Part shown: in pieces, positions 1-64,000 of the stretch
How positions within the stretch are numbered: position 1 is the first letter of the stretch
Layout: every line of letters begins with the position of its first letter
NCBI GenBank assembly: GCA_028288405.1
Contig: JAQBNS010000104.1
Span: 1 to 64,000, forward strand
Reading direction: 5' to 3'
Origin: Chitinophagaceae bacterium
Lineage (GTDB): Bacteria > Bacteroidota > Bacteroidia > Cytophagales > Cytophagaceae
DNA length: 64,000 nt
Notes under the pieces: model-generated
What the model saw: only the letters and a program-made list of their open reading frames with translations
The model's database searches: none
What the model was told of the DNA's origin: nothing
Program-made: the position numbers and the translations under genes

Positions 1-51
1 AATAAGCCAATTAATGTCTTTAACGCATTAATCAAGAACATCCCCTCTTAA
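1..51 (+). CDS. 3' end of an upstream gene (partial)
   Basis: Frame 1 is open from the first base to a TAA at 49-51 and would encode the last 16 residues of a protein ending KNIPS. It is in the same orientation as the peptidyl-prolyl isomerase gene that follows. The fragment is too short to identify and the open frame could be chance. Confidence 0.35.
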   Translation, partial: NKPINVFNALIKNIPS

Positions 52-88
52 AGATTCTCACCAATGATCCTGCGAGATCCGCGAATGC

Positions 89-138
89 TCGTCGCTTTCA
101 AGAACGCAGGGTCCTCTTTGAGAGACCCTGCGGCGACA
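89..138. repeat. GCAGGGTC-type hairpin element
   Basis: A hairpin with arms GCAGGGTC and GACCCTGC lies inside outer arms GTCGC and GCGAC. About 44 bases, from TTCAAG to GCGACAA, align with the right half of the nested hairpin at 22996-23100, so this is a dispersed repeat and not only a terminator. It may also end transcription of the upstream gene. Confidence 0.6.
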
Positions 139-221
139 AAAATAAATACCGCCAAACCCGTCTATTGTTTGGTTTTTACTACATAAACTAATTAAATTGC
201 CTTTCTGTAAAATACGTTAAT

Positions 222-2336
222 ATGGGAGTTTTTAATAAAATCAATCAAAGATCCGGCCTTGTTGTCGGCTTTATTTCAATCGGCTTGTTATTATTCTTGT
301 TGTCGTCCGATTTTTTTGGTCCCAACTCGATCTTATTTAAAAATCAAAATGACCTTGGGAAAATCAACGGTACTTCAATTGATGGAGTAGAATATCAAAA
401 TACTGTTGCCAACCAGGAAGCAGAATACCAAATCCAAAGCGGTAAAGGTGTTACGGAATCAGAAAGACAATACATCCAGCAACAAGCATGGAATAAATTG
501 ATCTACAAATACGTCTACCTGGATGAGTTTAAAGACCTGGGTCTGGCCATAACGGAAGATGAAAAATTTGACATGGTGCAAGGTAACTTCATTCACTCTT
601 ACATCAAGAGCGCTTTCGGTGGCGATCAGCAAGGGTTTAACAAATCAGCTGTCACTAACTTTTTGCAAAACTTTGATCAGGTAGATCCTAACACGCAAAT
701 GAAATGGCGCTTGATCGAATTTCAATTGGATGAAGTACGATTGAAAGAGAAGTTTACTAATCTTTTGAAAAAGTCAGAATACGTGACCAAAGCAGAAGCG
801 AAGAAATTGTACCATGCACAATCGGACAAAGCAAATGTTGATTTTGTATTTGTTCCGTTTTCTTCCATCGTTGATTCTACGGTTGAAGTGTCTGACGGCG
901 ACTTGAAAGAGTACATCAGCAAACACGAAGAAGAATACAAAGTAGAAGCCGGCCGTTCATTGGTGTACGCAGTATTTGATGTAACCCCTACTTACAAAGA
1001 CAGCCTGGTGATCAAGAAAGAAATCGAAAAACTGATTGTTGATTTTAAACAAACAGATAACGATACGGCATTTATTGAAAACAATTCAAACGCGGTTTCG
1101 TTGCCTGCTTACCAGACGGCGGCTCAATTGCCTCCGGCATTGTCTGACCGATTGAATGCTTTGCAAAAAGATTCAGTGTATGGTCCTTATGCTGACGGAG
1201 CAAATTTCTCTTTATACAAAATCATCAAAGTAGAATCAGATACCAACTACTCTGTTCGTGCTTCACATATTTTGTTGCGTGCAGAAGCACAAACACCGGA
1301 AGCAAAAGCAGTAGCGAAGCAGAAGGCACAGGATGTATTGAATCAAATCAAAGGCGGTGCTAGTTTCGCTGACATGGCCAAACAATACGGTACAGATGGT
1401 ACTTCTACAAGAGGAGGAGATTTGGGTTGGTTTGGTAAAGGACAAATGGTAGGTGCTTTTGAGAAAGCATGTTTCGCTCCAACAACAGCAGGTTTGTTGC
1501 CTAATTTAGTGGAGACAGAATTTGGATACCACATCATCAAAATTACACAACCTAAAACCAACAAGAAGTTTTTAGTAGGTACGGTGGTTTCTACGATTGA
1601 ACCGTCAGAAGAAACTACTGACAGTATCTATACCAAAGCAGATAATTTTGCTGCCACAGTAAAAGATACAGCGGCGTTTAACGCGGAAGTATTGAAACTG
1701 TCTGTAAGAGGTAAAGTTCAGAAATACGATCAGAAAAATGTCGGACAAAATGATCCGGGTTTGTCGGCTTTGCAAAACGCAAGAGAGTTGATTCGTTGGG
1801 CTTACAACGATGCGGAGCTCGGCAAGGTATCTCAAGTGTTCACCATTGACAATAAATTTGTGGTGGCTATCCTTACAGGTGAAAGAGACAAAGGTGTTGC
1901 TTCTGTAGAGGATGTGAGAGAAGAAGTAAAACGTAAAGTATTGATTGAGAAGAAAGGTGCAACCATCAGTGAAAAACTGAAAGGCTTGTCTGGTTCTTTC
2001 GCTGACATTGCGAAGAATTATGGTGCGCAGGCACAAACCGGCACCGCTTCAGATATAACGCTTTCTTCTGGTATTGTAGGTTCAGTTGGTTACGATCCGT
2101 TGGCAACAGGCACAGCATTCGGTTTGAAACAAGGTACAGCCAGTCAACCCATCGTTGGTGAAAATGGAGTATCTTTAGTGAAGCCTGTTTTAATAACCGT
2201 AGCTCCGGATGCAGCGGACTATAAAACATACTCTACACAAGCATTAAGCTCCAGAACAAACAGAGTAGACTACCAAAGCGATGAAGCGATGAAGTTCTTC
2301 GCAGATATCAAGGACGAGCGTTATAAGAGGTATTAA
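222..2336 (+). CDS. PpiD/SurA-like periplasmic peptidyl-prolyl isomerase
   Basis: A 704-residue foldase anchored in the inner membrane, expected to help outer-membrane and secreted proteins fold in the periplasm. A short basic N-terminus is followed by one membrane segment (about residues 14-31), a SurA_N-like helical region (about 40-240), and a parvulin (PpiC-type) domain at about 343-442. The parvulin domain carries the typical RASHILL opening, GGDLGWFGKGQMV and GYHIIKIT motifs. A second, degenerate parvulin-like segment may follow at about 450-620. The architecture and length match Bacteroidetes PpiD-type proteins. A strong hairpin terminator follows, so the gene ends its transcription unit. 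Confidence 0.9.
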   Translation: MGVFNKINQRSGLVVGFISIGLLLFLLSSDFFGPNSILFKNQNDLGKINGTSIDGVEYQNTVANQEAEYQIQSGKGVTESERQYIQQQAWNKLIYKYVYLDEFKDLGLAITEDEKFDMVQGNFIHSYIKSAFGGDQQGFNKSAVTNFLQNFDQVDPNTQMKWRLIEFQLDEVRLKEKFTNLLKKSEYVTKAEAKKLYHAQSDKANVDFVFVPFSSIVDSTVEVSDGDLKEYISKHEEEYKVEAGRSLVYAVFDVTPTYKDSLVIKKEIEKLIVDFKQTDNDTAFIENNSNAVSLPAYQTAAQLPPALSDRLNALQKDSVYGPYADGANFSLYKIIKVESDTNYSVRASHILLRAEAQTPEAKAVAKQKAQDVLNQIKGGASFADMAKQYGTDGTSTRGGDLGWFGKGQMVGAFEKACFAPTTAGLLPNLVETEFGYHIIKITQPKTNKKFLVGTVVSTIEPSEETTDSIYTKADNFAATVKDTAAFNAEVLKLSVRGKVQKYDQKNVGQNDPGLSALQNARELIRWAYNDAELGKVSQVFTIDNKFVVAILTGERDKGVASVEDVREEVKRKVLIEKKGATISEKLKGLSGSFADIAKNYGAQAQTGTASDITLSSGIVGSVGYDPLATGTAFGLKQGTASQPIVGENGVSLVKPVLITVAPDAADYKTYSTQALSSRTNRVDYQSDEAMKFFADIKDERYKRY

Positions 2337-2352
2337 TAGATAGTTGACAGTT

Positions 2353-2391
2353 AAAAAAAGAGTCCGGCTATTTTAGTCGGACTCTTTTTTT
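2353..2391 (+). terminator. Intrinsic terminator after the isomerase gene
   Basis: The 18-base arms AAAAAAAGAGTCCGGCTA and TAGTCGGACTCTTTTTTT pair with one G-U wobble around a 3-base loop. The T-run follows the GC-rich stem, and the A-run makes it usable from the other strand as well. Confidence 0.85.
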
Positions 2392-2410
2392 ATAACTACT
2401 TTTTTATTTT

Positions 2411-2449
2411 AACTAACAACTAACAACTAACAACTAACAACTAACAACT
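2411..2449. repeat. AACTAAC heptamer array (about 5.5 copies)
   Basis: Perfect tandem copies of the 7-mer AACTAAC end one base before the stop codon of the minus-strand gene 2451-3569. Similar arrays occur near 10543, 16856, 30243 and 44778. Confidence 0.9.
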
Positions 2450-2450
2450 T

Positions 2451-3569
2451 TTACTTTAGTTGATCATAATCAATCTTATCCTTGATGTAGTGTTCTGTTT
2501 TATCGATCACATCCAAATGTTTTTTCACTCGTTTGGGAGGAGGGAAACGGTAGACCAGATTCAATCGGACGTTAGAAGTATTCAATGAAATGCGGGTAGA
2601 AATATCACCCGGATTGACACCTACATTGTTGCTGATATAAATGGCGCTGATGGCCCACTTCTCGGAGTTGTAGCCGGCAAAGGCACGTATAAAGACACTC
2701 GTACTGACGCCGAAGTTTTGCGCCCGTCCCTCATCGCTTACGATCGTATTGTTGCCTACTCCCAGACTACCCGCTACAGAACCGGTTACAAAGAAATGTT
2801 TTTTGTATACCAGTGTATAGGCACATCCCACATTAGGACCTGTTTTATAATATTGAAATTCACGAATGTTTTTTTTCGCCATCGTGCTATCAAACCTAAA
2901 AGGAATCATGCTGCTATCTGAACGTACATTTCCGATATAGGACTCGAAACCAATCAACACCGCACCGGCAGATTTTTTTTGCCACTCGTTTTGTAAGAAA
3001 GAGGCGCGGTAAGAAAACTTTCGGTTGTTTACCACATACTGCATGGATAAACCAATTTGATTCACCCGCATATCTTCTCTCAAATAATAAGAATTTTCTG
3101 AGGTCGCAGTTCCTTTAGGCGCCAGATAAAATCCTTTGTAAAATTGTCCAAAACCATCAATGATAATTTTCCGGCCATACAAGTGGCATTGCAGATCCAG
3201 GTATTTCGTTTTACCCAATTCCGTTTTCGGATTGAGAAAATTTAAAAAGCTGAAACCATATGCCAGATTTATAGTGATCCATTTGTAGGTTGCGCCAATG
3301 CCCAGATTAAGTGTTGAATTGGGTTTGTAATTAAGGTCCTCATGATGCGCCGCATTTTGTATGGAAAGCGAAGTAGCTTTTCTAGATAAATAAATACGAC
3401 CAGTAACCTGGGAATGGTAGGACATGTAATAAGACGTGTCTGCGACTTTGGCAAATTCTTTTATTTCCTGTCTGCGCTCTTTTCTTAATTGTCTGGCTGT
3501 AGTAGAGTCTTCTTGAGCAAAGCCAATAAAGGGAGATAGGAAAAGGAAGTAAACTAGAATTTTTTGCAA
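2451..3569 (-). CDS. DUF4421 family outer-membrane protein
   Basis: About 372 residues. The frame is open further upstream to 3857, but that start would run into the helicase gene on the other strand. The likely start is TTG at 3569 (or GTG at 3572), which opens a signal peptide, LQKILVYFLFLSPFIGFAQ, cleaved after FAQ. The mature protein has a charged segment (about 20-45), then alternating aromatic and polar strands such as GATYKWITINLAYGFSF and NVRLNLVYRF, typical of an outer-membrane beta barrel. This matches the Bacteroidetes DUF4421 family, whose function is unknown. It is divergent from the helicase gene and has a heptamer repeat array directly after its stop codon. Confidence 0.75.
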   Translation of the reverse strand: MQKILVYFLFLSPFIGFAQEDSTTARQLRKERRQEIKEFAKVADTSYYMSYHSQVTGRIYLSRKATSLSIQNAAHHEDLNYKPNSTLNLGIGATYKWITINLAYGFSFLNFLNPKTELGKTKYLDLQCHLYGRKIIIDGFGQFYKGFYLAPKGTATSENSYYLREDMRVNQIGLSMQYVVNNRKFSYRASFLQNEWQKKSAGAVLIGFESYIGNVRSDSSMIPFRFDSTMAKKNIREFQYYKTGPNVGCAYTLVYKKHFFVTGSVAGSLGVGNNTIVSDEGRAQNFGVSTSVFIRAFAGYNSEKWAISAIYISNNVGVNPGDISTRISLNTSNVRLNLVYRFPPPKRVKKHLDVIDKTEHYIKDKIDYDQLK

Positions 3570-3671
3570 CACAACCTGGCTTGATTTCGAAAACAAATGC
3601 TCACAACGAATATAATAACAAATAGGATACCCTAATTGTTTTGCCCGCAAATACAGTTCGGAGCAATTTAG

Positions 3672-3679
3672 TATATTTG
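3672..3679 (+). promoter_or_regulatory. -7 box of the helicase gene
   Basis: TATATTTG matches the Bacteroidetes -7 consensus TAnnTTTG and lies 44 bases before the ATG at 3723. No clear -33 TTG was seen at the right distance. Confidence 0.5.
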
Positions 3680-3722
3680 TTATTGAGTAATAAATTCCCC
3701 TTCTTATTACATCATACAGACA

Positions 3723-6700
3723 ATGCAGGCAAAACAACACAACGAACAAATCTTTACTTCTATTCTTGCCAAGCTCAATCCGGAGCAGCGACAAGCGGTA
3801 GAAACTACTTATGGTCCTGTGTTGGTACTCGCCGGTCCCGGTACAGGAAAGACGCAAGTGTTGTCGGCACGCATCGGACAGTTATTATCCAATCCGGATT
3901 TGCAGGTCAATCCTTCCAACATCTTATGTCTGACATTTACTGACGCAGGTACCATCGCCATGCGCAATCGCTTGCTGCGCTTCATGGGGCCGATGGCTTA
4001 TAAGGTGAGTATACATACCTTCCATTCTTTTTGCAACGAAGTCATTACTTACAACCGTCATTACTTCAGCAAAGGAGAATTGCAGCCGGTTTCAGAATTG
4101 GAGACGATGCAATTTTATCAAGAGTTGTATAGGAGCATTCCTTCTGGCAGCATCATTCGCGAACTGAAAGACGATGCAGAAAAATTTGCTATCAAGAGTT
4201 TGAAACAATTGTTCGATACCATGAAAAAGGAATACCTGACACATGAAGGAATCGAGCGTGCAGCGAAGGATTATATTCAGGGATTACCATTGGATGAAAA
4301 GTATACCTACAAGAAAAGTGGTAAAGGATATACCAAAGGAGATTTAAAAATTAAACTCATACAAGAAGAGGAATTGAAAATGACGAAGCTGGTAGAAGCC
4401 GCCAGTTATTATCAATCGTATCAAGACTTACTGTTGCACAAAGGGCGTTACGATTTCAATGACATGATCCTTTGGGTACTGAAAGCGTTTAAGTCTCACA
4501 AAGATTTACTCTACAATTACCAGGAGCGTTTTCAGTATATATTGGTGGATGAATACCAGGATACAAGCAATGCGCAAAATGAAATCTTAAATGAGTTGTC
4601 TTCTTACGATGAAGCACCAAATATTTTTGTAGTGGGAGACGACGATCAATCCATCTACCGTTTTCAGGGTGCGAGTATGAAGAACATCGTAAGCTATGTG
4701 GATCAATACAGCACAGACCTCACGCGCATTGTCATGAAGAGCAATTACCGCTCTACGCAAAAAATATTAGATGCTGCGAAGTCTTTGATCGAATGTAACA
4801 AAGAACGTTTGATCGATCGCTTACCTGGTTTGGATAAAAATCTGATTGCTTCTGCAGACGGTATCGCTTCTTTACCGGATCTTCCGCAAGTAAAGGAATA
4901 TAGAAATGTATTTCACGAAGAAGCTTCTGTCATCGCTGAATTGGAAGATTTATACCAACAAACAGGTGACTTATCCAAAATTGCTGTCATCTATCGTTCA
5001 CATGCTATTGTAGAACGTATGGTGAGTGCATTGGAACAAAAAAATATTCCACTTAATTTGAAAAAAGCGATCAACGTATTGGAAGTGCCTTTTATACGTC
5101 AATTGCTTTCTATGTTGAAGTATGTGTATGAAGAGGCGGAAAAGCCTTACTCAGCCGATCATGAATTGTTTAAAATTTTGCACTATCCTGTCTTCGGCAT
5201 TTCAGCATTGGACGCTGCGAAAATTACTACAGTGGCGAATTATGAAAAATCTATTCGCAGTGTGATCGCCAATGCAAAGGATCTTCATGACATCAGAGTA
5301 TCTGATGTATCTGCAGTTTCTCACTTGTCATCATTAGTAGAGAATTGGATCAAGCAATATTATATCAATACACCACAAGTATTGTTTGAGATGATTCTGA
5401 ATGAATCGGGTATGATGAATGCCCTGCTAAAGGGTCAGGATCACAATTGGAACATTCAGGTGTTGAGTTCTTTTTTTGATTTGCTCAAAGAAGATTCAGA
5501 CAAACAAAAAAATTACAGTGTAAAGGAATTTTTCTATACTCTGAATGCAATGGATCGTTACAGCTTGACTTTGCCTTTGTATAAGTCTACGGTGTCTAGC
5601 AAGGGTGTTCATTTCCTGACAGCGCATGCATCCAAAGGTTTGGAGTTTGATGCGGTATACCTCATCGGTTGCACACAACACAATTGGGAGAAAAGCAGAC
5701 AGCAAAACAGAGGATATGTTTTTCCTCCTACTTTACTTTCTACAGATAATGATCACGAAGACATTGAAGAAGAGCGACGATTGTTTTATGTAGGCATGAC
5801 ACGTGCTATCGAGAAATTACACATCAGTTATGCCGTGCAGGACAGTAAAGGTAAAGAGACACAAGCTTCTCAATTCATTGCAGAGGTAAGAGATGCGGTT
5901 GATTTCATAGAAGTCAAAGAAGGAGATGAAGACAAGGTAGCATTGTATCGACTGAACAGCAACCTGAAAAATAACAGTCAGGTGAAACTGGAAGTGATGG
6001 ACACCGACAAAATCAGGCAAGATCTTGAAGGCTACAAACTCAGTGTAACACACTTGAATAAGTACCTCAATTGTCCGGTTTCTTTTTACTTTGAAAACAT
6101 CTTGCGGGTACCTTCTTCGAGAAATTCTTATTCGGGATTTGGTAGTGCAGTGCATTTGGCCATGCAGTTTTATTTCGAAGAGCTGTTAGCCGATCCGGAG
6201 AAGAACAATCCTTCAAAAACGGTATTGCTCAATTTCTTTGAGAAAGGAATGAACAAGTACCATTCTCATTTTACCAAAGACCAGTTTGAGAACATGCTCG
6301 AACACGGTAAAAAAGTATTATCAGAAAACTACGATCAAAATATTGAAACGTGGAAGCAGCAAAGTCGTGACCTCATCATCGAGCAACGTTTTGACAACAT
6401 AGAGATCGAAGCCGTGCCGGTAACCGGTATGATTGATAAGATGGAACGTGGAGAAAACAATCTGGTACAAGTAATCGATTACAAAACAGGTAATCCCGCC
6501 AATGGATTGAAGAAAGTTCATGGGCCCAATGATAAAGATCCTAATGGCGGCGATTATTGGAGACAAATGGTTTTCTATAAATTATTGCTAAACAACCAGC
6601 ACAAACAAACATTTGTTTTCGAAAGCGGACGTTTTGATTTTTTAGAACCCGATAAAAAAAGCGGAGAATATATGTCGTATAAAGTTCCCGTAACGCCGCA

Positions 6701-6863
6701 AGATGAAGCTGTACTGAAAGGACAAATCAAAGAAGTATACCGCAACATCCTAGACCTGAAGTTTGACGTAGGCTGTGGAGATAAAGACTGCCAGTGGTGT
6801 AATTTTGTGAAAGAAAATTATAAGGACGGAGAACTTAGTCTATTAAATTCTGAAGAGCTATAA
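3723..6863 (+). CDS. UvrD/Rep-family helicase with C-terminal PD-(D/E)XK nuclease
   Basis: A 1046-residue superfamily 1A DNA helicase fused to a RecB-like nuclease, expected to act in recombination or double-strand break processing. Visible helicase motifs are Q-motif LNPEQRQAV, Walker A GPGTGKT (about residues 38-44), motif II VDEYQDT, motif III GDDDQSIYRFQGA, motif V HASKGLEFDAVYL and motif VI EEERRLFYVGMTRA. The nuclease region near 780-1030 has GMIDKME and VIDYKTG as the D...DxK core. Four cysteines frame it: one in LNCPVSFYF and three in GCGDKDCQWC, suggesting an iron-sulfur cluster like that of AddB-type nucleases (inference). The ATG at 3723 follows a TATATTTG promoter box. It is distinct from the shorter housekeeping UvrD. 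Confidence 0.9.
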   Translation: MQAKQHNEQIFTSILAKLNPEQRQAVETTYGPVLVLAGPGTGKTQVLSARIGQLLSNPDLQVNPSNILCLTFTDAGTIAMRNRLLRFMGPMAYKVSIHTFHSFCNEVITYNRHYFSKGELQPVSELETMQFYQELYRSIPSGSIIRELKDDAEKFAIKSLKQLFDTMKKEYLTHEGIERAAKDYIQGLPLDEKYTYKKSGKGYTKGDLKIKLIQEEELKMTKLVEAASYYQSYQDLLLHKGRYDFNDMILWVLKAFKSHKDLLYNYQERFQYILVDEYQDTSNAQNEILNELSSYDEAPNIFVVGDDDQSIYRFQGASMKNIVSYVDQYSTDLTRIVMKSNYRSTQKILDAAKSLIECNKERLIDRLPGLDKNLIASADGIASLPDLPQVKEYRNVFHEEASVIAELEDLYQQTGDLSKIAVIYRSHAIVERMVSALEQKNIPLNLKKAINVLEVPFIRQLLSMLKYVYEEAEKPYSADHELFKILHYPVFGISALDAAKITTVANYEKSIRSVIANAKDLHDIRVSDVSAVSHLSSLVENWIKQYYINTPQVLFEMILNESGMMNALLKGQDHNWNIQVLSSFFDLLKEDSDKQKNYSVKEFFYTLNAMDRYSLTLPLYKSTVSSKGVHFLTAHASKGLEFDAVYLIGCTQHNWEKSRQQNRGYVFPPTLLSTDNDHEDIEEERRLFYVGMTRAIEKLHISYAVQDSKGKETQASQFIAEVRDAVDFIEVKEGDEDKVALYRLNSNLKNNSQVKLEVMDTDKIRQDLEGYKLSVTHLNKYLNCPVSFYFENILRVPSSRNSYSGFGSAVHLAMQFYFEELLADPEKNNPSKTVLLNFFEKGMNKYHSHFTKDQFENMLEHGKKVLSENYDQNIETWKQQSRDLIIEQRFDNIEIEAVPVTGMIDKMERGENNLVQVIDYKTGNPANGLKKVHGPNDKDPNGGDYWRQMVFYKLLLNNQHKQTFVFESGRFDFLEPDKKSGEYMSYKVPVTPQDEAVLKGQIKEVYRNILDLKFDVGCGDKDCQWCNFVKENYKDGELSLLNSEEL

Positions 6864-6868
6864 CACAT

Positions 6869-6931
6869 AAGTAAAGAGCTAGGAGGTACGACATTGTGCA
6901 AACCTCGCTCCTCGCTCGTACCTCTTTACTT
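6869..6931. repeat. GGAGGTACGA hairpin between convergent genes
   Basis: AAGTAAAGAG and GGTACGA on the left pair with TCGTACC and TCTTTACTT on the right, with a small left-arm bulge. The element shares the CTAGGAGGTACGA core with those at 15472 and 32051. It probably ends transcription from both flanking convergent genes, and its right edge includes the last codons of the minus-strand gene. Confidence 0.7.
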
Positions 6932-9900
6932 CATTACGTGTACCCAACCCTTACACTTATTTCCTGCAGGATCAGTAATTAAAAAATAATAAATACCTCC
7001 GTTCAAGTCTGCGCCATCCCAGGACTGGTCATAAGGTTCACGAGTGTAGATGGCATTGCCCCAGCGGTTATATACTTCCAGTTTCCAATTGTTAGTCATG
7101 CCTTCAATCACATATTTATCGTTGTGGCCATCCGCATTTGGTGTAAATAGATTTGGTATTTTAATTAGGGGAATATGTACATGTACGGTATCTGTGATAC
7201 TACAGGAATTATTTGATACGGTTACTTTAACGATGTAATCTCCAAATTCACCGTAACTGTGATTGATCTGCTGATTCCCATTTACTATTGTTCCGTCACC
7301 AAAATCCCAAACATAGGTGAATCCATTTTTATCTGAATAATTTTTAACCTGGATAGCAGGTTGTCCGCTGCAACCTGTAATATTTTCCCAACGTGTATCG
7401 GCATAAGCTTGCACAATCATTACGAATACACTGTCGGTATTTTCACATTGCGTCACATTATCTTTTATATGCAGTTTGTAATATTGACTTTTATTCGGGA
7501 ATGCTCCGGGATTATATATAGTAGGATCTGTTAAATACTGATACGGAGACCATAAGTAAGTATAATCAGGATTGTTAGCAGCGTTTAACTGTGCAGTATC
7601 TCCTTTGCAGATGATAAAAGAATCTAAAGGGAACTGTGAGTTTGGCAGACTGTAAACATGAATGGTTTTTTCCGCTGTATCTCTTCCCACACAAGTTGTC
7701 TCATCTATCGCGATGAGTTGAACAGTATATGTTCCCGGATGAGTGTAAGTATGTGTAAAGGAAGTAGCCGAAGTGCTTGTAGCACCATCGCCCAGATCCC
7801 ATGTGAAACTGGCGCCGCCAAGGCTTTTATTGATAAAGGTAACAGGACCCATACCACAAATTTTCGAAGTGTCGACATCAAAATCTGCTTTCAAACTGCT
7901 CAGGTCAAACTTGAAAACGGCATTGTTACAGTTATTGCTGTTATTGGTTGTACTGTATGCTTTCGGAGTAACAGGAAAATGAGATGTTCCGCCACAACCT
8001 GCGCAAACAGATTGATAAACGATACCACGCTTATCAAAACGGCTTGTCCCTCCATCTACATGTTCATATTCTCCGTTTCCACCAAAGTAAGTAGAATATA
8101 ATAATTTGCTCACGTCTTTTTGTAATACCATGAGGTAGAAATCGTCACCATCCGTATTTTTCTGAAAAGAAGTGGGAGTAAGTGGCAGAGAATGTGTATT
8201 GCCTCCTTGTGAATTCACACCATATAAGGGTTTATTAATTTCACCACCCCAGCCTGAAAGAAAAATATTTTCGCAATCATTCACTAAGAAAGCAGTTGGA
8301 ACGAAATCAAATTTAGGTTGACCAGATCCTATCTGGGTAGAAAAAACAGTGGCATCCAGTGTAGGGCTTAGTTTATGAATGAATTGGTGAGAGTTTGGAT
8401 TTGAATAGGGTGCGTTGACAATAGGATAGGAACCTTGCGACTGACCAAGCACATATACAAAGCCGAGTTTATCAGTTTGAACCAAATAACCTTGGTCAAT
8501 CGAATTTGTACCAAGATAAGTAGCATTCATAAGATTCATTCCATCGGATGATAATCGAAATATGAATCCATCAATGCTACCTGAAATAGTAGGTTTTAGG
8601 CCTCCGCCAGCAGGAAGATTTTTACTGGTTGTTCCGCCGGTAATAAATATATCGTTTTTGGCGCCGAACTGTAAAGAGTAACAGGCATCAATTCCACTGC
8701 CTCCTAAATAAGTGTTCCAAATGACATCAGAAAGATCTGCTTTCAACTTCATGACTATACCATCACGTACTCCACCATTATAAGTAGTTCTGTTATAACC
8801 GGGTTTGCTTGACATGATATCAGTGGACTCTGTGCAGGAAGCGATGTATACATCACCTATACTATCTAGTAAAATCTCACTTCTAAATTCATCCCCATAA
8901 TTTCTGGATAGAATACAGGTATCAGAAGTCAATACACCATCATTGCCACTACCTCCTAAAAATGTAGATGACAATAAATTTTTTCCATCACTGCTAAGTC
9001 TTGAAATAAACAAGTCGCATCCATAAGGATGAATGATGCCTTCCGCTATTCCTAATGGATAAATAGTAGTACCTCCATTGAATGTTCTGTCGTATGCACC
9101 TGCTGTTGTTGGAAATTTATTTCCACCGTAAAATCCGTTAGAGCCTGTGGTACCAAGTATATAAAGTTCTCCCAGATCATTTACAATTGTACTGGTTGGA
9201 GTTTCTGCTATATCACCTCCTAAATAAGTAGCATAAATCAAATTACCTGTAGCGCTGAATTTCATAATAGCGACATCAGGATCACCTTCGTTGTATGTTC
9301 CATCCGGACGAGGAAAGGTTTCACCGTATGCACTTTGGAAATTCCTTTCATAGGCACCTAGAGTGGTTGGAAATCCAAAATCAAAAGCTATTCCTGCGGC
9401 ATATAAATTTCCGCTCTTATCGTAGGTTGCACTATTGCCCCAGTTATCAGCGGTAGATCCTGAATAAGTAGCAAATATTAATTGTGGATCGATGACTAAT
9501 TTTTCCTCTTTTGCGCGGGATAAATTTTTAATATTAAATCTTATCGTGTTATTGAGCAATTGGTAGCGGCATATCACCGGCTCTTTGGATTGGTTGTTTT
9601 TTTCTACGAAGGCAATGGGCATCTTTTCTGTAATATTACCTAAAGATGTTTTTACAAGAAGGTTCCCTTCATTGTCAATGGATAGTCCATCAGTGCCTTC
9701 ATAGTCTATTACAATTTGTTTAGGATTAGCATTTCCCTTGAGGAAAAGGTCATATTTTAATCCATTGTCTGTTGCATATAGAATTAGGTCAATAGATGGA
9801 TAAATATTTTCAACGACTAATTTTTTATAACAAGACAAATCGCTGGCCCATGTATCGGGATTTTCACCTTTGATGAAATTGACATGAAAAGAAGAAGCAT

Positions 9901-10222
9901 TGAATCCCTTTGGAGAATTAAGATGGGCATTCTGAAATTTCATTTTATAAACATGTCCACGGATAACAGCGGTACTGTCATGCCCATGCACACTTTTTGA
10001 ATCGTGGTTGTGTGCATGTTGTTTGTCACGCAAAAAAAATACGATACCGTCTTTTTGTAAAATCACATCTCCAAAGGCAAAGGTCGCTCTGGATAAGATA
10101 CTATCTGGCCATTGTCCTTTATTTAAAATAAATCCCTGATTATGGATCGCATCAGCATATGCAATTTGTGCCATGAATAAGGCAGCAAAAAAAAGGAAAC
10201 TTTGGCGGATTATTTTTTTCAT
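6926..10222 (-). CDS. Large secreted SBBP/PKD-repeat protein with T9SS type B sorting domain
   Basis: A 1098-residue secreted protein of unknown role. A signal peptide (about residues 1-25, MKKIIRQSFLFF...IAYADA) is followed by a DUF7948-like domain (about 28-270, with NKGQWPDSI). A long stretch of beta-propeller-like SBBP repeats follows (about 270-780), with recurring ATYLGG or STFLGG signatures. Two PKD domains come next, WDLGDG near 810 and WDFGDG near 980. The last 75 residues contain IPNLFTPNADGHNDKYVIEG and VYNRWG, the gliding-motility-associated type B sorting domain used by the type IX secretion system. Its ATG overlaps the TAA of the upstream DciA-like gene by one base (TAATG), so the two are probably cotranscribed. 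Surface adhesion is a plausible role, unproven. Confidence 0.88.
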   Translation of the reverse strand: MKKIIRQSFLFFAALFMAQIAYADAIHNQGFILNKGQWPDSILSRATFAFGDVILQKDGIVFFLRDKQHAHNHDSKSVHGHDSTAVIRGHVYKMKFQNAHLNSPKGFNASSFHVNFIKGENPDTWASDLSCYKKLVVENIYPSIDLILYATDNGLKYDLFLKGNANPKQIVIDYEGTDGLSIDNEGNLLVKTSLGNITEKMPIAFVEKNNQSKEPVICRYQLLNNTIRFNIKNLSRAKEEKLVIDPQLIFATYSGSTADNWGNSATYDKSGNLYAAGIAFDFGFPTTLGAYERNFQSAYGETFPRPDGTYNEGDPDVAIMKFSATGNLIYATYLGGDIAETPTSTIVNDLGELYILGTTGSNGFYGGNKFPTTAGAYDRTFNGGTTIYPLGIAEGIIHPYGCDLFISRLSSDGKNLLSSTFLGGSGNDGVLTSDTCILSRNYGDEFRSEILLDSIGDVYIASCTESTDIMSSKPGYNRTTYNGGVRDGIVMKLKADLSDVIWNTYLGGSGIDACYSLQFGAKNDIFITGGTTSKNLPAGGGLKPTISGSIDGFIFRLSSDGMNLMNATYLGTNSIDQGYLVQTDKLGFVYVLGQSQGSYPIVNAPYSNPNSHQFIHKLSPTLDATVFSTQIGSGQPKFDFVPTAFLVNDCENIFLSGWGGEINKPLYGVNSQGGNTHSLPLTPTSFQKNTDGDDFYLMVLQKDVSKLLYSTYFGGNGEYEHVDGGTSRFDKRGIVYQSVCAGCGGTSHFPVTPKAYSTTNNSNNCNNAVFKFDLSSLKADFDVDTSKICGMGPVTFINKSLGGASFTWDLGDGATSTSATSFTHTYTHPGTYTVQLIAIDETTCVGRDTAEKTIHVYSLPNSQFPLDSFIICKGDTAQLNAANNPDYTYLWSPYQYLTDPTIYNPGAFPNKSQYYKLHIKDNVTQCENTDSVFVMIVQAYADTRWENITGCSGQPAIQVKNYSDKNGFTYVWDFGDGTIVNGNQQINHSYGEFGDYIVKVTVSNNSCSITDTVHVHIPLIKIPNLFTPNADGHNDKYVIEGMTNNWKLEVYNRWGNAIYTREPYDQSWDGADLNGGIYYFLITDPAGNKCKGWVHVMK

Positions 10223-10536
10223 TATAAGAAAACAACTTCTTTAACGACTTCTTCTCCTATGAATTTATTCAGTTTTTCAGCCACTAAACTTTTGTGCATG
10301 GAAAGTTCTTGTTTCAAGGCTCCGCTATCGATGCGGACAAAGAGTTTTTGATCCTTAAAAAAAATCTCTCTTGTTTGTCTGGCAATCGCGCTTCCCATCA
10401 AGTCTCCCCATGCTTGTATCACATGAGTCTGGTTAAATTTTTTCTTGATCTTAAACGCATCCAGCATGTCTCCCAAAGCTTCACCGATGCTTTGAATGTC
10501 TGATTTGCGTTTATAGAAGTCGTTTTTGTCGTACAT
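10222..10536 (-). CDS. DUF721 / DciA-like protein
   Basis: A 104-residue protein matching the DUF721 family, whose characterised member DciA helps load or operate the replicative helicase DnaB in bacteria without DnaC. The body has the family's helical N-terminus, the VIQAWGDLMGSAIARQTREI core and a beta segment, KLFVRIDSGALKQEL. It lies directly downstream of recF, an arrangement common in Bacteroidetes that supports a DNA replication role. Its stop overlaps the start of the secreted-protein gene by one base. Confidence 0.8.
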   Translation of the reverse strand: MYDKNDFYKRKSDIQSIGEALGDMLDAFKIKKKFNQTHVIQAWGDLMGSAIARQTREIFFKDQKLFVRIDSGALKQELSMHKSLVAEKLNKFIGEEVVKEVVFL

Positions 10537-10542
10537 GGATCA

Positions 10543-10618
10543 GTTGTTAGTTGATAGTTGTTAGTTATTAGTTTTATGCCATTAGTAACCGGACTAACAA
10601 CTAATAACTAACAACTAA
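10543..10618. repeat. Heptamer repeat arranged as an inverted pair
   Basis: GTTAGTT-type units (10543-10571) face AACTAAC-type units (10592-10618) across a short GC-richer centre, so the RNA could fold as a long AT-rich hairpin between recF and the DciA-like gene. The TAG stop of recF (10617-10615) is itself part of the repeat. Confidence 0.8.
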
Positions 10619-11715
10619 ATAACTTTCCCTTTATTAATATGAAATATACGGATTTCCCGTTTCAGGAGTCGAATTATTTCCATGGATCTTTCGGGTCGGG
10701 CGTCGGTAATGAAAATCTGCCCTGAGGTGGTACCGGCGATATTGTGCACCAAATGGTGGATGCGTTCATCGTCCAGTTTGTCAAAAATGTCATCCAACAG
10801 TAAAATAGGTTCTGTTTTGCTGAATTCGCGCATCATTTCTAATTGTGCGAGCTTCAAAGCAATGACAAAGGATTTTTGCTGGCCTTGTGAGCCATAATGT
10901 TTTACCGTTTGCTCTCCCAGTGTAAAAAGAAAATCGTCTTTGTGTATGCCCAGGGTCGTGCGTTCCATGATCTGATCCCGCTCTCTGTTCTTTTTAAATA
11001 AACCAGGGAAATCTGTTTTAGCAAGGTCCGATTGATAGGCAATATTCATCTGTTCTTTGTCTTCTGTCAGCTTTTTGTACTGTGACAAAAAGTAAGTCTT
11101 CAACTGCGCGGTATATTGTTTTCGCTTGTTGTACAACTCTTCGTTCAGGCGCAGCAATGGCGTGTCATAGGAGTCAAGGAGTATGAAGTCTTTTTTAGTA
11201 ATGCCTTCTTTCCACTCTTTCAATAAAGCATTGCGTTGCTTCAGCAAATGCATGTAGTGCATGAGTTGTGTGAGGTAGTGATGATCGATCTGGCAAAACA
11301 ACTGGTCAAAAAATTTGCGTCGTTCTTCACTGCCTTCCCGAATGATTTTCTGATCGTCGGGGTGAATCAATACAACAGGGAAACGTCCGATGTGATCACT
11401 CAGTCGGTCGTAAGCTTTGCCGTCTAGGAGAATTACTTTTTTGCTTCCCTTCTGATAATCGTAACGCACTTCGTACGATTTTCCTGTTTTTTGGAAAAAT
11501 CCAAGGACGGAAAGAAAGGGCTGATTGGTCAGGATGAGGTTCTGTTCCTGGGTGGAAAAAGCGCTTTTCCCAAGACTCAAACAGTGGATGGCATCCAGTA
11601 AATTTGTCTTCCCACTGCCGTTCAGACCCGTAACAAGGTTAATTTCAGGAGAAAAGCTTATTTCTTCACTGGAATAATTCTTGAAATTAAGCACGTTAAG
11701 TTTTTCTATGTACAT
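10615..11715 (-). CDS. recF: DNA replication and repair protein RecF
   Basis: A 366-residue SMC-like ATPase that helps load RecA at single-strand gaps. Seen directly: N-terminal LNVLNFKNYSSEEISFSPEI, Walker A GLNGSGKT at residues 30-37, and the Walker B/D-loop LLLDDIFDKLDDER near 305, followed by GQIFITDARPE. The length is normal for RecF. It starts divergently from the pyruvate dehydrogenase gene and is followed by the DciA-like gene. Confidence 0.95.
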   Translation of the reverse strand: MYIEKLNVLNFKNYSSEEISFSPEINLVTGLNGSGKTNLLDAIHCLSLGKSAFSTQEQNLILTNQPFLSVLGFFQKTGKSYEVRYDYQKGSKKVILLDGKAYDRLSDHIGRFPVVLIHPDDQKIIREGSEERRKFFDQLFCQIDHHYLTQLMHYMHLLKQRNALLKEWKEGITKKDFILLDSYDTPLLRLNEELYNKRKQYTAQLKTYFLSQYKKLTEDKEQMNIAYQSDLAKTDFPGLFKKNRERDQIMERTTLGIHKDDFLFTLGEQTVKHYGSQGQQKSFVIALKLAQLEMMREFSKTEPILLLDDIFDKLDDERIHHLVHNIAGTTSGQIFITDARPERSMEIIRLLKREIRIFHINKGKVI

Positions 11716-11725
11716 GAAAATTCCT

Positions 11726-11733
11726 TATTTTTG
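11726..11733 (+). promoter_or_regulatory. -7 box of the pyruvate dehydrogenase E1 alpha gene
   Basis: TATTTTTG matches TAnnTTTG. It places transcription start near 11740, about 25 bases before the ATG at 11765, and so argues against the longer in-frame start at 11681. Confidence 0.5.
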
Positions 11734-11764
11734 GGCGCTTTGTACACAATATAAGGATTTAGAA

Positions 11765-12808
11765 ATGGCTAGCGTAAAGGATAAAGTGAAAGACAACGGT
11801 AAAACAAAAGTAACCGGCTATTCAAAATTTACCAAGGAAACGTATCTTTTCTGGTATGAGAAAATGCAGTTGCTGAGAAAGTTCGAAGAAAAGGCAGGTC
11901 AGTTGTATGGCCAGCAAAAAATAAAAGGATTCTGTCACTTGTACATCGGTCAGGAAGCTTGTGCTTTGGGCGCGGTTTCAGCTTTGAAGAAAGGTGACAA
12001 ATACATTACGGCTTACCGTGACCACGGTCAACCGTTGGCATTGGGCACTAGTCCAAATGCAATCATGGCAGAACTGTATGGTAAATCAACCGGTTCTTCT
12101 AAAGGTAAAGGTGGCTCTATGCACATCTTCGACAAAGAAGTAGGCTTCGTAGGCGGACACGGTATCGTAGGTGGACAAGTGCCATTGGGTGCAGGTCTCG
12201 CCTTCGCGGAAAAATATAAAGGTACTGACAACTTGTGCATTTGCTATATGGGAGACGGTGCGGTGCGTCAAGGCGCGTTTCACGAAACGTTGAACATGGC
12301 TATGCTGTGGAAGATTCCGGTAATTTTCGTTATCGAAAACAATGGTTACGCGATGGGTACTTCTGTACAAAGAACCTCTAATGTAACAGAACTATACAAA
12401 TTAGGAGAGTCTTACGATATCCCTTCAGAAGCAGTAGATGCCATGAGAGTGGAAGAAGTACACTTGGCTGTAGAACGTGCGGCAGAACGTGCAAGAAAAG
12501 GTGATGGTCCTACGTTGTTAGAATTCAGAACATACCGTTACAAAGGTCACTCGATGTCAGATCCTGCGAAGTACCGTACCAAAGAAGAGTTGGAAGAATA
12601 CAAAGCACAAGATCCAATCGAGCAAGTGAGACTGGCGATTTTCGAAAACAAATATGCGACAGAAGCAGATTTGGAAAAAATTGACAAAGGCATCAAAGAA
12701 GTAGTAGAGGCTTCTGTGAAATTTGCGGAAGAATCTCCTTATCCATTGGCTACAGAAGCATACAAAGACGTGTATGTAGACCAAAACTATCCATTCATCA
12801 TCGAATAA
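11765..12808 (+). CDS. pdhA: Pyruvate dehydrogenase E1 component, alpha subunit
   Basis: A 347-residue thiamine diphosphate enzyme subunit that decarboxylates pyruvate in the pyruvate dehydrogenase complex. The ThDP/Mg motif runs from GDGAVRQGAFHET (about residue 162) to the asparagine of IENNGYAMG (about 192). The phosphorylation-loop-like YRYKGHSMSDPAKYR and the opening IGQEACALGAVSAL are also typical. The frame is open to an ATG at 11681, but that would overlap the start of recF; the start at 11765 (MASVKDKVKD) fits the promoter box and the family length. The beta subunit is not in this window. Confidence 0.92.
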   Translation: MASVKDKVKDNGKTKVTGYSKFTKETYLFWYEKMQLLRKFEEKAGQLYGQQKIKGFCHLYIGQEACALGAVSALKKGDKYITAYRDHGQPLALGTSPNAIMAELYGKSTGSSKGKGGSMHIFDKEVGFVGGHGIVGGQVPLGAGLAFAEKYKGTDNLCICYMGDGAVRQGAFHETLNMAMLWKIPVIFVIENNGYAMGTSVQRTSNVTELYKLGESYDIPSEAVDAMRVEEVHLAVERAAERARKGDGPTLLEFRTYRYKGHSMSDPAKYRTKEELEEYKAQDPIEQVRLAIFENKYATEADLEKIDKGIKEVVEASVKFAEESPYPLATEAYKDVYVDQNYPFIIE

Positions 12809-12831
12809 TTTATTTTTATTATAATACAGAA

Positions 12832-13509
12832 ATGACAGACGTAAAAACAAAAGCAGAGGTGGCAGAGAAAGTAGAAACAATAGCTTCAAAGACTCCAACA
12901 GAAAAATATAGAAATTTGTTGCTAATTCTTGTAGGCATAGTAACAGTAGGTGTTGCAGGATATTTCTACTACCAGTACACATTAGACGAATCAAATAAAG
13001 AAGCACAGAATGCGATTTACCCGGCTGTGTATTATTTTGAACAGGATTCATTGGATAAAGCCTTGAAAGGCGATGGTAAGAGTTTAGGCCTGGTTGACAT
13101 TGCAGAAACTTATTCCGGAACGAAAACAGCTAAACTGGCACACTTCTATTCAGGTGTGATTTATTTGAAGCAAGGTAAATTTGAAGATGCTATTACTAAC
13201 CTGAATGAATTTTCTTCTAACGATTATTTGATACAGGCAAGAGCATACTCTCTAACCGGCGATGCCTATATGGAATTGGAAAAGTATGAGGAAGCAGCTT
13301 CTTATTATTTGAAAGCATCTGATTACAAACCTAACGAGCAATTCACGCCTGTTTATTTGATGAAGTTGGCTACTGCTTACGAGTCAGCAAAAGAAAACAA
13401 AAAGGCTTCGGATGCTTACAACACCATTCTTACAAAATATCCTAAGTCTCCTGAGTTGAACGATGCCAAGAAATACAAGGCACGTGTAGACGCCCTAGTG
13501 ACTGAGTAA
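12832..13509 (+). CDS. Membrane-anchored tetratricopeptide-repeat protein
   Basis: A 225-residue protein with a cytoplasmic N-terminus, one membrane helix (about residues 28-47, LLLILVGIVTVGVAGYFYYQY) and a periplasmic helical part. At least three TPR-like units are visible near 95-215, for example AHFYSGVIYLKQGKFEDAI and ARAYSLTGDAYMELEKYEEA. The layout resembles YfgM-type translocon accessory proteins; the exact role here is inferred. It lies 23 bases after pdhA and before a terminator, so it may be cotranscribed with it. Confidence 0.75.
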   Translation: MTDVKTKAEVAEKVETIASKTPTEKYRNLLLILVGIVTVGVAGYFYYQYTLDESNKEAQNAIYPAVYYFEQDSLDKALKGDGKSLGLVDIAETYSGTKTAKLAHFYSGVIYLKQGKFEDAITNLNEFSSNDYLIQARAYSLTGDAYMELEKYEEAASYYLKASDYKPNEQFTPVYLMKLATAYESAKENKKASDAYNTILTKYPKSPELNDAKKYKARVDALVTE

Positions 13510-13527
13510 TCATAATAAGCAACAGTC

Positions 13528-13563
13528 AAAAAGGGATAAAGCTGCAACGTTTTATCCCTTTTT
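13528..13563 (+). terminator. Intrinsic terminator after the TPR gene
   Basis: AAAAAGGGATAAA pairs with TTTATCCCTTTTT around a 10-base loop, giving a 13-base stem with a T-rich end. It separates the pdhA-TPR unit from ribH. Confidence 0.85.
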
Positions 13564-13594
13564 GCTGTCAGACCTTTAGTAAGAAATTACCCCC

Positions 13595-14074
13595 ATGGCT
13601 TCATCAGAAAAAAATTTAAGTACGTACTCAAACGTCAACTTATCCGCATCGCTAAGCGCTAAGAAAGTGGCCATTGTTGTGTCAGAATGGAATACGGAAA
13701 TCACGGAAGCCTTATACGAAGGAGCTTACAGCACCTTGATTGAAAAAGGACTCAAGAAAGAAAACATCATTAAAAAATATGTACCCGGCAGTTTTGAACT
13801 GAGCATCGGTGCACAAAAGATGGCTGCTCTAAAAGAAATTGATGCGGTCATTTGTGTGGGTTGTGTGATCAGAGGGGAGACGAGTCATTTCGATTTCATT
13901 TGCCAGGCAGTGGCTACGGGTATTACGGATGTTTCTCTGAAGTACGATAAACCTGTAATCTTCGGTGTACTCACTACAGAGAATAAACAACAAGCGTTTG
14001 ACCGTGCAGGAGGCAAGCATGGCAACAAAGGTGATGAAGCTGGAATCACAGCAGTTAAAATGATCAACTTCTAA
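13595..14074 (+). CDS. ribH: 6,7-dimethyl-8-ribityllumazine synthase
   Basis: A 159-residue riboflavin synthesis enzyme that condenses 5-amino-6-ribitylaminouracil with dihydroxybutanone phosphate; the family forms icosahedral or pentameric shells. Visible signatures are VVSEWNTEITEALYEGA, VPGSFELSIGAQKMA, CVGCVIRGETSHFDFI (with the catalytic histidine) and FGVLTTENKQQAFDRAGG. Length is normal. No other riboflavin gene is nearby. Confidence 0.95.
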   Translation: MASSEKNLSTYSNVNLSASLSAKKVAIVVSEWNTEITEALYEGAYSTLIEKGLKKENIIKKYVPGSFELSIGAQKMAALKEIDAVICVGCVIRGETSHFDFICQAVATGITDVSLKYDKPVIFGVLTTENKQQAFDRAGGKHGNKGDEAGITAVKMINF

Positions 14075-14135
14075 AATAGTTGCGTCATCCATTCGTTTAT
14101 AAAAAACCGTTCGATAGATTAATTAATAATACACT

Positions 14136-15467
14136 ATGAAAGTTTTAAAATTTGGAGGTACATCAGTTGGGAAGCCGGAAAGAATGCATGCTGTAGCACA
14201 ATTGATTTCAGGTGCTGATCAGAAATTGGTAGTCTTGTCTGCCGTTTCAGGAACAACCAACGCTTTAGTGGGCATATCTGACTTGTTGACCAAGAAAGAT
14301 GTTGCCGGTGCCAAACAAGCGATTGAAAAACTGTTTGGTCCTTACGATGAATTTGTAGAGAAATTATATACAACGGCAGAAGGCAAAGCCAAAGGCCGTG
14401 AAGTGATTCGTCAGCACAATGAATTCATTTCTGCATTCACTCAGGAAAAAGAGTTTGGCGACAAACACACACGTGCCATCTTAGCAGAAGGAGAATTGAT
14501 CTCGACACAATTGTTTCACGCGTACTTATTAGAACAAGGTTACAAATCAGTATTGTTACCGGCACTGGACTTCATGCGCATCGATGAAGACGATGAACCG
14601 ATGTTGGCTTATACCGAAGAGAAATTGGGTGCCCTGTTAAAAGCAAACAAAGACGCACACCTGATCGTTACACAAGGGTACATTTGTCTCAATCCAAAAG
14701 ATGAAGTAGATAACCTGAAAAGAGGAGGAAGTGATTACACCGCATCATTAGTAGGTGCTGCGATCCGTGCGGAAGAAATCCAGATCTGGACGGACATCGA
14801 CGGTATGCACAACAATGATCCGCGTATCGTAAAGAGAACATTCCCGATCCAGGAACTGACATTTGACGAAGCAGCGGAGTTGGCTTATTTCGGAGCGAAG
14901 ATCCTTCATCCGTCTACCATCCTGCCTGCGCAGAAATACAACATTCCTGTGAAGTTGCTGAATACGATGCAACCGGAAGCGAAAGGAACCGTCATCGCGA
15001 ATAAGACAACAGAGAAAGACATCAAAGCCATTGCTGCAAAAGACGCCATCACAGTGATCAAGATCAAATCTACGCGTATGCTTTTAGCACATGGTTTCTT
15101 GCGTAAAGTATTTGAAGTATTTGAAAAATATAAAACGTCTATCGATATGATCACTACGTCAGAAGTAGCAGTGTCGTTGACGATTGATAATCCTAAACAC
15201 TTAGAGGCGATAGTAGCAGAGTTGAAAGTGTTTGGTACAGTAGAAGTAGAACACGATCAAACCATTATTTGTATCGTGGGTCAATTCGTACAGGAAAACA
15301 ATCAGATTGTTCGTCGTGTCATCGATTCACTGGGAGAAATTCCTGTGCGTATGATTTCTTTCGGAGGTAGTAAGAACAACATTTCTTTGCTGGTGAAAAC
15401 ACATTATAAAAATGCTGCCATGGAAGAATTGAACGAAGGTTTGTTCTTTGCGGAAGCGGTAAAGTAA
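14136..15467 (+). CDS. lysC: Aspartate kinase
   Basis: A 443-residue enzyme phosphorylating aspartate at the start of lysine, threonine and methionine synthesis. The kinase opening KFGGTSVGKPERM is at residues 5-17; later motifs are RGGSDYTASLVGAAI and WTDIDGMHNNDPRIV. The C-terminal third (about 300-440) forms two ACT domains for allosteric feedback. It is monofunctional, with no homoserine dehydrogenase domain. A hairpin repeat follows directly after the stop codon. Confidence 0.93.
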   Translation: MKVLKFGGTSVGKPERMHAVAQLISGADQKLVVLSAVSGTTNALVGISDLLTKKDVAGAKQAIEKLFGPYDEFVEKLYTTAEGKAKGREVIRQHNEFISAFTQEKEFGDKHTRAILAEGELISTQLFHAYLLEQGYKSVLLPALDFMRIDEDDEPMLAYTEEKLGALLKANKDAHLIVTQGYICLNPKDEVDNLKRGGSDYTASLVGAAIRAEEIQIWTDIDGMHNNDPRIVKRTFPIQELTFDEAAELAYFGAKILHPSTILPAQKYNIPVKLLNTMQPEAKGTVIANKTTEKDIKAIAAKDAITVIKIKSTRMLLAHGFLRKVFEVFEKYKTSIDMITTSEVAVSLTIDNPKHLEAIVAELKVFGTVEVEHDQTIICIVGQFVQENNQIVRRVIDSLGEIPVRMISFGGSKNNISLLVKTHYKNAAMEELNEGLFFAEAVK

Positions 15468-15471
15468 TAGT

Positions 15472-15555
15472 GAAGAGCTAGGAGCGAGGAGGTACGAGAT
15501 CATGTGTTTCGTACCTCTTCTCTTTTTCCTAGCTCCTAGCTCGTCCCTCCTAGCT
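15472..15555. repeat. GGAGGTACGA hairpin element
   Basis: GGAGGTACGA faces TCGTACCTC across an 11-base spacer, inside outer GAAGAG and CTTC arms, and further TAGCTCCTAGCTCG copies run up to the ATG at 15556. It has the same core as the elements at 6869 and 32051. It starts just after the lysC stop codon and supplies the whole 5' region of the next gene. Confidence 0.75.
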
Positions 15556-16386
15556 ATGAAAACTCTCCTCCCCTTCTACTTCCTCCTCAAAAACCTCTTC
15601 GCCGGTTGCCATCAGGAGATCAAGTACAGTGGCTTTGAACGTGATCACGAGCACCGCATCGAAAGAGTGGCGAACCTGGATGAACGAGTGTTAGAGTGTT
15701 CGGGTATGGCTTATGCCAATGGCTTACTCTGGACCTTAGGTGATAGCGGTACCGAACCGGTGCTCTACGGTTTAGATAGCATGGGATCGTGCGTAAAAAC
15801 TATCACACATCCGTCTCTGCAAAATAAAGATTGGGAAGAACTCGCGGTAGACCAAAAGAGACATCGATTTTTTATAGGAGACATTGGCAACAATCTTAAT
15901 AAAAGAAAAGACCTCAAAATTTTTGTAGTAGACAGCAACCGTCAGGTTACAGTTGTTCCCATTGCCTATGCTTTACAGGAAGATTTTCCTCCCAATGAAA
16001 AATTGAGAAACTATGACTGCGAAGCCATGGTATATGCTCATGATTCGTTGATCTTATTCAGTAAGAACAGAGGGATTCCTTTGGTCAGCTGGTATTCACT
16101 TTCTACGGATCAGGAGCAGAAAAAACTGCTTCCTGTCCGTCAACTGTTCATGAAAGGCATGGTCACCGCTGCAGCCTATCATGGCGCCTCAGGTCAATTG
16201 GTCTTATTGGCTTATGGTAAACTGTACTGGTTTAAAGTGGAGAACCAGGATGTTGTACATGCCAAACCCTGGCTGATCAAGAAGATTCCGTTTTACGGAC
16301 AAACAGAAGCGATCTGCTTTGATGAAGAAGGCAATCTTCACATGTCGAGTGAAAAAGGGAAGCATTGGAAAATCACGGAAAAATAA
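15556..16386 (+). CDS. Lipoprotein with a predicted beta-propeller fold
   Basis: About 276 residues. The frame is open to 15502, but ATG at 15556 gives a lipoprotein signal, MKTLLPFYFLLKNLFAGC, with a lipobox ending in Cys18. The body shows short repeating strand motifs (SGMAYANGLLWTLGDSGTEP, DWEELAVDQKRHRFFIGDIG, YDCEAMVYAHDSLILFSKN, EAICFDEEGNLHMSSEKG), as in SdiA-regulated or phytase-like propellers. Function is unknown. The upstream sequence is a repeat element, so how it is expressed is unclear. Confidence 0.7.
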   Translation: MKTLLPFYFLLKNLFAGCHQEIKYSGFERDHEHRIERVANLDERVLECSGMAYANGLLWTLGDSGTEPVLYGLDSMGSCVKTITHPSLQNKDWEELAVDQKRHRFFIGDIGNNLNKRKDLKIFVVDSNRQVTVVPIAYALQEDFPPNEKLRNYDCEAMVYAHDSLILFSKNRGIPLVSWYSLSTDQEQKKLLPVRQLFMKGMVTAAAYHGASGQLVLLAYGKLYWFKVENQDVVHAKPWLIKKIPFYGQTEAICFDEEGNLHMSSEKGKHWKITEK

Positions 16387-16892
16387 TTAGATGTACCATG
16401 GTACATAAGCAAACTGTCTTGCCCCCTAAAAGGAATTGACCGTAATGAGTATGTAGCAAGAGCAACAACTCTTTTCTTGCTGTATGCTTTAGCCCTTGCT
16501 GTCTGACCCCTAAATCCCCTAAAGAGGACTTAAGAAAAAAAGATAGAGATGAATGTTATAGACATTACGTCGCGCTGCGACGAATTAGAAAATAAAGGCT
16601 GATAATAATGTAAGCGTGTCCCGGAGGGACGCAATGTCAGATAGAATAAAATAAGAAACAGAAACAGAAACAGAAACAGAAAGAGTGTCACCTCTTTCTG
16701 TTTCTCTAAAGTCCCCTTTAGGGGCCAGACGGATAGAGTTAAAGCAAACAGTTGAGCATTGTCAAACAGTGTCAGGTCTATAACATCCGATCGCCGTCCT
16801 GTTTCAAGTCCCTTTAAAGGAAAGACTGTTTGTAATAAATGAAAATTATTTTTTAAACTAACAACTAACAACTAACAACTAACAACTAACAA
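16387..16892. other. Repeat-rich intergenic region
   Basis: I see no credible gene here. The region holds decayed CCCCTAAA and AAAGTCCCCTTTAGGG fragments facing each other, a GTCGCGCTGCGACGA palindrome, a polypurine hairpin (AGAAACAGAAAGAG at 16672-16685 facing CTCTTTCTGTTTCT at 16692-16705), and the start of a heptamer array. It looks like a site where small mobile repeats have collected between convergent genes. Confidence 0.6.
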
Positions 16893-16904
16893 CTAACAAC
16901 TAAC
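16856..16904. repeat. AACTAAC heptamer array (7 copies)
   Basis: Seven uninterrupted copies of AACTAAC. The array overlaps the 3' end of the minus-strand gene 16893-17372 and supplies its last codons and TAG stop. Confidence 0.9.
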
Positions 16905-17372
16905 ATAATTTTTTCGAACAAGCTTTATGCTCGGTTGTTCTAAGAACGTTTTCACACAGCTGACATGACTGATTGTAATCTCTATGCCTCCCATGAGTTG
17001 ACAGAAACGATAAAGGTGAGTCACTTCTTCCTGTTGAAGTGGTGAAGCACTGACGACTGTAAACCATGGAGACAACCAAAGGTTTTTACGCAAAGGCATA
17101 AAGATAGAAACTTTAATGTTGCGGGCATGATCAAAAAGATTATTGGATTGATCAATAGCTTTAGTAGAATCATAACCCAATCTTTTCAGGTTATCAAAGG
17201 ACATCACATCTCCATTTTTAATATAGAGGATACCATTGTTGGTGTATCCTAAAATGAAGTGGTCTCTTTTGAATGATGCGAACATGGTTTCCTCTTTAAA
17301 TGGGTGAGTAAACAAAAAATGCGGTTTCGATAGCAATTGGGATTTCTTCTGTTTCAATAGATGTTTTAACAT
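16893..17372 (-). CDS. Orphan hypothetical protein
   Basis: A 159-residue frame with no family I recognise. The basic N-terminus (MLKHLLKQKKSQLL) is not a signal peptide. A middle region, FILGYTNNGILYIKNGDVMSFDNLKRLGYDS, looks like beta structure, and WLSPWFTVVSASPLQQEEVTHLYRFCQLMGG mixes strand and helix. The last residues (YVSC) and the stop codon come from a heptamer array, so the original 3' end may have been replaced. It is divergent from the XRE regulator and convergent with the lipoprotein gene. Coding status is probable, not certain. Confidence 0.5.
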   Translation of the reverse strand: MLKHLLKQKKSQLLSKPHFLFTHPFKEETMFASFKRDHFILGYTNNGILYIKNGDVMSFDNLKRLGYDSTKAIDQSNNLFDHARNIKVSIFMPLRKNLWLSPWFTVVSASPLQQEEVTHLYRFCQLMGGIEITISHVSCVKTFLEQPSIKLVRKNYVSC

Positions 17373-17515
17373 TTATTGAAAAACCTTCGCTAAGTTTGCA
17401 GCTATTGCAGCTTTGGAAGGTAGACTCCTTTTAAAGTTCAGGTGTTTCCATCCTCTCTCCTTTTATCTGTGACACGAGCATTTGTAGTATGATTGTACCT
17501 AAATGTAATTTATTG

Positions 17516-17531
17516 ATTGACAAAAGTCAAT
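17516..17531. promoter_or_regulatory. Candidate operator upstream of the XRE regulator
   Basis: ATTGAC-AAAA-GTCAAT is a perfect 16-bp palindrome in the divergent spacer, 75 bases before the regulator start at 17606. Autoregulation is an inference from position and symmetry. Confidence 0.4.
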
Positions 17532-17605
17532 TATTTATTTACTACGTAAACATTAAACATGTCTTAAATAGCTGGAATAAAGCTTATTGAGTGCCAAATT
17601 TGAAC

Positions 17606-18022
17606 ATGGCATTACACATAGGCGAAAAGATAAAAGCCAGGGCGAAGGAATTACGAATAGGACCCACGGAGTTGGCGGATATGATCAATACCTCCAAGCA
17701 AAACGTGTATGGGATCTATAAGAGAAAGGCGCTGGATTCGGAGTTGTTAAAGAAGATATCTTTGGCCTTGAAGTTTGATTTTTTCAGTGCCTATTACGAT
17801 AAGCAATGGCAAAAGAGTTTCCAGGAAGGACAAGCATTCTATCAGACGAAGACCGCATCAGTATTAAAGGAAGAGCTGACCCAACTTAAAAAGGACTATC
17901 AGGAGTTGCAGGAGAAATACGACATGCTAAAAAAACTGTATGACCTGACAGAAGAAAAACTGAAGGGGAAAAAGGAAGTTGCACCGCCTAGTGCTACAAA
18001 AACTACACGTAAAACGAAGTAG
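17606..18022 (+). CDS. XRE-like helix-turn-helix protein with coiled coil
   Basis: About 138 residues from ATG at 17606; a GTG at 17591 would add five residues. Residues about 5-60 form a helix-turn-helix of the XRE type (GEKIKARAKELRIGPTELAD, then SKQNVYGIYKRKALDSELL). Residues about 85-125 form a heptad-rich coiled coil (LKEELTQLKKDYQELQEKYD), probably for dimerisation, followed by a basic tail. It lacks a ligand-binding domain. A 16-bp palindrome lies in its promoter region. Confidence 0.75.
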   Translation: MALHIGEKIKARAKELRIGPTELADMINTSKQNVYGIYKRKALDSELLKKISLALKFDFFSAYYDKQWQKSFQEGQAFYQTKTASVLKEELTQLKKDYQELQEKYDMLKKLYDLTEEKLKGKKEVAPPSATKTTRKTK

Positions 18023-18043
18023 GCCAAAGCTCAAAGAAGCGGT

Positions 18044-18550
18044 TCAATCCATTTCTGTTGATAAGTTCCTTTTTCGTACGACATCCCAAATCAAATCGGC
18101 CTCATAACCTTTACCGGACAGAAAACGGATTGTTTTAGCCAGACGTTGCCTTGAATCGTCTTCTTTATGAAGACTTTCCCATTTTTTATCGAATAAATCC
18201 TCCAAACGGGACTGGTATTCCGGTGTACTGATTTCCGCTAAGCCTTTATTGATCTGCTCTTTGGACAGGCCAAGGTGTTTCATGTGTACCTGTATCTTCT
18301 TCCGTCCCCAAGCTTTCACTCTGAATTTCCCTCCCGCATACGTACGAGCCATTCGCTCTTCGTCGAGATATCCTTCCTCTTGCAGTTTTAAAATCAGGTT
18401 TTTAACTATATCTTTACTTGCGCCAATTGCGTATAATTTGTCGACGATCTCTTTTTGGGTGCGATCCCTAAAAGAGCAAAAGGCAGTTATCTTTTGATAG
18501 GCTTTTTCTGCCGTAAGTTGTTTTTTAGGAGAATGATTTTCGGCGTCCAT
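18044..18550 (-). CDS. recX: RecX family regulatory protein
   Basis: A 168-residue protein made of three-helix repeats, matching RecX, which binds RecA filaments and inhibits recombination. Typical segments are AYQKITAFCSFRDRTQKEIVDKL, LQEEGYLDEERMARTYAGGKFRVKAWGRKKI and RFLSGKGYEADLIWDVV. RecX is often next to recA, but recA is not in this window. The gene is divergent from the MFS transporter gene, 21 bases apart. Confidence 0.85.
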   Translation of the reverse strand: MDAENHSPKKQLTAEKAYQKITAFCSFRDRTQKEIVDKLYAIGASKDIVKNLILKLQEEGYLDEERMARTYAGGKFRVKAWGRKKIQVHMKHLGLSKEQINKGLAEISTPEYQSRLEDLFDKKWESLHKEDDSRQRLAKTIRFLSGKGYEADLIWDVVRKRNLSTEMD

Positions 18551-18571
18551 AATTTACAGTAATATACAAAA

Positions 18572-19870
18572 TTGAAAAACACGAAGTCATTATACACACT
18601 TTTTTTAGCTAACGGGGTTTCCAGTTTTGCTCAGGGCATTACCATGTTATCTATTCCGTGGTATTTTACTTCGCGTGGCGAGTCTTCTTTATTCATCGCT
18701 TTCTTTGCCATCGTTACACTCGGCTCTCTGTTCTGGGGGTTGTATGCCGGTGCATTGATTGATGGTTTCAACCGTAAAGATATTTTCTTAGGAACAAATT
18801 TTGTACAAGGATTGATTGTGATGTCTGTCGCTTCTTTAGGTTATAGAGAAGGAGGGCTTCCGAGTAGTTTGGTATTGATTGTTTTTGGAATGATCTTTTT
18901 CGGCTATCTGATTCATTACCCTAATCTTTATGCTTTTGCTCAGGAAATCAGTGACAGCGATAACTATACACGTGTAGCTTCCTGGATCGAAGTGGTGGGT
19001 CAGACTACAGCCATTGGCGCTGCCGCATTAGCAGCGGTATTGCTGGAAGGTGTACATGGAATCAACCTGGACATTGTTGGCATGAAATTCCATTTGCCTA
19101 TTTATATTGATAAGTGGGCCATGCACGAGATTTTCCTGCTGGATGCAGGCGCTTATTTTCTTTCATTCATCATCATCATGCTCATGCCTTATACCCCTTC
19201 AGTGGTGCTTTCTATTCATCAGGATCAGGACATCTGGAAGAGTATGAAGGAGGGGTATGATTACTTGAAAAACAATTTGCTCATCAATGTTTTTGGTTTG
19301 TGTTCTTATTCTATTTTCGTCATCGTGTTGGTCGAGCTCTTTAGTTTGGTACCGCTCTATGTCAGAAATCACTTGCACGAGTCGGCTTATGTATTGGGAA
19401 CATCCGAGTTGATGTATGCTTCGGGCTCATTGATTTCAGCTTTTGTCATCAGCAAATTATTTGCTAAGATGAGTTTACCAAAAGCCATTATCATCATGAC
19501 CTTCATGACCACCTTTGCTTTTTACCTCAGCGCGTTAAGCGGAATGGTGTGGTTGTTTTATGTGGTTTGTTTCCTGAAAGGGTTTGTCAATTCCGGTTCA
19601 AGAATTTTCCGTGTGTCGTATTTGTTCCGGTTGGTGCCGGTAGATTTGACGGGCAGAGTGAATAGTATGTTCAATGTGTACACCACCATTTTCAGAATGG
19701 TGTTCATTTTAGCTTTTGCATTCCCTTTCTTCTCACAAGGTTCAAACGTTACGTACGCCTATGCTATCTTAGGTACCTTCACGTTACTAGCCGGATTGAT
19801 CCTGATCATTTTGTATCCTAAGTTTCTGAAACTAACAGAAGGAGTCGGCAATACTCCACGTGCACATTAA
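18572..19870 (+). CDS. MFS transporter
   Basis: A 432-residue integral membrane protein with about 12 hydrophobic helices in two halves and a longer cytoplasmic loop near residues 210-225, as in major facilitator superfamily permeases. The start is TTG at 18572 (LKNTKSLYTLFLANG); no in-frame ATG lies close by. Residues LYAGALIDGFNRKDI match the loop 2-3 motif GxxxDxxxRR in weakened form. It resembles MFS efflux permeases, but the substrate is unknown. Its stop lies four bases before the preferred murF-alr start. Confidence 0.85.
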   Translation: MKNTKSLYTLFLANGVSSFAQGITMLSIPWYFTSRGESSLFIAFFAIVTLGSLFWGLYAGALIDGFNRKDIFLGTNFVQGLIVMSVASLGYREGGLPSSLVLIVFGMIFFGYLIHYPNLYAFAQEISDSDNYTRVASWIEVVGQTTAIGAAALAAVLLEGVHGINLDIVGMKFHLPIYIDKWAMHEIFLLDAGAYFLSFIIIMLMPYTPSVVLSIHQDQDIWKSMKEGYDYLKNNLLINVFGLCSYSIFVIVLVELFSLVPLYVRNHLHESAYVLGTSELMYASGSLISAFVISKLFAKMSLPKAIIIMTFMTTFAFYLSALSGMVWLFYVVCFLKGFVNSGSRIFRVSYLFRLVPVDLTGRVNSMFNVYTTIFRMVFILAFAFPFFSQGSNVTYAYAILGTFTLLAGLILIILYPKFLKLTEGVGNTPRAH

Positions 19871-19874
19871 GCTT

Positions 19875-22337
19875 ATGTTGTTTAGCCAAATCGCTGATCT
19901 TCCCGGAGCAACCGTCATTAGCCGGCAGGCCGATGAAGTAGAGGTGCGTCATTTGCTTACCGATTCCCGTTCCCTGCATTTTCCTCAGCATACACTTTTT
20001 ATCGCCATTAAAGGTCCTTCGCACGATGGACACAAATACCTGGAGAGTTTATTTAATCAAGGGGTAAGACATTTTGTGATCGAGGAGGAAAGCGGACTGA
20101 CTCCTGCCCTCAAAAAATCTTCCAACATCATCAAGGTGGAGCGTGGCTTGCGTTTTCTGCAAACCATGGCGGCATACAAGCGCAGCTTGTTTCACATTCC
20201 GGTATTGGCCATCACAGGCAGCAATGCGAAGACCATTGTAAAAGAATGGATCTGGCAAATGCTCCACACTGACTATGCGGTGGTGCGTAGTCCTAAGAGT
20301 TATAATTCACAATTGGGTGTTCCGCTTTCTGTTTGGGAAATGGAAGGCTATCATTCCATGGCTATTTTTGAAGCCGGTATTTCTACCTATTATGAAATGG
20401 AATACCTGCGCAACGTCATACAACCGGTGCATGGTATTTTCACCAACATCGGTACAGCGCATGATCAAGGTTTCAAGAGTCAGTCGGATAAGATTAGGGA
20501 GAAACTGAAATTGTTCGTAGGGGTTGAACACCTGGTCTATTGCAAAGACCACAAAGCCATTGACGACGAAGTACAAGCACAACAAATACCTTCCTTCACC
20601 TGGTCCAGAAAAGACAAGGCTGCGGATATACAAATTGTAAAAGAAGAAAGACAAAGCAATGGCTGGGATCTTGACCTGTCAATTCGGGGACAAGTGCAGC
20701 GTATTCATATTCCGTTTTCGGATGGTGCCTCGGTAGAGAATGCGATGCATGCGATGGCCTATTTGGTGTTGTTCGGTTTTTCTGTTGAAGACATTGCACA
20801 ACGCGTCGCTCGTTTGGAAGCGGTGCACATGCGATTGGAACTGAAGAATGGCATCAACAGTTCGGTGCTGATCGATGACTCCTACAACAATGACCTGATG
20901 GGCCTTTCACTGGCTTTGGACTTTGCCACACAGCATAGAAGAACCTTGCCTTTGACGGTTATCTTATCGGATGTCTTGCAATCGGGCCTGGCCCCGGAGG
21001 AATTGTATAAAAGCATCGCCGAACTATTACAAAGTAAAAAAGTAACGCAACTGATCGGTATCGGTCCGCTGTTTTCTTCTTTTGCAAAAGTTTTTCCATC
21101 GACTACGCAGTTATTTTCCGATACCACACATTTTTTAAAGGAGTTTGATTTCACTTCTTTGAAAAACGAACTCATACTCGTGAAGGGCGCACGCAGCTTT
21201 GGATTTGAAGCCATCACCCAACGACTCGAAGAAAAAGTACACGGTACACGATTTGAAATTGACCTGGATGCCTTGGTTCACAATTTGAATTACTACCGTT
21301 CGATTGCTAAACCCGGCACCAAAATCATGGGCATGGTAAAAGCCTTTGCTTATGGCAGCGGGAGTCATCAGGTGGCACAATTGCTGCAGCACAGAGGCAT
21401 TGATTATTTGGCTGTAGCTTATGCCGACGAAGGAGTCGTGCTTCGCAACTACGGCATCACGGTACCGATCATGGTACTGAATCCGGATCGTCAAACTTTT
21501 GCTACATTAATTCGCTACCGGTTAGAACCGGAAATATACAGCTTTAAAATCCTGAAAGAATGGATTGAATATTTGGACTGGGAAAATGCTTCGGCCAACA
21601 TTCACCTGAAGTTGGATACCGGCATGCACCGCCTGGGTTTTGAAAAGAAAGACGTGCAGGCTTTATTGGAATTGCTCTTGTTGCATCAAAACAGAGTGAC
21701 CATTGCAGGTGCTTTCACACACCTGGCGGCAGCCGATGAAGAAGTTTGGAATGAATTTACAGAAACTCAGTTAAAAGAATTCCAATCGTTTTGTGGCCTA
21801 TTAGAAACTTCATTGGGTTATTCATTCATCAAGCACGCGTTGAACTCCGCCGGAATCGTGCGTTTTCCGGAATACTCCTTTGACATGGTACGGTTAGGAA
21901 TCGGCTTGTATGGAGTGGAGGTCAACGGTTTATTTCAGCATAAATTGATGAATGTGGGCAAGCTTATTACTCATGTTTCTCAACTGAAACAGGTAGAAGC
22001 GGGTGAAACCGTGGGCTACAGCCGTAAAGGAAAAGCTACCAAGTCAACTGCCATTGCGACCATTGCTATCGGTTATGCGGATGGATTTGATCGACGCTTC
22101 AGCAACGGAGTCGGAAAAGTAAGCATCAATGGTGTGTTGTGTCCGGTCATCGGCAATGTCTGCATGGACATGACCATGATTGATGTCAGCGGAGTGGAGG
22201 TGAAAGAGGGAGATGAGGTGATTGTCTTTGGCGATTCTCCTACCTTGATCGAACAGTCCAAAGCCATTGGTACCATTGCCTATGAGTTGTTGACCGGTAT
22301 TGGGGAAAGAGTGAAAAGAGTATTTTTTAAGCAGTAG
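19875..22337 (+). CDS. murF-alr: Bifunctional MurF ligase / alanine racemase
   Basis: An 820-residue fusion supplying both D-alanine and the D-Ala-D-Ala addition step in peptidoglycan synthesis; the fusion is typical of Bacteroidetes. The MurF half (about 1-450) has the P-loop ITGSNAKTIVKEW at 113-125 and LIDDSYNNDLMGL. The alanine racemase half (about 456-820) has the PLP lysine K489 in MVKAFAYGSG and the second catalytic tyrosine Y734 in IAIGYADGF. The P-loop reads GSNAKT where most MurF proteins have glycine before the lysine. I prefer ATG at 19875; GTG at 19860 would overlap the MFS gene. Confidence 0.93.
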   Translation: MLFSQIADLPGATVISRQADEVEVRHLLTDSRSLHFPQHTLFIAIKGPSHDGHKYLESLFNQGVRHFVIEEESGLTPALKKSSNIIKVERGLRFLQTMAAYKRSLFHIPVLAITGSNAKTIVKEWIWQMLHTDYAVVRSPKSYNSQLGVPLSVWEMEGYHSMAIFEAGISTYYEMEYLRNVIQPVHGIFTNIGTAHDQGFKSQSDKIREKLKLFVGVEHLVYCKDHKAIDDEVQAQQIPSFTWSRKDKAADIQIVKEERQSNGWDLDLSIRGQVQRIHIPFSDGASVENAMHAMAYLVLFGFSVEDIAQRVARLEAVHMRLELKNGINSSVLIDDSYNNDLMGLSLALDFATQHRRTLPLTVILSDVLQSGLAPEELYKSIAELLQSKKVTQLIGIGPLFSSFAKVFPSTTQLFSDTTHFLKEFDFTSLKNELILVKGARSFGFEAITQRLEEKVHGTRFEIDLDALVHNLNYYRSIAKPGTKIMGMVKAFAYGSGSHQVAQLLQHRGIDYLAVAYADEGVVLRNYGITVPIMVLNPDRQTFATLIRYRLEPEIYSFKILKEWIEYLDWENASANIHLKLDTGMHRLGFEKKDVQALLELLLLHQNRVTIAGAFTHLAAADEEVWNEFTETQLKEFQSFCGLLETSLGYSFIKHALNSAGIVRFPEYSFDMVRLGIGLYGVEVNGLFQHKLMNVGKLITHVSQLKQVEAGETVGYSRKGKATKSTAIATIAIGYADGFDRRFSNGVGKVSINGVLCPVIGNVCMDMTMIDVSGVEVKEGDEVIVFGDSPTLIEQSKAIGTIAYELLTGIGERVKRVFFKQ

Positions 22338-22399
22338 AGAAGCAAGAAGTTTTGTACTGATCGTATTTTTGAATAAATTGGTTTTTATAAAATTCAAAA

Positions 22400-22846
22400 A
22401 TGGCCATCGTTCAACCCGCAACATTAGAAGATATTCCTGCTATGGCAGAACTCCTTGCATTGCTGTTTATGCAGGAAGCAGACTTCTCGCCGGATTTGTT
22501 CAAACAACAAGCCGGTTTGAAAAACATCATTCAGAATCCTCAGATAGGAAACCTTTTCGTGCTCAAAGAAAAGGAAGTAGTCATCGGTATGGTCAGTCTT
22601 TTATATACGGTCAGCACAGCCATGGGCGGACCGGTTGCCATTTTGGAAGACCTGGTTTTAAAAGACGATAACCGTGGACAAGGAGCGGGTACAAAGCTAT
22701 TGCAAGCCGCTATTAATTATGCGAAGGAAAAAGGTTGTTTGAGAATAACCTTGCTGACAGATCCGACAAACCGTAGAGCTATAGAATTTTACCAGCGCCA
22801 GGGATTTGTGAAGTCTGCGATGAAACCTTTACGTTTGATTTTATAA
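22400..22846 (+). CDS. GNAT family N-acetyltransferase
   Basis: A 148-residue acetyltransferase with the acetyl-CoA binding motif DNRGQGAGTKLLQAAINYA at about residues 91-109, followed by the motif B segment TNRRAIEFYQRQGF. The substrate is not predictable. It stands alone, followed by a repeat-filled spacer. Confidence 0.85.
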   Translation: MAIVQPATLEDIPAMAELLALLFMQEADFSPDLFKQQAGLKNIIQNPQIGNLFVLKEKEVVIGMVSLLYTVSTAMGGPVAILEDLVLKDDNRGQGAGTKLLQAAINYAKEKGCLRITLLTDPTNRRAIEFYQRQGFVKSAMKPLRLIL

Positions 22847-22851
22847 TGACC

Positions 22852-22946
22852 TTGCGTTAGGGATCGAGTGGAAAGCCCGAAGCGCGCTGATTGGTGCGGC
22901 GGGCGGACTTGGAGCGAGAGCCCGGCCCGCAGGGAAACGCCCTAAT
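22852..22946. repeat. TTGCGT...ACGCCCTAAT dispersed element
   Basis: About 95 bases beginning TTGCGTTAGGGATCGAG and GGAAAGCCCG and ending GGGAAACGCCCTAAT. The element at 26542-26670 shares both ends, while the middle differs. It is GC-rich compared with its surroundings and could fold strongly. Confidence 0.65.
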
Positions 22947-22995
22947 TATTAACCACTTCTTCCTTCCCTTCCTCAGAACTCCAATACATCTCTAT

Positions 22996-23100
22996 GTCCC
23001 CGCAGGGTCTCTCGCAGAGGACCCTGCGCGCGTCTTGAATGCAAAAACAATCGTCAGAGCATTCAAGACGCAGGTCCCTTTCAGGAGACCCTGCGGGGAC
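22996..23100. repeat. Nested perfect inverted repeat (GCAGGGTC family)
   Basis: Outer 16-base arms (GTCCCCGCAGGGTCTC at 22996-23011 and its exact complement at 23085-23100) enclose inner 12-base arms (CGTCTTGAATGC at 23031-23042 and its complement at 23059-23070). Additional GCAGAGGACCCTGCG hairpins lie between. The right half matches the element at 89-138. Confidence 0.85.
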
Positions 23101-23223
23101 AAGACTTCCATTCGTCCTAGCCTAGGAACTTAATCCCCCTTCCCCCCGTTCTAAATGCCATAAAACACTCTTTTAGTACCTAAAATTCGGGCTATAATAC
23201 TCCCTTTTATCCTGATTTTTCAC

Positions 23224-23231
23224 TAAATTTG
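23224..23231 (+). promoter_or_regulatory. -7 box of the leucine operon
   Basis: TAAATTTG matches TAnnTTTG, 75 bases before the leuA ATG. No -33 TTG is clear. I saw no leader peptide rich in leucine codons in the short leader. Confidence 0.5.
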
Positions 23232-23306
23232 TAGTTAACGCATTTCAAAAACAGGTGTCTTTTCAGAGCAAAAATCACTCTGGGGGGCAATTTATTACAC
23301 ATCATT

Positions 23307-24473
23307 ATGGGAAATAAGATTTATATCTTCGACACAACATTGAGGGATGGAGAGCAAGTCCCGGGTTGCCAATTGAACACAAAGGAGAAAATCATTGTAG
23401 CCAAGGCACTCGAGGAACTCGGGGTAGATGTGATTGAAGCGGGTTTCCCCATCTCAAGTCCCGGTGATTTTAATTCTGTAGTAGAAATTTCCAAAGCAGT
23501 TTCTAACCCCATCATCTGTGCCTTGACCAGAGCGGTGGAGAAAGATATAGACGCAGCGGTAGCGGCATTGGAGTATGCGAAGAGAAAGCGTATTCATACC
23601 GGTATCGGTAGTTCTGACAGCCACATCCAGCATAAGTTTCGCAGCACCCGTGAGAAAGTTTTGGAAACAGGTGTTGCTGCGGTGAAGTATGCACGTAAGT
23701 TTGTAGACGATGTGGAATTTTTCTGCGAAGATGCAGGACGCGCCGACATTGTGTTCCTGGCACAAATGGTAGAAGCAGTCATTGCTGCAGGCGCCACAGT
23801 AGTCAATATTCCGGATACTACAGGTTACATGTTGCCTTGGCAATACGGTGAACGCATCAAGTATTTGGTGGACAACGTAAAGAACATTGACAAAGCGATC
23901 ATCTCTTGTCACAATCATAACGACTTAGGTTTAGCTACCTCTAATGCTATGGCGGGTGTGGTGAACGGAGCGCGTCAGATCGAATGTACGATCAACGGTA
24001 TCGGTGAACGTGCAGGAAATACGGCCTTGGAAGAAATTGCGATGATCATCAAGTCACATCCTAGTTTGGGATTGGAGACGGGCATCAATACAAAAAAATT
24101 AGTACCGATCAGTCATTTGGTATCTACCATGATGAACATGCCGGTTCAAGCCAATAAAGCCATCGTGGGACGCAATGCCTTTGCACACTCTTCCGGTATT
24201 CATCAGGATGGTTTCTTGAAGAATCGTGAAACCTACGAAATTATGGATCCGGTAGATGTTGGCGCTGATGCTTCTTCTATCCTTCTTTCTGCACGCAGTG
24301 GCCGTGCCGCGTTAAATCACCGCTTAGCTAACGTGGGCTACATGCTGAACAAAGAGCAATTGGATATCGCTTACGAAGCTTTCCTGAACATGGCAGATAA
24401 ACTCAAGCAAGTAAACGACGACGACTTGCATGTGTTGATGAAAGAGGTTTCCATTGAGAAAGCCAAGGCATAA
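23307..24473 (+). CDS. leuA: 2-isopropylmalate synthase, short form
   Basis: A 388-residue enzyme that condenses acetyl-CoA with 2-oxoisovalerate, the first step of leucine synthesis. The TIM-barrel opening [13 protein letters not shown] is at residues 8-20, with [26 protein letters not shown] and [14 protein letters not shown] later. The usual protein has about 500 residues with a C-terminal leucine-binding regulatory domain; here that domain is missing, and the stop comes just after the linker region. Homocitrate or citramalate synthase is possible by sequence alone, but leuC, leuD and leuB beside it favour LeuA. It is the first gene of the cluster. Confidence 0.9.
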
Positions 24474-24486
24474 CATGCCGGCAGGA

Positions 24487-24504
24487 GGCGCAATGCATTG
24501 CGCC
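24487..24504. repeat. 18-bp perfect palindrome between leuA and leuC
   Basis: GGCGCAATGCATTGCGCC is fully self-complementary and sits in the 77-base spacer inside the operon. It may be a remnant of a small palindromic repeat. Confidence 0.7.
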
Positions 24505-24550
24505 CGATAGCTCAGATTTAAATACAATCATAATTAATAGATAGTTGAAC

Positions 24551-25969
24551 ATGGGTAAGACCTTATTTGAAAAAGTATGGGATGCACACGTGGTGACCGA
24601 AATCGCAGGTGGTCCCAGTGTGTTGTACATTGACAAACATTTAGTACACGAAGTAACCAGCCCCCAGGCATTCGGTGGTTTGGAGAAAAGAGGCATCGGC
24701 CTGTTCCGTTTGGATCGTACCGTTGCTACTGCGGATCATAACGTACCAACAAAAGATCAACACCTTCCGATTAAAGAAATATTGTCTCGTCAACAAGTAG
24801 ATAAGTTGACGGAAAATTGTAAGAAATTCGGCGTGACGCTCTATGGTTTAGGTCATCCTTACCAGGGCATCGTGCATGTAATCGGCCCCGAGTTGGGTAT
24901 TACCCTTCCGGGGATGACCATCGTATGCGGCGACAGTCACACGTCTACGCACGGAGCATTCGGTTCAATCGCATTCGGTATCGGTACTTCGGAAGTAGAA
25001 CAAGTGATGGCTACACAATGCTTGATGCAAAGCAAAGCGAAGACGATGAAAATCGAAATCAACGGTACACTGGGTAAAGGTGTATCGTCTAAAGATATTA
25101 TCCTGTTCATCATCTCTAAAATATCTGCTGCCGGTGGTACGGGTTATTTTGTAGAGTATGCCGGTTCTGCCATTCGCGCCTTGTCTATGGAAGCGCGTAT
25201 GACGATCTGCAACATGAGTATTGAGATGGGAGCACGCGGCGGCATCATCGCTCCGGATCAAACCACATTCGATTACGTGAAAGGCAAAGAGTTCGCTCCG
25301 AAAGGCGCGAAGTACGACGAAGCGGTAGCGTATTGGAAAACATTGCAAACCGATGCAGACGCGAAGTTTGATAAAGAATACAACTGGACGGCAGAAGAGA
25401 TCACACCGATGATCACATACGGTACGAACCCAGGTATGGGCATCGGCATCGCGGAAGCTATTCCTACGGAAGCTTCTATGGAAGAAAGCAACCGTCCTAC
25501 GTTCCACAAAGCATTAGAGTACATGGATTTCAAAGCCGGTGAAAAACTGATCGGTAAGACGGTGAACTATGTATTCATCGGTAGCTGTACCAACTCCCGC
25601 ATTGAAGACTTGCGTGAAGTAGCAGCGTTTTTGAAAGGAAAGAAAAAAGCAGACAATGTGAATGCTTACATCATTCCGGGTTCTAAGCAAGTAGAGAAAC
25701 AAGCACAGGAAGAAGGCATCGATAAAGTGTTGGCTGCGGCGGGTTTCGAATTGCGTGAACCGGGTTGTTCGGCTTGTTTGGGAATGAACGAAGATAAAAT
25801 TCCAAAAGGAGAATATTGTGTATCTACCTCCAACCGTAACTTCGAAGGCCGTCAAGGTCCGGGAGCACGTACGTTGCTGGCTAGTCCATTGACTGCGGCT
25901 GCAACAGCAGTGGCTGGTAAGATCGTTGATATCAGAGAAGCGTTGAAAAAAGAAACGGCAAAAGTATAA
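24551..25969 (+). CDS. leuC: 3-isopropylmalate dehydratase, large subunit
   Basis: A 472-residue aconitase-family subunit that, with LeuD, isomerises 2- to 3-isopropylmalate. The [4Fe-4S] cysteines are visible in [13 protein letters not shown] and in [13 protein letters not shown]; other signatures are [28 protein letters not shown] and [23 protein letters not shown] chose ATG at 24551 ([13 protein letters not shown]); the TTG two codons upstream is not needed. It is followed by a symmetrical hairpin and then an unrelated lipocalin-like gene before leuD. Confidence 0.96.
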
Positions 25970-25971
25970 TT

Positions 25972-26013
25972 CTTTTTTTGGTGTCAGGTCTTCAGACCTG
26001 ATACCAAAAAAAG
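25972..26013. terminator. Hairpin after leuC
   Basis: CTTTTTTTGGTGTCAGGTCT pairs with AGACCTGATACCAAAAAAAG around a 2-base loop, with one mismatch. The T-run is on the 5' arm, so it is not a standard rho-independent terminator for the leuC direction; it may instead protect or process the operon mRNA. Confidence 0.5.
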
Positions 26014-26051
26014 AGAAGTATTAACACCTGAATTAGCTAAACAGTAAGTGT

Positions 26052-26531
26052 ATGATTAAGAATTTAATTTTTTGCTTTTGTCTCCTATTCGTTTTCACTG
26101 CGCAGGCACAAGAAGGTGTGACCAAAACAGAATTGGTGGGCACGTGGAGAATTGTGAAGATGGAAGTAGTAAAAGAGGGTAACGCGTTTGTTACCATTGA
26201 CGAAGCATCGGGTGCTGTTTTCTCAGAAGAGTTCAGCAGTGCATTGAAAGAAGATGAACTGAAGTTGATGAAAGACCTGATGAACGCTGCCGGCAAAAAG
26301 GTATTGAATTCAAAAATCATATATACTACCGGTGGTGATTATACGCAGGTAGATACAGAAGGCAAAAAATTCAGTGGCAAGTATAAGCTGGCGAAAGGCG
26401 GGAAACTATTGAAGACTACATCTGAGAAAGAAAAGAATGAATACGTTCCCAGTATTACCAACAAGCAGTTGGTGCTTGTGCAGACACTGAAGAACGGAGA
26501 CATGGTCCTGACTTTTGAAAGAGTAAAATAG
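26052..26531 (+). CDS. Secreted lipocalin-like protein inside the leu cluster
   Basis: A 159-residue protein with a clear signal peptide (residues 1-19, MIKNLIFCFCLLFVFTAQAQ), cleaved after AQA. The mature part starts with TELVGTWRIVKMEVVKEG, the opening of the lipocalin-like fold, and ends in strands LVLVQTLKNGDMVLTFERV. Ligand and role are unknown, and nothing links it to leucine synthesis. It sits between leuC and leuD, flanked by a hairpin and by a dispersed repeat, which suggests an insertion into the operon. Confidence 0.75.
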   Translation: MIKNLIFCFCLLFVFTAQAQEGVTKTELVGTWRIVKMEVVKEGNAFVTIDEASGAVFSEEFSSALKEDELKLMKDLMNAAGKKVLNSKIIYTTGGDYTQVDTEGKKFSGKYKLAKGGKLLKTTSEKEKNEYVPSITNKQLVLVQTLKNGDMVLTFERVK

Positions 26532-26541
26532 GTAAAAATAA

Positions 26542-26670
26542 GTTGCGTGAAGGATAGTAGCGGAAAGCCCGCAGCGAGGCACTAAACAGAGATAACAATC
26601 TAGTTTGATCCGAGCGAGGAATGAAGCGGATAGCCTTCCGAAGCCTCGGGACAGGGACACGCCCTAATAA
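26542..26670. repeat. TTGCGT...ACGCCCTAAT dispersed element
   Basis: Starts TTGCGTGAAGGATAGTAG and GGAAAGCCCGCAGCGAGG, ends GGGACACGCCCTAAT, sharing both ends with the element at 22852-22946. The middle carries complementary GATCCGAGCGAGG and CCTCGGGAC segments. It separates the lipocalin-like gene from leuD. Confidence 0.65.
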
Positions 26671-26735
26671 TTGAACTAAACAAGACCTTCTCAAACTAAA
26701 TAGTTAAGAAGCTTACAATAAAATTAAATCTAACC

Positions 26736-27344
26736 ATGGAAAAATTCACCACCATCGTTTCAAAAGCAGTACCCCTTCCGATTGAAGAAGTGGATACCGA
26801 TCAAATCATCCCTGCGCGGTTTTTGAAAGCGACAACGAAAGACGGTTTCGGAAACAACCTGTTCCGCGACTGGAGATACGACGACAAAGACCAGCCGAAA
26901 GCAGACTTCATTTTGAACGATGCACATTACAAAGGTTCTAAAATATTGGTAGCCGGTAAAAACTTCGGTTGTGGTTCTTCCAGAGAGCACGCGGCCTGGG
27001 CGCTTACAGACTACGGTTTCAAAGTAGTAGTATCGTCTTTCTTTGCAGACATCTTCCGTAACAACTCGTTGAACAATGGTTTGTTGCCGGTACAAGTGTC
27101 ACAGGAATTTTTGAATGCCATTTTCGAAAAAGCGAAAGCCGATAACAATTTGGAATTGAAAGTAGATCTGGTAGCACAAACGATCGAGATCGTAGGACAT
27201 AATATGTCTGAAGGGTTTGAGATCAACAACTACAAGAAGACTTGCATGATCAACGGATATGATGACATCGATTATTTGTTGAGCATCAAAGACAAGATCG
27301 AGCATTACGAAAAGACAAGTAAGTATTTAAGTATCGTTTCATAA
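26736..27344 (+). CDS. leuD: 3-isopropylmalate dehydratase, small subunit
   Basis: A 202-residue swivel-domain partner of LeuC. Signatures are [15 protein letters not shown] (about residues 18-32) and [18 protein letters not shown] (about 73-90). Length is normal. leuB follows eight bases after the stop. Confidence 0.96.
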
Positions 27345-27352
27345 GTTTTACA

Positions 27353-28438
27353 ATGAATAAGAACATTGCAGTTTTAAAAGGAGATGGTATCGGTCCGGAA
27401 GTGACTGATCAGGCATTGAAAGTATTGGGTGCCATTGAAAAAGTATTTGGACATTCGTTCACGTACAAAGAAGCATTGATTGGTGCAGTAGCTATTGATG
27501 CCACAGGCAATCCATACCCGGATGCTACGCATGAAATTTGTCAGTCTTCTGATGCGATTTTGTTCGGAGCCATCGGCCATCCGAAATACGACAACGATCC
27601 TAAAGCACCTGTTCGCCCGGAACAAGGCTTGCTGAAGATGAGAAAGACGTTAGGCTTGTTCGCCAACATCAGACCCATCAATACGTATAAAATATTGGCT
27701 AACTCCTCACCTCTGCGTGCGGACTTAGTGGACGGTGTAGACTTCGTGGTGTTCAGAGAACTGACAGGCGGAATATACTTCGGAGAAAAAGGAAGAAAAG
27801 ACAATGGCGATACAGCTTTTGATAATTGTCAATATACCAAAGAAGAAATCCTGCGCATTTCTAAACTGGCTTTCGAAGCAGCCATGAAACGTAACAAGCG
27901 ATTGACTTTAGTAGACAAAGCCAACGTGATGGAAACTTCACGCCTTTGGAGAGAAACAGTAAAAGAATTTTCTGCTCAGTATCCTGAAGTGACGGTTGAT
28001 TATATGTTCGTCGATAACGCGGCCATGAAGATCATTCAGAACCCAAGACACTTTGATGTGGTGTTAACAGAAAACTTATTCGGTGATGTATTGACCGATG
28101 AAGCTTCTGTCATCACAGGTTCATTGGGTATGCTGCCTTCAGCATCTGTCGGAAGCAAAGTAGGTTTGTACGAACCGATCCATGGATCATACCCTGAAGC
28201 AGCCGGTAAAAACATTGCCAATCCAATGGCAGCGATTTTATCTGCAGCGATGTTGCTGGAAACCTCTTTCGGTTTGAGCAAAGAAGCAGCAGCCATTCGT
28301 CAGGCAGTAGTGCACGCGTTGGAAAAAGGTATGGTGACTTCAGACATTCAAAAAGATTCTAAACACACGACCACAGAAGTAGGCGCATTCATTGCAGACT
28401 ACATCGTGGCTAATAAATCAGTATTAACAGTAGCTTAA
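27353..28438 (+). CDS. leuB: 3-isopropylmalate dehydrogenase
   Basis: A 361-residue NAD-dependent oxidative decarboxylase giving 2-oxoisocaproate. Seen: [16 protein letters not shown] at the N-terminus, [56 protein letters not shown] and [18 protein letters not shown]. It is tightly spaced with leuD before it and ilvD after it, so the three are one transcription unit. Confidence 0.96.
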
Positions 28439-28451
28439 ATTATTTCTTTAC

Positions 28452-30131
28452 GTGGAAAATAAAATCAACAAGACCAGTGCAACCTTAACGGAAGATCCAA
28501 ATCAACCGGCTTCACAGGCCATGTTATTCGGCGCTGGATTTACAGAAGCCGACATGCACAAAGGCCAGGTGGCCATTGCTTCTACCGGTTACGAGGGAAA
28601 CACATGTAACATGCACTTGAACGGTTTGGCCGCTCAGATCAAAGAAGGAGTGAATAAAGCAGGCTTGAAGCCTTTGCAGTTCAACACCATCGGAGTAAGC
28701 GACGGTATCTCCATGGGAACGCAAGGTATGCGTTACTCTTTGGTATCACGCGATGTGATTGCAGATTCTATTGAAGCCATTTCTGGAGCGCACTATTACG
28801 ATTCATTGGTAACAGTGGTTGGTTGTGATAAAAACATGCCAGGAGCCGTTATCGCGATGGCCCGTCTGAATCGCCCGTCTATCATGGTGTACGGTGGTAC
28901 GATCAAAGCCGGTAACTGGAAAGGTGAATCGTTGAACATTGTTTCTGCGTTTGAAGCCCTGGGTAAAAAATTCAACCACGCCATCACAGAAGAAGACTTC
29001 AAAGGTGTCGTACAAAATGCTATTCCGGGCGCAGGTGCCTGCGGCGGTATGTATACGGCCAATACCATGGCTTCTGCTATTGAAGCAATGGGCTTGTCTT
29101 TACCTTATAGTTCTACGTCACCTGCAATAGGTGAAAAGAAAAAACAAGAATGTTTGAATGCCGGTGAAGCCATTAAACAATTATTGTTGAAAGACATTAA
29201 AGCAAGAGACATCATTACACGCGAGTCCGTTACTAATGCCGTTCGTGTGGCGATGATACTGGGAGGCTCTACCAATTTGATTTTACACTTCCTTGCTATT
29301 TGTAAAGCAGCAGGTGTGAAATTCACGTTGAAAGACTTTCAGGATTTGTCTGATAAGACACCATTACTTGCAGACTTGAAACCAAGTGGTAAGTACATGA
29401 TGGAAGATTTGGAAAGAATCGGTGGTTTACCTTCCATCATGAAAATGATGTTGAAAGAAGGTATGCTGTATGGCGATTGTTTGACGGTAACCGGTAAAAC
29501 AGTAAAAGAAAATTTAGCGGACGTACAGGACATGCCGGCGAATGATATCATTGCACCATTGAGCAAGCCGATCAAAGCAACAGGACACTTACAAGTATTG
29601 TGGGGTAACCTGGCAACAGAAGGTTCTGTAGCGAAGATCACGGGAAAAGAAGGAGAGAAATTTGACGGTGAGGCTCTTGTTTTTGATTCTGAAGAAGACT
29701 TGAACAAAGCAGTAGAAAGAGGAGAGATCAAAGCAGGACATGTTGTAGTCATTCGTTATGTAGGTCCTAAAGGTGCACCGGGTATGCCTGAAATGTTAAA
29801 GGCTACTTCATTGATCATGGGTGCCGGTTTGGGAGATAAAGTAGCGTTGATTACAGACGGACGTTTCTCCGGTGGTACACACGGTTTTGTTGTGGGTCAC
29901 ATCACACCTGAGGCACAAGAAGGCGGTAATATTGCATTAGCTAAAAATGGCGATCGCATCGTGATTGACTCTGTCAACAATACGATCGATATGATTGTCT
30001 CCGCAGAAGAAATTGAAAACAGAAGAAAGTCATGGGTAAAACCTCCTTACAAAGTGAAGAGCGGATTGCTTTATAAATATTTAAGATCAGTCTCTACAGC
30101 TTCTGAAGGTTGTGTGACGGATGAGTTTTAA
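28452..30131 (+). CDS. ilvD: Dihydroxy-acid dehydratase
   Basis: A 559-residue iron-sulfur enzyme of valine, isoleucine and leucine synthesis. Three conserved cysteines are visible: C52 in GNTCNMHL, C125 in VGCDKNMPG and C197 in [13 protein letters not shown], with the lysine of CDKN next to the second. The start codon is GTG at 28452, 13 bases after leuB. An inverted pair of palindromes and a heptamer array separate it from ilvB. Confidence 0.95.
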
Positions 30132-30140
30132 TTCCTTTCT

Positions 30141-30213
30141 TGTTGGCGTCTCGCCAACAAGTGATGGTATAAAAACGTGTTACTAAAGTCCAGTTGTTGG
30201 CGAGACGCCAACA
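30141..30213. repeat. Inverted pair of 19-bp palindromic units
   Basis: TGTTGGCGTCTCGCCAACA at 30141-30159 and its exact reverse complement at 30195-30213. Each unit is itself nearly self-complementary (TGTTGGCG/CGCCAACA), so the RNA can form either two small hairpins or one long stem. It lies between ilvD and ilvB. Confidence 0.85.
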
Positions 30214-30242
30214 ACGAGTAAAATAAAGAATACGCATTGAGA

Positions 30243-30299
30243 AGTTGTTAGTGACTCCAAACAAAAAAACTAACAACTAACGACTAACAACTAACGACT
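30243..30299. repeat. Heptamer repeat hairpin abutting the ilvB start
   Basis: AGTTGTTAGT at 30243-30252 pairs with ACTAACAACT at 30269-30278, and AACTAAC/GACTAAC units continue to the base before the ilvB ATG. The repeat therefore replaces the normal ribosome-binding region, and no Shine-Dalgarno sequence is visible. Confidence 0.8.
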
Positions 30300-32015
30300 A
30301 TGATTCCAAAGATAAAACTCAGAGGTGCCGAATACATCGTGAAGCTCATCGAATTGCTGGATGCAAGAGATTTGTTTGCGTATCCCGGCGGTGCGATTTT
30401 GCCCATCTATGATGCGTTGGCGTTTAGTAAGTTGAACAATGTGTTGGTAAGGCACGAGCAAGGCGCGGCCTTCATGGCCAATGGTTATGCGCGTGTTACG
30501 GGCCGTCCCGGTTTTTGTTTAGCCACTTCAGGACCTGGAGCAACAAACTTAGTAACGGGTATTGCAGATGCGTATGCCGACTCTGTTCCGATGATTGCCA
30601 TTACAGGTCAGGTAGGACTGCATTTGATCGGTTCGGATGCGTTTCAGGAAACAGACATTACCGGTATTTGTATACCGATTACAAAAAAAACATTTCTGAT
30701 CAGAAACCTGGAAGAAGCCGCGGCTATTTTTCAGGAAGCTTATAGAATCGCCATCACCGGTCGTCCGGGCCCTGTGTTGATTGACATACCCCGTTCTGTA
30801 CAGGGAGAGTTCGTTGACCTGGATGAAGATTGGGATAAACATTTTGTAAAACCACATGCGACACCGGTTGGTACATTTGGCGATAAAGAAATTGCAGCAG
30901 CAGCGGCATTGATCGGTTCTGCAGAGCGTCCATTGATCATGGCGGGACATGGTATCCTATTGTCCAGAGCCTGGGATGAATTGAGACATTTCGTACACCG
31001 TGAAAATATTCCTGTCATCTCTACCATCTTAGGTGTTGGTGCCATGGAACACGATGATCCCTTGTACTTCCAATGGTTGGGTATGCATGGCATGAAGTAC
31101 GCGAATCAAGCGGTACAGGAAGCCGATGTGATCATTGCCTGGGGTATACGTTTCGATGATCGTATTACCGGTCGTTTGGCAGATTTCGCTCCAAATGCAA
31201 AAATTCTTCACGTTGATATTGATCAAAGTGAAAATGCAAAAAATGTAAAAACAGAAGTGTTTGTACACGGTGATTTGAAGAAAGTCATCGACATGATTCC
31301 GGATACGCGCAACGATACCAATCGTGCGAAGCGTAGCGAATGGCTAAAGCATTTAGAAGAACTAAGAGAAGAGTATCCATTGATGCCGGCTGATTTGGAA
31401 AGTTTCACACAAATCACGGCGATACAATTGCTGGAAGAAAATCTGAACGACAGTGCCATCGTTTCTACAGATGTAGGACAACATCAAATGTGGGCTGCTC
31501 AGTATTGTTTGCGCTTAAAACCAAATCACTTTTTAACTTCAGGTGGTTTGGGCTCTATGGGCTTTGGTTTGCCAGCAGCCATGGGCGCTCAAGCGGGGAT
31601 GCCATTCAACGAAACCTGGTGCATTACGGGTGATGGTTCATTCCAAATGAACTTACAGGAATTGATTACATGCGTTCAGGAAAAATGGCCGGTAAAAGTA
31701 TTGCTGTTGGATAATAATTATTTGGGCATGGTTCGCCAGTGGCAGGAACAATTTTATGCAAAAAATTATTCCGGTGTAGCCTTATTAAATCCTGATTTTG
31801 TAAAATTGTCAGAAGCATTTGGTGTCAATGCCGTGTCTGCTTCTAATGCAACAGAATTCAAAGCAGCGGTTAAACAAGCACAAGAAACAAAAGGACCGTT
31901 CCTGATTCATGCGAAAGTATTGAAAGAAGAAAACGTCTTACCAATGGTGGCACCAGGAGCCAGTTTGTCGGAAACGATTTATTATCCGGTAAAACCAAAG
32001 AAAGAAAAAGTATAA
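30300..32015 (+). CDS. ilvB: Acetolactate synthase, large subunit
   Basis: A 571-residue ThDP enzyme forming acetolactate or acetohydroxybutyrate. The catalytic glutamate is E53 in VRHEQGAAF; the ThDP motif is GDGSFQMNLQELITCVQ to LLDNNYLGMVRQWQ (about 443-480). FAD-domain features match anabolic acetohydroxyacid synthases rather than catabolic AlsS. No small regulatory subunit gene (ilvN) and no ilvC follow; a strong terminator ends the unit. The 5' flank is a repeat with no visible ribosome-binding site. Confidence 0.93.
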   Translation: MIPKIKLRGAEYIVKLIELLDARDLFAYPGGAILPIYDALAFSKLNNVLVRHEQGAAFMANGYARVTGRPGFCLATSGPGATNLVTGIADAYADSVPMIAITGQVGLHLIGSDAFQETDITGICIPITKKTFLIRNLEEAAAIFQEAYRIAITGRPGPVLIDIPRSVQGEFVDLDEDWDKHFVKPHATPVGTFGDKEIAAAAALIGSAERPLIMAGHGILLSRAWDELRHFVHRENIPVISTILGVGAMEHDDPLYFQWLGMHGMKYANQAVQEADVIIAWGIRFDDRITGRLADFAPNAKILHVDIDQSENAKNVKTEVFVHGDLKKVIDMIPDTRNDTNRAKRSEWLKHLEELREEYPLMPADLESFTQITAIQLLEENLNDSAIVSTDVGQHQMWAAQYCLRLKPNHFLTSGGLGSMGFGLPAAMGAQAGMPFNETWCITGDGSFQMNLQELITCVQEKWPVKVLLLDNNYLGMVRQWQEQFYAKNYSGVALLNPDFVKLSEAFGVNAVSASNATEFKAAVKQAQETKGPFLIHAKVLKEENVLPMVAPGASLSETIYYPVKPKKEKV

Positions 32016-32021
32016 CGATTG

Positions 32022-32050
32022 AAACCCCGCTAATGGCGGGGTTTTTATTT
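32022..32050 (+). terminator. Intrinsic terminator after ilvB
   Basis: AAACCCCGC and GCGGGGTTT form a 9-base stem with a 5-base loop, followed by TTATTT. It ends the leu-ilv transcription unit. Confidence 0.9.
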
Positions 32051-32109
32051 AAGAGGTACGAGCTAGGAGGTACGAGCTAGCATTTCGTACCTCCTAGCTC
32101 GTACCTCTT
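32051..32109. repeat. Perfect 25-bp inverted repeat, GGAGGTACGA family
   Basis: The 25-base arms at 32051-32075 and 32085-32109 are exact reverse complements around a 9-base loop. Each arm holds two GAGGTACGA units joined by GCTAG. This is the most complete copy in the window of the element seen at 6869 and 15472. Confidence 0.9.
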
Positions 32110-32143
32110 AACTTTTATTATTTATTCCAAAAAGTTAGAATTT

Positions 32144-32521
32144 ATGTCAGACCGAATCAAAGCAGCGGAGTCAAGAATGTTCAAAGTAGTATTCCCTCCA
32201 ATTACCAATCACCACGACACTTTGTTTGGAGGAGTGGTCATGCAGATCATGGATGAAGCGGCTTTCATTACGGCAACACGATACAGCCGTTTGCGCATGG
32301 TAACGGTTTCTTCAGAGAAAATAGATTTTAAAAAAGCCATACCCGGTGGAGTAATGATTGAAGCCGTAGCGAGTGTCTTTCATATAGGCAATACCAGCAT
32401 GAAAGTCAAGGTGGAAGTTTTTATGGAAGAAATGTATTCTACCAAAAGAGAATCAGCCGTAGAAGGCCTATTTACCTTTGTTGCGGTAGACGAGCAGCAT
32501 AAACCGGTAGCCATTAACTAA
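32144..32521 (+). CDS. Acyl-CoA thioesterase (YciA-like hotdog)
   Basis: A 125-residue hotdog-fold enzyme. HHDTLFGGVVMQIMDEAAFI carries the conserved N/H-x-x-G-x-x-FGG...D core of the YciA/BFIT group, followed by VTVSSEKIDFKKAIPGG. It probably hydrolyses acyl-CoA in the cytoplasm. The next gene starts six bases after its stop, so the two may be cotranscribed. Confidence 0.85.
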   Translation: MSDRIKAAESRMFKVVFPPITNHHDTLFGGVVMQIMDEAAFITATRYSRLRMVTVSSEKIDFKKAIPGGVMIEAVASVFHIGNTSMKVKVEVFMEEMYSTKRESAVEGLFTFVAVDEQHKPVAIN

Positions 32522-32527
32522 TGGGTT

Positions 32528-33220
32528 ATGGAGAAAGTTCAGTACACAAGACTTACAAAGTATTTTAGTTTTATAGCCTGTTTTATTTTAACGGGAATAT
32601 TTTCTTCCTGTGCAAAATACATTGACGATCCTACTCCGGTTGATACAACAAAACGATGGTTAGCGTATCGTCAAAACGTTGACGATACGATTTCAGTTAA
32701 GGATGGATACGTTTATTTAAGTACCCACAATGCGATCTCCGCCAATGGCACATCCATTGCATCCAATAATAAATTTAAAGGAGATTTCGAGGTGAAAATC
32801 AGTTACAGTTCTTTTGTCGCTTCCGGCAATTATAGTTTCTCTGATCAATTGATTTTTAATTTTTCATCACCGGATATACAGAATCCTTTGATTGCTGCCT
32901 TCCTCACAAATGATGAGATCTACCTGCAAGATTCAACAAGAACCGGTGTGTCTAAAAGTAGCACGAATCGTGCGGGAGAAGTGTATGTCAAACGTGAAGG
33001 ATCTACCATCTATTCCTGGATTCGTGCGGGAGATGATAGTTTGTTTTTTAATAAAACCAATTACTATTCGGAAGATGTGAGCCTTGAGGTGAAAGTATAT
33101 TCTGCTGACAATACGACGGCCCATACGTCTGTTCACTTGGATGATATAGTGGTTGTTGGGGGAGGAGGCTTTGTAAAATCTAATGCGTTTGATGAGAATA
33201 CAATTGACTTCATTCAATAG
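32528..33220 (+). CDS. Hypothetical lipoprotein
   Basis: A 230-residue protein with a lipoprotein signal, FSFIACFILTGIFSSC, and a lipobox Cys near residue 28. The mature part is strand-rich (FKGDFEVKISYSSF, VYVKREGSTIYSWIRAGD, TSVHLDDIVVVGGGG), consistent with a lectin-like or concanavalin-like sandwich binding domain; this is inference from pattern only. No family was recognised. Confidence 0.65.
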   Translation: MEKVQYTRLTKYFSFIACFILTGIFSSCAKYIDDPTPVDTTKRWLAYRQNVDDTISVKDGYVYLSTHNAISANGTSIASNNKFKGDFEVKISYSSFVASGNYSFSDQLIFNFSSPDIQNPLIAAFLTNDEIYLQDSTRTGVSKSSTNRAGEVYVKREGSTIYSWIRAGDDSLFFNKTNYYSEDVSLEVKVYSADNTTAHTSVHLDDIVVVGGGGFVKSNAFDENTIDFIQ

Positions 33221-33368
33221 AGTCACAGAAGTAAAGGTTTTTTTCGTATAGGGTAGAGTTTTTATAAATCAATAAAAATAGTTTCGCGATCTCGTCGTAT
33301 ACTTACTAATAGGTATTTTAGTTTTTCAAAGGTTACACTAAAGCGTTAAGTCGCATATACCAGTAACT

Positions 33369-34538
33369 ATGAAACTACTATACTTACCGGTATATTTAAG
33401 AGGTCAACGTCAAAAGATGTTGGCACAGGTAGGATTTTTAATAGCTCTATTCTTTTTGATGCAGGAAAGTATTGCTCAGGTTGCCTATACATGTGGTACG
33501 GATAGCTATAAAGCATGTGGACCTAACCTGGCGGTGAACGGGGATTTTGCGGATATGACTTGTCCTCCGACAACATTTACAAGTGAATTGGCCGTACAAT
33601 GTGCTCCCAATCCAGCGGTGTTTACGCAAACATTAGGGCCGGGTCATTTCCACATTACAACAAAAGCGCAATTGTGGAACGGACCCTGGAGCGCAACAGA
33701 TCATACCGGAAACGGAAGCGGTATATTAATCGGAGATGCCTCTAATGCCGGAGACCGTGTCATATGGAGTCAAGACATCGTCGTTACAGCAGGGAATACA
33801 TATTACTTTTCTTCTTATGGAACAAACATTGCTGGTTCCGCTTTCCCCGGACCGGGTTTAACCTTTTCCATTAACGGCACACAGTTTTTTAAGAATGTCA
33901 TTCCGGATAGAAATTGGCAACACATCTGTACCATATGGACTGCACCAATTTCTGGGGCCATTACCATAAAAATCATTTTAGATTCTGGAGAATACGGAGG
34001 TCATGATGTAGGAATAGATGATATTCTTTTTCAAACGGTATGTCCAATAAATGAATGCAAAGTAACAATTGATCAACCTGCATTGATCTGTCAAAATAAG
34101 TCAGACACCTTGCATGCATCAGGAGGTTTGACTTATGCATGGAGTCCTGCAACAGGTTTAAGTGATTCATCGATTGCTGATCCCATTGTGAGTCCTCTGC
34201 AGACTACCATCTATACAGTGATCATGACGGATGAGTTTGGTTGCAAGGATACGAGTAGTGTACAAGTAATAGTAGATCCAAATTGTTGCGAAGGTAATTT
34301 TGTTCCTAATCTTATCACCCCTAATGGCGATGGTTTGAACGACACTTTTAATATAGGTTGTATAAAAGATATTCCCTGGGTATTCAGAGTTTACAATAGA
34401 TGGGGCGCTTTGGTTTACTCAAACGAAAATTATCAAAACCAATGGGGAGCCAATGGTCTCAGTGATGGAGTGTATTATTTTCAGTTGGAACAAAAAAATG
34501 GACTTACCTATAAAGGTTGGGTGCAGGTTGTTCGTTAA
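33369..34538 (+). CDS. Secreted protein with a jelly-roll-like domain and T9SS type B sorting domain
   Basis: A 389-residue secreted protein. The signal peptide runs to about residue 36 (FFLMQESIAQ). A jelly-roll-like domain (about 50-225, NLAVNGDFADMTCPPTTF to VGIDDILFQTVC) resembles carbohydrate-binding modules. An Ig-like segment follows (about 235-310, with YAWSPATGLSDSSIADP), and the last 75 residues (VPNLITPNGDGLNDTFNIG, VYNRWGALVYSNENY) are the type B T9SS sorting domain. It is convergent with the GbsR-like gene, 19 bases apart. Confidence 0.85.
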   Translation: MKLLYLPVYLRGQRQKMLAQVGFLIALFFLMQESIAQVAYTCGTDSYKACGPNLAVNGDFADMTCPPTTFTSELAVQCAPNPAVFTQTLGPGHFHITTKAQLWNGPWSATDHTGNGSGILIGDASNAGDRVIWSQDIVVTAGNTYYFSSYGTNIAGSAFPGPGLTFSINGTQFFKNVIPDRNWQHICTIWTAPISGAITIKIILDSGEYGGHDVGIDDILFQTVCPINECKVTIDQPALICQNKSDTLHASGGLTYAWSPATGLSDSSIADPIVSPLQTTIYTVIMTDEFGCKDTSSVQVIVDPNCCEGNFVPNLITPNGDGLNDTFNIGCIKDIPWVFRVYNRWGALVYSNENYQNQWGANGLSDGVYYFQLEQKNGLTYKGWVQVVR

Positions 34539-34557
34539 GCGTTATTAAGATTAAGTA

Positions 34558-35025
34558 TTATTTTTTCGATTCCCACTTTTTTAATAGAAAAGGAATTTCT
34601 GCATTTAGAAATTCAAGAAAAGAAATCATTTCTGTTAAGGTATTGTTAAACTCCTTCGTTGACTTTGGACGTTGTTTATTGATCTCTTTGAGCAAGGGGC
34701 CGATAGAGGTCATTTGCGACATATTCTGCAACATGTCAACTTTCCAGTTTAGAATTTTAGCGCGGAAGTAACGCTTACGATCGCCGGGCCGTGTAATATA
34801 TTCCAGCCGATTGGCCGTAAGCAGTAAATTAATCGCTCCGCTGGTAGCACTTTTACTAATCCCCAGCGTATGGAGAATCTCTTCAAAAGTGAGTTCTGTT
34901 TGATCCGAAACGATCATCAATGCCATGACACGGCAGGCTGCTGGCTGCATACCTGATTTTTCATAAAAAACACCCAGTTTTTCAACCAATTCTTTCTGGG
35001 CCTGTGTAATCTTGAATTCTGCCAT
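34558..35025 (-). CDS. GbsR/MarR family transcription regulator (copy 1)
   Basis: A 155-residue winged-helix regulator. EEILHTLGISKSATSGAINLL is the recognition region and RPGDRKRYFRAKI the wing, as in GbsR-type MarR proteins. It is clearly paralogous to the divergent gene at 35218 throughout its length. Its start lies next to a long inverted repeat at 35135-35176. It probably controls the adjacent efflux operon, itself, or both. Confidence 0.85.
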   Translation of the reverse strand: MAEFKITQAQKELVEKLGVFYEKSGMQPAACRVMALMIVSDQTELTFEEILHTLGISKSATSGAINLLLTANRLEYITRPGDRKRYFRAKILNWKVDMLQNMSQMTSIGPLLKEINKQRPKSTKEFNNTLTEMISFLEFLNAEIPFLLKKWESKK

Positions 35026-35134
35026 TTCTTCTTGTTTTTTGTTCCGGTGGCGGGAATTTCTTCGCTAACCATCTCCAAGATACCAAATTATCCGATTAGG
35101 TGTACCTTTTTCCCTCAAGTTCTGTTTTTTGTAC

Positions 35135-35187
35135 AATATTTATTTAGTTCATAATTTTCAGAACCAAATAAATATTTTGTAAGTTTG
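35135..35187. promoter_or_regulatory. Operator-like inverted repeat and -7 box of the efflux operon
   Basis: AATATTTATTTAGTTC (35135-35150) faces GAACCAAATAAATATT (35161-35176), 15 of 16 positions complementary, across a 10-base spacer. TAAGTTTG at 35180-35187 matches the -7 consensus TAnnTTTG, so the right arm covers the -33 region. Binding here by a GbsR paralogue should repress the operon (inference). The box also shows that a TTG at 35185 is not a start codon. Confidence 0.65.
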
Positions 35188-35217
35188 ATACAATATAACT
35201 CGATAACATACGACCAT

Positions 35218-35685
35218 ATGAATGTGACAGCAGCACAAAAACGTTTAATCGAAAAATTGGGAGTCTTTTTTGAAGGACATGGAGAGACTCCGGCAGAGGC
35301 AAGAATCGTAGGATTGTTTATGGTGGCCGACCAATTGGAATGGACGCTGGAAGAGATACAACAGACTTTAGGCATCAGTAAAAGCGCTGCGAATAATGCC
35401 ATTAATATACTGCTGTTAAAACAGCAAGTAGAATATGTCACCAAACCAGGTGACCGGAAAAAATACTACAAATCTAAAATTGAGCAATGGTTGACTCATG
35501 TTGAGGAACACTTGGAAAAAGCGCTCGAAGTAAGGCTCCTTATGCGAGAGGCATTAGAGCAACGTACAAAAGCAACTAAGGAATATAATGGAGCGCTCAA
35601 AGAGATGATTGATTTTATGGAGTTTATGCTCTCTCATCATCACGAATTGTTTAATAAGTGGAAGAAGTTAAAAGGAAAAGCTTAA
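35218..35685 (+). CDS. GbsR/MarR family transcription regulator (copy 2)
   Basis: About 155 residues from ATG at 35218. Helix-turn-helix EEIQQTLGISKSAANNAINIL and wing KPGDRKKYYKSKI match copy 1 closely. It is the first gene of the TolC-MFP-RND transcription unit (41 bases before the TolC-like gene) and probably its local repressor. The ligand is unknown. Confidence 0.87.
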   Translation: MNVTAAQKRLIEKLGVFFEGHGETPAEARIVGLFMVADQLEWTLEEIQQTLGISKSAANNAINILLLKQQVEYVTKPGDRKKYYKSKIEQWLTHVEEHLEKALEVRLLMREALEQRTKATKEYNGALKEMIDFMEFMLSHHHELFNKWKKLKGKA

Positions 35686-35726
35686 AGATATTAGAATAAA
35701 ATACCAAGAATTTAATTTTTACTACC

Positions 35727-37085
35727 ATGAATAAAATAAGAAATTTAAACCGAATTACGCTGAGTCTTGTTCTGCTCATCAGCATCTCAGAAGCTGCGCA
35801 AAGTCAGTCGGCTGATAGTGTGTTCACCTTGAAGAGCAGTATAGAGTACAGTTTGAAGAATAATCCAAGCAGTACAGTTTATAATAATGAAGTGGAGATT
35901 GCCAGACAAAAAAATATACAGGCGTTGTCTGTTTATTTGCCACAGGTTGCGGGTACACTTACTTCAGATTATAACCCGAAGTTGCAAACCAATGTTCTTA
36001 CCATTAATACACCTGCCGGTACGCAGGAATCAACCCTTACATTGGGCCAGACACACGCTAATGGAGCAGTGGTGCAGGTAGATCAGAAGATCTATGATCA
36101 ATCGGCTATCGAAGCCATCAGTGCACGAAAAGTAAACAATCAAATAGCGCAGTTGAATATATTGAAAAACAATGAAACATTGATTTATAATACTTCATTG
36201 GCCTATTATCAAGTACTCATTTATAATGAACAAGAAAAGCTATTGCATGAGAATGAAAAGCAGTATAAGGAACTATTGAGTATTTTGAAACTTCAATACG
36301 AACGTGGCGTCATTCGTAAAATAGATTATGACCGTACAAGAGTAAGTTCCAATAATATTGCCTCTCAAATTAACTTGGTTCAAACGAACAAGAAATTGGC
36401 GTTGAATAAACTGAAAAATGCAATGGGTATGCCTCTTGAAACGTCCATTCGTGTTGAAGATTCTACCTACACGTTAGCAAAAGCAGAATTGCCAAAAGGT
36501 GTAGAGATGAATGTAGAAAACAGATTGGATTATAAGATCATGGATCAAAATATTTTGGCACAGGAAATCGATGTGAAAGTGAAGAAAGCAGCTTTTGCAC
36601 CCGTACTTTCTGCTTATGCAAGGTATGGTGTAAATTCTTTCGGAGCAGAGTTTTCTAATTCATTCACTAAAGGGTATGACTATTCAGCCATTGGCGTAAA
36701 ATTAAATGTACCCATCTTTAGTGGATTCAATAAAAGTAGCCAATTGAAGCAATCTCAGCTGTTGCTTATGAATGCAAGAGAGAATGCAAAGTTAAGCATA
36801 CAAAATTATAAGGTAGACTACGAAAATGCGAATACAAAACTAGTAAGCTCTTATACGAGTCTTAGTAAAGACAAAGAAAATCTAGCATTAGCTAAAGACG
36901 TTTTTGAAGCTACTAATTTACAGTATCGACAAGGCACCGCTTCATTGACCGATTTCCTTAATGCAGATTATTCTTTAAAGGAAGCTCAAAGCAATTATAT
37001 CAACTCTCTATTGAATTTTATGTCTGCAAGAGTAGACTTAGAAAAATCTCAAGGGACTTTACCTGCATACATCAATCAACTTTAA
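35727..37085 (+). CDS. TolC-like outer-membrane efflux channel
   Basis: A 452-residue protein with a signal peptide (about residues 1-27, ending EAAQSQS) and the two-repeat alpha-helical barrel of the TolC/OprM family. The repeats are visible as EQEKLLHENEKQYKELLSIL and LRLA-like LKLQYERGVIRKIDYDRTR, with the second-half equivalent NLQYRQGTASLTDFLNADYSL. It is the outer channel of the efflux system whose adaptor and pump genes follow. Confidence 0.92.
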   Translation: MNKIRNLNRITLSLVLLISISEAAQSQSADSVFTLKSSIEYSLKNNPSSTVYNNEVEIARQKNIQALSVYLPQVAGTLTSDYNPKLQTNVLTINTPAGTQESTLTLGQTHANGAVVQVDQKIYDQSAIEAISARKVNNQIAQLNILKNNETLIYNTSLAYYQVLIYNEQEKLLHENEKQYKELLSILKLQYERGVIRKIDYDRTRVSSNNIASQINLVQTNKKLALNKLKNAMGMPLETSIRVEDSTYTLAKAELPKGVEMNVENRLDYKIMDQNILAQEIDVKVKKAAFAPVLSAYARYGVNSFGAEFSNSFTKGYDYSAIGVKLNVPIFSGFNKSSQLKQSQLLLMNARENAKLSIQNYKVDYENANTKLVSSYTSLSKDKENLALAKDVFEATNLQYRQGTASLTDFLNADYSLKEAQSNYINSLLNFMSARVDLEKSQGTLPAYINQL

Positions 37086-37096
37086 TTTTTACAAGA

Positions 37097-38161
37097 ATGA
37101 AAAAGAAAACTATCATTATTATAGCAGCGTTGGTTGTCATAGTACTTGCCATTGTATTCACATTGATCAATAATAAGAAAAAAATAGAGGCCAGCAAGCA
37201 AGTCGTTGACCGCTCGATCGTGCCGGTTTATGTGTCTACATTTCACGTAGAGCCATTGCCGATACAAGGCAATCTGAATGTGCCCGCTGTACTTTCAGCC
37301 AATGAAGAAGCCAGTATTTCTTCTTCTGCATCCGGCAAAATTATATCGTTGAATATAGAGTTAGGATCGAAAGTAACAAAGGGTCAAATCATCGGTGTAG
37401 TAGATGTGAAACAGAAAGAGTTGAACCTGAAGTCTACGGAACTGAATGTAGAAAAATTAGGTAGCGATTATGAAAGAGATAAAGTCCTATTGCAAGGGAA
37501 TGCAGCTACAGAAAGTGCGGTTACAAAATCAAAGTATGATTATGAAACCAATAAGATACAAGCAGATCTGATCAGACAACAAATTAAAGACGGCAATATT
37601 GTTTCTCCAATCAATGGCATCATTACGGATAAAAAATTAATTGCCGGTGAATATGTGAATACCGGAGTAGAGATCGCTTCTGTCGTAGACATCAGTAAAT
37701 TGAAGGCCGTGGTATTTGTGAGTGAAAGTGACGTGTTCAAATTGAAAGAGGGCGATCGTGTAAAAGTAACGACAGAAGTTTTTCCGGGCACTGTATTTAA
37801 TGGTGCCATTAGTTTCATCAGTCCTAAGGGAGATGACAATCATAATTACCGGGTAGAAATTGCGGTAGCCAATAATAACAGCGTTCGTCTAAAGGCTGGT
37901 ATCTATGTGATAGCCGAATTTAATGTAGGTGGAAATGCTACAGTGCTTCAAATACCGAAAAGAGCTTTGGTGGAAGGTGTAAAGAATCCTTACGTTTTTA
38001 TTGCTTCAGGCAACAAGTCAGTGAAACGAAAAATTTCTCTGGGACGTGAGATCGGAGAAAACATCGAAGTGTTGAGTGGCTTGACGCAAGGTGAAGAAGT
38101 CATTACAGATGGCCAGATCAATTTGATTGATGGTAGTAAAATAGAAACTGCTAAAAAATAG
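37097..38161 (+). CDS. RND efflux periplasmic adaptor (membrane fusion protein)
   Basis: A 354-residue adaptor with one N-terminal membrane helix (about residues 4-24), lipoyl-like barrel halves (ASISSSASGKIISLNIELGS and DGNIVSPINGIITDKKLIAG), an intervening alpha hairpin, and a beta-barrel and membrane-proximal domain ending with GREIGENIEVLSGLTQGEEV. It joins the pump to the TolC-like channel. Spacing is 11 bases from the channel gene and 4 bases to the pump gene. Confidence 0.92.
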   Translation: MKKKTIIIIAALVVIVLAIVFTLINNKKKIEASKQVVDRSIVPVYVSTFHVEPLPIQGNLNVPAVLSANEEASISSSASGKIISLNIELGSKVTKGQIIGVVDVKQKELNLKSTELNVEKLGSDYERDKVLLQGNAATESAVTKSKYDYETNKIQADLIRQQIKDGNIVSPINGIITDKKLIAGEYVNTGVEIASVVDISKLKAVVFVSESDVFKLKEGDRVKVTTEVFPGTVFNGAISFISPKGDDNHNYRVEIAVANNNSVRLKAGIYVIAEFNVGGNATVLQIPKRALVEGVKNPYVFIASGNKSVKRKISLGREIGENIEVLSGLTQGEEVITDGQINLIDGSKIETAKK

Positions 38162-38165
38162 TATT

Positions 38166-41100
38166 ATGTCAATTACAGAAATTGCCATCAAGCGACCATT
38201 ACTGATTACAGTAATTTTCGTTACCCTGATCCTCTTTGGATTTATCAGTTACCGTACGCTGAACTATAACTTGTTGCCTAAATTCGAGGCTAACGTTATT
38301 TCGGTAGCGACTGTTTATCCGGGAGCCTCGTCAGAAGAAGTACAGAGCAGTGTGACGAAGCCGATCGAAGAAGCGGTATCTGCCATTGAAGGAGTAGATG
38401 TTATTTCTTCTGCTTCAAGAGAAGGTATATCTGCTGTTACCGTTACGTTAAAGTCTGGATTCAGCAGTACCTTGGCTCAGAACGATGCCGAACGTAAAAT
38501 CGATCAGATCAAAAGAACATTACCGGATCAGGTAGAAGATCCGGTGGTGAGTCGTTTCAGTACAGATGATTTTCCAATCTTAAAGTTGAGTATCACATCG
38601 AAGATTCCTCAAACGGAATTGTATGATTTCATAGACCTGCAGGTAAAACCGCTGTTGACCAATGTTGCCGGTGTATCACAAGTAAGTATCATCGGGGGAA
38701 ATGAACGTGAAATCGAAATATACCTGGACAATGACAAGCTTAGCGCTTTTAATATTTCAGCTACGCAAGTCAATATGATTGTAGCAGGCAATGGCATATC
38801 GTATCCCGCGGGGAATGTGACCTCTATGGAAAATAGATTTTCCGTACGACTCGATGCAAAAATCAGAAAAGTGGAGGATCTTAGAAATTTGATCATTCGT
38901 GAAAATGCAGACGGTAGTCGTATTCTGTTAAAAGATATCGCTACGGTGACCGATGCACAAACAGAGGCCACAACACTCAACCGTATCAATGGTAAACCGG
39001 CTATCGGTATTCAGGTTTTTAAACAATCCGATGCCAATGCCGTTGCGGTGAGTCAAGGTGTAAAAGAAAAATTGAAAACCATCAAAGACATGTATGCGTC
39101 TAAAGATTTCAATTATGAAATTGCATCCGATCAATCGGTTTATACATTGGCTTCTGCAGATGCGGTGATGCATGATCTATACCTTGCTGTCTTTATCGTA
39201 GGCATGGTCATGATTATTTTTCTTCACAGTGTAAGAAGTTCATTGTTCGTGATGGTTGCCATTCCTTCGGCAATGATTCCGACTTTTATTCTGATGTGGG
39301 TATTCGGATTTTCTTTGAACCTCATGACCTTGATGGCTCTGTCCCTGGTAGTAGGTATTCTCGTGGATGACAGTATTGTGGTATTGGAAAATATTTACCG
39401 CCACATGGAAATGGGAAAAGACAAGCGTACGGCTTCCCTTGAAGGACGGGAAGAAATTGGATTTACAGCCATGGCCATTACGTTAGTAGACGTTGTGGTA
39501 TTCTTACCTTTGTCTCTGGCCGGTGGATTGATCGGAAACATCCTGAAGGAGTTTTCTTTGGTAATTGTGTTTTCTACCTTGATGAGTTTATTTGTTTCTT
39601 TCACCTTGACTCCTTTGCTGGCATCACGTTGGGGTAAAATAGAAATCTTGAAAAAAGATACCTTCTGGGGTCGTTTGAATTTAGCATTCGAACATGTCAT
39701 TGATTCGATTAAAGAATTTTACGGTACCGTGTTGACCTGGTCATTAGGACATAAACGTTACATAATCATCCTTGTGTTAGTTATGTTTGGTGCTACGTTT
39801 GGTGTACTTCGTGCGGGTTTTGTAGGAGCGAGCTTTGTGGGTAATGCAGACCGCGGAGAATTGATTGTACAGATTGACATGGCCTCCGAAACGCCGCTCA
39901 ACCAAACCAATCAAACGGTGCAGCGGGTAGAGCAAATGATCATGAAGCATCCGGAAGTAGTGAAAATATTTTCCAACGTTGGAACACAATCCGGTCAAAC
40001 GGCTGCTAATGCATCCTCTGCTAATAGCAACCTGGCGGAAGTGTCGGTTTCTCTGGTGGATAAAAAAGAACGCTCGTTCTCTACCGATGAGTTTGGACAA
40101 AAGTTAAGAGATGAGTTGTCTGTTATTCCGGGAATTAAAATTACCGTACAACCTGTCAGTATTACTGGAAATAGTCAGACTCCCATCATGATTGCGGTGA
40201 AAGGAACAGACATGGACAACTTGATCAAAGCCGCTAACATGGTGAAAGAAGTAGTCATTAAAACACCAGGAACAGATTACGTGCAGTTCAGTACAAAGAA
40301 TCCAAAAACCGAAGTGGCTATTAATTTGAACAGAGATAAAATGTCCAAGTTGGGTGTGAGTATCGGAGACATCGGTCAATCTGTACAGTTGGCGTTCCAG
40401 GGAAACAACAATACCAAGTACAAAGATAAAGGAGAAGAATATGGAATCAATATCATCATGGACAAAACGGACAAGACGAATATTGAGAGTGTGAGAAAGA
40501 TGAATATACGCAACAGCAGAGGAGCAATTATACAGTTGGGCGATATTGCGGATGTAACCGAAGTAGTAGGACAATCCGTACTGGAGCGTACAGACCGTAT
40601 GAACTCTGTGAAGATCTTGTCGGCCGCTGTGGGCCGCCCGGCAGGGACGATTGTAGAAGATATTCAAGCGAGTATGGCAAAAGTAAAATTGCCGGAGGGT
40701 GTTGTATTGGATTATCAAGGAGATGCTAAAAATCAAAAGGATTCTTTCGCAAGTTTGGGTCTGGCTTTATTGATTGGTATTTTATTGATTTATCTGATCA
40801 TGGTAGCGCTGTATGAAAGTGTGGTTTATCCTTTTGTAGTATTGTTCTCTATTCCTGTAGCATTGATAGGATCTATCTTTGCATTGGCATTGACGATGAA
40901 TCCGCTTACTATCTTTGCCATTCTTGGATTGATCATGTTGTTGGGTTTGGTATCTAAAAATGCCATCTTGATTGTAGATTTCACCAATCACTTAAAGGAA
41001 AAAGGCATGCCGGTAAAAGAAGCATTGATTGAAGCAGGTAAAGAAAGGTTACGTCCGATCTTAATGACAACGCTTGCCATGATCTTCGGTATGCTTCCGA

Positions 41101-41312
41101 TAGCGCTGGCTTCAGGCGCAGGTGCAGAAACGAAGAATGGCATGGCTTGGGTGATTATAGGTGGTTTGACCAGTTCTATGATTTTCACTTTGGTGTTGGT
41201 GCCCTCTGTCTACATGATCATTGATGGCTGGAAAGATAAAGTCAATGGTTTATTTCATAAAAAAGAAGCACAAGGGAAAAGTGGCGATGGAATAATAGAT
41301 GTGGAAGTATAG
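38166..41312 (+). CDS. RND multidrug efflux pump (AcrB-like)
   Basis: A 1048-residue inner-membrane proton antiporter of the hydrophobe/amphiphile efflux family. Twelve membrane helices in two halves and two large periplasmic loops are visible. The proton-relay aspartates lie in LVVGILVDDSIVVLENIYRH and the conserved lysine-containing segment is GLVSKNAILIVDF. Length matches AcrB. The substrate cannot be predicted. A strong terminator follows. Confidence 0.94.
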   Translation: MSITEIAIKRPLLITVIFVTLILFGFISYRTLNYNLLPKFEANVISVATVYPGASSEEVQSSVTKPIEEAVSAIEGVDVISSASREGISAVTVTLKSGFSSTLAQNDAERKIDQIKRTLPDQVEDPVVSRFSTDDFPILKLSITSKIPQTELYDFIDLQVKPLLTNVAGVSQVSIIGGNEREIEIYLDNDKLSAFNISATQVNMIVAGNGISYPAGNVTSMENRFSVRLDAKIRKVEDLRNLIIRENADGSRILLKDIATVTDAQTEATTLNRINGKPAIGIQVFKQSDANAVAVSQGVKEKLKTIKDMYASKDFNYEIASDQSVYTLASADAVMHDLYLAVFIVGMVMIIFLHSVRSSLFVMVAIPSAMIPTFILMWVFGFSLNLMTLMALSLVVGILVDDSIVVLENIYRHMEMGKDKRTASLEGREEIGFTAMAITLVDVVVFLPLSLAGGLIGNILKEFSLVIVFSTLMSLFVSFTLTPLLASRWGKIEILKKDTFWGRLNLAFEHVIDSIKEFYGTVLTWSLGHKRYIIILVLVMFGATFGVLRAGFVGASFVGNADRGELIVQIDMASETPLNQTNQTVQRVEQMIMKHPEVVKIFSNVGTQSGQTAANASSANSNLAEVSVSLVDKKERSFSTDEFGQKLRDELSVIPGIKITVQPVSITGNSQTPIMIAVKGTDMDNLIKAANMVKEVVIKTPGTDYVQFSTKNPKTEVAINLNRDKMSKLGVSIGDIGQSVQLAFQGNNNTKYKDKGEEYGINIIMDKTDKTNIESVRKMNIRNSRGAIIQLGDIADVTEVVGQSVLERTDRMNSVKILSAAVGRPAGTIVEDIQASMAKVKLPEGVVLDYQGDAKNQKDSFASLGLALLIGILLIYLIMVALYESVVYPFVVLFSIPVALIGSIFALALTMNPLTIFAILGLIMLLGLVSKNAILIVDFTNHLKEKGMPVKEALIEAGKERLRPILMTTLAMIFGMLPIALASGAGAETKNGMAWVIIGGLTSSMIFTLVLVPSVYMIIDGWKDKVNGLFHKKEAQGKSGDGIIDVEV

Positions 41313-41334
41313 GAATTTGTAAAAGGTAAGAATT

Positions 41335-41374
41335 GAAGAAGGGTTTCTAATCGACCGGTTAGAAACCCTTCTTC
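41335..41374 (+). terminator. Intrinsic terminator after the RND operon
   Basis: GAAGAAGGGTTTCTAA and TTAGAAACCCTTCTTC are perfect 16-base arms around an 8-base loop, followed by TTTT. Confidence 0.92.
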
Positions 41375-41494
41375 TTTTAATAGAGCAGGTATTTGTGGCA
41401 TGCTTTGCACCATTCTGCAACTTGTCTTTTTTTTCTAGTAAGGTTTAATTTCTTTGCGAGTTGATATCCTTCTCTCTCATTTACGTTAAACTAT

Positions 41495-42754
41495 ATGTCA
41501 ACCGTTTCCAGTAAACCCATTGTTCACGAAGACTGGACATCAGTATTCATTGGCTTTTTGATTTTGTGTTTCTCCTTGTCGGGATTCATCATCGACGCAC
41601 CAACCTATAATTGGAAAAATTCAGAGGAGGTGCTGACCAAGGTATTTTCGGGTGCTAACCGGATTAAATTACTTACGCAGTTTGTCTACGTGTATGTATT
41701 GAGTGCCATTGCTGTATACCTCATTGGCAAGCAGCTCAAAAATTTCCTGATCGTTTTTCCTGGCGTATATGTATTGACAACGGCCGCCCTCTTGATTGCA
41801 GGTAATAGTTTTATAAAAGGCATTAATCTGGAAGCGGTGATTTTTAGTTTGCTCATTGGATTAATTATTGGCAATGCATTCAAGTTGCCGGATTGGTTCC
41901 GTCAGGCATTGACCACAGAGTTTTTTGTAAAGACAGGATTGGTTTTATTGGGTACAACCGTTATCTTCTCAGACATCTTAAAGGCCGGATCACTTGGATT
42001 GGTGCAGGCTCTGGTAGTTGTGCTATCAGTTTGGTACTTTGCTTTTTGGGTATGTAAAAAATTAAAAGTAGACGAGGAGTTGACACTCATGATTTCCAGC
42101 GCGGTTTCTATTTGCGGAGTATCAGCGGCTATTGCCACATCAGGTGCTATTAATGGAGATGCTAAAAAATTGTCCTATGTGATATCTATGGTACTGATTA
42201 CCGCTATTCCCATGATGATCGGAATGCCTTATGCGGCAGCTTATCTTGGCCTTTCGCAAGAAGTAACAGGCGCTTGGTTGGGTGGAAGTATCGATACATC
42301 AGGAGCTGTAGTGGCCTCCGGTACGTTGGTGGGGGAAACAGCTCTAAAAATTAGTACGATTGTAAAGTTTTCTCAAAATGTGTTGTTAGGGATTGCAGCT
42401 TTTGCCATTAGTGTTTATTGGACATTAAATAGAAAAGGAGACCATGCAGAGCAAAAAGAAAAGCCATCCTTATTAGTGATTTGGCAAAGGTTTCCAAAGT
42501 TCGTACTGGGCTTTATTGCAGCCTCTCTGTTATTTTCATTTGCCCTCTCTTCGGATGTTATGGAAGAAGTAAAAGGGAGCTTGAAAAATCTTCAAACGCT
42601 CTGGTTTGTATTGGCATTTACCAGCATTGGTTTGGAAACAAATTTCGCAGATCTGTTTAATGCAAACAGTAAAAAACCTCTGTATGCGTTTTTAATTGCG
42701 CAAACTTTTAACATTATCATAACATTGATATTAGCTTATCTGTTGTTTTCATAA
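41495..42754 (+). CDS. YeiH-like putative sulfate/anion exporter
   Basis: A 419-residue integral membrane protein with about 11 helices, matching the UPF0324/YeiH family annotated as putative sulfate exporters. The family core ISSAVSICGVSAAIATSGAI and AWLGGSIDTSGAVVASGTLVG is visible, with SIGLETNF near the end. The transported ion is not proven for the family. It lies between the RND terminator and the palindrome-controlled zinc-ribbon gene, next to sulfatase-related genes, which fits an anion role. Confidence 0.82.
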   Translation: MSTVSSKPIVHEDWTSVFIGFLILCFSLSGFIIDAPTYNWKNSEEVLTKVFSGANRIKLLTQFVYVYVLSAIAVYLIGKQLKNFLIVFPGVYVLTTAALLIAGNSFIKGINLEAVIFSLLIGLIIGNAFKLPDWFRQALTTEFFVKTGLVLLGTTVIFSDILKAGSLGLVQALVVVLSVWYFAFWVCKKLKVDEELTLMISSAVSICGVSAAIATSGAINGDAKKLSYVISMVLITAIPMMIGMPYAAAYLGLSQEVTGAWLGGSIDTSGAVVASGTLVGETALKISTIVKFSQNVLLGIAAFAISVYWTLNRKGDHAEQKEKPSLLVIWQRFPKFVLGFIAASLLFSFALSSDVMEEVKGSLKNLQTLWFVLAFTSIGLETNFADLFNANSKKPLYAFLIAQTFNIIITLILAYLLFS

Positions 42755-42848
42755 CCCCTATGCACTCGGTCTTAAACGGTTAAAACCCTTTATTTGGGGC
42801 TCAAAAGCGATAATTTTTTGAATTTGGGATTTATACCACCAATAAACT

Positions 42849-42889
42849 CTACTAATCCTATAGAATTAATAGTATATTGATTATGTTTG
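42849..42889 (+). promoter_or_regulatory. Palindrome site A and -7 box of the zinc-ribbon gene
   Basis: CTACTAATCC-TATA-GAATTAATAG (42849-42872) is a 24-bp near-palindrome. The -7 box TATGTTTG (42882-42889) starts nine bases later, so the palindrome covers the -33 region. The encapsulin promoter at 58089 has the same arrangement. Confidence 0.75.
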
Positions 42890-42917
42890 TACATCGTTCA
42901 TTCAAACATCAGAAATT

Positions 42918-43421
42918 ATGAGCACACAAGGAGTAACATACGTATATAAGAACGAAGAGCTGTCGATAGAGGCTTTTAAGGAGTATCGTTTAAATAAAGG
43001 GGTGGTTTGTAAAAAATGTGGATCGCAACATCATTATTGGTTAATGTCAAAACAACAATTTCAATGCGGAGACTGCCGCTTTAGAACGACATTACGCAGC
43101 GGAACTGTTTTGCAAGGAAGTAAATTGCCTTACTCTTATTTTTTCATTGCGGTCAATTTGTTGTCCAGACAAGGTAATAGATTGACGTTGGATGAATTTC
43201 AAAAACATACCGGACATAAGTATTACGAACCGTTATGGGAGTTTTTGAATAAGCTAAAAATAAACCTGGATGAGCAAGAGCGTAGTTTGATATTAGCTAC
43301 TTACAGTACAATCTTAAGCAAACGTTTGCGTGTGAGCTCTGTTACAGATAATACCTTTCCTTTGATACAAGAGAGACAATTGATTCAGAGCGTAGAGTTG
43401 GAAAGAGTAGCAGCCAGATAA
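42918..43421 (+). CDS. Zinc-ribbon protein related to the N-terminus of IS1595 transposases
   Basis: A 167-residue protein. Cys31, Cys34, Cys50 and Cys53 form a C4 zinc ribbon (VVCKKCGSQ...FQCGDCRFR), followed by TTLRSGTVLQGSKLPYSYFF, the segment typical of the zinc-ribbon part of IS1595-family transposases. The DDE catalytic domain is completely absent and the C-terminus is helical. No terminal inverted repeats of a complete element were found, and it has its own promoter and 24-bp palindrome. It is probably a domesticated DNA-binding protein, possibly a regulator; a degraded transposase is the alternative. Confidence 0.75.
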   Translation: MSTQGVTYVYKNEELSIEAFKEYRLNKGVVCKKCGSQHHYWLMSKQQFQCGDCRFRTTLRSGTVLQGSKLPYSYFFIAVNLLSRQGNRLTLDEFQKHTGHKYYEPLWEFLNKLKINLDEQERSLILATYSTILSKRLRVSSVTDNTFPLIQERQLIQSVELERVAAR

Positions 43422-43434
43422 ATTATTGAATTGC

Positions 43435-43510
43435 TATGAGACCCCGTGGATCGATAAATTCTAAAATGTGGTGGACAATGTTTAGAGTTTAGAAATCTGC
43501 GGGTCTCATA
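43435..43510. repeat. 10-bp inverted repeat flanking 56 bases
   Basis: TATGAGACCC (43435-43444) and GGGTCTCATA (43501-43510) are exact complements just after the zinc-ribbon gene. They could be an RNA stem or a relic of a tiny mobile element. Confidence 0.5.
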
Positions 43511-43534
43511 ATAATTGAGAAAGAGAAACAGAAA

Positions 43535-43581
43535 GAGAAAGAGAAAGAGAAAGAGGCAACCTCTTTCTCTTTCTCTTTCTG
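43535..43581. terminator. Polypurine/polypyrimidine hairpin between convergent genes
   Basis: GAAAGA-type repeats on the left pair with CTCTTTCTCTTTCTCTTTCT on the right over about 21 bases, around a 3-base loop, followed by GTTTTT. It probably terminates the zinc-ribbon gene and the opposing FGE gene. A similar hairpin is at 16672-16705. Confidence 0.75.
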
Positions 43582-43584
43582 TTT

Positions 43585-44730
43585 TTACTTACCACTTGTT
43601 TTCACGCACCTGAATCCCACATGTTCCATTCCACTATCCTCTGTACTCTTCATTCTGCGGGCAGCACGGTAACCCGAACAATAGCTGTCGTTGCATAAGA
43701 AAGATCCGCCGCGCATCACTCTTTTTTGTGCATAGGGTTCTTGTGGATCAAAACTTTTTTCCGGACCTGTGGGATTAGCAACGCCTTTAGGATGTTCATT
43801 GAGCAATGTGGTGTAGTAACTATTGTCGTAATAATCAGAACACCATTCCCAGACGTTGCCGGACATGTCAAACAAACCGTAACCATTGGCGGGGAAAGAT
43901 TTTACAGGAGCTGTAAAATAGAATCTATCTTCCTCTGTGTTTTTATTCGGGAAAGTTCCTTGCCAATAATTCGCTTTACTTTTATTGACTGCTTCATCCC
44001 CCCAGGGATAGATGTTATTTTTCAATCCACCTCTGGCTGCGAATTCCCATTCGGCTTCTGTTGGCAATCTTTTGTTTGCCCATTTGCAATAGGCTTGTGC
44101 ATCGTACCAGGAAATGTGAACAACCGGATAATTTTCTTTGCCTTTGATGCCGCTGCCGGGGCCGTGCGGGTGTTTCCAATTGGCGCCTTCTTTCCAACTC
44201 CACCAGCTGCTGTAATCTTCCAGTGAAACGGTTTGTATGGGTGCACTGAATACGAGAGAAGCGGGTACGAGTAAGCTTTCATCCGGCTTGGGTGTACCTG
44301 GTTCGACTTGGGTTTTCAATATTTCCCAATCCGGTTTTTTTTCGGCAGTGGTCACGTAACCGGTTGCTTTTACAAATTCTTCAAATTGTGCATTCGTTAC
44401 TTCCGTAGCATCGATCCAATAGCCATTGACGGTTACTTTATGTTTTGGATATTCGTCTTCGGAAGCTTGTTTGTTGTCTGCACCCATGTCAAAGGAACCG
44501 CCTGCAATCCATACCATACCTGCATGTGACGTATCTCCGCTGCTTTGAACGGTACTGTCTTTTGTAACAGTACTGAACCGTGAAGGAAGTTTGGAAGTGC
44601 AGCACATTTCTTTTTTAGAAGAATCAACAGCAAGAGAATCGGTCTGTGCTGTCTCTTCGGGTTTTGATTCGCAGCTGTAGAGAACAGCGGAAGCGAGAAG
44701 TAAGGAGGCAATTATTTTTATTATGGACAT
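43585..44730 (-). CDS. Exported formylglycine-generating enzyme (sulfatase-activating) lipoprotein
   Basis: A 381-residue SUMF1/FGE-family protein with a lipoprotein signal, IASLLLASAVLYSC, so it should act outside the cytoplasm. FGE oxidises a sulfatase active-site cysteine to formylglycine. The FGE fold is seen from MVWIAGGSFDMGADN (about residue 73), through LPTEAEWEFAARGG and NVWEWCSDYYD. The two catalytic copper-binding cysteines are present, C346 and C351, in RGGSFLCNDSYCSGYRAARR, ending with HVGFRCVKT. Non-catalytic relatives such as gliding proteins lack this pair. It is 84 bases downstream of the GH43-like gene and probably in its operon. Confidence 0.88.
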   Translation of the reverse strand: MSIIKIIASLLLASAVLYSCESKPEETAQTDSLAVDSSKKEMCCTSKLPSRFSTVTKDSTVQSSGDTSHAGMVWIAGGSFDMGADNKQASEDEYPKHKVTVNGYWIDATEVTNAQFEEFVKATGYVTTAEKKPDWEILKTQVEPGTPKPDESLLVPASLVFSAPIQTVSLEDYSSWWSWKEGANWKHPHGPGSGIKGKENYPVVHISWYDAQAYCKWANKRLPTEAEWEFAARGGLKNNIYPWGDEAVNKSKANYWQGTFPNKNTEEDRFYFTAPVKSFPANGYGLFDMSGNVWEWCSDYYDNSYYTTLLNEHPKGVANPTGPEKSFDPQEPYAQKRVMRGGSFLCNDSYCSGYRAARRMKSTEDSGMEHVGFRCVKTSGK

Positions 44731-44777
44731 AATTCAAATTGGATATTTTAAATAGTGTTGGTCAAAATATTTATTTT

Positions 44778-44817
44778 AACTAACAACTAACAACTAACAA
44801 CTAACAACTAACAACTA
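44778..44817. repeat. AACTAAC heptamer array (about 5.5 copies)
   Basis: Perfect tandem AACTAAC units directly abut the stop codon of the minus-strand gene 44815-45873 and lie between it and the FGE gene. Confidence 0.9.
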
Positions 44818-45873
44818 TTTTATTTTAAGTTCTCCAATAGAAATACCGCTTTCTCCGGATATCGAATAGAGAACGTACCATTTATCATTTTCAACAAAAA
44901 CTGCCGGATCCCTTAATTCACGCACTTTTCCGTAATACAGACCGGGTGAGGATTTGGTTAAGGGTTGATCCACACCTTCGTCTTTTGTTTGTGGTTCTGC
45001 AATCGTAACAGGAGCAGTAGGTTTCCAATTATTCCAATCGTTGGTTAGCGGAATGTAAGATAATAGTATGCGTTCGGGTGTATCTCCTATGCGGCTGTAA
45101 AACACCCATAAGGTATCTCCTTTCAAAGCTACAGCAGGGTGTCGCAAATAGTTTTCTTTGGTTTGAATACTGGAAAAAGGATTCGGTCCTTCTTCGAAAG
45201 CTGCAATACCGTCTTTGGAACGAGCGAATAGCCCCGCTCTGGAGATGGAGTAATAATAATCTTTCCATTTGAATACGCGGAAGTAAGAATAACCGAGTAT
45301 CGTGGAATCGGCTTTGAAATGTATGCCATCTTTGGAAGTGGCGCGCAAGGTGTATTGTCCTTTGTGTGTAGCATCTACAATCGGACAATGAAAGTACATG
45401 ACAAGTTGTTTATTGATTTCGTCGACATGCACGTCAGGAGAGGCGATGTGTGTTACCGCATCATCTCCACTTTCTGCTCCCTGATGTTTAACGCTTTGTC
45501 CCGAGTTTGGTAATCCGTATTCACATGTTTTGCAATCATGGAGTTGTAAAGACCCTGGCTCATATATTTTCCATGGACCGTTTACATCATCTGCGTAGGC
45601 AAGTCGTATGTGTTTTCCCTTGTGATGAGCAAAGTATAGGTAGTACTTTCCCAGTTTATGAGGAAGCCATTCCGGTGCTTTGATGAGAGAAGGGCCATTG
45701 ATGTTTTCTCCTTCGGTGCCTGCTATGAGTTTATCGCTGATGATGGGATTATTTTTGCTGCGCTCAAAAGAAATGTTTTGAGCAACAACAGATAGTACTG
45801 TTATGAAATGAATAACGAGGAAGTATAAAAAAGGGTTTTTACTCACTTTTTTTAGCGAAGGAATGCAAAGCAT
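44815..45873 (-). CDS. Secreted GH43-like five-bladed propeller protein
   Basis: A 352-residue protein with a hydrophobic N-terminal signal (about residues 14-31, ending SVVAQ). The body resembles the five-bladed propeller of GH43/GH117-like proteins: NNPIISDKLIAGTEGENINGPS, YYLYFAHHKGKHIRLAYADD and RELRDPAVFVENDKWYVLYS. The carbohydrate role is inferred. It is upstream of FGE in the same direction, which suggests work on sulfated polysaccharides. Site B of the shared palindrome family lies about 106 bases upstream of its start. Confidence 0.72.
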   Translation of the reverse strand: MLCIPSLKKVSKNPFLYFLVIHFITVLSVVAQNISFERSKNNPIISDKLIAGTEGENINGPSLIKAPEWLPHKLGKYYLYFAHHKGKHIRLAYADDVNGPWKIYEPGSLQLHDCKTCEYGLPNSGQSVKHQGAESGDDAVTHIASPDVHVDEINKQLVMYFHCPIVDATHKGQYTLRATSKDGIHFKADSTILGYSYFRVFKWKDYYYSISRAGLFARSKDGIAAFEEGPNPFSSIQTKENYLRHPAVALKGDTLWVFYSRIGDTPERILLSYIPLTNDWNNWKPTAPVTIAEPQTKDEGVDQPLTKSSPGLYYGKVRELRDPAVFVENDKWYVLYSISGESGISIGELKIK

Positions 45874-45978
45874 CAGTTTTTCCGGTTAGGTATTGGTATA
45901 GATTTATTTCTCAGTAGTGAGACCGAAAGATTTTAGCATATAGGCAGAAGTTACTGTTTTAGGGCAGTTTCGTAAATC

Positions 45979-46002
45979 CTACTAATTCTATAGGCAAAGT
46001 AA
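45979..46002. promoter_or_regulatory. Palindrome site B, one half degenerate
   Basis: CTACTAATTC-TATA-GGCAAAGTAA. The left half and centre (15 bases including the next G) match site C at 14 positions and site A at 14, while the right half is poor. It lies between the divergent GH43-like and binding-protein genes. Confidence 0.55.
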
Positions 46003-46085
46003 GGTTTAGGGATTGTAAAAACCAAATTTTAGTCCTTTTTACTTTTTTGTGGTAGGAAACCCATTTTTATATTTTAAGAGAATGC

Positions 46086-46117
46086 TTGACAATATCCGGC
46101 CGTCTGCTGTATATTTG
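46086..46117 (+). promoter_or_regulatory. Promoter of the binding-protein gene
   Basis: TTG at 46086-46088 and TATATTTG at 46110-46117 are separated by 21 bases, matching the Bacteroidetes -33/-7 pattern. Transcription would start near 46124, leaving a leader of about 230 bases. Confidence 0.65.
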
Positions 46118-46155
46118 AATCATTAAAATTATTCCCTGCCTAAATTAATCTCTGT

Positions 46156-46283
46156 CCACCGCCGGATTCATTTAAGCAACAGCATAGCATCCCTACTTAT
46201 CCGGCTGGGTTTGATTTCCAAAATTACATGTTGAAAAAAGATATCCTGGAGGATTAGCTAGTCTTGATAGTGAAGGACGGTGG
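46156..46283 (+). ncRNA. Candidate structured leader RNA (riboswitch-like)
   Basis: CCACC (46156-46160, extendable to G) pairs with GGTGG (46279-46283), closing a domain that contains the 7-base helix GCCGGAT (46161-46167)/ATCCGGC (46199-46205) and a small hairpin ATCC-TGGA-GGAT (46243-46254). The stacking of the closing stem directly on the first helix looks like a junction RNA. It matches no riboswitch class I know. Folding is read by eye. Confidence 0.4.
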
Positions 46284-46311
46284 TGGAAAATTTGTTCTTT
46301 TCTTTTAAAGG

Positions 46312-46335
46312 CTACTAATCCGATAGGAATTATAG
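46312..46335. promoter_or_regulatory. Palindrome site D
   Basis: CTACTAATCC-GATA-GGAATTATAG, an imperfect 24-bp palindrome of the same family as sites A and C. It ends 20 bases before the ATG at 46356, with AGGAGG in between, so it lies within the predicted leader or controls a second, closer promoter. Confidence 0.6.
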
Positions 46336-46355
46336 AATATAAACAGGAGGTCCAC

Positions 46356-47288
46356 ATGAAAAAGATACTATTCTTCCTTACGCTACTTGTATCATCGCTG
46401 GTTTCTTTGCCATCTTTCGCGCAGGCTGCATCCAATAGCATTACGGTATCGGGTTCTCGCTTTACCTATGATCTCTTGCGTCAATGGATACAGGATTTTA
46501 ATGAAGAGAATCCTGATGCAGTCATTCAGATTGTACCCAGAGAAACACCTTTTGCAGAACAAGCCAATCTGGTTATCAATGCACACAACCTGGATACCGT
46601 AGAGATTAGAGAAGGGTATGAATACATCAAACTTGGTCGTTATGTCATTCTTCCCATTGCGAATGAACAGAATACACTGGCGAGATTGTACAAGAACAAA
46701 CCCATCAGGCAAAAAGAGTTGAAGGAATTGTATTTCGATCCATTTCAGGAAGAAGTGGAGTCGTCAGAAATTAAAAGAGTAAAAAAGCAAAGCATACAAC
46801 TCTATACCCGTCAACGCATCGCTTGTGCCAATACGGCATTTGCAGCATATTACGGTTTCAAAGCGAAAGATATAAAAGGTAGACCTATTGCGGGAGAAGA
46901 CAAACATTTGTTATATGCCATTGCAAAAGATACGTCAGGCGTAACTTATAGCATACCGAGTATCTTTTACGATTTGCAGACGAGGAAGTTGAAGAAGGGA
47001 ATCAGCATTTTGAAAACCGAAAGTCTGGCCAATGCTGTTGCAACAGAAAAATTAGATCTCTCTAATTTGGATTCGTTAACAACTTATTTGGAAAAGAATG
47101 TAACATCGGCGGATTTTCCTGTTACTTATTTTCACATCTCCTTGAAAAAAGATGTGCCGGAAAATTCTATCGAACGGAAATTCTTACACTATATCTTGAC
47201 AAAAGGTCAGACGCGCTTGCATCAGTTTGGTTTTTTGAATCCGGAAGAACCTGTAAGAGCCCAAAGTATTCAACTGATCAGCTTCTGA
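46356..47288 (+). CDS. PstS-like periplasmic substrate-binding protein
   Basis: A 310-residue protein with a signal peptide (residues 1-22, MKKILFFLTLLVSSLVSLPSFA). SITVSGSRFTYDLLRQWIQDF matches the opening of PstS-like solute-binding domains, and KYVILPIANEQNTLARLYKN with a linker and IPSIFYDLQT fit the two-lobe fold. No ABC permease or ATPase gene is adjacent, so the ligand is unknown; phosphate, sulfate or another anion is possible. Good AGGAGG Shine-Dalgarno at 46346-46351, unusual for this window. Palindrome site D and a long structured leader lie directly upstream. Confidence 0.78.
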   Translation: MKKILFFLTLLVSSLVSLPSFAQAASNSITVSGSRFTYDLLRQWIQDFNEENPDAVIQIVPRETPFAEQANLVINAHNLDTVEIREGYEYIKLGRYVILPIANEQNTLARLYKNKPIRQKELKELYFDPFQEEVESSEIKRVKKQSIQLYTRQRIACANTAFAAYYGFKAKDIKGRPIAGEDKHLLYAIAKDTSGVTYSIPSIFYDLQTRKLKKGISILKTESLANAVATEKLDLSNLDSLTTYLEKNVTSADFPVTYFHISLKKDVPENSIERKFLHYILTKGQTRLHQFGFLNPEEPVRAQSIQLISF

Positions 47289-47290
47289 GT

Positions 47291-48040
47291 TTAAATGGAA
47301 TAGTTTGCTTTTCCGATTCTTAATAGGATGGGAAAGGTAATCGATTTAGTTTTGTTTGCTGCTCCCCACGCTTTACCTAATTGCTCTTCTATCAGGGAAA
47401 GTGGATTGAGCTGCTCTTTTTTTTCATAGAACCGCACGGCCGACCAGGTATTTAAATAGCCTATCAATTGATGTAAATTCCATTCCACCGTATGATTAAA
47501 AGCCGGAGCTTTTATTTCTTCGAAGGGAAACGGAATAGTTTGATACTGTTCATCGATGTATCTTCTTTCTGTATCCCAATAGGGTCCGATGATTTGAGTG
47601 TAAAAATGATCAATGATAAGATTGATGGAATCTTCTGTACGCAGCAATCCATAACCCATCACAGCCACTATGCCTTCTGGCTTTAACGTGCGTCGCACTT
47701 CTTTGTAAAACAAATTAAAGTCAAACCAGTGAATGGCCTGTGCAACGGTGATCAAATCAAAAAGATGATCAGGAAAAGAAGTTTGTTCTGCAGGTTCTAT
47801 TTTGTAATGTATGTTGGATACAGAAGGAGCTTGTTGCAATTGCTTTTCACTTAGGTCTGTGGCGTAGACGTGTTCAAAATAGTGTGCCAATACAACAGCT
47901 ACTTGTCCGTTTCCTGTTCCGCAATCCCATGCTGTTTCTTTTTTGGAAACAAGAGTGAACAAAAATAGATAAAGCTCTTCAGGATAAGAAGGTCTGTATT
48001 TTTGATACTCTTCTGCATGGCTGGAAAAAAGGTCTTTCAT
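47291..48040 (-). CDS. Class I SAM-dependent methyltransferase
   Basis: A 249-residue Rossmann-fold enzyme. SAM motif I is AWDCGTGNGQVAVVLA (about residues 38-53), with YATDLSEKQLQQAP as the acidic loop and FDLITVAQAIHWFD as motif II/III; the last is typical of the UbiE/YcgJ-like group. The substrate is unknown. It is convergent with the binding-protein gene, two bases apart. Confidence 0.87.
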   Translation of the reverse strand: MKDLFSSHAEEYQKYRPSYPEELYLFLFTLVSKKETAWDCGTGNGQVAVVLAHYFEHVYATDLSEKQLQQAPSVSNIHYKIEPAEQTSFPDHLFDLITVAQAIHWFDFNLFYKEVRRTLKPEGIVAVMGYGLLRTEDSINLIIDHFYTQIIGPYWDTERRYIDEQYQTIPFPFEEIKAPAFNHTVEWNLHQLIGYLNTWSAVRFYEKKEQLNPLSLIEEQLGKAWGAANKTKSITFPILLRIGKANYSI

Positions 48041-48069
48041 TTTTCAAAATATAAAATGAGGGCTGGCTA

Positions 48070-49146
48070 TTATTTGCCTTTTGTAGTTTTCTCTCGTCCG
48101 TCACCGATTAGAAAACCAAAAGGTTCAAGACCTTCTATGCGGTCAAAGATTACTTTTAGTATAGCGGTCAGGGGAATGGATAGAAACATACCCGCTACAC
48201 CCCACAGACTTCCTCCGATTAACACTACAATAATAGAAATCAAAGCGTTGACTTCTACTTTGCTGGCCACAATTTTTGGAACGAGAAAATTATTATCGAT
48301 AAACTGCACAATCAAATAGGCGATCAATACCCACAAAGCCGCTAGTGGATTCAACGTGGCGAGGGCAAGAACCATGGGTATAGCAACCGCTACTAAGCCA
48401 CCTATGTAGGGAATGATATTTAGGATAGCTCCGATGACTCCTATGAGTATGGCATAAGGAACACCAATGATCAGGAGTGCAACAGAATTTAAGGTGGCAA
48501 CAATAACCGCTTCAATAAGTAATCCTACAAGATAACTTTGTATCAAATATTTTGTTTCTTTTAAAATTTCGGCGACTACTTTATGCGAACTGCTTTTGAA
48601 TACTTTATAAATGAAATCTACCAGTAAGGATTTGTAAAGTAAAATCATGAAAATGTAAACAGGGAGCAAAAACATCATGGCTAGTATTCCTCCAACTGTT
48701 CCTAATGTTTGTCCTACGAAAGCCGTACCGTTTGATAAACCTTCTTTCTGTGTTTTGGCTATCCATGCATCAATCTGAGGATTACTGATATTGAAGGTAG
48801 AAGAAATCCATTGCGTGGTATCATGAAATAGCGTTATAAATTTTTGTTTGAACAGAGGAAAAGAATCACTCAATAGAGCCATTTGTGATCCCAGGAAATA
48901 CAAAAGACCAAATACAATGAACATTGTGGTGATCAATGATAATACAATGGCGATGATACGATTGAATTTTTTGGAAGTAAGAAAATTAACAATTGGATTT
49001 AATAGAATAGCGAGGATCGTAGCAAATAGAACAGGTACCAGAATTTCTCTTCCTATATAAAGGATAAAGCCTAGTGCCAGTATACCAAGAATGATTTGTG
49101 CGATTTTAGAATAGAGCGGTAAACTTACCAGTTTGGGGTTTTCCAT
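48070..49146 (-). CDS. AI-2E family transporter (PerM-like)
   Basis: A 358-residue membrane protein of the AI-2E exporter/PerM family, with about seven helices. The family's characteristic central region is IGVIGAILNIIPYIGGLVA and the C-terminal segment IAYLIVQFIDNNFLVPKIVASKVEVNALI. Many members export sodium or small molecules rather than autoinducer 2, so the substrate is open. It may be cotranscribed with the methyltransferase gene downstream. Confidence 0.9.
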   Translation of the reverse strand: MENPKLVSLPLYSKIAQIILGILALGFILYIGREILVPVLFATILAILLNPIVNFLTSKKFNRIIAIVLSLITTMFIVFGLLYFLGSQMALLSDSFPLFKQKFITLFHDTTQWISSTFNISNPQIDAWIAKTQKEGLSNGTAFVGQTLGTVGGILAMMFLLPVYIFMILLYKSLLVDFIYKVFKSSSHKVVAEILKETKYLIQSYLVGLLIEAVIVATLNSVALLIIGVPYAILIGVIGAILNIIPYIGGLVAVAIPMVLALATLNPLAALWVLIAYLIVQFIDNNFLVPKIVASKVEVNALISIIVVLIGGSLWGVAGMFLSIPLTAILKVIFDRIEGLEPFGFLIGDGREKTTKGK

Positions 49147-49182
49147 GATAGAAATGAAAGAAAAATTTAAAAGTGAATATAA

Positions 49183-49671
49183 CTATTTTGAATTGGCTTT
49201 AGGCTTCTTGGCGACGGGTGTACGTTCTTTTTTAATGTGATGAAATTGTTCTGCTTCTTCAATAGAATGAGATTCAGTGATTTTACCTTCTTCTTTTGCC
49301 ATGTTCGCTAATTTACTATAAAACTTTCGTAATACTTTCATTTCGTCTTCTGTCAACTCTTCGACACAAACGAGGCGGTTACTCGCAATTTCGTTCGTTG
49401 CCAGAAGTTCGTTTAATTTTAATTGTATAGACAGCGATTCTTTATTCTGTGCTTTTTGGATGACAAAAACCATGAGGAAAGTAATGATGGTAGTAGATGT
49501 ATTAATGATCAGTTGCCATACTTCAGAATAATCGAAAAAAGGACCTGAACATAGCCATAATAGAATAATAGAAACAGCACCCACAAATGCATAAGTACTG
49601 CCTGCCGCTTCTGTCACTGCAGAAGAGAATTTTTCGAAGAGTGCTTGTGTACCTTTAGAAGATTTTGTCAT
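49183..49671 (-). CDS. Low-affinity iron permease family membrane protein
   Basis: A 162-residue protein with two membrane helices: GSTYAFVGAVSIILLWLCSG (about 24-43) and TSTTIITFLMVFVIQKAQNK. These match the small bacterial proteins grouped with low-affinity iron permeases (PF04120). The C-terminal half is cytoplasmic, charged and helical (AMIK-like LAMAKEEGKITESHS region). Whether it carries iron is untested for these short forms. Confidence 0.8.
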   Translation of the reverse strand: MTKSSKGTQALFEKFSSAVTEAAGSTYAFVGAVSIILLWLCSGPFFDYSEVWQLIINTSTTIITFLMVFVIQKAQNKESLSIQLKLNELLATNEIASNRLVCVEELTEDEMKVLRKFYSKLANMAKEEGKITESHSIEEAEQFHHIKKERTPVAKKPKANSK

Positions 49672-49899
49672 GTGGGGTTAAACGCTAATGTGTTTGTCAA
49701 TGATGTTTATACAAAATTATGTCCAGAAAATAAAGTAGTCTGTACTAAGGATTAAGACCTGTATGTGAAATAACATTTCCTCAAAATGTGGATTTTTATC
49801 CCTGCTATTATACCTTTTTTGACTTGAAAGTGTAGAAATCAAAGGTATATAAGAAGGCATAGCTTTTGATTAGTTGATAGGCACAACAAGTTTACAGCT

Positions 49900-50397
49900 A
49901 TGGAAAATCAATTGAAAGCAGAACACAACAGAGAGAAGCAAGTGGCTATAGTAGCTGCAGATGGAGTGGATGAAAGCTCGCTTTTTAAAATGAAATCAGC
50001 GCTGGAAGAAAAAGGATTACAGACTAGAATTGTCTCGACGCAAAAAGGTGCAATTTGCAGTTCTAAAGGTAAGCAAATTGAAGTGGATCAAATTTTTCTG
50101 ACTGCTTTTCCAATTGACTTTGATGCAGTTTATGTCCCGGGAGGGGAAGACAGTATCTTTGCTTTGCAGACAGAACCGGGAGTGATACGTTTTCTTAACG
50201 ATGCTTATAACAACAGTAAACCGATTGCTGTTGACGGAGAAGGAGAAGAGTTGTTATACATTACTGCTGCGGGAACAGAATTAAACAAAGGCACAGTAGA
50301 AGGTATTTTCATTAACCGTGCCTCTAAAGAGTTTGTTAAAGCCATTGGTCAGCAACACTTTTTATCTATGGAAAAACAAAGCAGAATTTCTGCTTAA
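49900..50397 (+). CDS. Stand-alone DJ-1/PfpI-like domain, paralogue of the catalase C-terminus
   Basis: A 165-residue protein with the class I glutamine amidotransferase-like fold. QVAIVAADGVDESSLFKMKSAL, FDAVYVPGGEDSI and the later segments align along their whole length with residues about 560-719 of the catalase encoded next door (QIAILAANGVDDAALVKMKS, FDAVYVPGGQKSI). The nucleophile cysteine of DJ-1/PfpI proteases is absent, as PIAVDGEGEELL shows. It lies 37 bases upstream of the catalase gene and is probably cotranscribed; a tetramer-stabilising or accessory role is inferred. Confidence 0.82.
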   Translation: MENQLKAEHNREKQVAIVAADGVDESSLFKMKSALEEKGLQTRIVSTQKGAICSSKGKQIEVDQIFLTAFPIDFDAVYVPGGEDSIFALQTEPGVIRFLNDAYNNSKPIAVDGEGEELLYITAAGTELNKGTVEGIFINRASKEFVKAIGQQHFLSMEKQSRISA

Positions 50398-50434
50398 TAA
50401 TCAATACTAAACTTTATATAGCTTAACTATTTTC

Positions 50435-52594
50435 ATGGCAAAAAAACCTTCTGCAAAGAATGTCGGTACCAATGCTAAAATTGAGGACCTGGCTAAAAAC
50501 AGTATTTCCAGTGATGGAGCATTGATGACAACCGATCAGGGATTGAAAATTAATGATGATCAAAATTCTTTAAAATCAGGGGAAAGAGGATCTACTCTCC
50601 TGGAGGATTTTATTCTGCGGGAAAAGATTACGCATTTTGATCATGAAAGAATTCCTGAACGCATTGTTCACGCACGCGGCGCTGCTGCTCATGGTGTATT
50701 CGAGTTGTATGAATCAGTAGCGGAATATACAAAAGCCGGTTTTTTACAAACGCCCGGGACAAAGACGCCCGTATTTGTTCGTTTCAGTACCGTGGCTGGA
50801 TCACGCGGATCATCTGATCTCGCACGTGATGTCAGGGGTTTCTCTGTTAAGTTTTATACCGAAGAAGGCAATTATGATTTGGTTGGAAACAACATGCCTG
50901 TATTCTTTATACAAGATGCGATGAAGTTTCCGGACTTGATTCATGCTGTTAAGCCAGAACCACATAATGAAATACCACAGGCTGCATCGGCACACGATAC
51001 GTTCTGGGATTTTATTTCTTTGATGCCCGAAAGCATGCACATGATCATGTGGGCCATGAGTGACCGCGCCATCCCACGCAGTTTGCGAATGATGGAAGGG
51101 TTTGGCGTACACACGTTCCGATTTATTAATGCCGCCGGAAAATCCGTATTTGTAAAATTCCATTGGAAACCTTTGCTGGGCGTACATTCTGTGGCATGGG
51201 ACGAAGCGCAAAAAATATCCGGTAAGGATCCTGATTTTCATCGCAGGGATTTATACGAAGCCATTGAGAATGGTGCTTTTCCGGAGTGGGAGTTGGGCGT
51301 GCAGATCGTACCGGAAAGAGACGAACATAAATTCGAATTCGATTTACTCGATCCTACAAAATTAATTCCTGAAGAGTTGGTTCCGGTGAAGATCATCGGC
51401 AAGATGACATTGAACCGCAATCCGGATAACTTCTTTGCGGAAACGGAACAAGTGGCCTTCCATCCGGGCCACCTGGTGCCGGGTATTGATTTTACAAATG
51501 ATCCCTTATTGCAAGGAAGATTATTCTCTTATACGGATACACAATTGTCTCGCCTTGGAAGCCCTAACTTTCATGAGATTCCTATTAATCGTCCCATAGT
51601 GACTGTACAGAATAACCAGCGCGATGGACACATGCGTCAACAGATTGATAAAGGAAAATCAAGTCATAGCCCCAATACAACAAGCGGCGGTTGCCCTTTC
51701 CAGGCGAAAGCCGCGGAAGGAGGATTCACTTCTTATAATGAACGCATCGATGCGAAAAAAATAAGAGCGAGAAGCCAGAGTTTCTTTGATCACTTCAGTC
51801 AGGCCCGTCTGTTTTTAAACAGTCAAAATCCGGCAGAAAGAAATCACCTGACCGATGCTTTACGTTTTGAATTGGGTAAAGTCAACGATGAAAACATTCG
51901 TAAACGTATGCTGGGCTTGTTGTCACAAGTAGACAGAACATTGGCCAATGATGTGGCAGACGCCTTAGGCATGATAGTCCCTAAGAGTCCTGAAGCACCA
52001 ATGAATCATAGCATTCCGGCAGATGGTAATCCTAAAAAGTTTCAGCCTTTTCCATTCGAGTCTTCTATCAAAGCGTCGGCTGCATTGAGCATGGCCAACA
52101 CGGTGAAGAATACAATTAAGAGTAGACAGATTGCAATACTCGCTGCCAATGGAGTGGACGATGCGGCTTTAGTCAAAATGAAATCGACGTTAGAAGCGGG
52201 AGGAGCCACCATACAAATTATTGCTCCGAAGTTAGGGATGATCAAAGGAAGCAAAGAGCAATTTAAGGTAAATCAAAGTTTCTTAACCGCGGCTTCTGTT
52301 TTGTTTGATGCTGTATATGTACCAGGCGGGCAAAAAAGTATCACCGCACTACTTGCTGAACCCGATGCGATTCATTTCATCAGCGAAATGTACAGGCATT
52401 GTAAAGCCATAGCTGCAGATGCTCAGGGAGTAGATTTGCTAAAAGCTACAGCAGTTGCAAAAGAATTATCCCGTGATAAGAAAACAGATCCTTCTACAGG
52501 GATTGTTGTGGATCGCCCGGCAAAAGATTTTGTGCAGGCGATTGCGAGACATCGAGTTTGGGAACGTGAGGCATTTAGAAAAGTACCTGCTTAA
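50435..52594 (+). CDS. katE: Large-subunit (HPII-type) catalase
   Basis: A 719-residue clade 2 catalase that breaks down hydrogen peroxide. The catalytic histidine is H79 in RIVHARGAAAHGVFE; FVRFSTVAGSRGSSDLARDVRGFSVKF surrounds the haem, and the proximal tyrosine is in RLFSYTDTQLSRLG. Residues about 560-719 form the extra DJ-1-like domain of the large class, also without a catalytic cysteine (AIAADAQGVDLL). Length is typical for HPII. A very strong bidirectional terminator follows. Confidence 0.95.
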   Translation: MAKKPSAKNVGTNAKIEDLAKNSISSDGALMTTDQGLKINDDQNSLKSGERGSTLLEDFILREKITHFDHERIPERIVHARGAAAHGVFELYESVAEYTKAGFLQTPGTKTPVFVRFSTVAGSRGSSDLARDVRGFSVKFYTEEGNYDLVGNNMPVFFIQDAMKFPDLIHAVKPEPHNEIPQAASAHDTFWDFISLMPESMHMIMWAMSDRAIPRSLRMMEGFGVHTFRFINAAGKSVFVKFHWKPLLGVHSVAWDEAQKISGKDPDFHRRDLYEAIENGAFPEWELGVQIVPERDEHKFEFDLLDPTKLIPEELVPVKIIGKMTLNRNPDNFFAETEQVAFHPGHLVPGIDFTNDPLLQGRLFSYTDTQLSRLGSPNFHEIPINRPIVTVQNNQRDGHMRQQIDKGKSSHSPNTTSGGCPFQAKAAEGGFTSYNERIDAKKIRARSQSFFDHFSQARLFLNSQNPAERNHLTDALRFELGKVNDENIRKRMLGLLSQVDRTLANDVADALGMIVPKSPEAPMNHSIPADGNPKKFQPFPFESSIKASAALSMANTVKNTIKSRQIAILAANGVDDAALVKMKSTLEAGGATIQIIAPKLGMIKGSKEQFKVNQSFLTAASVLFDAVYVPGGQKSITALLAEPDAIHFISEMYRHCKAIAADAQGVDLLKATAVAKELSRDKKTDPSTGIVVDRPAKDFVQAIARHRVWEREAFRKVPA

Positions 52595-52610
52595 TTGGAT
52601 TAAAGCTGAA

Positions 52611-52658
52611 CCATAAAAAAAGGGCTGGTACATTATTGTACCAGCCCTTTTTTTATGG
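52611..52658. terminator. Bidirectional terminator between katE and the histidine kinase gene
   Basis: CCATAAAAAAAGGGCTGGTACA and its exact complement form 22-base arms around a 4-base loop, with T-runs on both strands. It serves two convergent genes. Confidence 0.95.
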
Positions 52659-52668
52659 TTTGTTATAA

Positions 52669-55500
52669 TTATTGGAAAAACGGAATATAAATGTGAAAAG
52701 CAGTTCCTTGTCCTATTTCACTTTCAGCCGTGATGATGCCATGATGATTGTCTACAATTTTCTTTACGATAGAAAGACCGATGCCGGTTCCTTCGTATTC
52801 TTCTTTTCCATGCAGGCGTTGAAATACCTGAAAGATTCGTTCATTGTATTGAGATTCAAATCCTATTCCATTATCGGCAACAGTCAGGTGATGATAGTAG
52901 GCTTGTTTATCGGCTGTAAAAGAGGAGATATCTTTTCCGTGAATGGATGCTGCTTTGATAGTAATGACCGGAGCGACTCCCGCTTTGGAAAACTTCAAGG
53001 CATTGCTCACGAGGTTGGTGAGGAGTTGTTCAAACTGAAAGGGTATAATCAAAATTTTAGGCAACTCTATGGAAACGATCTGAGCGTTTTTTTGCTCCAA
53101 TGTTTCCTTTAGTGTTTCTTTTACCGATTCTAACAATTGATTCAAGTCTACGGATTCGAATAAATTCTTACCGGCATTCACACGAGAGTAAGATAAAAGA
53201 TCAAGAATCAATTGCTGCATTCTTTGGGAGGAAGATTGTATGCGGGCAAAATAGTCCCTGCCTTTTTCGGTGAGGTTATCATTCTCTACATCTATAATGC
53301 GTGTGGTAAACGTTTGTATTTTACGAAGCGGTTCTTGTAAATCATGACTGGCTACGTAGGCAAACTGCGCCAGGTCATCGTTTGATTTTTGTAAATCTTT
53401 ATTGAGTAAGGACAATTGTTTTGTTCGTTCCCGTACATTTTGTTCCAGTTCATCGATAAACAATTTACGATCGTGTATATCGGTACTGGTTCCTACCCAC
53501 ATCAGGATGTTTCCTTCTTCGTCTTTTTGAGGAATGGCTCTACTCATCTGCCAACGGTATTCCCCATCGTTTCTGCGGAAGCGGTGTTCAAAGAGAAAAG
53601 GATTTCCCGTGGCGATGGATTCAATCCATTGTTTGATGTTTTCTTCTTTATCGTCTGGGTGTACAATTTCCATCCATCCTTTTTCTTCTATTTCTTTAGC
53701 GCTCAAACCAGAATAGTCATAGACAGATTGACTGAAATAATTCAGGTTACCATCCGGTGTTCCGGTCCAGATCAGCTGAGGCATGGAATCCGAAAGCGTC
53801 CGGAATTTCTTTTCACTTTGTTCTAAGATTTGCGCAGAACGTTTTCTTTCTGTGATGTCCATCATCGTACCCAGCATCCGATGAGGTTTATTTTGTTCAT
53901 CAAAAATTACTTTTCCAATGGTTCTTATCCAGCGGGAAGAATTGTCTGCATGCACTGTTCTGGCTTCGTATTGATAGTTGCCGTCTTTCATGGCAAGCTC
54001 ATAAGCTTTTTCTACCGCATCAATATCTTCAGGATGAATTTGATCACGCATTTCCTGATGAGTCATTTGATGACTTTCATCGTGGCCAAAGAACTTGGTG
54101 AGTTGTCCGGAATAAATGATTTCTCTTGTCTTTAAATCAAGATCCCAGGTAGCGATCTGTGCTCCTTCGGTAGCGAGCCTCAGACGTTCGGCTGATTCTT
54201 TAATCACCTGCCTGGCTTCTACTTTTTCAGTCACGTCTAAGACTGTCACCATGATTCCGGAGGTTTCCCGATTCAGTTCATGCAAAGGAGCGTATTCAAA
54301 ATCAAGGTAATGTTTTTTCAAACCGGCCGGTGTACTCAGCATAGCCAAAGCTTCTGATTCTTTGTACGCTTTACCGCTCTTCAATACATTCGTTATTAAT
54401 TCGGGAAATTTCTGATCGATCAATTCGGGAAACACATCCAATAGTTTTTTGCCGATTACCTCGTGTGCTTCTTTATGCCATAAGGTTTTCAGCATGACCT
54501 CATTTCCCAATTCAATGATAAATTCAGGCCCCCTGAAAATAGCCATAGGAATAGGAGATTGGGTAACTAAATTTCTGAATTGTTTCTCGCTTTCCTGCAA
54601 AGCGAATTTACTCTCTACTTGTTTGGTGACATCCGTTACAACGACCATGATGCCATTGATCTGTCCACTTTCATCTTTCAATGGATGATAAACAAAATTG
54701 AAATAACCCTGTTCCTGTTTGCCAAAACGGTTAATAGGAATTTTAATTTCGTAGCCGTTGAAAGGTATTCCCGTTGCAAGAACATTATTCAATAATCCCT
54801 CTACGGTTTCCTTTACTTCCGGTAAAGCTTCGAATAAAGGCTTACCAACAAACTGTTCTTCTATTCGGTCAACCAATTGCAGATAGGCTTCGTTAGCCAA
54901 TTCTACTAAATAATTATCGCCGCGTAAAATCGTAATGCCTATAGGTGCTTGTTTTACGGTATTGCGAAACTTTTTATCAACGACTTCAAGTCTTCTGGTC
55001 GTATTGATCTGCTTGGTAGTTTCGTTACAGACGACCAGTACGCCGTTCACCGTTCCGCTTTCATCTTTTACAGGACTGTAGCTGAATGTCCAGTAAACAT
55101 CTTCCAGCTTTCCATTGCGATAAATAGGAATGTGTTGATCTTCCGCCCAGGTTGCTTCACCTCCGCTCATGACCTGATCAATCAGAGGTTTGATGATGAG
55201 CCATATTTCAGGCCAACACTCTTCTCCACGTTGTCCGAGTGCGTGAGGATGTTTGCCCTCCACGCCAAGACTCGGTCGGTAGGCATCGTTATAAAATTGA
55301 ATGAGGTCATGTCCCCACCATAGAAACATGGGAAACTTAGAAGAAAGAAGAATGCTTAATGCAGTGCGAAGACTTTGCGGCCATTGAGAGGGAGGGCCTA
55401 AAACAGTTTTGCTCCAATCTTTTTCACGGGTCAGCAGACCCATTTCGCCACCGCCTAATAGAAATTGTTCCTTGGTATTGGGAGTGGTCTCCATTTGCAT
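52669..55500 (-). CDS. Soluble multi-PAS sensor histidine kinase
   Basis: A 943-residue cytoplasmic kinase without membrane segments. About five PAS/PAC units fill residues 20-690; repeated linker phrases such as YSPVKDESGTVNGVLVV and YHPLKDESGQINGIMVVVTDV mark the unit ends, and a PAS_3-type unit reads WTGTPDGNLNYFSQSVYDY. A coiled coil leads to the HisKA H-box VASHDLQEPLRKIQTF with H719, followed by the N-box LVSNALKFSK, DNGIGFE and GTGIGLSIVKKI ATPase motifs. It resembles phytochrome-like kinases acting with Rcp1-type regulators; one such regulator is encoded 11 bases upstream. Confidence 0.92.
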   Translation of the reverse strand: MQMETTPNTKEQFLLGGGEMGLLTREKDWSKTVLGPPSQWPQSLRTALSILLSSKFPMFLWWGHDLIQFYNDAYRPSLGVEGKHPHALGQRGEECWPEIWLIIKPLIDQVMSGGEATWAEDQHIPIYRNGKLEDVYWTFSYSPVKDESGTVNGVLVVCNETTKQINTTRRLEVVDKKFRNTVKQAPIGITILRGDNYLVELANEAYLQLVDRIEEQFVGKPLFEALPEVKETVEGLLNNVLATGIPFNGYEIKIPINRFGKQEQGYFNFVYHPLKDESGQINGIMVVVTDVTKQVESKFALQESEKQFRNLVTQSPIPMAIFRGPEFIIELGNEVMLKTLWHKEAHEVIGKKLLDVFPELIDQKFPELITNVLKSGKAYKESEALAMLSTPAGLKKHYLDFEYAPLHELNRETSGIMVTVLDVTEKVEARQVIKESAERLRLATEGAQIATWDLDLKTREIIYSGQLTKFFGHDESHQMTHQEMRDQIHPEDIDAVEKAYELAMKDGNYQYEARTVHADNSSRWIRTIGKVIFDEQNKPHRMLGTMMDITERKRSAQILEQSEKKFRTLSDSMPQLIWTGTPDGNLNYFSQSVYDYSGLSAKEIEEKGWMEIVHPDDKEENIKQWIESIATGNPFLFEHRFRRNDGEYRWQMSRAIPQKDEEGNILMWVGTSTDIHDRKLFIDELEQNVRERTKQLSLLNKDLQKSNDDLAQFAYVASHDLQEPLRKIQTFTTRIIDVENDNLTEKGRDYFARIQSSSQRMQQLILDLLSYSRVNAGKNLFESVDLNQLLESVKETLKETLEQKNAQIVSIELPKILIIPFQFEQLLTNLVSNALKFSKAGVAPVITIKAASIHGKDISSFTADKQAYYHHLTVADNGIGFESQYNERIFQVFQRLHGKEEYEGTGIGLSIVKKIVDNHHGIITAESEIGQGTAFHIYIPFFQ

Positions 55501-55511
55501 ACGATTAATGA

Positions 55512-55964
55512 TTATACGTGCAGTACAAAATTATCTTTAGAGGGTTGTGCGGAATGTTCCGCCCAATCGATTGCCAATACTTTTTGTATGGCTTGTTTCA
55601 ATAGAGGAAAAGAACTGGGCTTTTTCAAAAAATGATGAGCACCTTGCTCATAGACTCTATTGACAGCTTCCGGCTGATCAGAAGTAGAGAAAATCACGAT
55701 GGGAATATTTTTTAATTTTGAACTGAGCTTGATTTCATCTAAGCATTCAAAACCATTTTTACGAGGCATGTTCAAATCCAGAAAAATTACATCCGGAGGA
55801 GGTGGTACTGTTCTATCTAATATCTGCATCAATTGCTGACCGTCTTTTGCCATTGTGAGCAAGCTGTCTTTACACACTTCACGTAAAGCATCTTCAAAAA
55901 GGATCAGATCATCGCTGTCGTCGTCAGCAATGAAAATATTCTTAGTCAAACAACTTTGATTCAT
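55512..55964 (-). CDS. Single-domain response regulator (Rcp1-like)
   Basis: A 150-residue receiver domain without an output domain. The acidic pocket is ADDDSDD (residues 13-19), the phosphorylated aspartate is D63 in VIFLDLNMPRKNGFE, and the conserved lysine is in HHFLKKPSSFPLL. The pattern matches Rcp1-type regulators. It precedes the PAS histidine kinase in the same operon. Confidence 0.92.
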   Translation of the reverse strand: MNQSCLTKNIFIADDDSDDLILFEDALREVCKDSLLTMAKDGQQLMQILDRTVPPPPDVIFLDLNMPRKNGFECLDEIKLSSKLKNIPIVIFSTSDQPEAVNRVYEQGAHHFLKKPSSFPLLKQAIQKVLAIDWAEHSAQPSKDNFVLHV

Positions 55965-56069
55965 GGCTTGGATAGTAAATAATGGGGATTGCCAAAGATA
56001 GGACTATTCAGTTAAAATCAAGCGTTTGGCTAAAAATATGTAACAATTCCTGAAATAATTTTAAAAAAA

Positions 56070-56103
56070 TGAAAGGCATACTCTGTTTAGGGTATGCCTT
56101 TCA
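56070..56103 (-). terminator. Terminator of the PPOX gene
   Basis: TGAAAGGCATAC (56070-56081) pairs with GTATGCCTTTCA (56092-56103). Read on the minus strand, the stem is followed by ATTTTTTT, so it ends the gene 56108-56656. Confidence 0.85.
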
Positions 56104-56107
56104 CTTC

Positions 56108-56656
56108 TTACCTTTTATGTGGCCGTACGAAATCGGGAAAGTAACTCGAAATGTTTTCCACTTTGCCTTCCACGCCATTGTCGCTGCTTTTACGTGTCAA
56201 CACGCTTGCTGCGATCTTGACCAGGGAAATGATTTTGCCGTTCTTCGTATCCCAATAATGGCCTTCTTGCGGAGTGACTTTTAAAAGGGTAATGGATGGA
56301 TCTTCTTTCCCTTCCGGGAACCATGCTTTGACAATAGGTGTCCAAAGTTCTTCGATCTTGTTGCGATCACGTATGATTTCCGCATGTCCGTAAAGGGAAA
56401 GGTATTCGGAAGAACTGTTGTTGGAATAAAGCAGTTGTACCTGATCATCTTCCAGAATGTGTTCATTTTTATCTGAATCTTTTTTGCTAAAGAACCAGAT
56501 GTGGCCTTCCTCGTCCACTTTCGAAGTGCTCATCGGTCTTACGGAAAGAGGTGCCTGAGTCAGTTCAGTAGCAAAAAGACAAACGTTCGCGGCTTCTACT
56601 AACTCTTGAATTTTCTGTATGGCTTCTTGGTTTTGTAGATCTTGTATAGTTCCCAT
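56108..56656 (-). CDS. Pyridoxamine 5'-phosphate oxidase-like (general stress protein 26) family
   Basis: A 182-residue split-barrel flavin-binding protein. The segments VCLFATELTQAPLSVRPMS, EEGHIWFFSKKDSDKNEHI and QVQLLYSNNSSSEYLSLYG match the general stress protein 26 group. These bind FMN or FAD and are not pyridoxine biosynthetic enzymes. It stands alone, with its own terminator. Confidence 0.87.
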   Translation of the reverse strand: MGTIQDLQNQEAIQKIQELVEAANVCLFATELTQAPLSVRPMSTSKVDEEGHIWFFSKKDSDKNEHILEDDQVQLLYSNNSSSEYLSLYGHAEIIRDRNKIEELWTPIVKAWFPEGKEDPSITLLKVTPQEGHYWDTKNGKIISLVKIAASVLTRKSSDNGVEGKVENISSYFPDFVRPHKR

Positions 56657-56815
56657 GGTTGTTTAATAGGTTAATGTACCACCACACTATAGAAAAAAGA
56701 TGCCAATCGAAGAGAGATCGTATTCCAAACAAAAAGTCATGGAGTGTGGATATATAGGCACAATGATGCAAGTACAAGGGGGAAATAACTTCACATCATA
56801 TTTTCGCTCTCCGCT

Positions 56816-57610
56816 CTAAACTTCTAGTACGGCTTTAAAAATAGTGCGGCATTTTCCTTTGATGTGTATTCTGTCATGGATCAATTTTACTTTCAATTCC
56901 CCTGTGCGCTGCGATAATTGCAAGGCATCAAAAGAAGTCTTTCCTGTTTTCAAATGCCACAACGGCACAAGGGCACATTGAGCCGAACCCGTTACAGGAT
57001 CTTCGTTAATCCCTGCAAAAGGCGCAAAGCAACGGACGACAAAATCTGCTGCTTCACCGGGCGCAGTAATCATGACATGCCCCAGCCCATTCGCTTTCAT
57101 ACGTTCAAAATCCGGATGACAGTTTAGGATGTCTTCTTCAGATTTTGCCACGGCAATGATCCAATCGTAGTTGCTGGAGTAAGTTTCCAAAGGGTCAAAA
57201 CCAAGACTTTCTTTAAAAGCGATAGGCGCATTTATTTTATGAATAGGGTAAGTTGGAAAATTCATGCTGATCCAATCTCCTTCTTTTGAAATGGACAAGT
57301 CTCCACCTTTTGCATGGAAGAGGATTGTTTCATGTTCTTTTTTGATACCCAATTGATAAAGCATGTAGGCACTGGCTAGTGTGGCATGACCACACAAAGG
57401 AATTTCTACGGCAGGCGTAAAGTAACGGATGTGAAAGGCATCGCCTGTTGGAATGACATAAGCTGTTTCAGACAAATTCATTTCCGCAGCCATCTGCTGC
57501 ATCCAGGATTCACTTACGGTATCGTCCACAAACATGACTCCGGCCGGATTTCCTTTGAACGCTTGATCAGTAAAAGCATCTACCTGATAGATGATGGAGT
57601 TGTTGGTCAT
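56816..57610 (-). CDS. PhzF family isomerase-like protein
   Basis: A 264-residue protein with the PhzF/diaminopimelate epimerase-like fold. The N-terminal QVDAFTDQAFKGNPAGVMF and the substrate-binding CGHATLASAYML are typical, as is GINEDPVTGSAQCALVPLW in the second half. Most members have unknown substrates, and no phenazine genes are nearby. A 596-base spacer separates it from the divergent encapsulin operon. Confidence 0.9.
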   Translation of the reverse strand: MTNNSIIYQVDAFTDQAFKGNPAGVMFVDDTVSESWMQQMAAEMNLSETAYVIPTGDAFHIRYFTPAVEIPLCGHATLASAYMLYQLGIKKEHETILFHAKGGDLSISKEGDWISMNFPTYPIHKINAPIAFKESLGFDPLETYSSNYDWIIAVAKSEEDILNCHPDFERMKANGLGHVMITAPGEAADFVVRCFAPFAGINEDPVTGSAQCALVPLWHLKTGKTSFDALQLSQRTGELKVKLIHDRIHIKGKCRTIFKAVLEV

Positions 57611-58088
57611 AGAGAATAAAGTAGAGGAGAACTAAATTACAATTTGCAAAGCATTTTTTCGTAATGCAGGACCTGAATTATTTTTTCATGAGTCCCTGTA
57701 TATGCAGTAAAGACAAGCACTTCCAGCGGTTAATGGATTGCAGAAAGTATAAAAGACAATACAATGAATACTCCATTTGTTGCTGTGCGAAAGGATATTT
57801 GGAGTTTGATAAGAAACGCAAAATGAATAGAACCATAGCGCTTCGGTTTCTTAGTGGTACGATTCCAGATCATTTGATGCGAAATCAGGCAGGATAAGCC
57901 TTTTTTAAACTCAAAGAATATTGCACCATTTAAAGATGCTCTATCCGGAAGTGTTCAGAGAAAACGACTTTTGCTCGGTAACATAATTTGTATTTCGTTC
58001 TTTATGAGAAAATTACGCAGGATTCCAGTTTACGACTTATCCGATGTTGTTAATAGAATTTTATTGGCAATATTTTTATAATTAAATA
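57611..58088. other. Intergenic region upstream of the encapsulin operon
   Basis: No convincing gene. A 77-codon frame at 57664-57897 has no recognisable domain and biased low-complexity composition. The last 60 bases are strongly AT-rich and lead into palindrome site C. The long spacer could hold additional regulatory sites. Confidence 0.5.
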
Positions 58089-58128
58089 CTATTAATTCTA
58101 TAGATTTAGTAGTATTTAACTACCTTTG
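58089..58128 (+). promoter_or_regulatory. Palindrome site C and -7 box of the encapsulin operon
   Basis: CTATTAATTC-TATA-GATTTAGTAG (58089-58112), with symmetry continuing outward as AAATA and TATTT. The -7 box TACCTTTG (58121-58128) begins eight bases later, so the palindrome occupies the -33 region. Transcription would start near 58135, 72 bases before the encapsulin ATG. Confidence 0.8.
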
Positions 58129-58206
58129 AACGAAGATCAGTCGAATGAATAATGCTTATCTTTAAAGACCATTGTCCAAATTCTAATTTTTAATCAAGAA
58201 AAACAC

Positions 58207-59127
58207 ATGTCTGAATTGAAAAACAAACAAACGGCGCTAGGAGATGTAGCTGCCAGGCAATTAGCCATCGCTACGCGTACCGTACCGCAAATGATCACCA
58301 TCACACCCCGTTGGTTGACACATTTGTTGAACTGGATTCCTGTAGAATCCGGCGTATACCGTCTCAATAAAGTAACGGAAGACACGAACGTTGAAGTAGA
58401 TTGTTCTGGTCGTGACGAACGCGAATTACCGCATACGTTTGTGAACTATGTAGAAAATCCGAGAGAGTATAATTTGAGTGCGGTAAATACCGTATTGGAT
58501 GTGCACACACGTGTATCGGATTTGTACAGCAAACCTTACAATCAGATCAGCGAACAATTGCGTCTGACGATTGAAAGCATCAAGGAACGTCAGGAAAGTG
58601 AGTTGATCAATAATAAAGAATACGGTTTGTTAGCAAGCATCGCTCCGTCACAGCGCATCAAAACACGCACAGGTGCTCCGACTCCGGATGACCTGGATGC
58701 TTTGATCACCAAAGTATGGAAAGAGCCGGGTTTCTTTTTATTGCATCCCTTAGCAATTGCCGCTTTCGGCCGTGAGTGTACGCGTAAAGGTGTACCTCCT
58801 CCAACCGTTTCTTTGTTCGGTTCACAATTCATTACCTGGAGAGGCATTCCTTTGATTCCTTCCGACAAAGTACCGATTGTAAAGGGCAAATCTTCTATTC
58901 TATTGCTTCGCACAGGAGAAAGCCGTCAAGGTGTTGTAGGTCTTTACCAGCCGGGTCTTCCGGGAGAACAGTCTCCGGGATTATCCGTTCGTTTCATGGG
59001 CATCAACGATAAAGCCATCGCTTCTTACCTGGTCTCTCTGTATTGTTCTCTGGCTGTTTTAGTAGACGATGCCATCGCAGTATTGGAAGATGTAGACGTA
59101 GAAAAGTATCATGAGTACAAATATTAA
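58207..59127 (+). CDS. Family 2A encapsulin shell protein (SrpI-like)
   Basis: A 306-residue shell protein with the HK97-type fold of family 2A encapsulins, whose cyanobacterial member SrpI forms a nanocompartment around a cysteine desulfurase. Strong signatures are ALGDVAARQLAIATRTVPQM, TPRWLTHLLNWIPVESGVYR, STVLDVHTRVSDLY-like NTVLDVHTRVSDLYSKPYNQ, APTPDDLDALI, PPPTVSLFGSQFITWRGIPL and GEQSPGLSVRFMGI. Length fits the family. Its 3' end overlaps the desulfurase gene by 17 bases, indicating translational coupling. The promoter carries a 24-bp palindrome. Earlier database names such as major membrane protein I would be misleading. Confidence 0.94.
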   Translation: MSELKNKQTALGDVAARQLAIATRTVPQMITITPRWLTHLLNWIPVESGVYRLNKVTEDTNVEVDCSGRDERELPHTFVNYVENPREYNLSAVNTVLDVHTRVSDLYSKPYNQISEQLRLTIESIKERQESELINNKEYGLLASIAPSQRIKTRTGAPTPDDLDALITKVWKEPGFFLLHPLAIAAFGRECTRKGVPPPTVSLFGSQFITWRGIPLIPSDKVPIVKGKSSILLLRTGESRQGVVGLYQPGLPGEQSPGLSVRFMGINDKAIASYLVSLYCSLAVLVDDAIAVLEDVDVEKYHEYKY

Positions 59128-60976
59128 TCAAAACGGGTTGCCTGATGTGTCTGCATTGGAACAACTGGCCAACGAGCTCTTCTCTGCGCTCCCTGGTGGT
59201 TTTCCGGCGCAAGGTATTTTTCCGCAACAAGTAGGAAAATTGCAACACTACGATGCGTTGGGAAATCAGCAAGGTCCGTTTAATGTCAACGAACCACAAA
59301 CGAGTTTGCCGGATCCTCATTTTATAGAAGGTCAGGTACCTAAGTCTGTAGCGGGAAGTGGCGTTTCTCCTTCTGCGGTGACGCAAGGAAATGTATTTCA
59401 TTTGGGAGATCATCATTTACCAAGTTCAGAGCAAGCGGGCAGTGGCCGTATCCCGCAATCGTTGGGTGGAACGGGTATTTCTCCTTCTGTTGTGCAAAAA
59501 GATTTTGCACGCGAAGAAATTCCTTATGCTTCCGAACAGCCGTTTGATCTGGGTGAAATCAATGCACTAGGCTCGCTGAGTTCTTTTCATTCGATTCCTC
59601 AAATTCCCATTTCACTACCTTCTGGTCTGGGAGATGCGCAGTATTATTTTATTACCGGTAATCCTGCTGCTCAATTTGGTCACGAGCATTTCCAGCCTTC
59701 TGTGAAGCCGTTCTCCAATGAAAGCCAACACGGCATCGTTTCAAAACCGTCTATTGATTTCAATCTCGTGAAGAAAGATTTTCCTATTCTTCAGGAGCGT
59801 GTCAACGGTCGTCCTTTGATTTGGCTGGACAATGCGGCAACGACACAGAAACCGAAATCGGTGATTGATCGGATCACGTATTTTTACGAGCATGAAAACT
59901 CTAACATCCACCGCGCAGCGCATGAATTGGCCGCACGCGCAACGGATGCTTACGAAGGTGCCCGTCAAAAAGTACAAACGTTTATCAATGCTGCTTCCAT
60001 TAATGAAATTGTGTTTGTTCGCGGAACGACTGAAGCCATTAACCTTGTGGCTAAAAGTTGGGGAGAACAGAACCTGCGTGCCGGTGACGAAATCATCATC
60101 AGTCACCTGGAACACCACGCCAACATTGTTCCCTGGCAACAGCTGGCTGCTAAGAAAGACTTGAAAATAAAAGTCATTCCTGTAGACGATGACGGACAAG
60201 TGATATTGGACGAATATGCCAAGCTATTAACACCAAGAACAAAACTGGTTTCATTTACACAGGTATCGAATGCATTAGGTACCATCACTCCTGCCAAGCA
60301 AATGGTAGCGATGGGGCAGCAAGCCGGTGCGAAAGTATTGGTGGATGGTGCTCAATCCGTTTCTCACTTGCGTGCCGATGTGCGTGATTTGAATTGTGAT
60401 TGGTTTGTGTTCTCCGGACATAAAGTATTTGGCCCTACCGGTATCGGCGTGTTGTATGGCAAAGAAGATTTGCTCAATGAGACACAACCCTGGCAGGGCG
60501 GTGGAAACATGATCAAAGATGTAACCTTCGAACATACGCAGTACCACGATGCTCCCGGACGTTTTGAGGCGGGTACCGGAAACATTGCAGATGCCGTAGG
60601 TTTAGGAGCAGCTATAGATTATGTCAATCGTTACGGTATAGATGCCATCAATCAATACGAGCATTACTTATTAGTGTATGCTACGCGTTTGATGAAAGAT
60701 GTTCCTGGTTTGCGACTGATCGGTACCGCAAAAGATAAAGCCAGCGTTTTGTCTTTTGTACTCGAAGGTTTCCGTACGGAAGAAGTGGGTGCTGCCTTGA
60801 ATCAAAATGGCATCGCTGTACGTTCTGGTCATCACTGCGCCCAACCTATCCTGAGACGCTTTGGTTTGGAAGCTACGGTAAGGCCTTCTTTGGCTTTCTA
60901 CAATACTTGTCAGGATATCGATGTATTGGTAGATACACTTCACCGATTGAAAAAAGGTCATTTGAAAGTGAAATAA
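59111..60976 (+). CDS. Cysteine desulfurase (SufS-like) with N-terminal encapsulin cargo region
   Basis: A 621-residue PLP enzyme. The catalytic core starts near residue 217 and has normal SufS length; PLP-lysine K438 is in SGHKVFGPTGIG and catalytic Cys576 in SGHHCAQPILRR. The first 215 residues are rich in Gly, Pro, Ser and Gln and predicted disordered. They contain a helical motif, VSALEQLANELFSALPGG (13-30), two related repeats, PKSVAGSGVSPSAV (77-90) and PQSLGGTGISPSVV (115-128), and an aromatic motif, YYFITGNPAAQFG (178-190). In characterised family 2A systems such an extension directs cargo into the shell. It overlaps the encapsulin gene by 17 bases. It probably releases or stores sulfur inside the compartment. 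Confidence 0.94.
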   Translation: MSTNINQNGLPDVSALEQLANELFSALPGGFPAQGIFPQQVGKLQHYDALGNQQGPFNVNEPQTSLPDPHFIEGQVPKSVAGSGVSPSAVTQGNVFHLGDHHLPSSEQAGSGRIPQSLGGTGISPSVVQKDFAREEIPYASEQPFDLGEINALGSLSSFHSIPQIPISLPSGLGDAQYYFITGNPAAQFGHEHFQPSVKPFSNESQHGIVSKPSIDFNLVKKDFPILQERVNGRPLIWLDNAATTQKPKSVIDRITYFYEHENSNIHRAAHELAARATDAYEGARQKVQTFINAASINEIVFVRGTTEAINLVAKSWGEQNLRAGDEIIISHLEHHANIVPWQQLAAKKDLKIKVIPVDDDGQVILDEYAKLLTPRTKLVSFTQVSNALGTITPAKQMVAMGQQAGAKVLVDGAQSVSHLRADVRDLNCDWFVFSGHKVFGPTGIGVLYGKEDLLNETQPWQGGGNMIKDVTFEHTQYHDAPGRFEAGTGNIADAVGLGAAIDYVNRYGIDAINQYEHYLLVYATRLMKDVPGLRLIGTAKDKASVLSFVLEGFRTEEVGAALNQNGIAVRSGHHCAQPILRRFGLEATVRPSLAFYNTCQDIDVLVDTLHRLKKGHLKVK

Positions 60977-60988
60977 GATATAAGTATG

Positions 60989-61015
60989 AAGCTGTCCGTA
61001 TGACACGGACAGCTT
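60989..61015 (+). terminator. Hairpin between the desulfurase and serine acetyltransferase genes
   Basis: AAGCTGTCCGT and ACGGACAGCTT form an 11-base perfect stem around a 5-base loop, followed by ACCTATTTT. The weak T-run suggests partial termination, reducing expression of the downstream gene. Confidence 0.6.
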
Positions 61016-61044
61016 ACCTATTTTAATCATTGAATAGAAAGTCT

Positions 61045-61884
61045 ATGAAGAACCACAGCACACAACCACTCATCAATCTTCTCCGCAAAACGCACAGCGC
61101 GGAGTGGGAGGCGACACCTTCTTCACATGAGGCAATCGGTTGGCTGACGGATTTGGTTCAGTTTTTATTTCCAAGCAATCATTTGCCGAAACAATCTTCC
61201 TATGAAGGTATTCTGAAAAAAAATCAGATTGACCTGGAAAATATTTTGCTAAGTTACCTGGATCCTAAAACGACAGACATTGAAGCTATCGTCGAAGCAT
61301 TTTATGATTCCTTGGGTTCGATCTATGAAAACTTAAGACTGGATGCGAATAAAATTTACGAATACGATCCTGCAGCAACGAGTGTCAATGAAGTGATTGT
61401 TTCGTATCCTGGTTTTTATGCCATTACGGTTTACAGAATCGCGAATAGACTTACCCGCTTAAATGTACCGGTATTGCCGCGCATCATCAGTGAATACGCG
61501 CATGGTAAGACAGGTGTGGACATTCATCCTAACGCTACAATTGGTGTACCTTTCATGATTGATCATGCGACAGGTATCGTGATTGGAGCGACGAGTGTGA
61601 TCGGAAACAATGTGATTATTTACCAGGGTGTGACATTAGGTGCTTTGTTTGTAGCCAAGGAAATGTCAGACATCAAAAGACATCCAACAGTAAAAGACAA
61701 CGTGGTCATTTATGCACGTACAACAATTCTTGGTGGGAATACTGTCATTGGAGAGAACAGCATCATTGGAGGAAGTGTATTTTTAACAAAAAGTGTAGAA
61801 CCGAATTCGCAGGTATTCAATACACATCAACTGCGTATTACGTCGAAGACGTATACGTTGGACAGCACGGAGTTTAATGTGTGA
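61045..61884 (+). CDS. Serine O-acetyltransferase (EpsC/CysE type)
   Basis: About 279 residues from ATG at 61045; TTG at 61030 would add five. It makes O-acetylserine, the carbon acceptor for cysteine synthesis. The left-handed beta-helix of hexapeptide repeats is visible in GVDIHPNATIGVPFMIDHAT, GIVIGATSVIGNNVIIYQGV and NTVIGENSIIGGSVFLTKSV, with the catalytic histidines in DIHP and IDHATG. The long helical N-terminal half resembles the EpsC-like acetyltransferases known beside family 2A encapsulins. No cysteine synthase gene is in the window. Confidence 0.9.
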   Translation: MKNHSTQPLINLLRKTHSAEWEATPSSHEAIGWLTDLVQFLFPSNHLPKQSSYEGILKKNQIDLENILLSYLDPKTTDIEAIVEAFYDSLGSIYENLRLDANKIYEYDPAATSVNEVIVSYPGFYAITVYRIANRLTRLNVPVLPRIISEYAHGKTGVDIHPNATIGVPFMIDHATGIVIGATSVIGNNVIIYQGVTLGALFVAKEMSDIKRHPTVKDNVVIYARTTILGGNTVIGENSIIGGSVFLTKSVEPNSQVFNTHQLRITSKTYTLDSTEFNV

Positions 61885-61887
61885 CAA

Positions 61888-62721
61888 CTACTTTTTGAGC
61901 GGTAGTTTTTTCAAATCGATTACCATACTGTCTTCATCCGCTTCCTCAGTTCTGTAGATGACCTGAATTTTATTCATTTTTATTTTTTTTACCATGCCTT
62001 TAAAATTTAGAAGCTCTTCTTCTATTCTGTCGTTTAAAGTATCGTCTGTAATGATGGTATGACCTTGAGTACCGAATAAACCATATTGTTTGTTTGATTC
62101 AGGTAAACCGGGCAATTGCCAGTCCCAAATGGCAAAAGAATATAGCGTTTGCCATTTTTTATTTTTGTAGGTAGCAATATTCCAACTATTGAGGCTAGAC
62201 CAGTCAGCCCAATCCACTACATAAGAAACTTCATCCGTTCCATCTCCGTTTAGATCTCCTTCATTTTTCATATAAGCAATGCCAAACAGTTGCGCAGTGT
62301 TTGCAATTGGCAGGGTATCAATTTTTGGATTGTCAGACAATACGAAGGAATAGGGATATTTTTGTACCGTAATGTCTACCTGCTGATCATAGTCCAGTCC
62401 ATTGTAGTATTTATTCGTTTCCTTATGCGTCAATTCACTATGGTAGTGCTCGGTGAGTTTTTCTTTTTTACCATCCCCGTCAAAGTCCCCACTAATAATG
62501 AAGCGGTAACCAAGCACAGGTACTGTATCATTAGGAATTCTCTTTAAGCGTTCTTCCAATGTATTATAAATACTATCGGTCTTTTTTTTCAAAGTCTCTT
62601 CAATATTTTTTTTTGTACGCAGTGAATCTGCAATCTCTTTTTCAGAACGTTCTTCTTTTTCTGTTGGAGTACAGGAAAAAACAGATAAAAATATAAGAGA
62701 AAAAATAAACAGTTGTTTCAT
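61888..62721 (-). CDS. Hypothetical lipoprotein with two DxDGDG calcium-loop-like motifs
   Basis: A 277-residue protein with a lipobox signal, MKQLFIFSLIFLSVFSC (Cys17), and a charged coiled linker (about 20-60). Two acidic loops, GDFDGDGKKE and GDLNGDGTDE, resemble calcium-binding FG-GAP or dockerin-like loops. No family was recognised. It lies three bases after the YdcF/SanA-like gene in the same direction, so the two are probably cotranscribed, and is convergent with the acetyltransferase gene. Confidence 0.72.
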   Translation of the reverse strand: MKQLFIFSLIFLSVFSCTPTEKEERSEKEIADSLRTKKNIEETLKKKTDSIYNTLEERLKRIPNDTVPVLGYRFIISGDFDGDGKKEKLTEHYHSELTHKETNKYYNGLDYDQQVDITVQKYPYSFVLSDNPKIDTLPIANTAQLFGIAYMKNEGDLNGDGTDEVSYVVDWADWSSLNSWNIATYKNKKWQTLYSFAIWDWQLPGLPESNKQYGLFGTQGHTIITDDTLNDRIEEELLNFKGMVKKIKMNKIQVIYRTEEADEDSMVIDLKKLPLKK

Positions 62722-62724
62722 ATA

Positions 62725-63387
62725 CTATTTGATTTCAATCGGATCACCTAAAAATTTAGGTTCTGTACGATTTAATAAATCTACAAACACATCTACACGT
62801 GCTAATTTTTCTCTGACTTGTGTTTTGAAACCATACGAAACACTCACGTCGTCAGCATTGAATCCTACCGCTTTCAATCCTTTTTGCTGAGCAATGTATA
62901 TCGCTCTTCGATTGTGAAATTCCTGTGAGATAACTGTGAAAGAAGTTTGTCCGAATATTTTGTTCATGCGTACCACCGAATCAAAAGTCCTGAAACCGGC
63001 GTAATCCAAAAAAATCTTATCCGCCGGAACGCCCTGGCGAATGAGGTCGTTTTGCATGTCTTCCGGTTCGTTATAATCTTTTACACTGTTGTCACCACTG
63101 ATGACGATGTAATCAATTTTCTTTGCTTTGTACAACATCACCGCTGCCGTGATTCTATTTTGGTAATAGTGATTGATGTATCCGCTTTTTAAAAGTTTGG
63201 CAGTTCCTAACAGCAGGGCAGTTTTGTTATGCGGTATATTGGTTGTGTCACTGTATACAAAGGCATCGGTTGATTTTTCAATGGTGTAGTCAGCAGCGAT
63301 AATCAATATAATAGGAATTAAAATACTGATCAATAAAATCCATTGTAGCCGTATTATTATTATCTTTTTAGTAAAGAACTTTTTCAT
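62725..63387 (-). CDS. YdcF/SanA-like DUF218 membrane protein
   Basis: About 220 residues from ATG at 63387; the frame is open to 63486, but that would overlap the T9SS gene. One N-terminal membrane helix (about 15-35, ILLISILIPIILIIAADYTI) is followed by a periplasmic DUF218 domain: TALLLGTAKLL, YIVISGDNSVKDYNEPEDM and TVISQEFHNRRAIYIAQQKGL, as in SanA and ElyC, which affect envelope integrity and vancomycin sensitivity. Exact role is unknown. Confidence 0.82.
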   Translation of the reverse strand: MKKFFTKKIIIIRLQWILLISILIPIILIIAADYTIEKSTDAFVYSDTTNIPHNKTALLLGTAKLLKSGYINHYYQNRITAAVMLYKAKKIDYIVISGDNSVKDYNEPEDMQNDLIRQGVPADKIFLDYAGFRTFDSVVRMNKIFGQTSFTVISQEFHNRRAIYIAQQKGLKAVGFNADDVSVSYGFKTQVREKLARVDVFVDLLNRTEPKFLGDPIEIK

Positions 63388-63403
63388 GGAATGTAACCTT
63401 AAG

Positions 63404-64000
63404 TTATTTCGAAAAACGCATATAAGATTCTCCGGATGAAGTTTGAATTCTAATGATATAAATACCTTGTTTAAGGAGTTCAACATTTAACTCCATTGTA
63501 TTTTCAGACTCTGTTTGTTTATCCAGATGTATAACACCTAATTGATCATAAATAGTAAGATGGGTCAATAGACTCGCAGATTCAACTGTTAATACATCTT
63601 GTACTGGTACTGGTTTGATAAGAATATTATTTTGTGTGGTGGCCTGCTGAACGGCAAGAATGGTAAATGTAATACTTGCTACGTTAGAAAAATCGGATTC
63701 TAACGTAGTTTTATAGGCTACTACTTTATAGTAATAAGTGCCGGCAGATAGGCTGGTAAGATCTTGAAAAGGTGTATAAATGTTTCCTGTTCCTACAGAC
63801 ACAAAACCACTATTAGGTTGAGAAGACCGATAAATCCTGAAACCATCTTCTGAGGTATTTATATCGTTCCAGGTTAATTGCGGCCTGTTTTGACTATTGA
63901 TGACAGCAGATAAATTATAGGGAGGGTATAGGGACTCTTCTCCGGGATTTTGAGTAATTATTATTGTATTGCTGGTATATAAACATCCCGCTGGACTTGT
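63404..64000 (-). CDS. C-terminal part of a T9SS type A secreted protein (partial)
   Basis: The frame is open from the window edge to the stop at 63404, giving 198 residues with no start, so the gene continues beyond 64000; the GTG at 63802 is internal. A fibronectin type III-like domain (about residues 20-115 of the fragment, RPQLTWNDINTSEDGFRIYR to LSAGTYYYKVVAYKT) is followed by a linker and an 80-residue type A sorting domain with IKPVPVQDVLTVES, TIYDQLGVIHLD and GIYIIRIQTSSGESYMRFSK. It should be exported by the type IX system and attached or released at the surface. Confidence 0.85.
   Translation of the reverse strand, partial: TSPAGCLYTSNTIIITQNPGEESLYPPYNLSAVINSQNRPQLTWNDINTSEDGFRIYRSSQPNSGFVSVGTGNIYTPFQDLTSLSAGTYYYKVVAYKTTLESDFSNVASITFTILAVQQATTQNNILIKPVPVQDVLTVESASLLTHLTIYDQLGVIHLDKQTESENTMELNVELLKQGIYIIRIQTSSGESYMRFSK

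Follow-up and report, generated by a model that had tools for sequence, protein, structure and literature searches.

The question raised by this locus is whether a short gene that resembles part of a transposase is what remains of an insertion sequence or a gene that the host has kept, and, if kept, what its relation is to the encapsulin operon found in the same window, i.e., the whole stretch of 64,000 nucleotides that was analysed. The initial annotation had described it as holding only the C4 zinc-ribbon part of an IS1595-type transposase, and had proposed that it may be a member, or even the autoregulated controller, of the regulon to which the encapsulin operon belongs. The gene and its parts are:

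42918–43421, + strand: standalone zinc-ribbon and HTH protein derived from IS1595, 167 aa (open reading frame, PF12760, NF033547, orthologues and tree)
42951–43079, + strand: C4 zinc ribbon, residues 12–54 (Pfam), with Cys31, Cys34, Cys50 and Cys53 invariant
43119–43283, + strand: HTH-like segment corresponding to positions 2–56 of the IS1595 transposase model, with helices predicted at residues 72–88, 91–98 and 103–116

The ribbon was recognised by Pfam as Zn_ribbon_IS1595 (PF12760; E=1.1e-7, 32.2 bits versus a cut-off of 25.4), and this part of the earlier description stands. The word “only” is a little too restrictive, as the next helical segment of the transposase has been kept as well: residues 68–122 match positions 2–56 of the 215 in the NCBIfam model of IS1595 transposases (NF033547), a weak match of 20 bits against a cut-off of 75. 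When a full IS1595 transposase was compared with the whole window by tblastn, the only significant match was at this gene and covered query residues 7–114, and therefore no DDE domain is concealed on either side of it. Neither was one found by tblastn in the flanks of ten other orthologue loci, where a single alignment extended to transposase residue 154, within the orthologue's own reading frame. The claimed lack of element ends was also borne out: no IS1595-like end repeats were recognised at the gene, and the ends of its relatives (e.g., ATATGCTTATCC) were absent there. An inverted repeat just downstream was ruled out as an element end, since it is unique in the genome and shows RNA-like covariation. 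We conclude from these comparisons that the whole predicted N-terminal DNA-binding half of an IS1595 transposase (ribbon plus HTH) has been kept and the DDE half lost. The AlphaFold2 model of the protein (overall pLDDT 79) was confident for the ribbon and for helices at residues 72–88, 91–98, 103–116 and 119–143, with block-mean pLDDT mostly above 90 over helices 72–116. Alignment of this predicted structure with VIA-align returned mostly MarR-family winged-helix regulators, with a middling best Z of 7.1, while Foldseek gave nothing with E below 0.1 and a sequence search of solved structures gave no significant match. The modelled likeness to MarR-like winged helices is suggestive only and may reflect a common arrangement.

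In an order-level search of 390 genomes, standalone orthologues were found in 22, one copy in each, about 140–169 aa long and without a DDE domain; a class-wide search yielded none beyond the order. They were set apart by score, the standalone frames reaching at least 196 bits and the IS1595 transposases and fragments of the 390 genomes, often multi-copy, staying below 150 bits. A tree of 43 proteins included 21 of the 22 orthologues, and all 21 were split off from the real transposases by one branch (support 100/100); a single origin of the standalone gene would be the simplest reading. The nearest IS1595 transposases are about 46–47% identical to the protein over about 100 residues. Within the window genus, dN/dS was between 0.025 and 0.08 for the whole gene and between 0.009 and 0.037 for residues 1–117 where computable, values that are rough because synonymous changes are close to saturation. 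An apparent frameshift, close to the start, was seen in just one orthologue (L012, a gene also covered by locus L035). The gene neighbourhood is kept within the window genus and in genus g6, and SrpI, the encapsulin shell gene, is adjacent in five genomes of genus g59, while the wider surroundings differ. Homologues occurring only as scattered IS remnants, which would have spoken for debris, are contradicted by a single-copy clade under purifying selection; since the orthologues are single-copy, lack a DDE domain, form one clade and have these dN/dS values, the gene is not IS debris. Sequence comparison thus shows a domesticated IS1595 transposase, which several families of the order carry as a host gene present once per genome. 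Its immediate neighbours are:

41495–42754, + strand: YeiH-family putative sulfate exporter (PF03601, profile), the upstream neighbour in the window genus
43585–44730, − strand: FGE-sulfatase (sulfatase-modifying factor domain) protein (profile), the convergent neighbour

Elsewhere in the window there are two divergent genes (34558–35025 and 35185–35685) for similar regulators of some 160 aa, which by eye resemble MarR/GbsR; they adjoin an efflux-pump operon.

The second part of the question concerns the promoter of the gene and its connection with the encapsulin operon, for which the relevant features are:

42849–42872, no strand: 24-bp palindrome, site A, CTACTAATCCTATAGAATTAATAG, with its position conserved among the orthologue promoters of four genera
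42882–42889, + strand: Bacteroidota-type −7 promoter element TATGTTTG, just 3' of the site A palindrome
46312–46335, no strand: weaker palindrome, 20 bp 5' of the gene at 46356 and with 3 mismatches
58089–58112, no strand: palindrome with the motif of site A, called site C, 5' of the encapsulin operon
58207–59127, + strand: SrpI, family 2A encapsulin shell protein (NCBIfam and Pfam profiles)
59111–60976, + strand: family 2A encapsulin cargo cysteine desulfurase (profile match)
61030–61884, + strand: CysE-like serine acetyltransferase (profile, below the curated cut-off)

The operon at 58207–61884 is a clear member of the family 2A encapsulin/cysteine desulfurase system (SrpI), with shell and cargo both above cut-off (NF041162 and NF041166). 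The SrpI of Synechococcus is described as induced by sulfate starvation (PMC8049743). The gene was said to have its own promoter and operator, and besides the −7 element a palindrome was found that recurs in orthologues: the distance from site A to the start codon is identical in three other genomes of the window genus, and related versions of the palindrome occur in the orthologue promoters of genera g6, g8 and g59 (four genera counting g1). Site C shares an 18-bp exact match with site A on the opposite strand, in agreement with the claim of a palindrome common to both. A scan of the 3.95-Mb genome that tolerated up to three mismatches gave five occurrences of the motif and none of its reversed control. 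A class-wide extension of the palindrome was dropped, given that 106 of 395 genomes match but the reversed control also matches in many. The weaker palindrome listed above and another at 45979–46002 lie in the divergent region between genes 45873(−) and 46356(+); by eye the product of the latter resembles a periplasmic binding protein, with no Pfam or NCBIfam match, and at locus L031 its orthologue comes directly after the zinc-ribbon gene and its hairpin. We conclude that this promoter and the family 2A encapsulin operon share a putative sulfur-regulon operator, so that membership in the regulon, as proposed, is upheld by an operator conserved in orthologues of g1, g6, g8 and g59.

The link to the encapsulin also holds at the level of whole genomes. 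Of the 390 genomes, 22 carry SrpI, and 17 of these carry the standalone gene as well (Fisher p=3e-21, uncorrected for kinship; hypergeometric p=9e-5 when counted by genus). The two genes are adjacent and divergent in G148, G247, G295, G310 and G372, all of genus g59 and of a different family than the window, and 13–15 kb apart in two genomes of the window genus (G000 and G001). In G304 and G265 the SrpI shell genes (loci L102 and L103) are divergent and 62–63% identical; in these two genomes the zinc-ribbon gene adjoins an Rrf2 gene, with a TauE/SafE-like permease, by eye, farther on. Passages of encapsulin surveys retrieved by keyword make no mention of a dedicated regulator of the zinc-ribbon plus HTH kind.

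Which protein reads the palindrome is a separate matter. One proposal would be that the standalone protein is itself the autoregulated binder of the palindrome, both in front of its own gene and at the encapsulin promoter. In its favour is that four genera have the palindrome in the promoter of the standalone gene, as is the situation in g59, where matches with two mismatches or fewer are almost confined to that promoter, which fits self-control; the predicted wHTH-like fold would also suit a palindromic operator. The distribution of the remaining sites points elsewhere. The window-genus genomes, the g8 genome and G015 have one Rrf2 gene each. In G000, G002 and G003 the stretch separating this gene from a TonB-receptor gene contains palindromes, and in G014 it contains a weaker one. 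The order of the sole Rrf2 gene, palindromes and a TonB-dependent receptor gene can be seen at contig C132 of G000 (L123) and at loci L116, L124 and L127. The CymR and IscR profiles score the only Rrf2 of the window genome below their cut-offs; the cysteine pattern of the protein on C132 resembles that of Fe-S Rrf2 proteins by eye. Two genomes in which no standalone gene was detected have near-matches as well: that of G015 lies 5' of a TonB receptor gene and that of G357 precedes a redoxin-like gene, and a reading frame similar to the latter by eye ends directly upstream of SrpI in G334 and G360. In two distant genomes of family f74, palindrome-like sites stand upstream of FGE-sulfatase-like genes; at loci L175 and L176 of the same family such sites are conserved upstream of an apparent glutamate dehydrogenase gene. 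Rrf2 proteins are known to bind palindromes, and this family, which includes the sulfur and Fe-S regulators CymR and IscR and is not homologous to the standalone gene, would likely supply the reader. Because the palindrome lies beside Rrf2, upstream of sulfur genes and in genomes without the standalone gene, the single Rrf2-family regulator is the better candidate and most likely the protein that would read it. The standalone protein as controller of the palindrome, suggested at first, is not our first choice and we consider it rather unlikely.

A second box, of the TGGTA/TACCA type, is the candidate binding site of the standalone protein:

42834–42840, − strand: TACCACC box; orthologue promoters of several genera have it 5' of the palindrome and in unchanged orientation

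The hexamer TACCAC was present, in either orientation, in 14 of 21 orthologue promoter regions (1.5 expected under a Markov model), often in a single orientation upstream of the palindrome. In addition, all 11 SrpI promoters of g59 and g6 have the sequence [GC]TGG[TC]A at a distance of exactly 45 nt on the 5' side of their −7 element, a box and a spacing that were found after inspection of the data. The spacers of these promoters are 40% identical within g59, 26% between g59 and g6 and 87% within g6, and the information content of the box in the g59 SrpI set was reached by 0 of 2000 shuffles. Among genomes that lack the standalone gene, four SrpI promoters could be read and none has the box at this spacing; it is likewise missing from the SrpI promoters of the window genus (0 of 2) and from that of the g8 genome. 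The box was also predicted for G304 and G265, which have the gene and a divergent type of SrpI, but is absent from their SrpI promoters. We take it, with moderate confidence, as most likely a candidate binding site of the standalone protein, at a position that would suit an activator. A derivation of the GGTGGTA promoter box from transposon ends was discarded, the related IS ends being ATATGCTTATCC, CTGATTaTCCG or ATGTCCGCAnGTT; we make no claim of such an origin because there is just a loose likeness to TTACCA in one IS end.

The region after the gene holds the material for another explanation:

43435–43510, + strand: structured 3'-UTR RNA hairpin of 27 pairs with compensatory changes (folding and covariation)
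43537–43579, no strand: terminator-like hairpin after the RNA element (sequence)

The RNA element sits between the stop codon and the terminator-like hairpin and has z-scores from −5.4 to −7.2 in all four members of the genus (the window, L030, L031 and L032). Over its 27 pairs, 99% of the cells are paired and seven pairs have changed on both sides, which no shuffle equalled, while the loop AUGnGGUGGACAAUG, including GGUGGACAAUG, is nearly invariant. A DNA search found no second copy of the inverted repeat in the genome, Rfam gave for this region chance matches only, nearly all on an AGAAAG repeat, and an RNA model run on the orthologous loci of other genera and on the SrpI loci found no convincing match outside the window genus. 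Zinc ribbons can bind RNA, and the standalone gene could be a target of the sulfur regulon and nothing else, its product acting outside transcription, for instance by binding another protein or an RNA such as its own 3'-UTR hairpin. Regulon membership, which is the part with the best support, and this strong conserved hairpin in the window genus would agree with such a role. Against it stand the negative search for the hairpin near orthologues outside the genus, the retention of the DNA-binding half of the transposase, and the divergent adjacency to SrpI, which is typical of regulators; we judge it unlikely. A decaying, functionless IS remnant, for which the homology to IS1595 transposases and the truncated transposase fragments in other genomes of the order could be invoked, is very improbable given the single copy, the one clade and the strong purifying selection, together with the conserved promoter footprint, the recurring linkage and the single frameshifted orthologue.

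The explanation that we prefer is that the domesticated gene belongs to a sulfur regulon read by Rrf2 and acts as second-tier regulator of the encapsulin operon through the TGGTA/TACCA box, a composite reading that we believe has an even chance of being right. The contents of the regulon argue for it, with sites in the window genus upstream of O-acetylhomoserine sulfhydrylase and sulfatase genes, near a PhyH-type dioxygenase, and by the TonB receptor beside Rrf2. Under sulfur limitation Rrf2 would let go of the palindrome and the standalone protein would be made; it would then help to activate SrpI together with the cysteine desulfurase cargo and genes for sulfur scavenging, acting through the box that two genera have in their SrpI promoters 45 nt on the 5' side of the −7 element. 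Most likely the protein binds DNA and regulates, as a second tier, both the encapsulin operon and its own gene, and we infer that it is probably a transcription factor for the encapsulin compartment. A more specific version, in which the DNA-binding half of IS1595 has become a dedicated encapsulin activator under an Rrf2 sulfur switch and the conserved structured RNA at the end of its own mRNA may feed back on it, is only tentative.

The protein shares the zinc ribbon and the following helical segment with IS1595-family transposases (e.g., ISBbi1), from which it differs in having neither a DDE domain nor recognised ends, in being single-copy with a conserved host promoter, and in forming a separate clade. 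Eukaryotes offer well-known examples of domesticated transposases that work as transcription factors; in bacteria TldR is a regulator derived from TnpB, and to our knowledge few such cases have been documented there. The eukaryotic FHY3/FAR1 are transcription factors derived from transposases (PMC6000157). As in FHY3/FAR1 and TldR, it is the DNA-binding part of the transposase that has been kept, here with a putative regulatory role; unlike them, as they come from other transposase families, it is a zinc ribbon with an HTH tied to an encapsulin regulon. This gene, with its one clade, purifying selection and recurring encapsulin linkage, is thus a clean bacterial candidate for a regulator made from a domesticated transposase, and it may provide a handle, with named sites and genes, on how family 2A encapsulins are switched on.
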